Below are positions 1-64,000 of a DNA stretch of 64,000 nucleotides, piece by piece; the first letter of the stretch is position 1, and the number at the start of each line of letters is the position of its first letter. The stretch is from Branchiostoma floridae (Eukaryota; Chordata; Leptocardii; Amphioxiformes; Branchiostomatidae). The notes beneath the pieces were generated by a model. The model was not told where the DNA came from and did not search any database. It worked only from the letters and a program-made list of their open reading frames with translations. The translations under genes were made by a program, and so were the position numbers. The stretch is taken from NCBI RefSeq assembly GCF_000003815.2, contig NC_049996.1, forward strand, positions 18,452,968 to 18,516,967. Direction: 5' to 3'.

Positions 1-121
1 CCCGGCTGACTCCCCTAGCGTAGTATTTACTCTATTTGACCAATTTCTACAATTAGACCACCAAACCACGAAGCCTGGTAGAGGCTAGTGTTACTCTAAA
101 CCAGGTCTGGTACCAGTAACA

Positions 122-272
122 ATCTACGGTCCCTTAGAGATAATATCAAAGTTGGCCAAGGAGTATAGCCGGCCAAAGGGAGTCAAACGGGCCCGGTGCC
201 GCCAATGCTCCTTGGTCGGCTTTGATACTATCTCACCGTAAGGCACCCTAGGGTCTGCTTGGAGACTATGAA
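122..272. mobile_element. MITE-like fold-back
   Basis: The left arm (AGATAATATCAAAGTTGGCC, about 138-157) and the right arm around 215-236 (TTGGTCGGCTTTGATACTAT) form an imperfect inverted repeat. Related sequence is at 14070-14200. No coding potential. Confidence 0.4.
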
Positions 273-687
273 TGATATAACTTTAAAAAGGAATGACGTC
301 ACAGCTCAACTGCCCTGATATAACTGCTCTTAACCTGCAGCGCGCATGCGCATCAGAGGAACGTCAATAGAGTACGTACATGTATAAAACACGCAAATAG
401 AGAGCATATTTGCATAATCAATAAGAAAATAATATAACAATACCATAGTACTATTATAATTGTGGTGAATGATGGGAAGTCCATACTTGCAACGTCATCA
501 GAGCCTCGTTTTCAGAATGCTAAAATTAGACTCTCATTTTGGAAAAATTTGTGACATTTCATAGAGGAAAACATTGAATTATATAATTTGCAAAAGTGGA
601 CCTTTTCTTCCAGACAACAACAAAAAGGTAAAATGTCAGATATAAATAATCTCAGGGGAATGAAAAAATAGCATAATGGATGAACGT

Positions 688-830
688 ATTATTACATTTA
701 TTGTACATTTTTGCCCAAACGAGCTAATTACAGATGGTCACATACACAACATACACAAAAAATACATAATAGTATCGTAGACCAAGTCTAACATAGAAGT
801 TCGGCCACCAAGAAGTGTCAAGCCGAAGAG
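688..830 (-). repeat. CR1/L2-like LINE 3' tail
   Basis: Antisense 3' end of a non-LTR element (TTTATTGTACATTTTTGCCC). Related copies in the DDAH introns continue with GAGCTAAGTACAGGTCACAA and start from (AATG)n runs. Confidence 0.5.
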
Positions 831-884
831 AACAAACATTCCATCATGTGTTTGTGGCCAGGATTGTCTGATTTTCTAGGTCTA

Positions 885-1462
885 CGAGGGGCGTGCAATA
901 AGTAATGGTCCTGACCCACTTCCAGTTGTCTGATCTAAATGAAATTTTGTATGTGTAATAATTCATATCTCTATGGGTTATGTTGCAAAAGACAGCTCTG
1001 AACTAATTGTGGTTTCTGATTTACTGGTGTTTGAACTTAGTCAGGTGCGAAATGGACCAGGTGTGAAATGGAACCAGTTGAGTGTCGCGCAGTGATCCGG
1101 TTTTTGTATTTGAAAGGACGCACACCAAAGAAGACTTTTGATGAAATAAATGAAACTTATGGTGATGATGCCCCATCATATGACCTTGTAAAACGCTGGC
1201 ATCCTGAATTCAAACGTGGCTGGAAGTCTGTGGAAACAGCTCCCAGACCTGGTCGTCCCTCTTGTGCCATTGATGAGGCATCAGTTGGAGGACCAACCTG
1301 GGGTGTCCTACAAAATCGGTGTCCAGAGCTGCATCAAACGATGGGAGAAATGCATAACTCTGGGTGATTTCTATGAAGAGAAAGACTAATAACTGTGCCA
1401 AGTTTCATTAATCTCCTGCTATGGGAAATGGGTCAGGACCATTACTAATTGCACGCCCCTCG
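885..1462 (+). mobile_element. Mariner-type MITE, copy 1 (578 bp)
   Basis: Terminal inverted repeats CGAGGGGCGTGCAATAAGTA and the complementary right end, flanked by TA. An internal ORF (1068-1367, 99 aa) carries the N-terminal helix-turn-helix of a mariner/SETMAR-type transposase (FLYLKGRTPKKTFDEI, SYDLVKRWHPEF). The catalytic domain is deleted and the sequence passes directly to the transposase C-terminal region in another frame. Confidence 0.85.
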
Positions 1463-3090
1463 TATGTAGACCCTTAAGCTATGGGCGGTTCCACACATCT
1501 AAATACCTGACACCATTCTATTGTTTGGTAGGATTGTCTACGCAACAGACAACCATCGCAGAACAAGATTCCGAGACAACTCGGCACCTGGGACGACTGG
1601 GCCCCTGAACAATCAGGACAACTCGGCACCCAGCGCAGGTCAACTCGGCACCTTAGTTTTGGACATGTCCGAGCAACAAAATATAGATAATATACAGCCA
1701 TGAAAGAACGGTGGACACTTTCATAATTTTTATTCTTCAATTCGACTTTATGTCCACGAACAGGACCGGAAGCTTTACTTTCAACTTTAACCTTTCTGTG
1801 ACCTGGCGTTGTTTCAGTCCTTGATTTCAGGAAGCCTCTAAATGTCTCAATATCGGCTATCATAGAAGCTCATCTGTGTTTGTAGTACTCATAGCTATAG
1901 TTCAATACTAAATTTTCTTCCAACACAGAGGTATACACTCCGGGATGAAATTTTTAACGACCACTGACATCTCCTTCTTCGGGGTCAAACTAAAATGATC
2001 GTATTAAAAACGTTTGGAAGTACGTGATTGAACATTATTGATCCTAAAGAAGGCAGCAGTGGTTGCTGAAGTGAAAAGTTGATCCGTACGTTGTTGCATA
2101 CTTTTGTGTTTGGAGAAAGTTTAGTATTGTTTGAAAACGGCTATCACGTATTGTTTGACTTGATGGCTTTGGTTCTTTTCAGCAGTCTTTTGCGTCCCGC
2201 TACTAGTCCATGGTCTTACATGGATCACAACAGATCACAAACAAACCAGCCCACTCATTTGTCTGGAGATTGACTCTAAGAAAAGCATATCTTCAACTCA
2301 AACAACAGTAGACGAGTTTGTGTCGTTTTCAAATCAAAGAGACCCAAAAACAAGTTGCCAGCCTTAAAAAAAGCACCCGAGGAACTGGTTTGAATATAAG
2401 TCAACTTTTAAGCACCTCTGTACCAGTGACCACTACTAGGGTTGCTTTCGATCGTTCTTTTTTGTCTTGGAGACATGTTTTGCACTGTGTTGATTTTCGA
2501 AATGTTTAAGTTCTCAAACGGATCATATTTTTGTTCAGTTTGTGACGTATTTAAAAAATATCACTGGCAGGGGTGCGTGTGATGTATCATTGTAGCCCAG
2601 AGTGAAAATTGGACAGACGTACCTGAATACGGGCTTCGGAAGGAAGGCAGCTTCAGGCCTGTAGAATCCCTGTCTTCACTCTTGCAGTTATTACGTGATG
2701 TGCTTCTTATTCTCTCAATCATTGATATGCAGAAAACGTCACGATTTTCTATCAGACAGTGAATCATGATTGGCTAAAGGTGACAGCGAAGCTTGATCTG
2801 CAATGATTGTCTGTTGAGTAGACAATTTATTGAAAATCAACGCTTCGGTGTCAGGTATGAGGAACCGCCCCAATTTTAAGAAACAAGAAGTCTGCACAGA
2901 AAATCAGACAACTTTTAGTCATAAATACATAATTGCCCGCTTGCTGCATGCAGTATGTGTATGATATGTATCAAGACATGCTCAATAAAGACATGGACAG
3001 ACAATCCCGAGATGAAAAGAATCTGAGTGATTCAGGAGCTTCCAAACCCGTCTGACAACTTTTGAATCTTTATAAATCGGAGAGACTCCC
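1463..3090. other. Intergenic, no gene recognised
   Basis: Short open frames here match no family I recognise. A repeat at about 1858-1940 (GAAGCTCATCTGTGTT...) also occurs near 22520 and 23865. Confidence 0.4.
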
Positions 3091-3095
3091 CGCCC

Positions 3096-3126
3096 TATAT
3101 AACAGAGGCGCCTGCAGTCATATACA
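3096..3126 (+). promoter_or_regulatory. Candidate DDAH core promoter (TATA-like box)
   Basis: TATATAA at 3096-3102 lies about 60 bp before the DDAH ATG, with TCATAT initiator-like sequence at 3118-3123. A second TATAAA is at 3071-3076. Spacing fits a TATA promoter with a short 5' UTR, but no transcript evidence is available. Confidence 0.4.
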
Positions 3127-3158
3127 GGGGGCCATCAGAGTATTTCAATACTAGAAAC

Positions 3159-3305
3159 ATGGCGGACATCTGGAACTTTCCCGAGTTCACACGGGCAGTC
3201 GTGCGAGAGGTTTCAGATAACGTCAACAACGCAACGCGAAGCCCGATTTCCACGGAAGACATTGACCTGGACAAGTGCCGGGCTGAGTGGGAACTCTACG
3301 TGCAG
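3159..3305 (+). CDS. DDAH: DDAH exon 1
   Basis: Residues 1-49, beginning MADIWNFPEF and ending WELYVQ, followed by donor GTATAG. Its last 12 bases (CTCTACGTGCAG) recur exactly at the end of intron 1. The N-terminus is divergent, but the RAEWELYV stretch aligns with the LYV region of vertebrate DDAH1. Confidence 0.9.
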
Positions 3306-6300
3306 GTATAGCAACAAACAATCGGTGTTCTGTCTACAATGTTGTTGATTAGGTTGAACACTTTTTATGTTACAGAAGGGAACATATTGTTTTTGCTTTG
3401 TTTCTTCTTCTTTTCCGCACAAATAAGGTCAACGACCTGGACCAGACGGCTGTCACCATGGTAACAGGTAAAGTAGCAGGCACCATGTGGTGTTCGGTTA
3501 CATAATGTAGCAAATGTCAGATCTAGAGGGGCTCGGGTCACTACATTTAGAAATGTGTTCAAATAAGAATGAACAAAACAGTTGCCAGTGTTAGACTACA
3601 ACATGTGAAGGTAACATTCTGTATTTGCTTGCAAATATTACCTTTCTAGTTCTTTGATTGTGTAACTGTAAAGCCTTTGTGGGCAGAAGTCGAAGATACT
3701 CATTATCATTGACAATACAAGATGTCATTCATTCTGGGGTACCATATTTGTAATATAAAACAGTTCCAATACATTAACGAAATGATATTGCTGGGGAAAT
3801 TCACCATTGGTAAGTTTAAATATGGAAACACTCATATGGACTTAGTTACATTGTTCAAATCTGAATGTTCTTTAAGAAATCTATGAAGAATTGATTGTAT
3901 ACACATGTCCCATACAGAATGAGCAATAAAGTTTTATCATTAAAAAAAAAACCTCTACGTGCAGACGCTACGGGACCTGGGTCTGGACGTGACGGTGATT
4001 CCGCAAGACCCCAGCCTGCCCGACTGCATGTTCGTGGAAGATTCATGCATCGTGGTTGGAGACACGGCGCTCATCACGAGGCCCGCATGCGGACCCAGGC
4101 AGGGGGAGGTCAGTGATGTCATGTTAACTGTTTCAATATTGATTGAATGAATGAAGACATTTATTGCACATTTTTGCCACACTGGGCTAAGTACAGGTCA
4201 CAACAAGACATGTTGAAAAGATACAGTAAACAGGTACAAAATGAGACTATTGCTGGATAAATTCAACTTCTCCTCGCTTTTCTGTTATAGTGGAGATAAA
4301 AGAGCAGATATGTTTTATGATCGATGGTTTGTCTAGTTGCATTAGGAATATGAATTTTTCCACAGAACTTAATAGGTGTATGAAATATTACTCACCACTC
4401 TGAAGAAATCATTACTCGTCACTCTGAAAATGCTGTATGTTGTCTATTCCTTCGACTATAATTGTTAAGACAACACGTTGTTGTTCGTCCATCGGAAGTT
4501 GATGAGGACAACACAGAGTTGTTCGATTTCAACCTCTGAGGTTTTTGTTTTTTTGAAATCGAAAATATTCTGAGTTTATCGGTGAAATATTCATTTAGAT
4601 TTCCTTGTACTGTGAGCTATTTTCATTACTCGCCACTCGTGTCATGTTATTGTAAAAATGCTGTTTATTGTTGTCTATCGGTAGACAACACGATTTCAAC
4701 CTTTGAAGAGCAGATGCAAAGGACAGCATGTTCAAATACATGTACACTGACCTTATCTGTTCCTGCTATCCCCCCCCCCCCAAAGTATTCAGATCCAAAA
4801 AAGGAATGAATATGAAGTTAATGAATGAATGAAGACCTTTATTGTACAGTTTTGCCCAACCGAGCTAAGTACAGGTCACAACAAGCCAAAACATATATAC
4901 AATCATATAAAAGTATCACAAATCTAGTCTAACACAGCAGTTCGGCTTCTTCTCGCTTCTTGGTAATGGTGAAAATGTAGGACTGTATGGGTTTAGCTAT
5001 GGTCGGTTTGTCAAAACGCATGAGGAATCAGTTCTTCTCATGTGTCTAAAATGAGGTAATCTACGTTCTATGTAATTAAATAGAGTATTATTAATATTCA
5101 ATGACTCAATCAACCCTTCTTTGTCCACTATCTGTTTAAGAGAATTTAATTAATGAATGAAGACCTTTATTGTACATACATACCCACTGGGTTCAGTACA
5201 GGTCACAATAAATGATACGACATGATATAATGATACAATGAATTTACACTACTCAAGAATCGTATTCTACTGCGTACATTCGGCTTCTTCTCGTTTCTTT
5301 GTGATATTAAAAATGTAAGAACAGATATGCTTTATAAGTAAAGGTTTGTCTAGATTCATAAGGAATATAAATTTGTCTATATTACCAAGGACGTTACATC
5401 AGAAGTAACGTCCTTGATATTACTTAGTGGTATGAAATGGGGGAACATGGATTCTATTAGTCTGTATAGTTCAGCTCTTTCTTTCTTGTACAAACTACAT
5501 TCTACTACAAAATGATGTTAGTCTTCTAACTTATCTAGATTGCAGTATCTATTTTCGTTGTATCTATATTCGTTGTATGTATCTTATCTTCATTTCTTTC
5601 AGACAGCGATAATGGAAGAGATCATGGCGAATCTCGGGCTAAAAGTAAAAGTGGTAGAAAGTGATACAGCCACCCTGGAAGGCGGTGACGTCATTTTTAC
5701 AGGTTGGTAGATTTCAGGATGTCCTTAAAGATGTCTTATTCTGTGCTGTTTCTTATTGATTAACGAAGTTACTGTATATAGAAGGCAGATTGGAATCAAA
5801 AGAGTGTCTCTTTTCCGAAGCATCGAAAGTTCCAAGGAAAGAAAACCGTCTTTGCTCAGATGCAACATTGATATGCAAATTCAATCCTGATTTTAAACCT
5901 GACTTTTTTTGTTATGTTTCCTGTGTTATCTCATGTTAAGGTTAAACTTTTGATTCATTCGTTTGGCAGTATGATTTTACGTTATCTAAGTTAATCTAGT
6001 TTTGTACAGTATTTATGTTACCTAAGTAATTTGGTTTCGTAGAACTTTTTTGTACGATTATGTTATTGAAGTTAATTAGTTGAACTTTATGTATGACTTA
6101 TGTTCGGGGTTCTCCCTACAGGGGGCTTTGAAAAACGCCGTCAGGCGATATGCTTTCACCCTGGTTGAATAAAGAATAAACAAACAAACAAATGCAAGAT
6201 ATGTATATTTTCCTGGCCACTTGTTTTCAATAAATTCAAAAGAATGAACTTGTGCAAACAAATATTAATACAACTTTATTTTTTTGTTGTTATGTTTTTG

Positions 6301-8974
6301 TAGGCAAGGAGATATTCTGCGGCGATTCGGTGTTGAGTAACGAGGAGGGGTTCGCCATCTTGCAGGAGACTTTCCCTGACTACCCGTGCCACTCCATCTT
6401 TGTGGAGTATCCGGAGTTCCATCTGAAGGGGTACATGGCGCTGGCTGCTCCGGGGGTGATCGCCACGTGTGATAATGAGTGGGGGCATCCTGGCTGGAAG
6501 GTCAGCTGTTGTACTTGTTATTACCTTCGCCAAGAAGGTTATGTCTTTTGGGGTAGCCATCCTTCTACTTGGGGACATCCAACGGCGAAACCGCCTGTCT
6601 GGATGTACCTAATCTCCAAGCAGATCCCACGGTAGCATATGCATAAGGTAGTATCAAAAGCTGACAGAGGAGTGAAGCCGGCTTTAGGAGTATGTTTCGC
6701 TACTACATTGCAAATAGACACCATTTAGCTGACTACACTCCATGGCCAGTTTGATCTTATGCCATTGTAGGATCTGCTTTGAGATTAGATGTACCCTGCT
6801 TTCCTGACCACCCTGCTCATAAATATTAATGAGCTTTCTCTTATATATGCGAGATCCCTTTTGAAAACTGAAAATCCTATTCTCTGATTGGCTGACAGCT
6901 GGTTTGTGGCAACGCCCACAGGAACCAAGAGTGACGGTTGAGAAAGCAGGGTACATCCAGACAGGCGGTTTCGCCGTTGGATGTGTCTGCGTAAGAGGAT
7001 GGAACGGAAGTAGCGTTCATTGTATGTATGTTTGTATGTTTTGTTGAAGACCAGCACAACTCGAGAACGCTTGGATGGATTGTATTGATATTCGGTATGT
7101 GGGTAGGGCTAGCTTGGTGACCTAAAAACGACAAGATTTTGCCCCCCTCCCCCACCCCAGCGACTTGTTATGTTTACATTTACCGAAGCTTAACATCATA
7201 AACGCTTTTGATCCGTTTATTCGTCCACTTTAATCCAAGCAAATAAGGGCAATGACCAAGACCAGGTGGCTGTTACCATGGTCACTGGTCAAGGAATAGG
7301 CACCCTGTGGTGTTGGATTACATAATGTAGCAAATGGCAGGACAAAGTTAGAGGGGCTGGTCAACATATACATGTATAAAAGTGTTTGAGTGATGAAAAT
7401 AGTAGTAATTTGTATTTACAAATGTCACCTTTACTAGTTTGTTACCTACTTGAAAACTAGCCTGTGTTTACACAAGCTCTCGCTGGCTGGAGTTAATTAT
7501 GGTGGCGGCAATTGTAGGGCCGGCCGCTAGGGGCGCGATTTTAGTCAGGCTATTTGAAAACCTGGCGTATTGTTTTCAGTCTGTGTGTGTGTGTGTTTGT
7601 TCGTTTGTACTGATGTATATCCATAGAAATCTGTTACAGAAGGAATCATTACATTTTCCCTAATTTTTCTACAACTTCACTGTACAATCAACACTTGTGT
7701 ATAAAGACTCACGAAAATATGCCGTAATACCCCTGTCACATTTGGCGAAAATCGATCGAACGACGATTCTGCGGCAATCGCCCGAGCCTCGCTTATAATA
7801 ATAACTTTATTGCACGACAATTGTACAAGGTACAAAGTATGGCTTATATGTGACAGGGACGGTTTTCAGATGAAAAATATGCGCAACCCTCTGTCGATCT
7901 TAAATATGACCGATCTTCCATCGATACGCCCGAAGATCGTGGATAATGTGACAGGGGTATAACTGCAACTGAAAGAAAACACCACCAACAACAACAGATT
8001 GTCGTGGTAATCTATTTCTGCTCTTGTCGAGTTCCTTTTGTGATTTTATCATCTTGTCCAACCTTGACAGGACATCTGCGACACCTCCAACTACACTTAC
8101 AAGCCCCTTTGGATTCCTGACGACTTTGGTAACAACTGCATGTTCATCAACGGCAACATCATACACACTACAGATGACCAGAAGCCGGACACTTATGCGG
8201 TATGTTCCCTCCACACTATAGTTTTGTTCCTCTCTACTGGGCTGATGTAATCGTACTTTTCATTGGTCACCATTCCTGCTTATCTCATTCTGATTGGCCA
8301 GAGTCCTGTGTGTCTGTCCTTCTGATTGGTTCAAACTTTCAAAAGTCATTAATGCACGTGTGTGTCAGTGAAACTATTAATGCACGGCTGTTAATGATTT
8401 TCCATCCCACGGCATCTGTTACGGCGTCATAGCCAACATGAATTGGGGCCTTCTGATTGGTCTACGTCCCCTGGCGATATGATAATATAGTTTATGGACT
8501 GGTTCAGTTGTTCATGGGTACACAGACAGGGCTTATCCGACTGTACTGGTCAGTGGCTTCAATAAATGACAATAAAAGACAAGATAGATGACAAGACACA
8601 AGACTTCATTTTTCTAACATGGAACATAACATATATATATACCAGTTCAATGATTTAAGTAATTCAACAATATTTACAGTACTACGTGTTCCTCAAATTA
8701 AAAAAAAGTCAATCAATCAATCAATCGTTCGCTGGCATCATAAGTTAATGCATGGCGGCTACAGACAATTTATCATATAATATGATAATAAATCGTAAAA
8801 GAGATAAATGAAAGATATATTTCTGTTGAGTTTGTACTACTGGCGCTAACTTATAGATATTTATTTCTGTAGGTGTTCAAGAAACAGATGGCTGACTACA
8901 ACCTGATCGCCATGCCGACGGAGGAGGTCAGCAAGGTTGACGCAGCCCTGACGTGCCAGTCTATCCTGTTCTGA
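3159..8974 (+). CDS. DDAH: Dimethylarginine dimethylaminohydrolase (DDAH), 6 exons, complete
   Basis: Coding exons 3159-3305, 3965-4108, 5603-5702, 6304-6500, 8071-8199 and 8873-8974 join with matching phases (0,0,1,0,0) into 272 codons plus TGA; human DDAH1 is 285 aa. DDAH is a cytosolic enzyme that hydrolyses asymmetric methylarginines to citrulline and a methylamine, relieving inhibition of nitric oxide synthase. Visible family motifs are SLPDCMFVED and TALITRP (exon 2), LEGGDVIFTG (exons 3-4), FHLKG with the catalytic His (about residue 170) and LTCQS near the C-terminus with the nucleophilic Cys (about residue 267). All splice sites are GT-AG. The start is the first ATG after a TATA-like box. 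Intron 1 is unusual (see findings). DDAH1 and DDAH2 cannot be separated from this sequence alone. Confidence 0.95.
3306..3952 (+). mobile_element. Putative retroposed insertion forming DDAH intron 1
   Basis: 647 bp between two exact copies of CTCTACGTGCAG (3294-3305 and 3953-3964). The right end reads AATAAA (3925-3930), 11 bases, then A10 (3942-3951), as expected of a reverse-transcribed RNA 3' end. Part of the body (about 3415-3560) is repeated at about 7237-7370 in DDAH intron 4, including a shared stretch around TTACATAATGTAGCAAATG, so it contains dispersed-repeat sequence. No reading frame was recognised in it. Confidence 0.6.
3965..4108 (+). CDS. DDAH: DDAH exon 2
   Basis: Residues 50-97, holding the substrate-pocket stretches SLPDCMFVED and ALITRP; phase 0 at both ends. 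Its acceptor is atypical: an A-rich tract rather than pyrimidines precedes CTCTACGTGCAG. The donor is GTCAGT. Confidence 0.92.
4141..4260 (-). repeat. CR1/L2-like LINE tail in DDAH intron 2, copy a
   Basis: Starts at (TGAA)n then GACATTTATTGCACATTTTT and GGGCTAAGTACAGGTCACAA. It is antisense to DDAH and begins only about 30 bp after the exon 2 donor. Confidence 0.55.
4821..5100 (-). repeat. CR1/L2-like LINE tail in DDAH intron 2, copy b
   Basis: (AATG)n followed by GACCTTTATTGTACAGTTTT and GAGCTAAGTACAGGTCACAA. Same family and orientation as the neighbouring copies. Confidence 0.55.
5149..5420 (-). repeat. CR1/L2-like LINE tail in DDAH intron 2, copy c
   Basis: AATGAATGAAGACCTTTATT start, then a GGTTCAGTACAGGTCACAAT segment. 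It is the third copy in the same orientation within 1.3 kb. Confidence 0.5.
5603..5702 (+). CDS. DDAH: DDAH exon 3
   Basis: Residues 98-131, TAIMEEIM through TLEGGDVIFTG. The acceptor is TTTCTTTCAG, the donor GTTGGT, and the exon ends in phase 1. Confidence 0.93.
6105..6195 (+). repeat. Non-LTR retrotransposon 3' end in DDAH intron 3
   Basis: CCTGGTTGAATAAAGAATAA followed by (ACAAA)n is a typical LINE 3' terminus in sense orientation. No reverse transcriptase frame is attached. Confidence 0.5.
6304..6500 (+). CDS. DDAH: DDAH exon 4
   Basis: Residues 131-196. It carries the catalytic His in EFHLKG and the following APGVIA strand, ends HPGWK, and has donor GTCAGC. A fold-back MITE starts about 60 bp into the next intron. 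Confidence 0.93.
6558..7001. mobile_element. Fold-back MITE in DDAH intron 4
   Basis: Inverted arms of about 50 bp (6558-6609 and 6950-7001) sharing ACATCCAACGGCGAAACCGC. Copies of the same family are at 45633-45882 and 59410-59493. Interior non-coding. Confidence 0.7.
7237..7440 (+). repeat. Second copy of the repeat found in DDAH intron 1
   Basis: Similar to about 3415-3640: both have an AAATAAGG start, a CACCATGTGGTGTT or CACCCTGTGGTGTT block, TACATAATGTAGCAAATG, then AGAGGGGCT. The poly(A) end seen at 3942-3951 is not visible here. Confidence 0.55.
7726..7961. mobile_element. MITE with AATACCCCTGTCACAT termini
   Basis: The left end AATACCCCTGTCACAT and the right end ATGTGACAGGGGTATA are complementary. 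A LINE-tail-like segment (ACTTTATTGCACGACAATTG) lies inside at about 7800-7840, probably a secondary insertion. Confidence 0.6.
8071..8199 (+). CDS. DDAH: DDAH exon 5
   Basis: Residues 197-239. It contains WIPDDFGNNCMFING, matching the VPDDIAANCIYLN region of vertebrate DDAH1. Acceptor CCTTGACAG, donor GTATGT, phase 0 at both ends. Confidence 0.93.
8873..8974 (+). CDS. DDAH: DDAH exon 6 (catalytic Cys, stop)
   Basis: Residues 240-272, ending KVDAALTCQSILF then TGA. The Cys in LTCQS is the position of the DDAH nucleophile. The acceptor is TTTCTGTAG. Confidence 0.94.
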   Translation: MFKKQMADYNLIAMPTEEVSKVDAALTCQSILF

Positions 8975-9352
8975 GCACAGGCCATACGTACCCGGAAGGA
9001 TTTGGTTATGTGGATGCCATCAAGTTTCGGCCGTTTAAAAAAGTCTAGATCGTCCACCATGCCGTATATTGTTGAATCCAGCTAAAATGAGCAAGTGTAT
9101 GCCGTGTATCAATCAAATATACCACAAAATATACTAATATTATAGAATGCCAACGTCAATTCCAAGGTCTAACGAGAAGATGTGAAAGAACAAAATGAAA
9201 CAATTGTTCAGTATTCCATACTCTGTTTGTTTGATCACTTGTTCATCAGTTTTCATTTTGTTTGCCAGACTTTTTTATTTGCACACTCACGTCAGTTTTG
9301 GGGTTCCCAGAGGATGGCATCCATATAATCAACGTGGTTTCAAGACATGATA

Positions 9353-9387
9353 AATAAAAATGGTGGTTTCAAGACATGATAAATAAA
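9353..9387 (+). terminator. Duplicated polyadenylation signals 3' of DDAH
   Basis: AATAAA occurs at 9353-9358 and 9382-9387 inside a perfect tandem duplication of about 29 bp (9334-9390, unit starting GTGGTTTCAAGACATGATAA). They lie about 380-410 bp beyond the stop codon, a reasonable 3' UTR length. Confidence 0.45.
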
Positions 9388-9390
9388 AAT

Positions 9391-12150
9391 CTTTTGCACA
9401 GCAATTGTCATAGGTACAATGAAAGGCCTTGCTTAAGTCAACTGGTTATATGGTAACGTTAATTGAATTTGACCGTAAGGTATAAATGGTGTTTCAACAT
9501 TTAAAATTTAGCTTCATATTGAAGTGCATCTATTTCGTCATTAAAAAGAATGAACTGTGTGGCCTCGAGCCTTTCTCGTAGATTCTGAATTAACTCAAAC
9601 TACAGTAGTACAATATGATGATGTAATCATATCAAATATGAACGAGAGATGTATCGCAATTACATGTCTGAGGGCTAATTGCAACCTATTCGGAGCTACA
9701 TCCGATGTTACATTCTAACTGGTGCAAGTTTTGTGTGGGTTTGACTTTTTCTTTTGATGCAGTTGAAGACCGATTCTGCAACTAATATGTGGATTCGTTG
9801 ACTTGAATCATGCATAGAATTATTTTCACATGGTGAGAAATTAAGTATGTATTATGTATTTTGGATAATCTGGTAATAAATAACTGAATTCTTATATGTA
9901 GAATACAACACAGTGTGTGTTTTCCCTCTTTCAACCTCCTTGGTATTCCAGCCCGACCGCGGATAGGATCGCCCGACGTCCGGAGGGCGATTCGACCGAA
10001 TCCGGCATTCGAATTTTCGCGTGCGTTCGATTTATTCGATGGAAGCCCGTGTGAGATATATAGAATACAACATGGTGTTTTCCGTATCATCCGAGGTACC
10101 AGCCCGACTGTGGGTCGGATCGCCCGTATACAAACCTTATACATGTACATACAACAAATGTACCTTCATACCGTATATTCCCAGCATGCAAGCGTGACAC
10201 ACATCAACATGAATGAGTCATGGCGGCGCCCATGAGCGCCAGCGAAACCAATACAGATTTTTGCTAATGGAAAAACCTGTCAGAAGTCTACGTTCTTACA
10301 AGGAGGCTAAAATATTTTAACATCCTTGGTTCCGAAGTTACGAGCAAACGCTACCTTCGCCGTACATTGATTGTCGGGGGTATTCGGTCTTTTCCCGAAA
10401 TGCTCCGACAATTGCCGAAGATGACGTCAACGTCGTGGGGTCAGAGGTCAAGCGAAATAATGTTGCTAAGGTTAGCTGCTTCCCGGCGTGATGCGGAATT
10501 TCCTCCATTTTAAGGTAAATTCTGGTCTTTTTTTCGAACATTTTAGATTCCAACTTTGCCACGAATCACCAATAGATAAAACTAGTACAGAATGTTTTGG
10601 TATTTTGTCCTATAATGACGTTTAAAACGAACCTTGCCGTTTTTTTACCAGCCTCTCTGAAGTGTAACCATATACCGAGGTAATCATAACGGTCTCCTTT
10701 CAATATCTGTCTTTTAGAATATCAAAGAGTAAAGTCACGAAATATTTCTTTGTCAGAATTTGAACTAGAACTGTAATGTTGGCTAACCTTGCCGACAGAA
10801 TTTATCAAAAACACCACTTTCCTACCTAACGTTATATGTTTTGGTTCAGAACTGTGGTAACGTTAATTTCCGTAGTTTAATTTCCGCATTGTTGTTTTCC
10901 TTCCTCAAATGACGTCCTTCATGTTCTGAATGTTGAATTTCCTTCGTGAATATTATCAGTAAAAAACCACAGTTATTAGAGGATTATACAGTAGTTGCTG
11001 TATTCAAGGAGGTTATATATCTAACGTTGTATCTAAATGTTGGTTAAAATTTCAATGCAGTAGTTCCCTTGGGAAAGGCGCAACAGCAATTTCCTCACTT
11101 CACTCAGGTGAAAATGAGTACCTAGCTTTGGAGCAAAAAATTGAAACCACAGATGATCGAAAACATGAGGTACCAAAACTGCACGTTCCACTGCAATGAT
11201 GTAGAATGCCGCCAGGGGGCCCCCAAACTATTTTTTTCCAGTTTTTGTCCGTCACAAACTAGCGACATTCCAAATATGAAACCGATCCACCCTACTTTTT
11301 TTATCTGAGCATTAAAGTTTCATAGGATCTTTTATGGAATGTTGTTGTTTGGGGAGTGGCTGTCTCAGGTAAGCCATTGAAGATTACTCCACAACCTAAA
11401 TTGTTAGCCTTTTCAGGCTTTTATAATTAGTTTTGGAAAGGTTGGCAAGGAGTTACTAAGTTACCATAACATAAGCTACCGGTTATTATAATATAAGCTG
11501 GACGTGTTACGTCGAAGAGCAGTTATACCGGTACCACACAGAATTATAGTATTTATAGTGTATACAGATACTGACTGACTTCAACACGGTAAGTTCCATT
11601 TTGGGTATTTACAGGAACTTGAATATACCGGTATACACTTCAAGAGGGATGAAATTTACAGAAACGTGTAATATTCTTTGATGGCCCCCACGTTTGTTAT
11701 CATGTCCTGATCACAGTGTTTGTTAAGCAAGGATTGAGTAATCAGACCAGTCCAAAGTACTACTACAAGTACTTGGACAACCTCTAGATATACATGTATA
11801 TGTATGCAGGGCTTTGAAATACTTTTGTCTGCATACTAGTACCTGCACTGACATTGTACTCAATTTTATGTTGTGCAAGTTTGTTTCTGTGCACTTAAAC
11901 TTTAAAGATTTTTTACCAGGTATCAGTGTGTACCTATTCCCAAACATGAGTTTTGCGCCCAGAAATCAGGACACATGCTTGACACGGGAAGTTACACTTA
12001 CAGGTTGACTCAACCTGTTGAACAGGACTGAGGAGGAATTTCTGCCACTTCACACAGCAGCGCTAACCTACACTCTCTGATTCTTTGAACTTAGTTCAGG
12101 CATGGCTAGCCATGGTACCATCCGAATAGTAGTTTACTCGACACGTCGAT
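9391..12150. other. Intergenic, no gene recognised
   Basis: The frames here do not resemble known proteins. A direct repeat (about 9898-9982 and 10061-10132) shares TAGAATACAACA, TGTTTTCC and CCAGCCCGAC blocks and looks like a degraded MITE pair. Confidence 0.4.
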
Positions 12151-12151
12151 G

Positions 12152-12418
12152 AAGGTTAGACATCCAGGTAATAAGATATGCCAAAAAGCAGTTGAAGATT
12201 TGACATCCAGGTACTAATAAGATATGCCAAAAAGCAGTTGAAGATTTGACATCCAGGTACTAATAAGATGCCAAAAAGCAGTTGAAGATTTGACATCCAG
12301 GTACTAATAAGATATGCCAAAAAGCAGTTGAAGATTTGACATCCAGGTAATAAGATATGCCAAAAAGCATATGAAGATTTGACATACAGGCACTAATAAG
12401 ATATGCCAAAAAGCAGTT
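12152..12418 (+). repeat. Minisatellite, ~47-bp unit, 6 copies
   Basis: Unit contains GACATCCAGGTACTAATAAG then ATATGCCAAAAAGCAGTTGA. Six near-identical copies differ by small indels (ATA or ACT missing) and, in the fifth, CATATGA for CAGTTGA. Confidence 0.9.
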
Positions 12419-13799
12419 ACTCTAAAAGTCAGTTTGCTCTGATGTTTATCATACACTATACAATTGCTTCTCTAGCTATTCCGAACTTCAATGTCTCTAA
12501 CACCTGGAATAATTGATTCTTGTCAAAATTCTGGATGAAGGCGCTGATTGGTCCCTAGACCATCTGAAGCCACAATAGAACACAAGCTCCCCACCAGTCG
12601 CATGAAACTTGAAATGGTTATTATACTGATCGCTGTATTCAAACAGGTGTTGGATTAGTACGCCAGTTTGAATGAGCACTCCAGAAAATACCTTGATTTG
12701 CTCATTAACTGACGTCACCAACGAAAGATTTGAATATGCAATGTACAGTTGCCTAGGCGGTAGCAAAAGCAACTACATATACCATCTGGATGGTACCCAG
12801 GCTAATGCAAGGTCATTCTCATAGATAAGTACCGTACATTCCATTCTAATTTCTAGATCTGTTCTGTTTTATTCTAATTTATTCTAGATGATAACCATGA
12901 CAGCTAAATCTTAAAATGTTTGTGACAGATTCATTTTTCATGGCGACGCCTCCCTTGCAAATCCAATTTTAAGTAGTACATTACTTTAATTGTCTGTACC
13001 ACAGAATGGACCAATCCTGTCGAACGCCATATCGAACAAATAGAACCCCCTATTCTATTTCGAACACCTCTGTCAAAAACTGCCACAGCGGGACAGAAAT
13101 GGCTGTTTTTGACGGAGGTGTTCGAAACAGAACCATGTTCGAACAGGAGGCGGGGTTTGGGGATCGGTCCATTGTTTCAACTAGTGAGTGATTTTTTCAA
13201 TGTACTTTTATGTTCACGGTTTTCACGGTGATGAATGTAACGTGAACTGATAAAAAATAATAAACAAGACTTTTTCACCCCCACCTGCCACCACAGTGAA
13301 CATTTAGTTCCGAGAACAAGTTAAATTTTCTCAGACCCTGAAAGTTTGGTACCGAGAAGACAAAGTGAATTACAGTATCAATAACTTCATTTTCCCTTGT
13401 ACAGCAAAATAAACTCCTTGTGTAAAGCAATGAATTCAACAGTGCGGTTTTTGCTGTACCATGTGGTAGCTTGAACACTGCAGCAAAGACAACAGTTAAG
13501 ACTGGCAAGAGCCCTTCCTATGAATAATAATACCTTGTACATTTGTATAATCCATGCATGTAATTAAAAAAGCTGCAGTGCCTTACTCATTGAATAGCCC
13601 CAACCTGAGACTAATCAAACACTGTAATATAAACAAAAATGTGTTTGAGGAGAGCCACTCCTCGAGCACATTAAAGATCAAACCACACTTATCGAAAATC
13701 TAAGGAAAATACATTGGATTGTGTTACAGTAGCACTTCAAGTAGAGAAATACTAGTACAGTCTACCATGGCCTCACATGTACAGTCACACAGCTTATCC

Positions 13800-14010
13800 C
13801 TTAAACCGCCAGAGAGTTTCAGCCCTATAAAACGCTCTCAGTACCTCCAAAAAAGAAACCCCTGAACAAGGCCGAAGTCCCTAACTTCCGGGGTTCGTGC
13901 GCTACATGCACGCACAGCTGCTACTTCGGGGGAATATGCTATCCCGGATAAATCCGGGCGCGGCACACAGGGCATGTATATGTGTGCCGGATATATCCGG
14001 GCTTGGCAGT
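13800..14010 (+). repeat. Interspersed repeat (pair with 42993-43212)
   Basis: About 210 bp shared with 42993-43212: both contain AGAAACCCCTGAACAAGGC, CCGGGGTTCGTGCGCTACAT and end GCCGGATATATCCGGGCTTG. The CCGGATATATCCGG core is palindromic. No reading frame. Confidence 0.7.
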
Positions 14011-16240
14011 TTAAGGCTTAAACTAGTAGTATGTAGCTCCCTGTACTAGTAATCAACTAGAGCAGATCTAGTCCTACGGTGGTATGAGATAGTATCATAA
14101 AGCTGGCCACGGACTCGGCAAGGAGTTAAGATGGCTAAGGGGTGTGCGGCAGATCCTTAGTAATGGTTGGTAAATAAAAACTCCTTGGTCTTTCCTAGAG
14201 CTTTCTGTACTTAAGTGACAAGTATATATATATAAAAGGCAGTTTACCATCCAAACCAAACAGTCCACCTGTTAGTGTTACACGTTTCAAGTGGGTCTAA
14301 CAAAATAAATGGATCAGACGTGGGTACTTTTTGTTTGTTTGTTTTAATATTGATATATTTATGTTCCCGTGACTACCTACCCCCTCACACTGGACCTCTG
14401 GGAAGAGCCGACAAGGCCATCCAGGTAAGATATTTTTATGTGATGCATGCCTAAGGATGGCTGTGACAGCACGTCTGACCCAGGTACACAATTTTCCTCT
14501 TGTCAGTGTCAAACTGTGCCACAGGGCATGCTTGCATTGGTTCACAGCACCACACCCTCTTTTGTGTTTTGTCCCCCAAAGACATACCAGAAGGCTAATA
14601 AGTGTGTCACAGAAATACTGTCGACATTCACCTATCCTGTTAGTGTTACAAAATGGCTGAGGTTTGTATGAAATTCTATGACTATACTCAAATTTTCTAA
14701 CCAATCTTGAAAGTTATTTTCTAATTTTTTCAGACACATTAATGTTAAGAAAATGCTGTATACAATGTACTCTAGCTTGTACAATAGTACCTAAATACGA
14801 GCATAACCCTACAAAACTTAAAATCTACATGTAGGTGTACTCAGGTGCACCCACACTCAAACTTTCAGAGATCTTTGTGCACAGCTCCAGTTTGTGTGGG
14901 GATAACAGTGCATATACATGTACCCAAGGGACCGACAAAAAGTGGCCACTATGGGCAGGTGGCCCCTCTGTAGAGGTGGCCCCTAATACAGGTTTGACTG
15001 TATTCAAATGGTTTTGGAGCCTTAGTTCATGTTGTACTCCTACAAATGAAGTGTGTAGAATACTGTATAAATGCAGAAATGTTCGCGGTGGTTTCATGTT
15101 CGCGGTTTTCGCGGTGGCCACTCCACCGCAAACTTAGAACCACGTGCACCGCGAACATTTTTCCACGGCAGGAAGAGACTACAGTGCATGGTGCTACCAC
15201 CACCGCAAAAATTCCCTTTTCCCGCTACCACGAAATTAAATGCATTTACAGTAGTGCAAAATATGTCAGATGCTGTCTGGATGCAGCTTCTCAATCCTTC
15301 ACTCTTCATTGTGAATAACTATTTGTCTAATTCTACGTGTTCAGTTAGTAACCCTACACCTATCTCACAGTCAAAAGTATAAATATAGAAGAAGTTTATT
15401 TGCAAGTTCGTGCCCGGGGGCTAATTGCAAGTACATGGTAAAAACATAGTAGATATACAAGTGACAATGGATAGTTATGAACAATATTCTACAGTAATAC
15501 TAGAGTTGGCTATTTCTAAACAGGTTGGGTTTGATTTTTTTTTGGAAGCAGAGGGAGACGAAAAGCCCCACCTGTTCTAAAATTTGTGGGTTCTGCAGCA
15601 ATTTCAAGAGAAAAGTGGCTTTCTGTATAAATGCACAGCTCCAGTTTTGGGCACACAGAAACATTGTATCTTGAGACCTGTTTCTGGTGGATCCCCCGCC
15701 TACCCGTTTATCCATTATCACTGATATATCTAGGTGTCAGATGCTAATGACTTCCTAAAGCCTTAACACCAGTCAGTGCACTGCAGTAAATAATTTATTG
15801 CACTGTTGTGTCCTGACCTGCATATTTTGCCAAAGCCCGATAATCTATCATGTATACTATTGTGGACTCGGGCAAATGTTTGGAACTAACCGCGGCTGCA
15901 GTGTTCAAAATGACAATTTTTTGAGATAGGTGTACATAACAAATGTACCTGGCTGTGTAAATGGTTACTTGTAACTTAGTGTTTATATTATAACATCGAT
16001 GACACCAAAGTGTGTCTGCATAGTTTGCCAAAGCCTGATAATCTATTATGTATTCTATTCTAGACTCAGGCAAAGTTTTGGCACCAACATGCATCAGTAG
16101 TGCTCGAAATTCATTTCTGGAGATACATGTATGTGCACTGGTGTACGTAATAATACCTGGCATTTTGACTAGGCTAGAGCCTTCCTTTGAATTGCAACAG
16201 AATTTACAGTTTTTCTACCTTGAGATCGCGACCAATTACT
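14011..16240. other. Intergenic, repeat remnants only
   Basis: Holds the MITE at 15063-15251, fragments of GGGTGCACCC-type repeat near 14840 and of the GCAAAG-CCYGATAATCTAT type (15830 and 16027, two degenerate copies about 195 bp apart). No gene recognised. Confidence 0.4.
15063..15251. mobile_element. MITE with CTGTATAAATGCA / TGCATTTACAG ends
   Basis: Inverted ends plus alternating GTTCGCGGT/ACCGCGAAC blocks. The same family is at 35634-35832. Confidence 0.65.
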
Positions 16241-16244
16241 GCTT

Positions 16245-19078
16245 ATCCTGTACATCCTGTGAAGCTGGTGTGTTACACCGAAGGGCGGTTATACTGGCTA
16301 TATAGATACAGATACAGAAGCTGGTGTGTTATGCAGAAGGGTGGTTATACCGGCTATATAAATACAGATACAGAAGCTGGTGTGTTACGCCAAAGGGTGG
16401 TTATACCAGCTGTATAGATACAGATACAGAAGCTGGTGTGTTACGCCGAAGGGCGGTTATACTGGCTATATAGATACAGATACAGAAGCTGGTGTGTTAT
16501 GCTGAAGGGGGTTATACCGGCTATATAGATACAGGTACAGAAGCTGGTGTGTTACGCCGAAGGGCGGTTATACCGGCTATATAGATACAGAATCTGGTGT
16601 GTTACACTGAAGGGCGATTATACCGGCTATATAGATACAGATACAGATACAGAAGCTGGTGTGTTACGCTGAAGGGCGGTTATACCGGCTATATAGATAC
16701 AGATACAGATACAGAAGCTGGTGTGTTACGCTGAAGGGCGGTTATACCGGCTATATAGATACAGATACAGAAGCTGGTGTGTTACGCTGAAAGGCGGTTA
16801 TACCGGCTATATAGATACAGATACAGATACAGAAGCTGGTGTGTTACGCTGAAGGGCGGTTATACCGGCTATATAGATACAGATACAGAAGCTGGTGTGT
16901 TACGCCGAAGGGTGGTTATACCGGCTATATAGATACAGATACAGAAGCTGGTGTGTTACGCCGAAGAGTGGTTATACCGGCTATATAGATACAGATACAG
17001 AAGCTGGTGTGTTACGCCGGAGGGCGGTTATACCAGCTATATAGATACAATACAGAAGCTGGTGTGTTACACCAAAGGGCGGTTATACTGGATACAGATA
17101 CAGAAGCTGGTGTGTTACACCGAAGGACGGTTATAGTTATACCGGCTATATAGATACAGATCCAGAAGCTGGTGTGTTACGCCGAAGGGCGGTTATACCG
17201 GCTATATATAGATACAGATACAGAAGCTGGTGTGTTATGCTAAAGGGTGGTTATACCGGCTATATAGATACAGATACAGAAGCTGGTGTGTTACGCTGAA
17301 GGGTGGTTATACCGGCTATATATAGATACAGATACAGAAGCTGGTGTGTTACGCTGAAGGGCGGTTATACCGGCTATATAGATACAGATACAGAAGCTGG
17401 TGTGTTACGCTGAAGGCTGGTTATACCGGCTATGTAGATACAGATACAGAAGCTGGTGTGTTACGCCGAAGGGCGGTTATACTGGATACAGATACAGAAG
17501 CTGGTGTGTTACGCCGAAGGACGGTTATAGTTATACCGGCTATATAGATACAGATACAGAAGCTGGTGTGTTACGCCGAAGGGCGATTATACCGGCTATA
17601 TAGATACAGATACAGAAGCTGGTGTGTTACGCCGAAGGCTGGTTATAGTTATACCGGCTATATAGATACAGATACAGAAGCTGGTGTGTTATGCCAAAGG
17701 GCGGTTATACCGGATACAGATACAGAAGCTGGTGTGTTACACCGAAGGACGGTTATAGTTATACCGGCTATATAGATACAGATACAGAAGCTGGTGTGTT
17801 ACGCCGAAGGCTGGTTATACCGGCTATATAGTTACAGATACAGAAGCTGGTGTGTTACGCTGAAGGACGGTTATACCGGCTATGTAGATACAGATACAGA
17901 TACAGAAGCTGGTGTGTTACGCTGAAGGGCGGTTATACCGGCTATATAGATACAGATACAGAAGCTGGTGTGTTACGCCGAAGGGCGGTTATACCGGCTA
18001 CATAGATACAGATACAGAAGCTGGTGTGTTACGCCGAAGGGCGGTTATACCGGCTATATAGATACAGATACAGAAGCTGGTGTGTTACGCCGAAGGGTGG
18101 TTATACCGGCTATATAGATACAGATACAAAAGCTGGTGTGTTACGCCGAAAGGCAGTTATACCGGCTATATAGATACAGATACAGAAGCTGGTGTGTTAC
18201 GCTGAAGGACGGTTATACCGGCTATATAGATACAGATACAGAAGCTGGTGTGTTACGCCGAAGGGTGGTTATACCGGCTATATAGATACAGATACAGAAG
18301 CTGGTGTGTTACGCCGAAGGGCGGTTATACCGGCTACATAGATACATAGACAGAAGCTGGTGTGTTACGCCGAAGGGCGGTTATACCAGCTATATAGATA
18401 CAGATACAGAAGCTGGTGTGTTACGCTGAAGGGCGGTTATACCGGCTATATAGATACAGATACAGAAGCTGGTGTGTTACGCCGAAGGGTGGTTATACCG
18501 GCTATATAGATACAGATACAGAAGCTGGTGTGTTACGCTGAAGGATGGTTATACCGGCTATATAGATACAGATACAGAAGCTGGACCAGGTGTGTTACGC
18601 CAAAGGACGGTTATACCGGCTATACAGATACAGATACAGAAGCTGGTGTGTTACGCCAAAGGGCGGTTATACCGGCTATATACAGATACAGAAGCTGGTG
18701 TGTTACGCAGAAGGGGGGTTATACCGGCTATATAGATACAGATACAGAAGCTGGTGTGTTACGCCGAAGGGTGGTTATACCGGCTATATAGATACAGATA
18801 CAGAAGCTGGTGTGTTACGCCGAAGGGTGGTTATACCGGCTATATAGATACAGATACAGAAGCTGGTGTGTTACGCTGAAGGATGGTTATACCGGCTATA
18901 TAGATACAGATACAGAAGCTGGACCAGGTGTGTTACGCCAAAGGACGGTTATACCGGCTATACAGATACAGATACAGAAGCTGGTGTGTTACGCCAAAGG
19001 GCGGTTATACCGGATACAGATACAGAAGCTGGTGTGTTATGCCGAAGGGTGGTTATACCGGCTATATAGATACAGATA
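16245..19078 (+). repeat. Minisatellite A, 56-bp unit, about 50 copies
   Basis: Unit: GAAGCTGGTGTGTTACGCCG, AAGGGCGGTTATACCGG, CTATATAGATACAGATACA. Variants differ in GATACA copy number and carry occasional GTTATA insertions and short units lacking CTATATA. A block of about 338 bp (six units) starting near 18472 is repeated at 18810. 56 is not a multiple of three, so the array runs through all frames; the Tyr/Arg-rich open frames in it are artefacts. It ends about 440 bp upstream of the MGAT5 start codon. Confidence 0.97.
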
Positions 19079-19176
19079 GTTATAGTTAACCACAGATAAG
19101 ATAAGTACTGTACATCCTTGTCATGTCAACAGGTACCAGGATGTACATGTGTAATAACTTCCCTCTTTTGTTCCAG

Positions 19177-19517
19177 ATCCGGCACAGCAGACACCCGACC
19201 ATGGAAGGCACTTGATTTGCCCCTGGGGGGGAGCTGAGGTTGCACGCCGGTTGTGACAGCTGTTTAAGTTATAGTACGCAGAAACACTCTCTATTTTGTA
19301 TATAGTAGAGTGTATTAATTCCTCAAGCTACCGACATCTTGCACACTGGAGTTGTCCCTCAGTAAAACGCATAGTTCAAGTTTTGAACTTTTATTCGCCC
19401 TGTCGGCCAAACTGGTTTCGCCATGTGCAGCGTCTTCAGTGGATAGAGGCAGACACTTTCCATTTTGCGGGGGACAAAAATTCAAACAAAGTCTCTGCTA
19501 CATACGCTCCAGCCACG
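19177..19517 (+). other. Probable MGAT5 5' UTR
   Basis: A good acceptor (CTCTTTTGTTCCAG, ending 19176) precedes this stretch, suggesting the coding exon starts here with a non-coding exon upstream. A minimal upstream ORF (ATGGAAGGCACTTGA, about 19200) lies inside. Confidence 0.35.
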
Positions 19518-19770
19518 ATGCAACGCCCCTGGCTGAAGCTGACGTCACGACGGATTGGCATGCTCCTAGTTCTGTTAGGGTTTGCGTGGGGCTGCACCCT
19601 GATACACCTCACCCTGACGAGGGACAGGACTGATGGGAGCGAAGCTCTGAGGAAACAAATCCTCTCCATGAGTAGGGACTACGTGAAGGAGATGGCGAAG
19701 AAAGCGGAAAGCTCGCCGGACGGGCTTTTGGAAGATCCAGACGAACCTGCAGCAGCTGGGTACAGATTTG
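19518..19770 (+). CDS. MGAT5: MGAT5 exon 1 (signal anchor)
   Basis: Residues 1-84. MQRPWLKLTSRR precedes the hydrophobic anchor IGMLLVLLGFAWGC. It is the first ATG in this frame: the frame is open upstream to about 19296 but has no earlier ATG. Ends in phase 1 at GGTAAGC. Confidence 0.9.
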
Positions 19771-22700
19771 GTAAGCCATTTTATTTTCCTTCACCAAGAA
19801 GCAGGCTTTTAGCCAATGTACGGCCTTTTAAAAAATAACTCGATTTGTACGCCCTTAGACTGGGGAGCACATCCTCTGACAAGCATGAAATTCTGATTGA
19901 CCAGGGATGCTACAGGTCACATGTGGCCTGTCTGACAGTAAATTTGCTTCATTCCCACAAATTTGCACCTCAAAATGTGGGAAATGGAGATTTTTTTTCT
20001 GAGGGAGGATGTCCCCAGACCCCCTGCAATACTCGCCACGATGGTCTAAAAGGCCCTGAAAATCCTATCTTGTCAATCAATGTCAATCAACCATTTCACT
20101 AATGGCAACAATAGCTGATTGGTTCACACCTTTGAGGGCGGGAACTAGAAATGTTTTGGTCGCACCTAGACTAGCAGAATTTTTCCCGCGAACTTCCCCA
20201 TTCAAATGCACGCCTGTCTCCGCCCCAATTGTTCCCCTGTTTGCATAGTAAACAATAACCAAGCTTTCAAACCGGTCATTCCCACGATGATGCGTCTTAC
20301 TGACACAGCCCACTCAGTCCTTCTTTGCTACATTTTCGCCTATTCTGCCACCAATATTTATAAAATACCGAAACTAAGGTCATGCAAGGAAATATCAGTT
20401 TCCGACATTCCCCGGGGCCTTCACCGCGCGGTCGCAGGGGACGCGCGGAACCCGTCGCCATTTGTAAACAAAATCCGTTCTTGAACTTCTTCCCTACGTA
20501 AATTATATCTGCGCTACGCTAAACACACACGAAATTAACCGACAGAGTACGGATAGTTTGTCGATGAAGTCGACTTTCTATATATATTTTGTTTTCAAAA
20601 CATATCCATGGAAGCAACACTTCCCTTGCTACATATTTGCGCCCTTGGTTGAGAAATGTACAAATTAAATTACCGGCTTGACTCTGGCCCTGTCCTGTTC
20701 TATTACTTTTTCAACAATCAACGCCTCGGAAATATCAACCTTCGCTTTCCGATTCAATAACGTATTCTTTCTAATAATTCATTACACCCATGTATTTCTA
20801 TAATGAACTACAGTTCGTGATTCAATACGGGCGGTAACAGACTATGCATGCACAAGCCGCTGTTTGATGTGTCGGCTTGTGTTCGACATGCATGCTTTTT
20901 GCCAGTTCTGGCGTCCTTGATAGGAAAATTGAAATAAAAAAATCCACATCTCTGTAAATATAAATGCAACTTGTAATAAAGCACACAATGAAAATCAAAG
21001 CCTGGGGAAGAAAGGGGATTATTTGACGAGGGAGCTGGATTAGACCGGTCGGCCCTCCAGTTTGTTTACAAACCCACGCCATGTATGAATCAATGTGCTG
21101 AATGTATTCGGCTTTTAATACGTGGTAAACTTCTGGAGTCCTTTTGCTTGAAATGGTACATTACAGAAAAGATTTGAATTTTATTAAAACACACAGAAGT
21201 AAATCAATTTAGTTAAATGTGAAGGAGGGTGGGGGCGTGGGGTAAAGAGAGTGTTGTTGTTTGATAGCAGACCGGGTTCCTTTGTCTTGTATAAAACCGA
21301 CGCCATTTTCCCGTTTGTCTCCTTGTTCAAGTTTGTCACATTACTTTACCGGCATGCATGTATTTCTAATCACAAGAGGTACAGCCCAGACGTATGTTAT
21401 TCAAGCATCTTTCAACATTTCTAACTGTACAAATTCTCCCGGCCCGTGAAGCAAAGTTTTCGTGAAATTTTGTGAGAGTCTCCTAACGATCATAGGTAAG
21501 CCGGGAGATTGCATAATGCCCTACGACTGTACAAGCTGGACGGTGGTGCCCATATACAAAAAAACTTGAAAACTACAGCAGTTTCTGAATCTCGTTTCCG
21601 AGGATTGGATAAGAAATTTACTACAGAACTCGTTCAGTTAAAAATCGCGGGCAATTATCTGGCTTGAGGCGCTCAGCGAATACAATAGAAGTATTTCTCA
21701 CTTATTTGCATCTTGTATATCTTGTCTGCTTTGATTGAGGCCGACACAGCTCATTATAAGTCCCAAACAAACCCTTACAGCCATGTGCACTGTTTGAAAT
21801 AAGCACAAGCTTCATATTTTGGCCTATATCTTTTGATCTTCGTGGGATTTTTCGGCGAAAACAACATGGGCCTGGAGAGCGAAACTTCGCCGCCATTTTG
21901 ATGACGTCGTCTGTTCGCTCCAATCAGGCTCACGGGAAATACGGAAGGAAAATGTGAGGAAATGTGGCCCAAAATTTGGAAAATAATCTTTAATGTCACA
22001 GACATCGGCGGAAAAGGATTGTAACTAAAAAATTATCGCTATGAACATTGACTACAACTTCAACAAATGTTTAGTGCGTAAATTAGAAAAATATCCCTTG
22101 AGGAAAATTTGCAAAGTTCAAAGTTCGGTCACCTATAGTAACCTTTCTCACGTTCGTCTGATTTGATCGGGTATTTTGAACGCAGAGTATAAGTGTCACT
22201 TTTGTACTTGTATGAATTTGAAAATTCAACATATCCTCTCTTTAAGTGATTTTTGCTGTTTCTTGACATGACCACCAAACATGCGTTATTTTGAGAAATA
22301 TTTAGCAATATGTATCAGTGTGTAGACATGGACACAGGGCCGCGGTTGGCACCCCGCGGTGCCTTGGGCGGGGCAAATTACCCTGACAACGCGGACAAAA
22401 GCATAGCAACCGGACCACCGTGCGCACCTGCAGCGCTCGCCAAACGGCAAGAAATCTGGACACCCTATGATAAAATCTAAGCTAAAAGCCTGCCAAGAAG
22501 GTTCTAAAATCTTTATCATGGAAGCTCATCTGTGTTGGTAGTAATCATAGGAAGTACACTCCAACACAAACATCATTATGCATGCAACAGTTATGGCACC
22601 TGTGGACAGTAAATATAGTATAAGGTCTCATTGATGTATTACTCCGAGTGGGTACCCTTAAAGAGATCCGAGCCAAAAAATAAACGGCTGCACGGACGCA

Positions 22701-25700
22701 TGTATTTAGCGGTGAGAAATTCCTTTTTAGCCAGCGGAACTGATCTCAAAAGTTAGATTGGTGAAATCTTGTTTGTAACTGAAGAAATTAGCAGGTAAAT
22801 TTTTGCAGCCGCGCGCTAGGTCGGAGGTACACAGTCGTGGGTTCTGAGTGATACGGTTGTACACTAGCAGGGAAAAAGTGCCTTTTGTGGGGATTGACTA
22901 ATCGTAGTTTTTAATTGCTATAAAAAAAAGTTGCTATGTATAGTTTACGTTGGCAATTTTTCCCCACGATATAGGGTAAATGTGCTCGACATACGAGGGG
23001 TGTTCAATAAGTTATGCCCCTGACTCACTTCCAGTTGTTTGATCTAGATGAAATTTTGCATTTGTAATGATTTATATCTCTATGAATTATGTTGCAAAAA
23101 ACAGCTCTGAACTAATTGAGGTTTCTGATGTACTGGTGTTTGAATAGAGTCAGGTGTGAAATGGAACAGGTGTGAAATGGAGCCAGTTGAGTGTCACACA
23201 GTGATCCGGTTTTTGTATTTGAAAGGACGCAAACCAAAGAAGACTTTTGATGAAATGAAAGAAACTTATGGTGATGATGCCCCATCATATGACCTTGTAA
23301 AACGCTGGCATCGTGAATTTAAACATGGCCGTAAGTCTGTGGAAACAGCTCCCAAACCTGGTCGTCCCTCTTCTGCCATCGATGAGGCATCTGTTGGAGG
23401 ACCAACCTGGGGTCTTCTATAAAAACGGTGTCCAGAGTTGCATCAAACGATGGAAGAAATGCATAACTTTGGGTGGTTCCTATATAGAGAACGACTAATA
23501 ACTGTGCCAAGTTTCATTAATCTCCTGCTATGGGAAATGGGTCGGTGGCATTACTTATTGAACGCCCCTCGTAGAATGAAAAATCTGCTGAAATTTCAGG
23601 TAGCTTCATTATGAACGCGCCCATTTAAACCACGAATTATAACATAGAAGTCTATGGGAAGAAGAAACTCATCAATGAGACCATAATACAGTAGAATCCT
23701 GTTCATCACATGACCTATTTGTCAGTGAATTTTATGCAGCTATCAGGTTTAGTCCATTAAACCTTGTAGACCAAACGAGAGGCACTCGTTAACAACTCGT
23801 TAAGTTTACAATTTTGTTCCCATACCGGTTTCCCTTTGTGGTGCAGGCATCAGAAGATTTATCATTGAAGCTCATCTGTATTGGTAGTAATCATACGTGT
23901 AGCAGAATGCTAAACTTTCCTCCAGCACAAAATCCAATCATTATACAAAACGTGGGACAATTCATTAACCACTGCCTTCAAAGAAGATGTTAAACATTCA
24001 TATTGTATCATTGATTAGATCAAAGTGTTATGTATCACACTATTTTCTACACATTACTAATTTTGGACTGTACTACAATCAATTGCGTATATATAGCCTT
24101 CAGGCATGATTTTGCAAATAAAACAATTTATGCAGGTTTAGGCCATTAACCCTACGTAGGAGACCAAACAAATAGCTGACAACTTGTTAATGTTCACAGT
24201 TTTGTTCCTATACCAGTGTTCCCTTTGTGGTACGGACGTCAGCCTGTACATAATCCCTTAACATAATTTTTACTAGGAACTACAAAATAATTATGTATAT
24301 TTTTCCAAAACCATTCAGAGACAATTTCAAAACTTTTGGCTGTTTGATGTCTTTGCATAGACCCTTGTCCGCTTCTTTTGGTTGTTTTTGTGATTTTTAT
24401 CATGCATTTCCAGGTCAGTATCTGCTATGTGCCGTGACATCTTTCTCTTTATAACTATGCCAATACCAGGTTTACGCCATAATGATTTATGATACTCCCT
24501 TTGTCTCCCAATACACTCGAGCTTGTCGATCAATACCAAGACTGTTGCAGATGTCATTGAAGGTCGCGGACATGAAACAGCTTTGTGCGAAGCCTGGAGG
24601 AAAATTTATTGATCTTTTAAAGTACACGTATGTGTCACCAATGACACTAAAATACAACTATATTGATTACTCTCAAGTATCTTTATACAATAAATTCTTT
24701 AGTTTGTACAAAATATACACCCTTCTGATAGTAGTGAACATCCAACATGAGGGTTACAGTCTATGTCGTAACTCTGCACACCTGTTAACATAAGTAAAGG
24801 CATTGTTTCAACAAATACGGTATACAGTAACTAACTGTAAATGCATTCATGTTTGCAGTTGTTTCTATTTTGCAAGAGGAGGAAAAAGATCTTTTTAAAG
24901 TTCACAATTCTGATATACAGTCAGTAGATTATCAGTACAATCTCAGTATTTTTTTCATTTTATTTATGTTATGAAGTATATTCTTAGACAAGTGTTATGA
25001 TTTTGCTGGCATTGCAACAACTGCAAAAGTGAAAATGCAGTAATTTCACAAGACAGTCGACGTCTCAATTACTTTCCATTTATTGAATTTGATTGATTGA
25101 TACTGATAGACACAAAAATTGCACACTTGTATTTTTCCCTGTTATTACTAGTACTTAAATATGAACTGAAGTATGATTAATGAGTCCTCCTCAGGGATTT
25201 AACTTGAATTAAGATGGATGATACTTTCCTTAATGATATCTTTGCACAGAAACTGCAGGGAGTTACTTAATTACAGTAGCTGCATGTGGATTCAATTTGA
25301 CCTTGAGGATATGGGTGTTGATTTATCTTGACCTTGAAAATTTGACAGATGATTCATCAATGTCAATATTGTTCCGTACATCAATCTGGGCTTGAAATTC
25401 CCAAATCAGGGCTTGAAATACTGGGTGTGCACCCAGGTGCACCCAAGATTGGAGCTGTGCACCCAATTATTTTCTGTAGGTGCACAGGGTGCACCCAAAT
25501 ATTTTCATAAGTTTATGTATGTCAAGATATCAAAGTATACTAGAATACATCATTTTCTTGACATCTAAGTGTAAAAAAAGATAATAAAAATGTCTGTAAT
25601 GGTGCTTGTTTAAGAATTTGATAGCTTGTAACTAAGTTTTATTATTAGGTTATATTTTATTTTAGTTATAAAATTTTTTGGTGCACCCAATTTCTTAAGC

Positions 25701-28700
25701 TGGTTGCACCAGTGCACCTAATCCCAAAAATGAATTTTGAGCCCTGCAAATATACCAGAGTTTTCACCAGGTCAGTTGAGCATAGGGGGCCCCTGTATGG
25801 GACTTGGATGCCCTGCGCTGTCATTTGGGCCCTTATGCTGTGTTTTAACCAGTAACTTTGACATTTTCATGCCAAAGGTCTCATTTTTCTAATGGCAATT
25901 ACATGTAAAGAATATATTGTACAACTTAGAAGCCGCTTAACTGCACGGCCTATTTGCCAGTGAATTTCGTGCAATTATCCGGATGGTGCAATAATGCGAA
26001 GCTATTAAGCTTGACCGCACCAGTTTGGGATTTTGGGATGCCGTGCAGTTAACAGAAGTGTGCGATTATCCTTTGTGCAATTAACTGGCTTCTACTGTAT
26101 ACTAATGTTCAATTATAGTACTTGAAAGAAGACCACCTGGTCTTAGATAGCTGGCACATTCAAGTAAAGAAGGCAAAACAGTCTAGCCACATACATGTAC
26201 ATAAAGTGCAATTCGGCTCTGGCTTACATTTTCTGCTCAGTGCCCTGGTCACCCCTACTGTTGTCGTTAAACATGTTAGGTTATGTTGTATATGCAAAGG
26301 TTTGATGCTTGAGGATTACACCTGAAGTCTACATTAGTACATGAGGCGGTAGGCCTAAATATGTCACCATTCAAAATGTCTGTATCTGTATCGATGTAAC
26401 ACTTTTGTTATTGGGAAAGATATCCCTGTCCTTGATGCTGATTGGACAATCTGTTGCAAGCAAAAGGTTTCCCTGTCCTTGATGCTGATTGGACAATCTG
26501 TTGTAAGCAAAAGGTTTCCCTATCCTTGATGCTGATTGGATGATTGGTTCTGGGCAAAAGGCTTCCTTGTCCTTGGTGCTGATTGGATAATCTGTTGAAA
26601 GCAAAAGGTTTCCCTATCCTTAATGCTGATTGGATAATTGGTTCTGGGCAAAAGGCTTCCCTGTCCTTGATGCTGATTGGACAATCTGTTGTAAACAAAG
26701 GTTTCCCTACTATCCTCGATGCTGATTGGATAATTGGGTCTGGATGAAAGGCTTCCCTGTCCTTGGTGCTGATTGGATAATCTGTTGTAAGCAAAAGGTT
26801 TCCCTATCCTTAATGCTGATTGGATATTTGGTTCTGGACAAAAGGCTTCCTTGTCCTTGGTGCTGATTGGACAATCTGTTGTAAGCAAAAGGTTTCCCTA
26901 TCCTTAATGCTGATTGGATAATTGCTTCTGGGCAAAAGGCTTCCCTGTCCTTGGTGCTGATTGGACAATGATTTGATTGATTGATTTATTGGAATTGCAA
27001 ACAATACAATACACGTTGGACACAGGCAGCGATATGCTGGTGTCGTGGCCCACACATGAATACATACATACATATCAATTTGTACAATTGTTAAAATACA
27101 ATCATTGCATACAATTTAAAATTACAATACAAAACTGTTGAAATCTGTTGAAAGCAAAAGGTTTCCCTATCCTTAATGCTGATTGGATAATTGCTTCTGG
27201 GCAAAAGGCTTCCCTGTCCTTGATGCTGATTGGACAATCCATTGTAAGCAAAAGGTTTCCCTATCCTCGATGCTGATTGGATAATTGGGTCTGGGCAAAA
27301 GGCTTCCTTGTCATTAGTGCTGATTGGACAATCTCAGTATCTATATAGCTGGTAAAGCCAGCACGTCGGTAGAACGTACTGTGTCTGCGCGAATCCTGGT
27401 GGTTTGGTCAACGTTGCATTGAAATCCCGCTTGTTGCACAGTATATTTTACAGACATGGTTTCATGGTAAAACATACACGGGATTTTACCCTTATATACG
27501 CACGTACATTTTCAAATGCTGTCCTTTAGTAAACCGGGAGTTTAGCATGTCTATATTTTTGCGCAGGCGCAGTACGTTCTACCGACGTGCTGGTAAAGCC
27601 GCCCTTTGGCATGAAACATTAACTTTGCAGGTATGCGGCGTGACAGGAGCTGTTTAGATTATACTGAACCTTTGAACATCTGAATGCAAGTGTTGCTTGA
27701 AGCTATCTAGCACTTACTGTACTTGATGGCAACAAATTCCACTCAGTGGTAGTTCTAGGGAAGATTGAGTATTTGAAGACATCAATCCTTGGCTGTTAAC
27801 CTTGATACTTGAAGGCATGAAGTCATTGAACTTCGTAACTCTTTCCTTTACAGATATGACGAAGGGATTTGCCGTCTTGCTAAACGACATTCTCAAACGG
27901 CTGGACAGTTTAGAAGAGCTCTCCAACAAACTCGACGCTCACAACGAAACCCTTGGTGCTGATTGGACAATTCAAATTTGTTCTGGGCAAAATGCTTCCC
28001 TGTCCTTGGTGCTGATTGGACAATTTTAATTTGTTCTGGGCAAAATGCTTCCCTGTCCTTGGTGCTGATTGGACAATTTTAATTTGTTCTGGGCAAAAGG
28101 TTTCCCTGTCCTTGGTGCCGGTTGGACAATTTAAATTTGTTCTGGGCAAAAGGTTTCCCTGTCCTTGGTGCTGATTGGACAATCTTAATTTATTCTGGGC
28201 AAAAGGTTTCCCTGTCCTTGGTGCTGATTGGACAATCTTAATTTATTCTGGGCAAAGGGCTTCCATGTCCTTGGTGCTGGTTGGACAATTTTAGTTTGTT
28301 CTGGGAAAAAGGCTTCTCTGTTCTTTGTGCATATTGACCATTCTTTGCTCTTAGGAAAGACTTTCCTGTCCTTGGTGCTGATTGGACAATTTCTGTATCT
28401 GTAATTCGGTATAGATATGGCCGGTATAACTGCCCTTCGGCGTAACTCAACAGTTTTGTAGGCATGTGGTGCGGCAGCAGCTGGTTATATTACACTGACT
28501 TGTTGTTACAGCAAACCTTTGCATATCTGACTGCAAATGCTGTTTGAAGCTATCTAGTAAGGGTGCGGGGTGCGCCTACTGTACTTGGTGGTAACAAATT
28601 CTCTCAATGATAGTTGTAGGAAAGAATGAATAATATTTGAATTAAACACATCAATCCTTGGTCGAAAACTTTGGTACTTGTAGGCATGATGTCACTGAAC

Positions 28701-31700
28701 TTTGTAACTCTTTTCTTTACAGATATGAAGAAGGGCTTTGCCGTCTTGCTGAATGACATGCTGAAACGCCTGGACAGTTTGGAAGAGCGCTTCAACAAAC
28801 TCGACGCTCACAGCAAAAACCAAGACGTCAAGGACGCGCCCTTGAACATCAAGAGCAACTTGGAAGGCGTGGTTCACCCGGAGAGCTGTGAGATTCCGAG
28901 CGCGCCGGAATTTCCGCACTGTGGTGGGAAGGTGGAGTGGATGAAAGTAAGAAAGAGTTATTTTCGCAGATTTATTCTATTTTATTTTATTCACATTTAT
29001 TTAAGGAGCATAGGACAAAAAGCATATCTACTTATGTGTGAGTCTTCTGTTCCATAAACATAAAAACAAGTCAAAGTCAACGGGAACTTATAAATACAAC
29101 AAATATCAAAGGTTGACATTGGATAAGCTAACTCAGCATCAACGGAAGAAAAAGTTAAAGTAATACTAGTAATTGCAAAGTTACAATAAAATGAACTAAA
29201 AACAAGATAACGGCAGTACAGACACAAGGCTGGCTTAACAATCAAATTGGAGGATGAAGGAGAATTCTTGTTACACAACCAGCAGGTTCTTACATTGCTT
29301 ACGTTTCGATGTCTCTCAGACACCTTCGTCAGAGCTTCTAACTGGAGTTCTGCTTCTCACTGCTATATGTAGCCGATGTAGGTGGCGCTTTTGCTCTGAC
29401 GAAGGTGTCTGAGAGACATCGAAACGTAAACTACTAAGTATTCTACCAACCTGATGAAACTATTTTCGGAATCAAATTGAACTAAATGAAGAGTATGATC
29501 GCAGATTGAGTATGAACTCTACAGTTAATTAATTGGGAATGTTGATGATGATCATCAGATTAATGCACTTATTGCAGGATATTACTTTAGACTCTCAAGC
29601 ACCTTTCTGTATTTGTTTACGAGGCAATTTAGTCTTTGGACTCATCATCGTCATCAGTCACTGTGTTCTGCATCTATAGTCTTTGGAAAGTCCTATAGCT
29701 GCATTCAGTCTTTCTTCATCCTTTTCCATTGTGCTTTGCATCCTGCAAGCTTCCTCAAGCTCCTGGAGTTTCTTTGCTGTTGTAGGAAAAGCTCGACCTC
29801 TGTGCTTTAGGTCTGCTTTCAGCAGGCTGAGCAGGTTGATACAATGTCTTCCCTTGCGTGCCTTGAATCTGTTGGAACCTAGAATGGCGAATTCAAGGGC
29901 TTTTTGTGCAGGTGTGTCTTGTGGCATGCTGAGGATGTGTCCAAACATAGACCACTAGATTGCTCGGCTTTTTCGGAGAGAGGTATGGTGTTACAGATGC
30001 GGCACAGGCTGTTGTTGGATACCATGCTTTTGGGCCATTGGAGACCTTCCAGTCTTTGGACTACTATCTTGTATTTCGAATTGTGTGTTTGAATAACCAG
30101 TTCTCTCTCTCTCATGAAGGGGTTCTGGACGACGGACCCGTGTTATGCGGATTACGGCGTGGACGGATCCATGTGTTCATTCCTGGTTTATCTGAGTGAG
30201 GTGAGCGCTACAGGAATCATACTTTATTTACTCCTGGAAAGGATAATTTGTTTTTGGTTGTACACAATGTGTTTACACCAGGGCTTTAGCCAGCTCGATT
30301 TTTTTTCCCGTCAGCCAATTCCAATCGTCGTGAAAATCGCGAAAATTAATTTTCCCTATGACACTACAAAGTAGTAAATGTTGCCATTGAGACCTTGAAA
30401 AAACGGTTTTAATGAGATTATCGTATGCGAAAGGGCGCCGACACACATTGTCAACAATCATAACAATAGCAAAACAAACAGTGTGTGGCTTTTACAGCCG
30501 TGGACGGCGTCCCCAAGCCGCCTGTAGCTTCCACCTAGGATTTTTGTCCGTCAAGGTTGACGGATTGCTTTTAAAATTTTTCCGTCAGACGCAGTAAATT
30601 TCCGTCAATTGACGGAAAAACGAACGCTGGCTAGAGCCCTGGTTTACACCTATAAAGTATCACATAAGATCCTTTCTATGGATTTCTATGAATTTTAGTA
30701 TCGGTACTCACTGAGTTTTATTATTTTTTGCATATGACATGTAGGTTGAACAGTGGTGCCCTCCTCTCATATGGCGCAAGAATTTCACATCAACTGCATC
30801 GGAAGAGCCTGCTGAAATGGTGAGAAACTAGCGCTTTTACTATTAGATGGAGTCCTTACGAAAAGAAGGAATCTGTTTACATAACAAAAAGTGATCTCAG
30901 GGTTGGACAAGTTTTCTAAAATTGACTTGTCCTATCGGGCAAGTACTTAAAAAATTTACTTGCCCGAACCAACTTTTCACTTGCCCGAATCCCCCATCTA
31001 AATGACATTTTTCTATGTATATTCATGGCCTTCAATGGAATTTTTGTTATTGGCTCTATTTTCTGTGTTAATCAATGCTTGATGTCATGACTTTGAAAAG
31101 TAGCAAGTACATCAAAATCTCACTCAATGGAGAAAAGCTAACTTGTCCGATCGGGCAAGTGGAGAAGCCACATGCACTTGCCCGATTGGCATTTTCACTT
31201 GCCCGGGACTATAGGGCTAGTGGACTTGTTTATCCCTGGATCTCAAATCAGTTAATCAGTCGGAAGTTTGCCACTGAATAAGTCCAAAGTTTTGTGTTCT
31301 AATGGCAGCTAAAGTTTGTGTACAATTTTGTATGCTCTAGAAGACTATCAGAAAGAGTGTCATCTGAACAGCTCAATAGGTGTAGGTTAGGTTTACACAG
31401 CCTCCATGACATTGTGTGCTACGACAGACTCCGATGGTATGGCCACTTGCAAAGAATGATCCACGACAACAGGCCAAGAAAGGTCTTGAACTTGTCTGTA
31501 GTGGGCCAGAACCCGCATGGGCGCCCCAAGAGAAGATGGGTAGACAATGACAAGGAAGATATTCAGAAACTGAACTTGCAGAAACAGGGCTCAAATTACT
31601 GGGTGCATGTGCACCCAGGTGCACCCAAAATTGGAGCAGTGCACCCAATTTTTTTCAGTGGGTGCACAGGGTGCACCTAAATATTTTCTTAGGTTTATGT

Positions 31701-34700
31701 ATGGAAAGATATCAAGTATACTAGTATACATCATATTCTTGATCTAAGTGTTAGAAAGATAATAAAAATGTCTGTTATGTTACTTGTTTAAGTATTTGAT
31801 AGCTTGTAATTAAGTTTTGTTATTAGGTTTTTTTGACATTCTACTTAGATTTAAGTGGTGCACCCAAAAATTTTTTGGTGCACCCAATCTTTTAAGTTGG
31901 GTGCACCAGTGCACCTAATCCAAAAATTGAATTTCGAGCCCATTAGAAAGCTAACCCCCTTGACAGAGGCAGCTGGAGATCTGCAATCATTCCTGAACAA
32001 CATCCCGCAACGTCCATCCCTTGCAAGATGGCACAATGGAAAACGGTAAACCAGATGGTGAGTGAGTGAGTTTGATAGAGATGATTGTAATTTTTCAGGC
32101 CAGTCTTCAGGAGGATGGAGAGCCGTTGCTGAGGATGCTGAGTTCAGACAAGAGTCTCCTGTGGATCAAGATGCGGGTGGAGCGCATGTGGCCCCAGTGG
32201 GTAGAGGCTGCTAACAGTCTCGCAGGCAGTCTGGCAAACAGGAAAAGGAAAAGGGTAAGACCATGCAGTTAAATGGTATAATGTTGATTAATAACATGCC
32301 CCAAGGTTGTCGTATGGCATGGTCAAAGCAGTTACTATGAATACCAAATAAATCCCAGAGTGAGCGAAGTGCATGGAGAGACAGTGTATGGATGCTGCAA
32401 GCAGTCTGGCAAACAGGAAAAGGGTAAGCATATAGGGTTAATGACATGCCCTGATGTGTATTAAGTGTCATAAGGCATGGTTGGTACCTATAGCCACCAA
32501 ATAAAGCACCGAGTGAGCGAATGTGGCCCCAGAGGCCAGAGTCAACTACATTGTAACAGCCAGTGAAGTAGTCTGGCAAACAGGAAGAAGAAAAGGGTAA
32601 ATAAAATGTATGCACATAGTTAGATGATATAGGGTTAATTAATAACATACTTGAGGTGAATACAGCGTCATGGTTAGCTTCTACAACCAATAAATAATCA
32701 GTTCCTATAACTACCAAATGAACCACTGAGTGAGTGAAGCCCATGGATAGAATAGCCCCAGTGTGGGTTGATGCAGCAAACACTCTGGCAAACAAGGAAA
32801 AGAAAAGGGAATTAGATAATGAATTTATCTAATGTAATCTTAACATTCATGCATAGTGTGTAGTTCAGTGGTTATAGCGACACTGCCTTTGAACCAAGAG
32901 GTTTGGAGTTCAAATCCCGCTGTTGTTGCCCATCTGACATTGAATATACATATAAACTGTAGGTTCCGAAGGATGATCCGAATGGCCAGCTAAACATCAC
33001 AACCGTCTCCGATGCCAGGCAACTATAAAGTTTTCTTTGGTCGAGTACTAATGATGTGACTAACAAGTGGTGTATGGAAGACAGGGAAGCACTCCTTGTG
33101 CTCTGTTACCAACAAATCGCTGAGCAACCAAAATCAAAATTTGGGGCACCCCTCTACATTTTGCAATTGGAATATGATTCTTGATGCCAAAGAGTGATCA
33201 AAAAGACTACGAAACACGCAAAACAGTAAAAAAATTGTTCCATGTAAACCTAATCTTTTATGAAATTCACTGCGAGCGAAATACTTTAATTTACTGAATT
33301 TTGGTTGTTCAGCTTATTTTGTTCAAGGGTTACAGCCTCTTGTGGAATGTAGGGGACTGTTATAAGTGTTACTACTTGAATGGTTAAGTTGGTGCCTTTC
33401 ACTAATCAGGACTGGTACTGAGTTTGAAGGCTGAAGGATCTGTTACTATCCACACAATACATGTCATGATAAGGGGGTGGGTACCGGTATGGTGTACCGA
33501 TATACAACGTTTTTTCTTGTTGGACCGGTACTGAAAAACCGGAACTGAAAAATCTTTGGACCCGATCTTGGACCGATTGGAAAATGAACAGATTATGTCA
33601 GCAGTCGTTCACGTGTTCTGTGGCTTACCGGCCCAAGAAATAACAAGAGCGAAGTAAAAGAGACCTGAATTTTCTGTACCGATGATTCTTCAAGATTACA
33701 ATCTCTATCCTGACTCATGTATTAAATGTACCTAACCACATGATTGTATATTTGATATTTATGTCATAACCTTGGCTGCGATAACGTTCCATACGGGTGG
33801 TCTGGACCGGGTGTTAGTATTCTGTATCATACAGGCTTCCATTGATTAAGTAGAACACACTCCACTGTAAGTGAATGGAGTTCTTTTGTTTGAATATTTC
33901 TTGAAATTTTCTTTCTGCCGGCCCAGATTTGATTCTGGGTGTCGACATGTTGTTTCTTTCTGTTTCTACTCCCTAGTTGTTTCACTGGTTCCCACACCGG
34001 GAATCAAACCCGGGCCTAGACCATAGGGAGTAAAGACAGAAAGAAACAACATGCCTTCACCCCGGGATCGACCCTGGGCCAGCAGATCACAAATCCAACG
34101 TGCAAACCGTTCGGCCAAAAGGCTTAAGCCATTTGGCGTCTTCAGTTTAGCAGTCCTTGAACCCCACTGTTACATGTGTTCAATTACATGCCCCTTGTAA
34201 AAATATATAAACTTCTATTTTGCCACTCCCCTTTGCTCTAGATCCTGATTCACCTGGGACTCTTGTCCAAAGAGTCTGAGTGGCATTTCGGGGAGAAGGC
34301 TTTCGACGGAGGTCCGCTAGGAGAGCTTGTCCAATGGAGTGACATCATCGCGAGTGTCTACGTCCTTGGGCATGACCTTGATTTGTCCTTCACAAAAGAA
34401 AGTCTGAAGAGGTAAGTTCATGACTGTCTAGTTTCTGTTGCCATTAAATCAATGTACCACGCTATAATCAATTTTTCAATCTTTAGTCATTAAATCAACA
34501 TTACTGAGTTGCCCCTTAGCAGTAGTACCTCTGAATACCATTGATCTTACAGTGTGGAGCAGGCCTCTAGCCAGCTCGAAATTTTTTTCTGTCAGCCAAT
34601 TCCCATTGTCTCGAAAACCGCGAAAATTAAGTTAGAAAGACGGAACTGAGACCTTGAAAAACTGGTTTTTAATGAGATTATCGTATGCGAAAGGGCGCCG

Positions 34701-37700
34701 ACACACTAAGTCAACAATCATAACAATAGCAAAACAAACAGTGTGTGGCTTTACGGCTGTGGACAGCATCCCCAAGCCGCCTGTAGCTTCCACCAAGGAT
34801 TTTTGTCTGTCAAGGTTGATGGATTGGTTTTAAAAAATTTCCGTCGCACGCAGCAAATTTCCGTCAATTGACGGAAAAACGGACGCTGGCTAGAGCCCTG
34901 GTGTGGAGTAAATTATTGCAACAACTAGACACAGCAGGCATGACATAAACATTACAAAGACAAAAAAAAATACTAAAGCATCATTCAATGCATTGTTATT
35001 CTGGAATTATGCCATTTGGTTATTTTGTTTTAAAAGTGAAACTCATACAAAGTTTAATTTCAGTGCATTGTGATTAAAGAAATACAAAATTAATGATTAT
35101 TATTATCATTAAATCAACACACTTCTCTGTAAGCCTTTTTATTGTAGAACTATGCCATTTGGTATTTTGTTTTAAAAGTGAAACTCTGGTACAAAGTTAA
35201 ATTTCTGTGCACTGTCCTTAGAAAAATCATGATAGTAAACTTATATGTGCCAAATTAGAAGGAAAAGAAAGGAAGGAAGAAGGAGTTCCATGCATTTTGA
35301 AATTGTGATAGCTAAGGCCTATTTAAGATTGTTAAGGTAATAAGAAGCTACCACAAGACTTTATCCTTCGTAAAATTGTCAAATTCAAACTTAGTGACAT
35401 AATCATATAGTAATGTTTAGAATGAATAGTTCTGAGATACAGTTGGAACTTTCTTGGCTTCCTTAGACTGCAAGAGTTTGTCAATTTGAAACTCAGGAAA
35501 CTGGCAGTATCATGCATGTGTAGAATCAGTGTTCAAAAAGTTATGTTTTCAGAAGCAGCAAAAAAATGAAAATTATAGACTGAAAGATATCCAATCATTG
35601 TATTCTTTTTGGTAGATAATATATGTAAATGTTTTTAAGTTCGCGGGGATTTAATTTCGCGGTAGCGGGAAAAGGATTTTTCGCTGTGGATTTAAGTTCG
35701 CGGTAACACCATGGTAGACTGCAATCTGATATCATAGTAGAAAAATGTTTGCGGTGGTTTTAAATTCGCGGTGAAGTGGTCACCGCGAAAACCGCGAACA
35801 TTAATCCACCGCGAACATTTCTGCATTTACAGTACAATGTCAGGTCCAGAATCTGTAGATTTTGGCCACACACAGAGAAAATGTGACTTGATTTATCAGT
35901 TCTCATAGTCATTCCATACTGTACTTTTAATACTACAGTGCAGAAGTCAGCTCTTCACATACAATGTATGTTTTGCATTATTCCAAAGGTTTTGCACTCC
36001 ATTTTGTTCTGCTTTAAATATCAAATCAAAGTACATGTACAGTGTCTCATACAAATGTAGATAGTTTCCCAGCTTACTCCGAGATGTGTTATATCCACAG
36101 ATGGTTAAACCCACGTGGGTCGCGTAGTACCCACGCTCGAGAAACACACCACAGACCCGGGTAAGGGATCAGGTTACATGTGGTGTTGTACCGTCACGTA
36201 CAAAAAAACCCACTCGGTTCTGACCACACTTTGATTTGCATGACTGTTATTGTCTTGGATCCTGGGAAGAGTTTGTTTGTTGTTGGCATGGTTACGGTTT
36301 GCGGTATTGATAACGTTGTTGTTTGTGATGTTGTTCACCTGCATGGTTCTGTTTTTTGCACCTGAAGGTTTTTCAGTCTTTCAAGTTCACCACTTTTCTT
36401 GTACACATGTACGTGTGTTACCCAAGCAAGAAATGCACATGTTAGAGTTCAGGCTCTCTCCAGGTCTAACTTTGGTTCCCTTTGAATCTCCTGTACGAAC
36501 CTGTCTTTTTGTCAAACTGATCATAAGCTAGCACATGGTTTGAAATGCACCATGCACAGTCAGATGCATTGTGGATGATATGTCAAAGTTGAAGGCTCCT
36601 GAGACATAACCAAAGTACTTGGAAGTTCATGTGTGTAGAAGTCATTCTGAAAAAGATGAACTGTAATTTCCAACACAAAAATTGGACTTACTGGTCAGGT
36701 GCTGTTCAGTCGAAAATTTGATACGTCCAGTTTTTGTTTTGGAAATTACAGTTCAACTTTCCAGAATAAACAAAACACTTAAAATGTCATATATAAAGCA
36801 TGGTCAAGACAAGGACTGTTATTGTGTTAACATGTTGTCAGGGGCCCTCACCTTTGACCTTGCAAATGTGCAGTCTAACCACTGAGCAAGCTTATTTTGA
36901 TGCATCTTACTATACTGTTTTGTTTGTAATTAGCTAGTACAGTACATATTTATTTTGATATGACTGTACTGAATAGAATGGTTTAATACTAGTTGAGTGA
37001 CTTAGGGCAGAGGAAATTTAAAGTTACTAACTACTGTACATTTACAGGGTGTTATTTTGTGTTAGTTTTCTTCTGTTGAAAATAACTCTGTTGATTTAGT
37101 TTATTGAAGAACTATTGCTAACATTTATGGTGATTAAGATTTAACATCATTACATTGATAGTAATATTTGTCATTCAAACTCAGAGATCAGATTTGACAA
37201 TACTGTATATTGTTATCAAGACTGTACTCGGATATGTGCAAGTACTAGACCAAGTTACTAAGCAAACTAGATTCTGAAGTTTAAATCACAAACATACTAA
37301 GTCAAAATAGGATTTTGCTGTCTTTATGAATATTAAATCATCTCTGCATACAAATGTATACAATCATGTAGCAATTGATAATTACAGGACAACTGTACTT
37401 GTTGGTCTGTAGTTTTAAGAACATGCAATTCCTTTCTTTATCATAAAGTTTGCCATTTTGTTAGATTACAAAATATTCTCAATTGATGAGCAGTAAGGTT
37501 GGACCAGGAAAAAGCAGTGACTTTCATATTTTCAGTATGACATGTATGACTGTAAGGTGTACACAAGATATTGGAGTTTTTTTAAATCTACACATTCAAC
37601 CAGTTTAGTCTTACCTGGTTGCCTTTAGATGCCTATTGGACACCTTCAGGGAATCATTTAAGATGTAACATGTACACTGATTGGTTTGTGGGATTCTTAT

Positions 37701-40700
37701 CTTCCTCAGCAAGCTGGCGTTTGATTCGCAGAGGAACAAGGGCGGCTGTCCAATCAAAGGCAAGCCCCCCGCTGACATCATCTACATCGATATCCTGGGG
37801 CTGGCTCAGATCAAGAAGACTTTAGGCATGGCAGGGATCCAGCACTATGCGTATGTATCATCTATATAGCATTGGTACACTAGGGGTGCCAGTACAAAAA
37901 CGTTTTTTCTTATTGGACCGGAAAAAACAGACCTGAAAAAATTCTGTGGACTGGATGTTGGACCTATTAGAAAATAAACAGATTATATGATCAGGAATTC
38001 ACACGTTTTGGGGCTTAGCCTTTCGAATAGAATAACTAGAGCGAAGCATAGTAGAGCTTATAGTCATTTCTACCAAGTCAATTGTACAGACTCTGACTCT
38101 GAGGCAGTTAGTCTTGCAGGATTTTAGAATGCCAGTGGGAGTCAAATACTCCACAAAACATACTTCTTTGTAGCGAAATGGTCCATTGTTCTGAGTATCG
38201 TCCATTCACATTTTTCACATTCTGAATCAGGTCCAGCTTCAGATCCAGACCTGGTCCTGAATTTTCTGTACTGGTACCCACCCCTATAGTGTACACCAGC
38301 ATTGCAGGCATACATACCAAGGCACTGTGTACGGTAAAATGAAGATTTAAAAAAAGATTAAACGGTTCTTGGTGGATGTCAGTGGATGTTGGCACATTGG
38401 CGCACCAAATCTGTAGTGTGTTTTTGGGCACACATTTAGACACATTAGCTGAAGAGGCTCAGTGGGCGTCACCCCACTATAAGGGGCATAATGTAGGTGT
38501 GGAGGCATGGTGGGTATCAAACTCAAGACCTCTTGATTCATAGCCCAACGCGCTACCAGTTACACCACAAAAATGAGTGTCTGAGTTTAAAAAAAAACTT
38601 AGTGATGACACTATTGTGTAACAACTTTGTTTGGCCTGGAGTCTTGAAGCACTTTTATTTAGAGGTTCTTGATTTGGAATATCCAAAAAAATATATCTGA
38701 AAGATTTCCTCATCACCAAAAGAGACTGTGATTCCAATGCGCTTTTTTTGTGGTACCTCAGTGGAAATCAATCAAATCCTAGGAGAAAAGCATATTATAT
38801 TTATCAAACAGCAGACTGGCAGGTCCTTGTGTTTCTGTGGGTGGAGTAGTTGGTCACTGATATTAGCTATGATTCCATTGGGTTTCACATGACTGTGTAT
38901 CCTTCAGCATGGAACAGGGTTGAAGCCAACCAGAAATCATTTTCCGTCCCCTAGATATGAATGGCTTTGGCGTTCCTGGGGGGGTCCGGGGACATGCTCC
39001 CAATGAAAATTTTGAAACGCTATTTCCTGCAATTTGAGGGTTAGATTTTGCTTACAGAGAACAGAATGGGCAAACATTTTTCCGTCCCCAGCTGCAAAAT
39101 TCCGTCAAAGGACAGAAGGACGGATGCTGGCTACAACCCTGCATTGGAATCACAATAGAAAATTGCTCCAGTATGTGTCTACTGCATGAGTGTTAATGTT
39201 TGTATAGTAACAATTTAAGCATTCAAAATTCCCTGTCATTCTTGCAGGTGCTACTTCCGGGTCGTGGATAGTTTTGGCACCAAGCCAGAGTTTATACCAA
39301 AGTTTCACATGTGTATCCTTCAGTCATGCATTGGACTCACAATAGAAAATTGTTCCAGTATGTGTCTACTGTTTGAGTCTTAATGTTTGTGTGGTAACAA
39401 TTTAAGCATTCAAAATTCCCTGTCATTCTTGCAGGTGCTATTTCTGGGTCGTGGATAGTTTTGGCACCAAGCCAGAGTTCATACCAAAGTTTCACATGTG
39501 TATCGTTCAGTCATACATTGGAATCACAATAGAAAATTGTTCCAGTATGTGTCTACTGTTTGAGTCTTAATGTTTGTATAGTAACAATTTAAGCATTCAA
39601 AATTCCCTGTCATTCTTGCAGGTGCTACTTCCGGGTGGTGGATAGTTTCGGCACCGAGCCAGAGTTCAACTTCCAGCCGTACGCCAAGCAGCGCAGCCGG
39701 AAGTCTCCCTGGGGTGGATGGAACTTCAACCCTCGTCAGTTCTTCACCATGTTCCCTCACTCCCCTGACAACTCCTTCATGGGTTTTGTGGTGGAGCAGC
39801 ACCTCAACAAGACAGAGATACAGGACATCCAGAGAATAAAGAAACAGAACCAAGCGTTGGTGTACGGGAAGAATGACTACATGTGGGCGGGATCCGGGAA
39901 ACTCATGAACGAGCTCGCGCAACATTTTCAGATCCACGCTACGGTCGCGAAGAACAATGACGACCAGAAGCAGCTAGAAAACGTGCCAAGTTTTGTGAAC
40001 AATCACGGAGTGTTGCCAAGCGAGCAGTTATACGATCTCCTAAAAAGGACCAAACTTTTCGTTGGGCTGGGCTTTCCGTACGAGGGCCCTGCCCCACTCG
40101 AAGCAATAGCAAGCGGCTGCGTGTTTCTAAACCCTAAGTTTACGCAGCCGAAGAGTAGACTGAACACTAAGTTTTTCGAGGGGAAGCCGACGTTTCGAGA
40201 GCTGACGTCGCAGCACCCCTATGTGGAGGTTTTCGTTGGGAAGCCTCATGTTTACACTGTAGACATAGATGACAGGGACAGTCTCGAGGCTGCGCTAACT
40301 GAGATTAAAAATTTGAAGGTGAGCAATTTTGGCTTTTATACTATATTTTTCAGTGTCTGTGCTGATGTGATGTGTGTTCATAGTTATTTGAATACCTTGG
40401 CAGTTGAGTGGCAGGAAGCCAGTGAGTAGGATGACCCCAGAGGTCAGACTTGTCCAGAATGGCAGGAAGTTGAGGTCAGAGGTGGTAGAACTTGTTGGTA
40501 ATCTGACCTGACAGTCCAGGTTGTGGGGTCAATGGAAGAGGCCACTTCTTTATGGGGAGGCATTACTTTTGGTCTCTGTTTCCTTGTTGGTGTTTTGCAG
40601 TAGTTTTCCTTATGGTTATGTTATGTTTTTGCAATTTTCTTTTTTATATTATATTTTCAATTTACCAGTAATATTTACGGTAGACTGACAGCAAGTGATC

Positions 40701-42962
40701 AATGGATACATTACTTGTGTGGTGTGTTAATCAAATCCCTCTTTGCATGATAAATGAACTACAATCAAATAAGACAAATGAGAAATTCTAAATATTTTAC
40801 AATGTCGTGACAGCTTCAAGCACTTAATTCTTTTTTGACATTTCTAATGAGCCAAACAATCAGACAAACCTTATAAATAATATAATGTAGTCCTGGTATT
40901 TCTAAGACTAAGAGCATTGTTTTTTCTGTAACAGTTGTTTATTTATTCATTTATTGGGATTTAACACATTTGTGGAAGGATTGACATAACAGGTGACTAT
41001 CACCTTTACAAGATGTCAACCCAAAGACCAGTCTGTAGGTTTGAGCCACTCACACCGGGAAGGACCTTTACTCTTTTCGATAAGTGTGATGGGTTCTTTC
41101 ATGTGTGTGGGGTGTGAGCTGTCCCCAAACACATTGTCATCTTTCTTTTTTCTTTTTCCCCCCAGGTTGACCCGTACCTGCCTTATGAGTTTACAGCGGA
41201 GGGAATGTTGCAGAGAGTTAGCACATACATACAGAAACATGTGAGTACTGTGCAGCAGAGCCACCTGTTGGATTAGTGTAGCATTGCAGCTATAACACTA
41301 TTGGTAGCAGGTTACAATACATAAGCATAATCTGTACTTATTTTTATGTTCCATCCTTAACAGTTCATTATAGGCTCCATATTGTTACAGAAAGTTACTT
41401 AGCACGTACATAAAGAAACATGTGAGTACTGTGCAGCAGAGCCACCTGTTGGATTAGTATAATATTGCACCTATTGCACACTTTTGGCATTGTTACCATA
41501 CATAAGAAAAGACCTCCACAACAGACCCGAGTCAGTTTACATCCTGTGGCGTAAACTGTCATTGTCATGTAAGACTGTTTAGCCATAGTCAAAGCTGTAG
41601 GGCTGATACAACAGTAGCTAATATCTAATCTAAGCTCTGATTGGCTACTGACAGATTAGAAGAAAGAAAAGGACAAAAAATAACACCAGCAAAATATGTT
41701 TTTCTCAACCGAGGAAAACACATCCATATCCAAAGGCTAATTGCTGGCAAAGCAAAAATACCAGAAGGAATAATTGATAGACATTGAATATGTTAGATGA
41801 ATTGAAGGTGAAGTAACAGCTGCTCTAAATCTATTTGGCCACAGCAAGTAAATTTTATGGATGACATCCTCTACATACTCCAAATTTATTGTGAGAGGGC
41901 AAAAATAAAACAAAGTGGGTAAAAAAAAAATGCATTAATTTTAGATATAGACAGTCTTCAGAAATGTTGTAACAGCGTACTGATGTCAAAATTTACTTGC
42001 TTTGGCCCTAGGCTATTCAAAGGGTTTGATAACTAGTACATGTATGTTCTTTGTACGCCTGCAGAATTTCTGTCAGTCGCCCCATGCGTGGCCTCCGGAG
42101 AGTGCCTTGCAGGCCCGGCTAGCTGGGAAGGGCCAGTCCTGTAAACAAGCCTGCCAGGACCAGGGGCTCATCTGTGAACCCTCCTACTTCCCTCTACTCA
42201 ACAACAAGGACGCCATGGAGAAGTACGGCTCAGATTGTTTTAGCGGATTTATTTGTTATCTATCTGTCTATCTAAGAATCTTCAGGGTCCTCCCTTTCAA
42301 AGTTAACATGACTAATTTCCAAGGGAGCCCTTACAAGAAAAACATAACAAATCAAGATACAAGAAAATCATTACTGACATAGGATCATAAAATTAATACA
42401 CATTAATACAACGTAAAGTAGTAAGCATCCTTCAGGGTCAATAAATCCTACAGGGAACTCAGGCAAACTCAAAAGAATTGTTTGTTCAAAGCTTCAGATT
42501 ACACCTTTACTACTAGTAGTTAAGAATGTCTGGGGTTAGGTCTGCACTCTACAGTGGCAATCAGCACCATGGACAGCATCTCTCCACAGCATTAAAGATG
42601 CTTTCTTTCCTCCCCACAGTCACAATGATTAGTGATTCCTTCTCCTTTTTTTTTCCTTTTCCAGCCTTAGTTATACATCCCTTTCAATGTTGAAACAAGA
42701 CAAACTTGCTGCCTGTCACGCTTCTAAAGAACGAACATCTCTTTTTCCCTTCCGTTACCATAGAAACGGGCTGAAGTGCGACTCCGTGGACGACATGATG
42801 GAGGTTTACGCTCCCAGCAAGAACGAGGGAACGGGCACCTGCTCGGTCCAGTCGGAGAGGCTGCTGTTCAGCTGTGTGGGACAGGACCCGGACTACCAGC
42901 GCGTCTGTCCATGCAGGGACTTCATACATGGGCAGGTGGCGCTGTGTCACGACTGTCTATGA
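19518..42962 (+). CDS. MGAT5: Alpha-1,6-mannosylglycoprotein 6-beta-N-acetylglucosaminyltransferase (GnT-V), 11 exons
   Basis: Exons 19518-19770, 28723-28946, 30120-30200, 30745-30819, 32099-32254, 34242-34411, 37710-37850, 39622-40318, 41166-41240, 42065-42222 and 42764-42962 join without frame conflict into 742 codons plus TGA; human MGAT5 is 741 aa. It is a type II Golgi enzyme adding beta-1,6-GlcNAc to the alpha-1,6 mannose arm of N-glycans. Residues 1-12 are cytosolic, 13-33 the membrane anchor, then the stem and GT18 catalytic domain. Diagnostic stretches: DPCYADYGVDGS, GGPLGELVQWSD (containing, from memory, the proposed catalytic Glu), DSFGTEPEFN, GLGFPYEGPAPLEAIASGC, LTSQHPY and C-terminal QVALCHDCL. 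One gene here may be co-orthologous to vertebrate MGAT5 and MGAT5B. Five exons have neighbouring decoy duplications. Confidence 0.95.
22994..23571 (+). mobile_element. Mariner-type MITE, copy 2 (578 bp)
   Basis: Same length as the copy at 885-1462, with the same TIRs and flanking TA (22992-22993, 23572-23573). The HTH ORF starts at the ATG at 23177 (MEPVECHTV) and stops at 23422. A second frame continues as GVQSCIKRWKKCITL, the typical mariner C-terminus, showing an internal deletion of the DDE/D domain. Confidence 0.85.
25407..25746. mobile_element. hAT-like MITE, GTGCACCC family, copy 1
   Basis: Ends CAGGGCTTGAAATACTGGG and its near-complement ...GAATTTTGAGCCCTG; interior rich in GGTGCACCCA. 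Paired copy at 31585-31941. The CAGGG terminus suits hAT; no clean 8-bp target duplication seen. Confidence 0.6.
25926..26094. mobile_element. Pogo/Tigger-like MITE
   Basis: TAGAAGCCGCTTAACTGCAC at the left and TGCAATTAACTGGCTTCTA at the right form inverted repeats; the ends resemble pogo-group termini. Confidence 0.5.
26400..27340 (+). repeat. Minisatellite B in MGAT5 intron 1, ~56-bp units
   Basis: Units alternate around CCTTGATGCTGATTGGACAA and GCAAAAGGTTTCCCTATCC. Each unit carries an ATTGG (inverted CCAAT) block. The array is interrupted at about 26970-27145 by other repeat sequence (TTTATTGGAATTGCAAACAA), and continues after pseudo-exon 2 at 27955-28390. Confidence 0.92.
27360..27591. 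mobile_element. MITE with 9-bp target duplication
   Basis: 232 bp with roughly 30-bp inverted ends (AGCACGTCGGTAGAACGTAC left; complementary right), flanked by direct repeats GGTAAAGCC at 27351-27359 and 27592-27600. A 9-bp duplication suggests a Mutator-like element. Its excision would restore a unit resembling the repeat at 28400-28500. Confidence 0.8.
27854..27955 (+). pseudogene. Duplicated, truncated MGAT5 exon 2 (decoy exon)
   Basis: Copy of exon 2's 5' half with intact acceptor TTCCTTTACAG, 869 bp upstream of the true exon, and about 200 bp of upstream intron also copied. The frame matches exon 1 (phase 1) and encodes MTKGFAVLLNDILKRLDSLE. Many differences from exon 2 are third-position. 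After CACAACGAAACC it runs straight into minisatellite B and reaches a stop (28027-28029) without an evident donor. Confidence 0.85.
27955..28390 (+). repeat. Minisatellite B, second block
   Basis: About seven units of TTGTTCTGGGCAAAAGGTTT and CCCTGTCCTTGGTGCTGATTGG. The first unit is fused to the truncated exon copy at 27854. Confidence 0.9.
28390..28500 (-). repeat. Interspersed repeat carrying one minisatellite A-type unit
   Basis: The reverse strand reads GTAATATAACCAGCTGCTGC, then GTTACGCCGAAGGGCAGTTA and TACCGGC. The same arrangement is on the forward strand at 44495-44610, giving a probable source family for the arrays. Confidence 0.65.
28723..28946 (+). CDS. MGAT5: MGAT5 exon 2 (stem)
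   Basis: Residues 85-159. MKKGFAVLLNDMLKRLDSLE aligns with the KKTLAVLLDNILQRIGKLE stem of human MGAT5; ends PHCGGKVEWMK. Acceptor TTTCTTTACAG, donor GTAAGA. Its 5' half is duplicated at 27854. Confidence 0.93.
29299..29429. repeat. Perfect 37-bp inverted repeat
   Basis: Arms 29299-29335 and 29393-29429 are exact complements with a 57-bp loop. Each arm contains CTGACGAAGGTGTCTGAGAG then ACATCGAAAC in one orientation. See findings. Confidence 0.9.
29655..30110 (-). pseudogene. LINE reverse-transcriptase C-terminal fragment
   Basis: Two minus-strand frames (LCRICNTIPLSEK; MFGHILSMPQDTPAQKALEF) resemble the C-terminal RCR/GH-RM...AQKAL region of non-LTR retrotransposon polyproteins, with a frameshift between them. 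It lies in MGAT5 intron 2, right next to the exon 3 acceptor. Confidence 0.6.
30120..30200 (+). CDS. MGAT5: MGAT5 exon 3
   Basis: Residues 160-186, GFWTTDPCYADYGVDGSMC onward; 27 codons, phase 0 at both ends. The acceptor tract is (TC)n then CATGAAG, and antisense LINE sequence lies directly upstream. Confidence 0.92.
30279..30641. mobile_element. hAT-type MITE, copy 1 (8-bp TSD)
   Basis: CAGGGCTTTAGCCAGC left end, GCTGGCTAGAGCCCTG right end, flanked by exact GTTTACAC at 30271-30278 and 30642-30649. Interior contains TCCGTCAATTGACGGAAAAA. Located in MGAT5 intron 3. Confidence 0.9.
30745..30819 (+). CDS. MGAT5: MGAT5 exon 4
   Basis: Residues 187-211, VEQWCPPLIWRKN, matching VENWCPHLPWRAKN of human MGAT5. 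25 codons, acceptor GACATGTAG, donor GTGAGA. Confidence 0.9.
30898..31238. mobile_element. MITE with CAGGGTTGGACAAGT ends
   Basis: The left end CAGGGTTGGACAAGTT and the right end GACTTGTTTATCCCTG are near-complementary. GATCTCA overlaps both boundaries as a direct repeat. Interior repeats ACTTGCCCGA. Confidence 0.65.
31318..32050 (+). pseudogene. LINE RT C-terminus, split by a hAT-like MITE
   Basis: The plus-strand frame DRLRWYGHLQRM...RPKRRWVDN is a typical non-LTR polyprotein end. It breaks at 31585 into the GTGCACCC element and resumes after 31941 (LTPLTEAAGDLQSFL...). Confidence 0.65.
31585..31941. mobile_element. hAT-like MITE, GTGCACCC family, copy 2
   Basis: CAGGGCTCAAATTACTGGG to ATTTCGAGCCC. 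About 355 bp, homologous to 25407-25746, nested inside the LINE fragment. Confidence 0.65.
32099..32254 (+). CDS. MGAT5: MGAT5 exon 5
   Basis: Residues 212-263, ending in the basic stretch LANRKRKR just as human MGAT5 has EKRKRKK here. Acceptor TTTTTCAG, donor GTAAGA. Three degenerate copies of its 3' edge follow. Confidence 0.92.
32380..32812 (+). pseudogene. Three degenerate copies of the MGAT5 exon 5 3' edge
   Basis: After the true donor (32255), CAGTCTGGCAAACAGGAAAA-like ends recur with donor-like GGTAAG at 32424, GGTAAA at 32597 and a lost donor (GGAATT) at about 32809. Shared intronic GGGTTAATTAATAACAT and GAGTGAGCGAA blocks show these are tandem copies of exon edge plus intron. Confidence 0.85.
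32862..33060 (+). repeat. tRNA-derived SINE
   Basis: A-box-like TAGTTCAGTGGTTATAG and B-box GAGTTCAAATCCCGC have tRNA spacing, followed by an unrelated body. Not a functional tRNA. Confidence 0.55.
33061..33945. other. MGAT5 intron 5 sequence, mostly unassigned
   Basis: A region at about 33475-33830 with GGGTACCGGTATGGTGTACC and GGACCGGTACTGAAAAACCG resembles 37880-38290 and is probably a degraded MITE. No exon recognised. Confidence 0.4.
33946..34053. repeat. Inverted repeat enclosing a tRNA-like T-arm
   Basis: Arms 33946-33976 and 34023-34053 share TTGTTTCTTTCTGT and CTCCCTA with few mismatches. The loop on the reverse strand reads GGGTTTGATTCCCGG, a B-box/T-arm, and a second antisense tRNA-like stretch follows (34056-34130, CGGGATCGACCCTGGG). 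Confidence 0.6.
34242..34411 (+). CDS. MGAT5: MGAT5 exon 6
   Basis: Residues 264-320. ILIHLGLLSKES and GGPLGELVQWSDIIAS match the start of the GT18 catalytic domain. Ends in phase 2 at GGTAAGT. Confidence 0.94.
34560..34900. mobile_element. hAT-type MITE, copy 2 (8-bp TSD)
   Basis: CAGGCCTCTAGCCAGC to GCTGGCTAGAGCCCTG, flanked by exact GTGTGGAG at 34552-34559 and 34901-34908. Same family as 30279-30641, in MGAT5 intron 6. Confidence 0.9.
35634..35832. mobile_element. MITE, same family as 15063-15251
   Basis: GTAAATGT...GTTCGCGG at the left, CCGCGAACATTTCTGCATTT at the right. Located in MGAT5 intron 6. Confidence 0.6.
36654..36760. mobile_element. Short MITE, TGAACTGTAATTTCC ends
   Basis: GATGAACTGTAATTTCCAAC and its complement GGAAATTACAGTTCAACTTT about 105 bp apart. 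A longer copy is at 46324-46535. Confidence 0.65.
37710..37850 (+). CDS. MGAT5: MGAT5 exon 7
   Basis: Residues 320-367. ADIIYIDILGLAQIKKTLG matches ELIYIDIVGLAQFKKTLG. Acceptor CTTCCTCAG, donor GTATGT, phase 2 at both ends. Confidence 0.93.
37882..38290. mobile_element. Degraded MITE in MGAT5 intron 7
   Basis: CTAGGGGTGCCAGTAC at the left and GTACTGGTACCCACCCCTAT at the right are roughly complementary. The interior resembles 33475-33830. Confidence 0.5.
38455..38575 (-). repeat. tRNA-derived SINE (antisense)
   Basis: The reverse strand reads GTGGTGTAACTGGTAGCGCG and GAGTTTGATACCC with tRNA A-box/B-box spacing. Confidence 0.5.
38915..39141. mobile_element. hAT-type MITE, diverged copy 3
   Basis: CAGGGTTGAAGCCAAC to GCTGGCTACAACCCTG. 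Flanks GCATGGAA and CATTGGAA are an imperfect 8-bp duplication. It sits at the left boundary of the exon 8 edge array. Confidence 0.65.
39142..39621 (+). pseudogene. Two decoy copies of the MGAT5 exon 8 5' edge
   Basis: CATTCTTGCAG plus GTGCTACTTCCGGGTCGTGG begins at 39248, a second copy begins at 39435, and the true exon begins at 39622: spacing is exactly 187 bp twice. Decoys encode VVDSFGTKPEF then diverge (IPKFHM). A partial fourth copy end (TTTCACATGACTGTGTATCC) lies at about 38882. Confidence 0.93.
39622..40318 (+). CDS. MGAT5: MGAT5 exon 8 (catalytic core)
   Basis: Residues 367-599, a long 697-bp exon covering DSFGTEPEFN, MFPHSPDNSFMGFVVEQHL, FVGLGFPYEGPAPLEAIASG and LTSQHPY. Two decoy copies of its 5' edge sit exactly 187 and 374 bp upstream. 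Donor GTGAGC. Confidence 0.95.
41166..41240 (+). CDS. MGAT5: MGAT5 exon 9
   Basis: Residues 600-624, VDPYLPYEFTAEGMLQRV, aligned to EPYMPYEFTCEGMLQRI. Donor GTGAGT. A degenerate copy of its 3' edge follows 181 bp downstream. Confidence 0.92.
41385..41475 (+). pseudogene. Decoy copy of the MGAT5 exon 9 3' edge
   Basis: AAGAAACATGTGAGTACTGTGCAGCAG is shared with the true exon 9 donor region. The copied donor is at 41422, 181 bp after 41241. The exonic part contains a TTAG change that breaks the frame. Confidence 0.85.
42065..42222 (+). CDS. MGAT5: MGAT5 exon 10
   Basis: Residues 625-677, NFCQSPHAWPPESALQARL and GQSCKQACQDQGLICEPS. The donor chosen is GTACGG after GAGAA (phase 2) because this alone keeps frame with exon 11 and the conserved K-x(3)-[KT]-C spacing. 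Confidence 0.88.
42764..42962 (+). CDS. MGAT5: MGAT5 exon 11 (C-terminus)
   Basis: Residues 677-742. LLFSCVGQDPDYQRVCPCRD and HGQVALCHDCL then TGA, matching the Cys-rich end of human MGAT5. Four or more copies of its last ~46 bases follow. Confidence 0.94.
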
Positions 42963-42992
42963 CAACTGTTTAATGTAACACAAGTTAACTCT

Positions 42993-43212
42993 TAAAGTGT
43001 CAGCCCTATAAAATGCTATCAGTGCCAGGGTTGGCCGCTGACCTCCAAAAAGAAACCCCTGAACAAGGCAGAAGTCCCTAACATCCGGGGTTCGTGCGCT
43101 ACATGCGTGCAAAGCTGCTACTTCGGGGTAATACGCTATCTCGTATATATCCGGGTGCAGCACACAGGACATTTATATGTGTGCCGGATATATCCGGGCT
43201 TGGCAGTTTATG
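42993..43212 (+). repeat. Interspersed repeat in MGAT5 3' UTR region
   Basis: Homologous to 13800-14010 (AGAAACCCCTGAACAAGGC, GTGCCGGATATATCCGGGCT). It interrupts the first unit of the exon 11 duplication array. Confidence 0.7.
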
Positions 43213-43314
43213 GGTTTTAAGATCCCACATCTTTCTATGACAGTGTTGTATTACATTAGTATTAGTTCTTTCTTCACAACCAAGGAGTTCAATCAAACAA
43301 CAGTCAACATTTGT

Positions 43315-43815
43315 GTCTCTGCAGTGATTTTATCCATGGGCAGGTGGCGCTCTGTCACGACTGTCTATGACAACTGTTTAACGTAACACAAGTTAAAATG
43401 TTTCTATGACTAGTGTTGTATGACATTGATATCAATCACACAACAGCCGACTCTCTGTCTCTGCAGTGATTTCATCCATGGACAGGTGGCGCTGTGTCAC
43501 GACTGTCTATGACAACTGTTTAACGTAACACAAGTTAAAATGTTTCTATGACTAGTGTTGTATGACATTGATATCAATCACACAACAGCCGACTCTCTGT
43601 CTCTGCAGTGATTTCATCCATGGACAGGTGGCGCTCTGTCACGACTGTCTATGACCGTGACGTACCACTGTTGACATCAAGAGTAGAGTAGAGTATAATT
43701 TGTTATCAGCAATTACAACAGGGGCATCTTTGCGTGTCTGTCCCTGCAGAGACTTTGTATATGGGCAGGTGGCGCTCTGTCACGACTGTTTATGACAGTG
43801 TCATACCACTGTTTA
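43315..43815 (+). pseudogene. Four tandem copies of the MGAT5 exon 11 3' end
   Basis: TCTGCAG followed by GATTTCATCCATGGACAGGT, GGCGCTGTGTCACGACTG and TCTATGA at 43325-43370, 43467-43512, 43609-43654 and 43750-43795, spaced about 142 bp. All keep the terminal reading frame DF[IV]xGQVALCHDCL-stop. Further remnants lie near 44100, 44225 and 44370. Confidence 0.92.
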
Positions 43816-43849
43816 ACGTTAAGTTAAAGTTGCCCGTACGTCTGAGCAG

Positions 43850-44105
43850 ATGCGTAGGGACGTGGTGTCCATCTCCATTTCTGTAGCCCTTTGGCCACAC
43901 ATTTGTGCAAGTCACTACAGCAGGGGGCTGGTCCGCTGGTAGTGATGTGTGTTTAACTCCCATACTCTTTCCCAATTGCTGAGTGCTAAGCAGAGAAAGC
44001 AGCATGTACCATTTTTAAAGTCTTTGGTATGACTCGGCTAGGGATCAAACTCACGACCTTCCGAATGCAAGGCGAACACTCTACCCACTTGGCCATTGCA
44101 CCAGT
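43850..44105 (-). repeat. tRNA-derived SINE (antisense)
   Basis: The reverse strand begins GGTGCAATGGCCAAGTGGGT and carries the B-box GTGAGTTTGATCC. The rest is a non-tRNA body, inserted into the exon 11 array. Confidence 0.6.
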
Positions 44106-44494
44106 TTAATGTAACACAAGTTAAAATCCCACATCTTTCTATGACTAGTGTTGTATGACATTAGTAGTATCAAGTCCTTTCTTCAGTTTAATCATACAAC
44201 AGCCGACTTTCTGTTCTGCTCCACTGTTTAACGTAACACACACAAGTTAAAATCCCACATGATTCTATGGCAGTGTTGTATGGCATTAGTATTACTAAGT
44301 ATCAAATTCTTTCTTCACAAGAAAGGAGTTTAATCACACAACAGCCAACTTTCTGGTCAAGACTGTCCATGACAGTGTCATACCACTGTTGAAATTATGA
44401 GTAGAGTAGAGCAAAATTTGTTATTACCAAACACAGCAGGGGCATCTTCGCTGGATAAGTTTAAAGGAACACTTGCAGATAGATGCGCAAAAGT

Positions 44495-44610
44495 GTAATA
44501 TAACCAGCTGCTGCTGTACTGCGTGCCTGCGAAGCTGGTGTGTTACGCCGAAGGGTGGCTATACCGGCTACATGTATGTAGAATCCGATATAGGTACAGA
44601 ATCTGATGCA
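44495..44610 (+). repeat. Interspersed repeat with one minisatellite A-type unit
   Basis: AGTGTAATATAACCAGCTGC, then GAAGCTGGTGTGTTACGCCG and GGCTATACCGGCTA. Forward-strand match to 28390-28500. Confidence 0.65.
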
Positions 44611-45632
44611 AAAGAAGTTAAAACCACACACTTTTCTATGACAGTGTCATACAACATTAGTATTACTAAGTATCATACTTAACACACAACCAAGGAGTTG
44701 ACCAGGGATGTTACTGTACCCTCTCTGCCATGGCAGTTATTTTGCCCTCAGGATACATTAGAATTTACCATTTTAACTGCACCATGGAATTTGGATGTTT
44801 AAAGTAACAAGTTAAAGTCACACATCGTTTAATATGCATTAGGCCTCACAGCTGCAAGTTAAAAGCTGTGACTACTTCTAAATGCGTAACCTACACAAAA
44901 AACATAATCATCTATAGCTGCACCTACAACCACTGTCAAAAATTAGGCACATAGCTCCAATAATAATTCTGTTGCAAGAATATGCATATGCTTTAACAGC
45001 CTATAGATGGAACCCTGCTCGTAGTATTCGGTATGACCTTGCCATAACTATGACATTGTGGATGCTATGTATCACAGCCTATATGGGGAGGGGGCCAGAG
45101 ACGAGTTTGTTTAATGTCCTTTTTCTTGTTTAAGAGAAAGAGAATTAAGCTGTTTGCTTCATGTCCTAAATGCAGAATCACTCTGCAAGGGAAGTTATTT
45201 TTAAACCCACCAAATGGCCATTCAACACATTTTATTTATTGTCCGACAATACTTTTCTTGAATGTGTTCGGTTGTGTTAGCAAGTCTCTTTTTGGAACGA
45301 GTTGTTTTTTATGGAGTCAGATTTTGAAGACTTTAGAGATGTTTTGCACAAGCATGCTGCATTGTTTATAATTTTTTTTATTATATTTAAAAAACATCGT
45401 TAGATTAGTAAATACTTGGTTTGTGGCACCAAGGAGATTTGATACCGTATGTAAAACTCTTCATTGCAATTTTAGACAATATGTAACAAGACTATTGCCA
45501 TAATAATTTTGAAGACTAGTCCATGATGAAAAGCACAATTTTACAAAATTTCACCAGAAACATTCCACATGCATGTAGTACATGTACTGCACAAGCAGCA
45601 GAATCAGAAAACAAGTTAGTTTGAAACTGTGC

Positions 45633-45882
45633 CATCCTCCTACGCAGGGACAGCAAATGTCACAGCAACTGTCACTCTTAGTTCCTGTGTACGTCCCCCC
45701 CAAACCAGCTGTCAGCCAATCAGAGAATAGCCTTTCAGATTTCAAAAGGGATCTCGCATATATAAGGGTAACCTCATTAATATTTATAAGCAGGGCGGTC
45801 AGGAACTAAGGGTGATGGTTGAGAAAGCAGGGTACATCCAGACAGGCGGTTTGGCTGTTGGATGTCCCTGCGTAGGAGGATG
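45633..45882. mobile_element. Fold-back MITE, same family as 6558-7001
   Basis: CATCCTCCTACGCAGGGACA at the left with its near-complement TGTCCCTGCGTAGGAGGATG at the right. The interior shares CAGCCAATCAGAGAATAG and CAGGGTACATCCAGACAGGC with the other copy. Confidence 0.7.
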
Positions 45883-46323
45883 AACTGTGCATGCGCCACA
45901 AGTTATATTGTGGGTTATATGTCCCCAGGCATATGTGGGTTATAACTTCATATATGAGGCCCCCAAGTTGTAATCAGGAACTTCTCATGTAGGAATTCTA
46001 CATGTAAAGACAGAGGAAATCTTACATGTAAAAAGAGAGAGTAATATCTGATGAAGAACCCACCTCACTTTTCTAAAAGAGAAGAATGCGAAACTTTGTG
46101 CATTGTCGAAATGATATTACTTAAGCAAACATATACGTCATGTACATGTATATGAACTGTAAGTAGCACTTCTGTCTTACAACTTTCTGAAACTTCTTGT
46201 TCAATTCTGTTGCGATATGTTAGTTCAGAAGTTGTGTTATGTAGGATATAGGAGAATTATTTACACAACAACAATAAATGTACTACCTACCTGATGAAAT
46301 TTCAAGTAGCCACTGTCTGCATT

Positions 46324-46535
46324 AAAGTTGAACTGTAATTTCCAACACAAAAAATTATACTTAGCTAAAGTTTCTACCGTAAAACTCCAGTCTTCGTCGA
46401 AGAATGAACAATCCACTGTTTCTGTGACATCATGTTATGCAGATAGACCATGTGGCTTGGTGAGCAGTGGATCATAAGTTGCAGGAAGAGTTGTTTTGAA
46501 CATTTTGTGTAAGTTAGAAATTACAGTTCAACTTT
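46324..46535. mobile_element. MITE, same family as 36654-36760
   Basis: AAAGTTGAACTGTAATTTCC to GAAATTACAGTTCAACTTT, a clear terminal inverted repeat. Confidence 0.7.
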
Positions 46536-48144
46536 GATTTGCAGACATCTCTACCAACAGATAAACTTGCGAGTAAAAAAGCCACTCTAACAGTGCAATA
46601 ACAAACACTACTGCAGTTTACATTCTACTGTGTCTAAGCCATACGTGTATGCTACTTCTGATAAAAACGATCGCCGGTCAGGACCGTAAAAAAATGCAGT
46701 TGATATGTAGAAGCACTGTAAGGTCAAATGTGATGCTTATAGTTCAACTGGGTACCCCAAAAATTCGCATCGTTGTTTCAAAACACATGACTTCATAATT
46801 AATGATGTCCACTAAATACAGCATCAGTAATTCAGATTCTGTTTAAGACATTCATGATGAGAAGGCCTTGATAACATTTTTTCTTATAACATTGGTGTTG
46901 ACTTAAGGTACCCAGCTACATCATAAGAGTTACAGATGATGGAACATTGTATTTGTTGAAATCTACTCTTGAAAGTTCTGTTATATATATCTATATATAT
47001 ATATATTTACGCACATGCATTCAATACTTCATATGATATATGACTGTATACGTGTTACAAGTTTGTTGAATATTGCAGTGCTAGTGGAAAATGTTTTGTA
47101 AAAAGACTTTGCACTTGTAACAAATAGTGTTACAAATTTTTGGCTACACCCCAGGGGCGGTGCCAATAGTACATGTTATCTTGCTGTAGTTGTTTTTACC
47201 GGTTATGTAATGATTGTGTTGAAAAGGCACGTAAATTTATAACATTATATCTAAGATGTTAAACTATGTTATAGTTGGTCCTGAAAAGCAGTTAATAGCA
47301 AAGATTGAATATGCTGATACTGTTAATGTTGAAGTGTTTTTGTTACCAAGAAATTGAGATTGTAAAGAGTGATTTTACCTAAAATTGTATATCTTGCTAC
47401 AATGATAATAGAGATAGTCGGAACTTCAGTTTGTGTCTACGTCTTTCTCTAAATATTTCTGAATATTCATGATTATAATGTTCATGGTAATGTAATATTG
47501 GTGGTTGTGTTCAACCTACTATCAACCACTCTGACTTTTGACTTACATGTATGTTTGGTGCCTCTCTAGCTCACCAAAACCGCCAAGAACCCTCTGTCTT
47601 GTATGGCATTCCCCATGCCGTCAGCCTCTAACTCAGTATCTTTCTTCAGCACATCCTGTTTCCTTTGTTAAACACAAACCATTTCCCACTGTACAGAAGT
47701 GGTCACAGCACAATGCATGGACCTGTGTATGCTAGTACACAGACTCTTTTATCTCTGCCACCCAAACCACCATGGCCGCCAAGAAGCCTCTGTCTTGTAT
47801 GGCCTTCCCCATGTAGTCTAGTTTGGATTCCAGACCCCCAGCCCAATGCCAATAGTAGCTACGAGGTTCTAGCTCAGCTGGTGTGTGTAGGCCCTGGAAA
47901 CAGTCATGCATCCAGGCTACATTCCACCAGCTTCTAGCCCTGTATATTTATTCAGCACGTCCAGGTACTCAGCGAGGGGCGGTCTTCCCGGCCTCCTTCT
48001 CTATTATGTGCTAGTGTCCATAGCACCAAGCTGGACACTTCTTGTTTCAGTAACTAGCAGTAGTAAAGGCGCTCGTCGGTCTCGCAGGACCATGAGTAGT
48101 CCTACATGTAAATTCTACACAATGTACTTATTGTTTGTTTTTAC

Positions 48145-48485
48145 GTTTTGATCGTCTGTGTTCTGCTGCAAGTCTCTGCTTTTCTTCCCCCCGTTTTAGT
48201 CCCTCCTTGACTTCCTGTCTCCAAAGAGTTCTGTTTGCTGCAAGTGACTCCCATGTGTTGATGCTCATGTCAAGGGCCTTCAAGTCCCGTTTGATACCGA
48301 GTCCTTAAAACGTAGTTGGGGACGGCCACGTGTTCTTGTCCCAGTAGCTAGATCACTGTACAGATACAGATACAATATACAGTGTCCAGAAAATATCAGC
48401 CGTCTAGCTTGTATTACATCAGATAGTTTGGGGAGTCCAGCATACAGATATTTTTGTACAGTGTTGCTCATCATGATGCACATCT
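48145..48485 (-). pseudogene. LINE reverse-transcriptase C-terminal fragment
   Basis: The minus-strand frame TVQKYLYAGLPKL...RRLIFSGHC...RTRGRPQL is a non-LTR polyprotein end with stops and frame changes. It continues in other frames as KALDMSINTWESLAANRTLW. Confidence 0.6.
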
Positions 48486-48514
48486 AAGCATCCTTTTGTA
48501 GCAACCATGATGAT

Positions 48515-48517
<3 letters not shown>

Positions 48518-48554
<37 letters not shown>
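48518..48554 (+). repeat. (CA)n microsatellite
   Basis: An uninterrupted CA run of about 36 bp between the LINE fragment and minisatellite C. Confidence 0.95.
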
Positions 48555-48599
48555 AATATAGTCAGGCTATTATTAGGGGGCGAGCAATTAAATCTGTCC

Positions 48600-50188
48600 G
48601 GATATGCAGGTTGTACTCAGTACAAACCTGAAGCGTTACGCCTTAAGGCGGTTTACCTGGTATGCAGCTTGTACTGTTCAGTACAGACCTGGTGTGTTAC
48701 ACCATGAGGCGGTTAACCGGGTATGCAGCTTGTAGTGTTCAGTACAAACCTTGTGTGTTACGCCTTAAGGCGGTTTACCTGGTATGCAGCTTGTATTGTT
48801 CAGTACAAACCTGGTGTGTTACACCATGAGACGGTACCGGGTATGCAGCTTGTACTGTTCAGTACAAACCTGGTGTGTTACACCATGAGGCGGTTTACCG
48901 GGTATGCAGCTTGTACTGTTCAGTACAAACCTGGTGTGTTACGCCTTAAGGCGGTTTACCTGGTATGCAGCTTGTATTGTTCAGTACAAACCTGGTGTGT
49001 TATGCCATGAGGCGGTTTACCGGATATGCAGCTTGTACTGTTCAGCACAAACCTGGTGTGTTACACCATGAGGCTGTTTACCGGGTATGCAGCTTGTACT
49101 GTTCAGTACAAACCTTGTGTGTTACACCATAAGGCGGTTTACCTGGTATGCAGCTTGTACTGTTCAGCACAAACCTTGTGTGTTACACCATGGGGCGGTT
49201 TACCGGGTATGCAGCTTGTACTGTTCAGTACAAACCTTGTGTGTTACACCATAAGGCGGTTTACCGGGTATGCAGCTTGTACTGTTCAGCACAAACCTTG
49301 TGTGTTACACCATGGGGCGGTTTACCGGGTATGCAGCTTGTACTGTTCAGTACAAACCTTGTGTGTTACACCATAAGGCGGTTTACCTGGTATGCAGCTT
49401 GTACTGTTCAGCACAAACCTGGTGTGTTACACCATGGGGCGGTTTACCGGGTATGCAGCTTGTACTGTTCAGTACAAACCTTGTGTGTTACACCATAAGG
49501 CGGTTTACCTGGTATGCAGCTTGTACTGTTCAGCACAAACCTGGTGTGTTACGACATACGGCGGTTTACCTGGTATGCAGCTTGTATTGTTCAGTACAAA
49601 CCTGGTGTGTTACGCCTTAAGGCTGTTTACCGGGTATGCAGCTTGTACTGTTCAGTACAAACCTTGTGTGTTACACCATGAGGCGGTTTACCGGGTATGC
49701 AGCTTGTACTGTTCAGTACAAACCTGGTGTGTTACGCCTTAAGGCTGTTTACCGGGTATGCAGCTTGTACTGTTCAGTACAAACCTGGTGTGTTACGCCA
49801 TGAGACGGTTTACCGGGTATGCAGCTTGTACTGTTCAGTACAAACCTGGTGTGTTACGCCTTAAGGCTGTTTACCGGGTATGCAGCTTGTACTGTTCAGT
49901 ACAAACCTGGTGTGTTACACCATGAGGCGGTTTACCGGGTATGCAGCTTGTACTGTTCAGTACAAACCTGGTGTGTTACGCCTTAAGGCTGTTTACCGGG
50001 TATGCAGCTTGTACTGTTCAGTACAAACCTGGTGTGTTACACCATGAGGCGGTTTACCGGGTATGCAGCTTGTACTGTTCAGTACAAACCTGGTGTGTTA
50101 CGCCTTAAGGCGATTTACCTGGTATGCAGCTTGTGCTGTTCAGTACAAACCTGATGTATTACCCTCAAGGCAGTTTACCGGGTATGCA
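48600..50188 (+). repeat. Minisatellite C, 61-bp unit, about 26 copies
   Basis: Unit: GGTATGCAGCTTGTACTGTT, CAGTACAAACCTGGTGTGTT, ACGCCTTAAGGCGGTTTACC. ACGCC-TTAAGG and ACACC-ATGAGG variants alternate. Between about 49020 and 49560 a 122-bp dimer (CAGCACAA/CAGTACAA alternation) is the repeating unit. It shares GGTGTGTTACGCC and the following GGCGGTT-ACCGG with minisatellite A. It ends about 275 bp upstream of the RTK start codon. Confidence 0.97.
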
Positions 50189-50463
50189 ATACAATAACGT
50201 TGTTGTTCGTGCCGCCACTTCCTTCAAGATATCAGATATCGATAGATACTTCCCTTTTAACTATCTATTGTCAGAAAAAAGGTGACTCAAAACAATGTGA
50301 TGTTCCTTAAAATTCCTTCGCATAGGTTTCACTTCCTCAAAAGGATCTTATCATATCGTCAAGCAGAGACAGTAGTCAGAAGATGTCCGTGGCAGTATTC
50401 TTCCAACTCTAAACTGTGCGTCGGTTTTACGCTATCGCGATCTGTAGTACGGACGCAGCAAAT

Positions 50464-52947
50464 ATGATGCAGTTGTCGTCTCAGTTGTTTTGGAGCGTTC
50501 TGTTCGTTTGCGGCTTGCTGAATATGGGTGGAAGCGCGCCCACCGGTATAAAGCTACGGCGACAGGTAACTATACCTGAAAATCTCCCGATCGGTTCACT
50601 CGTGGCTGACCTCAATATTTTGTGGAATGACAACGGTAAAAACGACAACAGCAACAACGAGTATGAAGTCTTGTCTGGGGACGACTTCAACAGATTTGAC
50701 ATCGGCGACTCAAACGGCAAGCTTCGAGTGAAAAATCCGCTGGAATTCAAGCTTCAATCAAGGTATGAACTTGAGATTCGACTCACGGATATGTCAGAAA
50801 CACTTCCCCCTGTCAGAAAGTACCTAAACTTGACCGTGAACGTGGATGATGTACCCGACTATCCGCCGGTGTACAACTCCGCGTGTGTAACGCCCGTGAG
50901 AAAGGATTCAGAACAACTGTTCGGCATTTATGTCCACAGCGCTACAAGCGTGGGCAACTGGCACGTAGATCTACCGGGAAATGTGTCAAGCAGTGACTAT
51001 CAAAGTACCCTTATCTCTGCAGACAACAGCAGATGTACGGTCCAGGTGACGTGGGGATCGGAGATGAATAAATTGGAATGGACGGCCGTGTTTTCGATCC
51101 TAAAGATGCACGGAATTGGTAACATTACCTGCCCTTCTAACCGCGATGGCATAGAAGGTACGTTCTACTTCATACGCAGAAACAGCGACACAAAAAATCA
51201 AGCTGCAACCACGTTTCGAGACCTTGAACAGAACAACCTACTCAAGTCGTCTTGGGTAAACGATACTGCTATGGAATATTTTCTGTATTTTGACACAACC
51301 GTTGTCCATTCCTCCATGGCCTACGACTGTACTGTTAGTGATCTTCTTCGTGTTGATGGCACGGTATTAAGTTTCTCCATTCGGTTCTCGGTGAATATCG
51401 TAGGGTGTGGATTCGGTCGGTATGGTCCTCTATGTGATCAGGTCTGTATCTGTAAAAATGGCGCGAGTTGCCATGGATACAATGGAGCATGCTTGTGTAA
51501 ACCTGGGTGGGTGGGTGTCGCCTGCGACATACCTGTATCTACAGTAATCATCACAACCTCAAAACCGGACCAAAATATCAAGATTGGAGACAACGTTAGC
51601 TTGTCCTGTACAGCCATTCACGTCAACGTAGTATCTTTAACATGGGAACAGAAACCGCTAACAGGAAACAGCATGAAAAGCGGAAGACACGCATTGCTAC
51701 AGAGTGGGGAAAGTTCCGTATTGTCTATACCAGCCGTCGTTGACGAGGAAAACGGATTGTATTACTGTATCGTGAACACAACCGATGGACGAACGCTGGA
51801 GACGGAGTTTTTGCTGAACGCGAGTCAATGTTCCTCTAACCACCACGGGAAGTTCTGCAACGAGACATGTGATTGCCACAATGGTGGGCGATGTGACCGG
51901 CTGAGGGGGTGTGTTTGTCCTCCGGGTTGGATGGGTGCTAACTGTCAGTCCCCATGCCCCCATGGTTATTTCGGACAAGACTGTGCCACACGGTGTACCT
52001 GTGAGAACGCGGCCAACACGTGCGACCATATCAATGGCACGTGTAGTTGTATTGCGGGCTGGTACGGTTCTAACTGCGAGCGACCATGCCCGCTTGGTCG
52101 GTACGGCCCTAGCTGTTCATACGGGTGCAAATGTGAACAGAATACGACTTGCAATGTCTTCAACGGCACCTGTGACGACGACATTACGAAAAGCACAAGT
52201 TTTAGTCCAGCATGGTTCACAGTACCAGTTGTAGCCCTGATACTTCTAGTGTCTGTAGCCATTTTTTGCCGCCATAACGTCTGCAGGAAGACCAACGGGC
52301 ATGTGCAAATGATGGAAAATATCGACGAGGAAGAACAAACGCAGATGCTGTTACCATGGGAACGGGACGAGAAACATCTAAGGGTTATCAGGATGATTGG
52401 ACAAGTTACGTTTGGTCACGTGGTTCTCGCACAATTAAAAAGACCCGGTAAGCAAAACGTTCTTGTAGCCGCGAAGACTCTTCGAGGTGAATCACACAGC
52501 GCAATGTGCCACAAGGACTTTTACCGTGAGGCGGACATTCTGACAGCCTTGTACAATAGTTCGGAGTACACGGTGGATAACAAGAAAGCCATGCATCCCA
52601 ATATTGTCGGACTGTACGGTATCATCACGCAGACTGAACCCAAGCGTATCATACTCGAGTACGCTCCGAGGGGAGATCTTCTTCAATACCTTCGGCGAAA
52701 TCGTGCCAACCCGGGGGCGTCTTCGCTCGACTTCCTCGGCCTGGCAGTCCACGTGGCCCGAGGGTTACAAGAACTGGAGCGCGTTAAAATCGTCCATCGC
52801 GACGTGGCTGCCCGGAATGTGTTAGTCACCGAGAAGAACATAGCCAAAATCGCCGACTTCGGGCTCGCTCGCGACGTGTACACCAACACTGAATACGTGC
52901 ATGTTAAACAGGAGGGTAGGGTGGCGGACCGTTTACCCTTAAAGTAG
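50464..52947 (+). CDS. RTK open frame before the TAG (827 aa)
   Basis: Extracellular region, membrane helix and most of the kinase up to RLPLK. If translated as is, it would give a membrane receptor lacking the kinase C-lobe after the activation segment, so probably no catalysis. The frame is open from a GTG at 50416, but ATG 50464 puts a signal peptide at the N-terminus. Confidence 0.8.
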   Translation: MMQLSSQLFWSVLFVCGLLNMGGSAPTGIKLRRQVTIPENLPIGSLVADLNILWNDNGKNDNSNNEYEVLSGDDFNRFDIGDSNGKLRVKNPLEFKLQSRYELEIRLTDMSETLPPVRKYLNLTVNVDDVPDYPPVYNSACVTPVRKDSEQLFGIYVHSATSVGNWHVDLPGNVSSSDYQSTLISADNSRCTVQVTWGSEMNKLEWTAVFSILKMHGIGNITCPSNRDGIEGTFYFIRRNSDTKNQAATTFRDLEQNNLLKSSWVNDTAMEYFLYFDTTVVHSSMAYDCTVSDLLRVDGTVLSFSIRFSVNIVGCGFGRYGPLCDQVCICKNGASCHGYNGACLCKPGWVGVACDIPVSTVIITTSKPDQNIKIGDNVSLSCTAIHVNVVSLTWEQKPLTGNSMKSGRHALLQSGESSVLSIPAVVDEENGLYYCIVNTTDGRTLETEFLLNASQCSSNHHGKFCNETCDCHNGGRCDRLRGCVCPPGWMGANCQSPCPHGYFGQDCATRCTCENAANTCDHINGTCSCIAGWYGSNCERPCPLGRYGPSCSYGCKCEQNTTCNVFNGTCDDDITKSTSFSPAWFTVPVVALILLVSVAIFCRHNVCRKTNGHVQMMENIDEEEQTQMLLPWERDEKHLRVIRMIGQVTFGHVVLAQLKRPGKQNVLVAAKTLRGESHSAMCHKDFYREADILTALYNSSEYTVDNKKAMHPNIVGLYGIITQTEPKRIILEYAPRGDLLQYLRRNRANPGASSLDFLGLAVHVARGLQELERVKIVHRDVAARNVLVTEKNIAKIADFGLARDVYTNTEYVHVKQEGRVADRLPLK

Positions 52948-53313
52948 ATGTCCTTAGAGTCGATACGGGACGGAGTCTACACAAGTTACAGCGATGTCTG
53001 GTCCTTTGGGGTGCTGCTGTGGGAGATCGTTACCTTTGGCGAGGAGCCCCACTACCCAGACATGCTGCACCCGGACTGCCGTCGGCTTCTCCACCTGCAT
53101 AAGCTCGGCACGCGTCTGGAGAAACCGGAAAACTGCCCCGTAATGCTGTACCGTTTGATGGCCAGGTGTTGGGACGCAGAGGCTTCACAGCGTCCCCTAG
53201 CGGAAGAGTTGGAGGCTGCATTGATGGCGATCGTTCCACAGGAAGAGAATGGTCCGAATAGTAGAACATTTCACGGACGTAATGACAACGTAGAGAGAGA
53301 AACAACACTCTGA
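52948..53313 (+). CDS. RTK kinase C-lobe after the TAG
   Basis: Same frame as the upstream part; SDVWSFGVLLWEIVTFG, RLEKPENCP and ARCWDAEASQRP are canonical RTK C-lobe motifs. It is unlikely to be translated separately. Its preservation suggests the TAG is recent. Confidence 0.75.
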   Translation: MSLESIRDGVYTSYSDVWSFGVLLWEIVTFGEEPHYPDMLHPDCRRLLHLHKLGTRLEKPENCPVMLYRLMARCWDAEASQRPLAEELEAALMAIVPQEENGPNSRTFHGRNDNVERETTL

Positions 53314-53606
53314 TGATCTATTGGTGATACTGCCAATAACATTAGCCTAAGTATGCAAACTACACTTTAATCACTTTGATTTTAAGTCCATCCACTGTTA
53401 GATTTTTTGCCTTGCCGCCAGGCAAGGCTTTACGCCAGCTTTTTTCCATGGATCAATGGACGGACCTTTTAACCCAGCCCTTCCAAAGCCCCTTCCAAAG
53501 GCCCTTCTTTCCTTGCCGAGTTTCATGGCTTAGTTAGACAATAGTACATTCCAGGCGAGTATTAAAACGCTCTTCTAGACGCATGTTACTGTATGTGGTC
53601 CAGCGT

Positions 53607-53612
53607 AATAAA
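53607..53612 (+). terminator. RTK polyadenylation signal candidate
   Basis: AATAAA about 295 bp after the stop; another AATAAA-containing run is at about 53682. A GCCTTGCCGCCAGGCAAGGC hairpin is at 53410-53429. Confidence 0.35.
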
Positions 53613-54189
53613 TCTACGCTTTAACTCACCATGTTTATATAAATATATATCACAAATTGCATCAGAAGGAACTTAGTTTGTAATAAAAAATAATGCATAT
53701 TCATTGTGGGTCAAAAAGTTTTACAAAACCTGTTTAATGTGCCAATAATTCATCTGACATAAATTATGATAATGAGGGGGAGGGGGGCGACATGTGGAAC
53801 TCGGGATTTTTAAGCGTAGAATCTAGTCTATCTTACCAAAATAACATAAAATACGCGGCAAGGCACAGCTTTTTTAAAAAGATTTCTTGTTTGGTCATGG
53901 TCTGGTGTTTGAACGTGCATACTTAGTACTATTATCAATTCCTGCTATATCAAGTTATCTTGAGTTATTTGTGTTGTTAGTAGTTAACGATTTCTACTTA
54001 TGAACATTTATTTATCTTAACTGACACGCCTGTATGAAAATCAAAATGATTGATATTACTGTCTACGGTGAAACAAGTTCATTTCCATCATCAATAGTTC
54101 GATAATGCTCATTTCCAGTCCTGTACTACGCAGGCATTGCAGGTTCGTTATGTATAATCATTTTATTTCCTTATTTCAACCGCGGCATC

Positions 54190-54720
54190 AATATGACAGC
54201 GTAGAGAGAGAAACAACAGTCTGATGATTTCTTGGTACTCTTATAGTTCCGCTAATAAGACTAAATGCACACTAAGTATGTTGTGGTGTATGTTGCTCAT
54301 ACATGCGTATATTCACGGTATGCCATGTACAATTTTCATATTGATTTATTTTGTATTTCGTTATGTTTCAGACTCGACTCACGGACATATTTACACTGTG
54401 AGGAAGTACCTAAACTTGACCGTTTTACTTCATTTTTTCACTGCGGCAAAACAGCATGCAATTGTTGTGTAACTACTAAAGTGGAAAATGGCACAGAGCA
54501 GACTCTTGCTATCGGCGCAGACATATTTTTCTCTACCTTATTCAAACGTTTTGTCTTTTTTTTCGCAAATTGCAATCTATTGTAATACAAAACTTAAGTT
54601 AAGTTCTATGAGACGTTCATATGATGGCGACTATTGTTTAACCCATACAGAGGACGGTACATGTAGATGATGGAGCACAGGAAATATTACATGGAATCAT
54701 ACTAAGATATGTAAGGACGA
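54190..54720 (+). pseudogene. Relic of a paralogous RTK
   Basis: 54197-54275 matches the last codons and 3' UTR of the RTK (GTAGAGAGAGAAACAACA shared; frame YDSVERETTV then stop). 54370-54424 matches the end of its cadherin-like domain (ACTCACGGA...AGTACCTAAACTTGACCGT; RKYLNLTV). The order is scrambled and there are stops. Confidence 0.7.
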
Positions 54721-54906
54721 CTTGTTTAAATAATGTACAATAAATGCCTTGGTGCATGATGGCTCTTTGACAAATGTTATTCTCAATTACATTTTGTTCA
54801 GAATCGCTCCAAAAGTTCCAGCGCCATTTATGCACCTCAGCTGATTCAAAAGAGATACTCTAAGATCTAATAACCCTAATATGATATAGCATATTATAAT
54901 GCTCAT

Positions 54907-54912
54907 TTTATT
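54907..54912 (-). terminator. Lectin receptor polyadenylation signal candidate
   Basis: TTTATT on plus (AATAAA on minus), about 220 bp beyond the stop codon. Confidence 0.35.
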
Positions 54913-55130
54913 ACCATAAAAATTCCTATATATTCCAATTACTATGTTCCTTAACTTAACTTCCTTAACAGTTATTGGACTGTTGTCAGCGACACAATCT
55001 CATCTCAATCAGGCATTTCCAAAATTCACAGAAATCAGTGAGTTGAACACTCAGCTCGGCTCTGGCGGTAGAATGACGTCATGGCCGTATAGCCGATCTG
55101 ATTGGCCGAATCTGGACAAAAACTGAACTG

Positions 55131-55503
55131 TCAGATAGTGTCCTCGTATTCGAAGTCGTTCTCGTAGTCCGAGTCGTCTGTGCGGACGCGGTTGGTTGTC
55201 TGGTTCGACAGCTCCAGATATTCGTGGCTGTTCTCGTAGTCTGGGTGGGCGCGGTTGGTTGTCAGGCTGGTGTATTCACTGTCAGTGTTTCCCATGGTGC
55301 TGGGGTCCAGCGCCTGGTAGTCAGCAGAGTCAGACCGGGCTCCATACGCTCCAGGAGGAGGGGGAAATGCTGCCGGGGCTTGGGGACCCCTGGCCGGGGG
55401 GCGAGAGTCACGTGTGTCGACCATCTCATACTCATCGTTGTCGTCGGTTCCTGGGTCGACCATGTCGTAATCGTGGGTGGAGGTTCCTGGCTCTTTCGCA
55501 GCC
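55131..55503 (-). CDS. Lectin receptor exon 8 (cytoplasmic tail)
   Basis: Acidic tail with many SH2-type sites: YDMV, YEMV, YQAL, SEYTSL (fits the ITIM consensus S-x-Y-x-x-L), YENS, YLEL, YEND, plus a proline run (FPPPPG). YQAL and YTSL are separated by 11 residues, an ITAM-like spacing. Ends EYEDTI then TGA. Confidence 0.88.
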
Positions 55504-58500
55504 CTGTTATGTGAAATACCCAAATTAGAACGTAACGTGGAATGCAGTCGTTTTGTACAAGGTAAAATGTAAATGCATAGCGCGCCTCATGCGTCGCACG
55601 ACGTGGGGGCTTCTAAGTAATAGCGCACCTGAACAACATACGATGTATATAGCGAGGCGTATACCACTCCCAGATCCTTCTAGAAAACCTACGTATACCC
55701 ACCCCTTAGATCGTCTCTAAGAAAGGTACAAGCGGATTCCTTTTTCTAGAAATGCGTGGACTTGAAATGCTGTTACTAGATGTAATCTGCATCTCTGTTG
55801 TATTTTATCTGACCCTTACCCCTTCCCTCATGACCTCAATGAAAAGTGGCCTGCAGGCCGATTTGAGCTTTCATTAATAAGTTAAGTTTCAAACGAGTAA
55901 GAATATTGGCACAGTTACCTCCTACGTTTGACGATGAAGATAGCAAAGACCCCGATTGACACAAGTAGAACGGCCCCCAGGACGGAAACTGGGGCTGCCC
56001 ACGCCACAGCATCCTGTCCACGGTCCGTTGTCGTCTCTGAAGAATCAATTAGTTTATTGCATAACAATTGTCACCTGTAGAATGTAAGGCAAGGTGCTGT
56101 ACATTGGATAAGTCAACATTAACAGTAACATTAATCTAATACAGTGCATGCAGATTCTTGGCTATACAACATTGAAAGAAGACAACAATGTACATGTAAT
56201 GTAAGGCGAAGCGTTACATATTACTACTTGCCACTAATACATCAGTCTAGTGCAATTATGATAGCAAAGAATAACACGGTGCGTTCTTTATTATAGTTTT
56301 AACACGGTTTCCACGACAGTATAGGTCGTGTACAACCACATTGCAAATCAGAATGTTTTCTTGAAGTGGACACCCAGAAGCTTTGGAGGTGGAATTGATA
56401 AATAAACCGCGATCCCGTTTATTGGTAATACAGGTCGGCAATGGCCAACGAGCATCAAATATCACTAAAGACGACCCAAATGTATAGGCGGACTTAATAA
56501 AAGAATAGTGTCATTATTACACGAACGTACCTGAACAATAAGGCGTAGGGATGTCGAAGGTCCCGTTCTTCTGACACAGTACTGTAACATTTTGCCCGTT
56601 TTTGCAAGTGATCGTCACGCGTTGGCCAATAGCGACGTTTCCTCCATGGTTAGGGGAAACGGAAATGACGTCATCACTCACTGTGACAGGTACACAATGG
56701 CCAACCCCTGGAAAAGATATGGAAGTCTTTATTAGTAAGTGTTTATTTTTTGTATTGTTTCATTATGTGTTAAGCCAACATGTGTCACACGACCAGGCAG
56801 TATTTAAGTCTGTATTCATTCCAACTCACCTTCATAACGCAGAATGAATCCGTTCGTTTGCTGCGCTCTTCGCGGCCCTGCTAGGAACTGCAGACGGACA
56901 TAGCTGCTGAAACTGACGTATTCTGACGTACCGTTTAGAAAGGTAACAATCGATCGCGAAGAGTTGCCCTCTACAATCGTCAGGCTGTCTTCTGCGGTGA
57001 TGTCTAAGAGTTCTAACTTGACCCTTATGACCTTTTCAGGGGCTACTTGTATGTTCCATACACAGTTCTGATCTAGTGGGTACGGTCCGGGGAAGTCAGG
57101 GGAGTAGATGATCCCTTCATTTGCCTTCAGATCGCCACCACATGCTCCAATAGACGCTACAGATGGAAAACAAACTTTTAGCATTCATTCAACGCAGTGT
57201 TAAAGGATTATTAGTCGGCCTCATTACATTAGAGGTCACAACCTCTTGCGCTTGTCCGCCATCTTTGTTCTTTACATGTTAGTTGAATATTCTGCTTGGT
57301 TCCACGTAGCTGCGTTTCAATAAGCGCAAGCTATCACCTCTCATAATTTCATACAACGTTGTATAGAGTACTTGAGACACGGAAAGAAAGACGCCGAAAA
57401 GAAGATATTACATGTACCATCGGAAAGTATTAAGTGCTTGCCATGGATAAAAAGAAGGAAGCATGACAAGTTTTTGATCCACAAGTTCTTTGATATGTTT
57501 AGAATGAGGTTTTGGGGCCATTACGTGATAGTTGAATCAGCACCAATGACAGATCCGACAGTTTTAAAAGTTTTGAAAATGAAGGAGTTTCTTACCTTCA
57601 AACACTTCTACTCTCTGTGACGTGCTGGGACCTCCACAGAACTGGAACTGGTCTCCCCCACACGGTGCAGTGCACTCGTTGACCGGTAGTCGGCGGGAGG
57701 CAGAGTCTTGTTGTAATTGGTTCCCGCAACGACAGCCAAATCTGTTGGCAACTCCAGCGTACCGATAGCTTTGGGCTCGACAATATTTCAGACACTTTTG
57801 AATGGTGGTGTTGACATGAGAGACAGAGGGACCAGTCAGTAGAGGTTTATTAACTGGTTCGTCCTGGTAGCAACCTAGGGACAACGGAACTGGGGGGAAG
57901 GGATATCAGGAAATGTAACAGTTAGATATTATAACATCCAGTGTTATACAGAACTCAAGCACCAAAAGCAACTTTCAGACGAAAAGTCTGAAAATTGCTT
58001 TTTTCTCAATGACCCGCCTCTTAACTGCAAAACGTACAGCTATACTAAGGTACGGAAGATGAACCTTAATGTCGAGGGTACTCACCATTTATACACCTGT
58101 GTTCCACTCTCAGGTACGTGTCCACATCCCCCTCGATATGGTCACACGGGTTCCCTCCGAACATCTCGTCTGACGGTTCTAGGATACAGCTTCCCGGGGC
58201 ACGGGTGCAGCGGTCCATAACTCTTGTTATGACGTCATTTTTGCTCAGCCAATTACAAGCCACACAGCCCCCCTCTCTCTCTGTACATCCTGACAGCTTG
58301 CACGCCCAGTCCTGTCCGTACGCGGCACGAACGATCAAGAGTTGCTGAAAGTCCGGTCGGGGACACCGTATGGTTTTCTTGTCGTCCTTGCAGATGTACG
58401 TTATGTCTGTGTGGAGAGAAGTATCTGCATAATGAATGTATAGTTGCGACTCACAAATAAAAAGCAAACATCAGACTAGCAACAAATGTAGACAATGCAT

Positions 58501-59650
58501 TTCAAATGAGATACCATCTATATCTTAAATTAAGAACAGTCGTAAAATTCTGCAAAAACAGACAAGAACAGCATTATCTAACTAGCAACATTGCTGAACA
58601 CTAATTAGGTATTGCTGAAAATTCACAAACCTGCACAACTAAAGTGTGCTTTCGTGTCCAGCACAAATTCTCCTTCATCGCTGTCCCAGATCTCAAAGGT
58701 GCCGGTTATGTCTTCAAGATATAAGCTGGAGTCTCTCACACGGAAACGATTTCTATTTTCAATATGCCAATAGTCTTCATCGAAAAACACCGGTGCTTTG
58801 GTCTCATCGTTTCTGTATTCAGGTCGAGTCCCAGGTGTAGCCGGACTGGTCATGCTGTATGTACTAACCAATAGTTGTGGTGGATATAGACTAGCGGACC
58901 CAAACAGACGGACAGTCGGACAACCTGTACAGATAAAACAGCCACTGTTATTGTTTTCCTTTCATTAAGACAACAAAGGACAGCAGTGTACAATACAGAA
59001 ACAACAACAGTGCATGGCGTGTGTGTGCGTGTGTGTGTGTGTGGTGTGTTGATGACACCCCGTACAGTTTTCCAGCTTCCAGAGTTGGTATTGTGTAACC
59101 TGAGTTTTTCATACGTCATCTGTATCTAAAAATATAACACTTGGCAAAGCATGACAGTATTTAAAATATGTCCATAGAATATATGTTATTTTCTTGAAGC
59201 GTACTTGGGAGCAAGGAGTGTGCGATATCATTCAACCAGGTTGCAAATATTTTTGCAGTCGATAATTATGTGTGAGATAGTTTGTTCTTATGAATAAAGG
59301 GACACGGGTCAGACTCTTTTACATATACTGTTATGACAGTCCGAATCAGCAGCATCACCATTTAATATCACAAAGCAGCGACGTTTTAAAGACGGACATA
59401 TATAAACCCTTCTCCTACGCAGAGACATCCAACGGCAAACTTCCTCTTGTCTGTAAGGCAGTTTGCCGTTGGATATCTATGCGTAGGAGAATGATATAAA
59501 CGTACTGAATTGAAAGGAGGAAGTACCTTTACTTCCTCAAAAGTGAAAGCACGACATGAACTTACCGGCCTGTGCGTTCGTAGGAAGACTAGTCAGAATG
59601 ACTAAACACAGCGCGCCCAACGTCACTGTACGAACGGCCCCTGGCTCCAT
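55131..59650 (-). CDS. Lectin-WSC-CUB-sushi transmembrane receptor, 8 exons, complete
   Basis: Exons on minus: 59650-59566, 58924-58631, 58406-58086, 57874-57596, 57156-56830, 56707-56531, 56036-55919, 55503-55131. They join into 657 codons plus TGA. Order: signal peptide (1-28), unassigned Cys-bounded module (29-126), SUEL/galactose-binding lectin (127-233), WSC (234-326), CUB (327-435), sushi-like module (436-494), transmembrane helix (about 507-528), tyrosine-rich tail (534-657). The six extracellular junctions are all phase 1, one exon per module, the signature of exon shuffling. WSC followed by CUB recalls Kremen, but a lectin replaces the kringle. A type I surface receptor binding glycans and signalling through phosphotyrosine is inferred; no named orthologue recognised. 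Confidence 0.9.
55919..56036 (-). CDS. Lectin receptor exon 7 (transmembrane)
   Basis: AVAWAAPVSVLGAVLLVSIG then VFAIFIVKRRR, a single membrane helix with a basic stop-transfer. Starts with the phase 1 remainder, ends phase 2. Confidence 0.9.
56531..56707 (-). CDS. Lectin receptor exon 6 (sushi-like module)
   Basis: HCVPV...IGQRVTITCKNGQNVTVLCQ...GTFDIPTPYC: four cysteines in CCP order, but short and lacking the consensus Trp. Confidence 0.7.
56830..57156 (-). CDS. Lectin receptor exon 5 (CUB domain)
   Basis: CGGDLKANEGIIYSPDFPGP, Y then CVWNIQVAPEKVIRVKLELL, ending GFILRYEG. Typical first Cys pair; the second disulfide pair is absent, as in some CUB domains. Phase 1-1. Confidence 0.92.
57596..57874 (-). 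CDS. Lectin receptor exon 4 (WSC domain)
   Basis: GCYQDEP at the start, CLKYCRAQSYRYAGVANRFG then CRCGN, and CGGDQFQFCGG, the diagnostic WSC cysteine and C-G motifs. Phase 1-1. Confidence 0.9.
58086..58406 (-). CDS. Lectin receptor exon 3 (SUEL-type lectin)
   Basis: ICKDDKKTIRCP, IVRAAYGQDWACKLSGC, VMDRCTRAPGSCILEPSDEM, FGGNPCDHIEGDVDTYLRVE: the Cys pattern and GxDPC-x-x-YL-like end of SUEL/rhamnose-galactose-binding lectins. It has an extra Cys-containing loop (REGGCVACNW). Phase 1-1. Confidence 0.85.
58631..58924 (-). CDS. Lectin receptor exon 2 (unassigned module)
   Basis: 98 residues from CPTVRLFGSASLYPP to DTKAHFSC, with Cys near both ends and aromatic-rich YWHIENRNRFRVRD and GTFEIWDSDEGE in between. 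Phase 1-1. I cannot assign a named domain. Confidence 0.8.
59410..59493. mobile_element. Minimal fold-back MITE
   Basis: TCTCCTACGCAGAGACATCC then AACGGCAAAC, and the complementary ...GTTTGCCGTTGGATATCTAT GCGTAGGAGA. A hairpin of about 84 bp of the 6558/45633 family, 73 bp past the exon 1 donor of the lectin receptor. Confidence 0.7.
59566..59650 (-). CDS. Lectin receptor exon 1 (signal peptide)
   Basis: MEPGAVRTVTLGALCLVILT then SLPTNAQA, a clean signal peptide. Donor GTAAGT in phase 1. Confidence 0.85.
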
Positions 59651-62370
59651 AGTCGATAAGATTCGATACTGTTGTCGTTTGTCAGTCACTGTGGTTTGTT
59701 GCGAACGTAAACCGTTACAAATGATACAGTTTGACAGAAAACTTGTCGATGGGTACTTTTCTCGGCGGTTACCCTCTCACGGAAACCTTCCTGGTTGTCC
59801 CGCTGATATGTCAATCACGACGAGGTGGCCAGGCTCCAACTCCCGACTACCTCCGACGTTCCTACTTTGTCAGTTCAGAGTTGGGTCTACCAAACGGAAA
59901 TCTAACCGTGTGGAGAGTTCATGACTTCGCCGTAAACTTGTGGTTTAACTTCCGTGTAAACCGGAAATACGTCACAGTGTCACTGTGGCACGAGTTTGCT
60001 TTTCCGGTTTACACTTAAACCATGGTAAACATCATGTCACCGGGTATTTGACCTTCAAGTCGCATATGGGTGTACAAATGAATACTGTTGACATCATAAT
60101 ATAGACACAATTTAAAGGGATTGACGTTTTATTACAAATGTAGACTTTTTTCTCTAAGTGTTGCTTGTAAATTGAGTCCGCTGAGGGCAAAGGTCAATAA
60201 TACACACCTGTACAGTTTTTATCCAGTGTAAGACTTGTAGAAGGCCTATTCTTGTAGAATGTAAGAGATATTTTATATTGATAAGATAGTGCAGGGTGTA
60301 GATTGTCAAATTTGTTTTCAACAAGATTTTGGTTCATTTTGCAGACCCCTAGCTGGAAGTGGTTAGTCCCGAAATTGACGTCATCAGAAACGGCGCGAGA
60401 CATCGTCTGAAATGGCGAAATCATTCAGTAAACGACTTTTTGGAGACTTAAGATAGCTGGCTACTGTGTGTGGTGAGTTTCTATGATCTGGAAGCTTGAC
60501 GGATGAGATTATGACACGCTGAACTTGCCTATCTTTCCATCATTACATGATTTCCGTTGTTTTTAACTAGCTTAGTGATGATGACTGTAGTGTGAGAAAG
60601 AAACACTAACTTATGAACATCTGTCTAGTTTGGTAGTTCGGTAGCGCGCGTAGTCCAGCGGTTAGCGGCCTTGCCTCTGGAACTAGAAGCCGTGGGTTCG
60701 ATCCCGGCTGTGTCGCTCACCCGACATGCACGCTACCGGTAAGGGTTGCAGTCCTTTAATATGACGGGACGTTAAGCCGTGGTCCACTGTTCATTATGCT
60801 TGTCGTAAAGAGCTAGGGGAATTTCCCCTGTACAATGAACCTGTAAATACTGTACATAGCACCTGCCCTCTCTGTCACGACCAGTGGAAGATAAGCTCTT
60901 CAGTGAGCTAAAACTGGTTCGAGATCACTTTCACTTTCACTTTGGTAGTGAATGAGGACAACAGCAACAGAAGTGGTTGTTTCATGTTTATAATTTCCCA
61001 AGTGCACACTGAGAAATACCGCGCAGTAAACATCTGTCCTTAAAATGCTGCCACCAGAGATTCTATACAAATTGTTTCTTACTTTACAACATTCAGGTTT
61101 CAGACCGGGGGCACAGAGACAGGCAATAGGCAGCGATTCTCACAATCTCATTGCATTAACAACGATATGAAGACGATCAGAATATCAACAAAGGTAATAG
61201 CAGAGTCACCACATGCATATACGGTATATGAAATAAAATCTTGTAAAATCAGCAATGTACATGAAACCATTTCTGCAAAACTGGGGTAGCCATGTTGGCG
61301 GCACTCAACTGTCTATGGAAGATATACTGCAGAATGGTAACTTGTAGGCGAATTTGAATAATACACCGTTTTCACGTATACATACGCATATACTTTAAAT
61401 GGTTGGATAAAAGTATTTCAACGAAGACCGAGATAGATAGATATATGTACAGAGAATTATCAATTTCGTGGTGTGTATGATACATCGTATTGTGTAAGGT
61501 TTAAGTTCAAAAGTTAGCCACAGCACACGCATATAGTACAAACCACTGACCCAATCCAAATGTAGATACACACATCACAATCTCAATGATGTGGTGTACA
61601 CCACTCTTATAATATATATATATATATATATACTAACAACAGATGAAAAATGACAAACTGAACGACTCGTGGATACAAAGATTATGTAGGTATAACAGTT
61701 TTAAATTATTCTCTCGGCGATTGTTCCTATCTCTTGCAAATAGTATCATGTATAAACATACGTACAAGAAGTATACGTATATTTCGTTCGCGTCCTATCG
61801 GATCTCGCTTTTGTAAAAGATGAACAGTGTCAGCGCATTGAAAATAGTGCGCTGCATTTTTCGTTTTTCAGTCTTCATTAAAACTTAAAGCACGCTTACG
61901 TTTGCCAGTGTTAGTCCACTGCGCCAGCCGCATCTATACTTATAGTTCCCAAGAAAATAGACATTTTATGTGTGGCGTTATTATTAAAATCCATTTCACA
62001 ACAAACGTTAACGTTTTCCTGATATAGCCTTCTCGGTTTACAAATGCATAGCACTGTTCTTTCACCCATCAAAATTCTCATATACCACAGCAAAGATGTA
62101 CAACTGTATTTGATGCAGTACCGTAAACTACACTAGACTTAACTAACGTTACACATTTGTCATTTCCAATGATGCAAACTTGGATAGTAATGATATCTTT
62201 GAGAACTCTCACTGAGTGACCGTTACAGCCATGGATCGCACGCAACAAGCACGACCACGTTTTGGTTGCACATGGTCTTGCCACAAGTTTCCAGATGTGA
62301 AACATCGTTTTGATAGCCTATCAGCGTCCGGAATCCCGTCAATGTCACGTAGAACTGCAGACGACAAACT
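59651..62370. other. Upstream of the lectin receptor, no further gene recognised
   Basis: Contains an imperfect inverted repeat (59939-59967 with 60003-60023, GTGTAAACCGGAAA), the SINE at 60645-60945, and a (TA)n run at 61611-61632. No coding exon recognised. Confidence 0.4.
60645..60945 (+). repeat. tRNA-derived SINE with (TTCACT)n tail
   Basis: A-box-like TAGTCCAGCGGTTAGCGG and B-box GGGTTCGATCCC at tRNA spacing, a ~200-bp body and a CACTTTCACTTTCACTTT end. Confidence 0.75.
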
Positions 62371-62375
62371 TTTAA

Positions 62376-62432
62376 TACCCAAGATGGCGACGTAAACAAA
62401 ATCACGTGACACGTGACGTCATATGCAAATCA
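62376..62432. promoter_or_regulatory. Promoter-like motif cluster
   Basis: AAGATGGCGAC (YY1-like), CACGTGACACGTGACGTCAT (two E-boxes and a CRE) and ATGCAAAT (octamer) lie within about 55 bp. No associated exon could be identified on either strand. Confidence 0.35.
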
Positions 62433-64000
62433 TCCCTTTTTCTTACCACTTCTGGAAACCATGCGCTGCCGCTTTAAATTTCTGCGGATGTCGTACAAAA
62501 ATGTCCGTGCATTTGATACAAACATCGATTCCATATACAAAGTTGTGGCCTATGCAGAGCCTTGCTTGATTACGGCTTATACAATATACCTTGGGGAGTC
62601 TCTGCCAAATCGAGCGGAGATATCCAATTTCGTGGTCATGGCGTCTAACTAACTATCAGCCAATCAGAGCTTTCTGTAAGTAAATCCGATCCTCTCATTG
62701 GCTGACAAGTTGTTAGAGGCCACGCCCACAAAAGTGGAAACCTCTGCCCGGTCTACCAGTAGTATATTGTATAGTTTTGGACTAGGCTCTGCCTAGGAGA
62801 AATGGTTGTACAAAATTCATTGCATACTCTCACGTTCCAGTATCTCAAACCACTACAAAAATGTATGTGTACATAAAGCCAACAATCACACGTAGTGAAC
62901 TCGATATCATATTTGCATTTGACTTGTACAATACGTCCAAGTTGTAACAGCGACACGTTGTTTACAGTATCTGTTACATGTACAAGGGCACGAGCGAGGC
63001 ATGGTTTGGTATGGTGAAATTTCCCATTGAGATTCCATGATGACAAGCACATATATAACGTTATATACATTGGAAGGATATTGTATACGTACAATTTTTA
63101 ACATGGGTAGAAACTCTCTTACAAAGCTTAATGTTTATACGACGAAGGAAGTACATATCGGACATACATAACAATAACAACACCATATTATGCATTATCA
63201 TATTAGGCTCCATATTTTAAAAGGTTTCTTAAAGCAGAGCTTTTTAATTACTTAACAAAGACGATAATACTAAAAAATCTCCCTCAGCCTGGCATAGAAT
63301 TCCCTGCTCTTTCTGTCCGTGTTTTGATGCACTTTATGTAGTAAACATGGATTTGATGTTTGCATACAATGATAGAAAATCTAAAATTAAGCTACTTCTT
63401 CTCTGTGACCATAACGACGTTGAAGAACAGAAAACCTCATTCGGAACTAGTAAATGACGTATTTTGACGTATTTCAGCTTTAGGCGACATATTGTGCCTT
63501 CTATCAGACAATGCTATTCAATGATATCATGTTTAACCCTGCACCTCAAGAGAGAGAGAGATTTTCAATTTCTGACTGATTGACAGACAGTTACATCACA
63601 CGCAAAAAGACTGAGCGATAAGGTCCATCTCCAAGAAGGAATTTTCTAGAATCTGTGTGCTTCAAAACACGACTTTTTCTGGCGCAGGGATGGCTTGGTG
63701 GTGATGATGATGATGATGATGAATATGTTCAGTGCTGAACTCATCTAAATGTCTTAGATTCCAGTATCAAGACCCAGAGTTATACTGTCAGCAGAGAAAG
63801 TTTAGGTGTGACCTCAGGAACACTACGATTTGATTCGGACCCAAAACATTTTTTTTCACACTTGACTTCATAAGGAGGTTCACAATTCTAAGTACGTTTG
63901 CGCAGAGAAATATATTATAGGTAATATGCCAAATGATACACAAAACACGTCTGGACATTGTTACGAAAACTGAAACAATGAGTGAGACCTGACTTGTTTA
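62433..64000. other. Unassigned sequence
   Basis: A short fold-back (CAGCCAATCAGAG and CTCTCATTGGCTGA, about 62660-62705) and a (GAT)n run at about 63700-63720. No gene recognised. Confidence 0.4.

Follow-up and report, generated by a model that had tools for sequence, protein, structure and literature searches.

What process placed an intron after the first coding exon of a DDAH gene of Branchiostoma floridae, when the last 12 bases of that exon recur as the last 12 bases of the intron? The gene lies near the start of the window, the whole stretch of 64,000 nucleotides that was analysed (C18:18452968-18516967), and all genome searches were made within one assembly (513,431,437 bases, 431 contigs). 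The original prediction read the repeat as a target site duplication and the intron as a recent gain from a retroposed insertion. The evidence presented here indicates that intron 1 is very probably the product of one target-primed retroposition event.

The DDAH Gene

The window contained a six-exon gene at 3159-8974 with a product of 272 amino acids. The Pfam family DDAH_eukar matched residues 31-157 of this 272-aa product (3e-7), and the best matches in a PDB search were DDAH1 structures (1.1e-50, residues 7-271). Furthermore, LTCQS was found in frame near the C-terminus, and its cysteine is presumably the catalytic cysteine of DDAH. The six joined exons were open over 819 coding bases, with the stop at the end. 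Judged from these matches, the gene is probably an intact six-exon DDAH that functions in the metabolism of arginine derivatives. Two amphioxus DDAH genes were reportedly the subject of a paper by Chen, Lin and Zhang in 2008 (Gene 410:75). The exons were as follows:

3159 to 3305, plus strand: coding part of exon 1, 49 codons, ending in phase 0 (...WELYVQ)
3965 to 4108, plus strand: exon 2, starting TLRDLG, in frame with exon 1
5603 to 5702, plus strand: exon 3
6304 to 6500, plus strand: exon 4
8071 to 8199, plus strand: exon 5
8873 to 8974, plus strand: exon 6, including the stop codon

Insertion Scars in Intron 1

Intron 1 and the end of exon 1 contained the following features:

3294 to 3305, plus strand: 5' copy of the 12-bp target site duplication, CTCTACGTGCAG, the final 12 bases of exon 1
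3306 to 3964, plus strand: intron 1, 659 bp, GT-AG, donor CAG/GTATAG and acceptor GTGCAG/ACG (splicing predicted from the frame and the paralogs)
3306 to 3366, plus strand: 5' part of a LINE 3'-UTR fragment, 5'-truncated
3367 to 3649, plus strand: nested high-copy element of about 283 bp, ending ...CTAG
3650 to 3941, plus strand: 3' part of the LINE fragment, up to the 3' end of the LINE
3925 to 3930, plus strand: AATAAA signal, also present in the related loci L012-L016, L018, and L022
3942 to 3951, plus strand: poly(A) tail, A10
3953 to 3964, plus strand: 3' copy of the target duplication, CTCTACGTGCAG, the final 12 bases of intron 1, with its CAG as the predicted 3' splice site

The two copies of the 12-bp sequence (3294-3305 and 3953-3964) were identical at 12/12 positions, exactly as the original prediction had it. 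The second copy was preceded by AATAAA, 11 bases, and A10 at the places claimed, with one C between A10 and the copy. The identical run shared by exon end and intron end was 12 bases at intron 1, versus 2, 2, 2, and 1 at introns 2-5, and a 12-bp match was reached by 0/300 shuffles of the 5' flank. In the window, 2971 of 63,525 12-mers recurred at a distance of 400-1000 bp, but this plain count is inflated by tandem arrays and offers no useful null. The insert, 647 bp in length, began with GTATAG, and the space between exons 1 and 2 held the LINE, the nested element, the poly(A) tail, and the target copy, and nothing more. A tandem duplication of an exon piece was ruled out as the source since the insert is not exonic.

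Proposed Origin and Splicing

In the proposed series of events, the 3' end of a LINE transcript would have been reverse-transcribed into a continuous exon 1, whose empty site would read CTCTACGTGCAG-ACGCTACGG. The copy would start with GTATAG because a chance 5' truncation fell there, and the 12 exon bases ending in CAG would have been duplicated. The left target copy would stay exonic and form, with the GT of the insert, the donor CAG/GTATAG, whereas the right copy, located after the poly(A) tail, would give the acceptor ...GTGCAG/. The sequence at both sites was as originally claimed, with the donor at the first bases of the insert and the acceptor AG in the duplicated CAG. Removal of the insert plus one target copy would restore LYVQ-TLRDLG exactly; the predicted continuous exon WELYVQ-TLRDLG agrees with the phase 0 end of exon 1 and the 819 open bases. 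The insertion would thus be neutral for the protein, and the intron is apparently removable without a protein change because the duplicated target ends like an intron. The high-copy element would then have inserted inside the young intron. A sense insertion of this kind that leaves no scar in the protein needs a target that ends in AG and a truncation that starts with GT, which we estimate at about 1 in 256.

Splicing is predicted at 3305/3965, and TTTTATC offers a candidate branch point that appears fair by eye, its A lying near 3936, 28 bases before the acceptor. The donor departed from the consensus after +3, and a run of A occupied the acceptor where pyrimidines are expected. Intron 1 contained 7/17 pyrimidines at -20..-4, the lowest of the five introns (15, 12, 11, and 10 in introns 2-5), so that the acceptor indeed lacks a pyrimidine tract, as had been noticed at the outset. 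Splicing may therefore be inefficient. An insert that is spliced poorly or not at all would be a disabling allele, and this gene copy would then represent a null or rare haplotype. The weak acceptor, the imperfect donor, the immediate stop in the unspliced insert (GTA TAG), and the high heterozygosity of amphioxus (3.2 to 4.2%; PMC12862219) are in keeping with such an allele. However, coding sequence freed from constraint should show breakage, and the six exons were intact over their 819 bases despite 6/250 private differences in the insert. In addition, both sites are usable: the donor reads CAG/GTA, and no AG intervenes between AATAAAG and the acceptor CAG. A disabling allele thus appears unlikely.

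Other DDAH Copies and the Age of the Intron Position

The assembly held at least 16 DDAH copies. The comparison covered 15 copies other than the window gene that have the site region; a copy near C6:5015358, which had no first-exon match, was uncounted. Some of the compared rows span the first exon alone, and row N has a frame break between residues 43 and 46, before the site. Fourteen of the 15 (C17 and rows D to P) were continuous through the site of intron 1, and C17 read LVQTMRDLGL across it in one frame. Human DDAH1 presumably also has no intron at this position. In a tree of 17 rows and 240 columns, the window gene and C17 were sisters (support 100/96), with paralog B outside (99/97), and the identity to the window gene was 70% for C17, 62% for B, and 55% for the neighbouring copy D. 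The 12-mer at the site was the window gene's own, as C17 has CTCCTGGTGCAG and B has AACTACGTACAG. An exact degenerate 32-base pattern for an allele that lacks the insert had 0 matches elsewhere in the assembly.

Two further features of these copies were observed. A divergent DDAH copy (55% identical) was located on the opposite strand directly upstream of the window (C18:18448947-18449234; L047). C17 harbored a first-exon intron of its own (L049:1702-2097, minus strand; AAG/GTAGTT...CCGAAG/GAA), absent where the other copies read through. This intron was rejected as a second retroposed case: a widespread repeat, roughly 200 bp long, occupied its middle (at least 39 other matches, 76-83% identical, with 40 of 1463 candidates scored), with no whole-intron match.

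The intron position is not unique to the window gene, since it is shared exactly, and likewise in phase 0, by an intron of paralog B (C18:7.159-7.167 Mb; CAG/GTACCT...CACCACAG/GTG). No repeat was evident by eye at this intron, and BLAST of its readable parts (240 bp on the 5' side and 817 bp on the 3' side) against the insert gave no match at E 1. Its middle reads N (3101/3101 bases of L071, in the region C18 7158900-7164300, L068/L064). Within the readable parts, the B intron thus appears to have no detectable similarity to the window insert. A transfer of the intron from B was rejected because the readable sequence of the B intron, which is mostly N, gave no BLAST match, and because the duplicated 12-mer is the window gene's own.

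The distribution of the intron on the tree required two changes, which are either two gains, or an older gain and a loss in C17. Under the second, an old intron was present in the ancestor of the window gene, C17, and B, was lost in C17, and had its content replaced by the LINE in the window gene. The exact position of the phase-0 intron in B is as expected from such a history, which costs the same as two gains, and similarity could be hidden in the N that makes up most of the B intron. On the other hand, only the LINE, the nested element, the poly(A) tail, and the target copy lie between the exons, whereas a LINE inserted at the exon end would leave the old intron after the second target copy. 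The insertion of a LINE into the exon end before an old intron therefore requires the exact deletion of that intron. Furthermore, the 240 and 817 bp readable in B had no BLAST match to the insert at E 1, and forcing the window gene and B together was disfavored (p-AU 0.016, in a test chosen after the tree was known), with C17 as the sister. An old intron with replaced content is thus very unlikely. Any older intron was gone before the LINE came, and, since nothing else remains between the exons, the exon was continuous before the LINE, no matter if B gained its intron independently or kept an older one that disappeared before the window gene and C17 diverged.

The Insert as a LINE 3' Terminus, Probably L1-like

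An insert that arrived by retroposition should have genomic relatives, and a search for them had been suggested together with the original prediction. Relatives of the LINE fragment were found at ten other places in the assembly, several with target duplications of their own, which identifies a low-copy family. The 3' part gave 12 rows beside the window itself, which collapsed to these ten places; the 5' part (3306-3366) gave one relative in the genome search, and BLAST on the fetched loci added L018 and L021. L012-L016 and L022 had the common 3' end GCAATAAAGTT, L018 retained AATAAA with a diverged 3' end, and the 3' end was lost in L010, L017, and L021. A-rich tails were present in L012-L015 and in the window, and were not clear in L016 and L022.

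Target duplications were scored with 300 shuffles in the window and in eight of the ten relatives (L010 and L021 lay outside the test), with boundaries set by hand. Exact duplications, each reached by 0/300 shuffles, flanked L012 (17 bp), L013 (16 bp), and L017 (19 bp). The repeat flanking L022 was imperfect (15/17; 0/300 shuffles), those of L014 and L015 were weak (9/300 and 5/300), and none was detected in L016 and L018 (225/300 and 113/300). L013 started with 24 nt from the 5' part of the family in inverted orientation, an arrangement expected from twin priming. Upstream of the first base of the insert, about 240 bp were common to L010 and L021, and about 10 bp to L018; the window insert is 5'-truncated, because L010 and L021 extend about 240 bp further. 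The traits of target-primed retroposition were therefore found together, namely, a 12/12-bp duplication, a poly(A) tail after its signal, and dispersed relatives with variable 5' truncation, with the limits that two of the eight relatives had no target duplication and that L016 and L022 had no clear A-tail.

Upstream of the relative on C5 (L010), a frame of 110 amino acids had at least 136 other matches (best 150 of 275 candidates scored), and several of these formed the C-terminal portion of frames that reach about 1250 amino acids. The 110-aa frame alone gave no significant match in a Pfam search. Two of nine other loci with the frame (L037 and L038) both contained RVT_1, with no stops in 618 codons, and the best PDB match of L038 was LINE-1 ORF2p (1e-42), with R2 at 1e-15. 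These RVT_1 and LINE-1 ORF2p matches come from homologous elements that are about 48% identical to the C5 frame. Among the 150 of 275 candidates scored, the closest frame by E-value beyond the C5 copy was 48% identical, whereas identities of 53 and 66% were reached only over shorter stretches; none of them is thus an intact copy of the source. On these sequence comparisons, the insert represents a LINE 3' terminus, probably from an L1-like non-LTR element, and the source would have been autonomous. The claim of a retroposed insert was borne out by the relatives with their own target duplications, the common 3' end, the 5' inversion in one copy, and the link to an L1-like ORF2. The human L1 target site is T-rich. 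Double-strand-break repair with LINE cDNA captured as filler, to which staggered breaks that also leave direct repeats and the implied bottom-strand nick GTAGAG^TTCC, different from that T-rich site, might point, is highly improbable, since the copy ends at the family 3' end followed by poly(A), one C, and the target copy, and since target-primed insertion accounts for the 5' inversion and for the duplications of 16-19 bp that flank three relatives without a mismatch.

The Nested Element

The insert had been described as a single retroposed element. Its retroposition held, but a second element was nested at about 3367-3649. Positions 3372-3651 matched at least 40 other long copies that were 95-99% identical (40 of 1139 first-look candidates scored); the 42 matches listed comprised its own locus, the 40 long copies, and one short and weak match. 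The ends were set by comparing seven copies with their flanks; two of these copies have identical flanks and are therefore not independent. In L021, the LINE 5' part joined the 3' part directly, so that the state without the nested element is visible there. The nested element presumably arrived after the LINE. It contained a small hairpin followed by CTAG and had a T-rich target, and no target duplication was evident by eye. The CTAG end, the hairpin, and the T-rich target are traits of Helitron/Helentron-type elements, and the nested element is perhaps a non-autonomous Helitron or Helentron. A partial second copy of the nested element (77% identical) was observed in intron 4, at 7240-7386.

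Age and Possible Polymorphism

The insert differed from its closest relatives at 15 of 254 sites (L012) and 27 of 284 sites (L013). Private differences relative to both were found at 6 of 250 sites, together with several length differences from the relatives, and some of either kind may predate the insertion. Between the window gene and C17, dS was 1.45 and dN was 0.17 (265 codon pairs, one residue counted twice). The intron is therefore young relative to the gene, and the gain would fall, roughly, in the last few percent of the gene's separate history. The low divergence of the insert and the intronless sister copy C17 both agree with the recent gain that was originally proposed.

The mutation rate of B. 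floridae is 5.89e-9 per base per generation and its Ne is 1.7 million (PMC12862219). By our own arithmetic, this rate and the 6/250 private differences give an insertion age of about 4 million generations (1.5-9 million, counting error alone), and less if some of the differences predate the insertion. This estimate is near the mean coalescence time of a pair (2Ne = 3.4 million), and the intron may still be polymorphic. Fixation versus polymorphism is thus directly testable in existing amphioxus data. One tentative joint reading, possible but doubtful as a whole, is that the intron is about as old as the standing variation, such that a functional intron may still segregate as a presence/absence polymorphism, carried by some individuals and lacking in others, and that the gain in B was independent, in which case introns would have landed at this CAG junction more than once.

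Comparison with Known Transposon-derived Introns

Introns made by transposons are already known, including a Drosophila retrotransposon case, and DDAH intron 1 is a new and unusually legible example. Doc is a non-LTR element, and the rice catalase case involves a SINE. Intron 3 of GM26034 in D. sechellia derives from the retrotransposon Doc1053 (PMC3296678). As in DDAH, a retrotransposon inserted into an exon, flanked by target duplications, turned into an intron. In GM26034, the second duplication is located 15 nt downstream of the intron end and five amino acids were added (PMC3296678), whereas the predicted DDAH splice sites lie exactly at the edges of the duplication and the protein is unchanged. 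The DDAH copy also differs in that it represents a 5'-truncated stretch of a 3' UTR and contains another element nested within it.

Introners likewise involve a mobile element that enters an exon, and one splice site can be provided by the element and the other by the target duplication, as when an element brings the 5' site and co-opts the 3' site (Fig. 2C of PMC9860276). Each introner family is the source of many introns, and most resemble DNA transposons and have short duplications, whereas the single intron in DDAH arose from a single copy of a LINE family. A second exonic case was not evident among six other copies of the family in a weak, non-exhaustive test: with the flanks joined, the longest open frame across the empty site was 26-119 amino acids, versus 141 in the window, and the three longest joined frames (113, 114, and 119 amino acids) gave no Pfam match at 0.01.

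A review table on introns from transposon insertion lists Oryza, Drosophila, Oikopleura, and Zea, and the rice, maize, and Oikopleura cases belong to the same proposed class of mechanism as DDAH intron 1; amphioxus is absent from this list (PMC3443670). No amphioxus intron traced to a transposon was named in the literature searched, which was judged mostly short of full texts. Intron gain in animals is poorly documented because the scars fade. In this one chordate genome, source-element relatives, both target copies, the poly(A) tail, and a sister gene that lacks the intron can all still be read, with no amino acid changed.

Other Repeats in the Window

Self-comparison of the window revealed tandem arrays at 16261-19078 and 48598-50188, with periods of about 56 and 61 bp, and a dispersed repeat in two 582-bp copies (883-1464 and 22992-23573) that were 90.6% identical.
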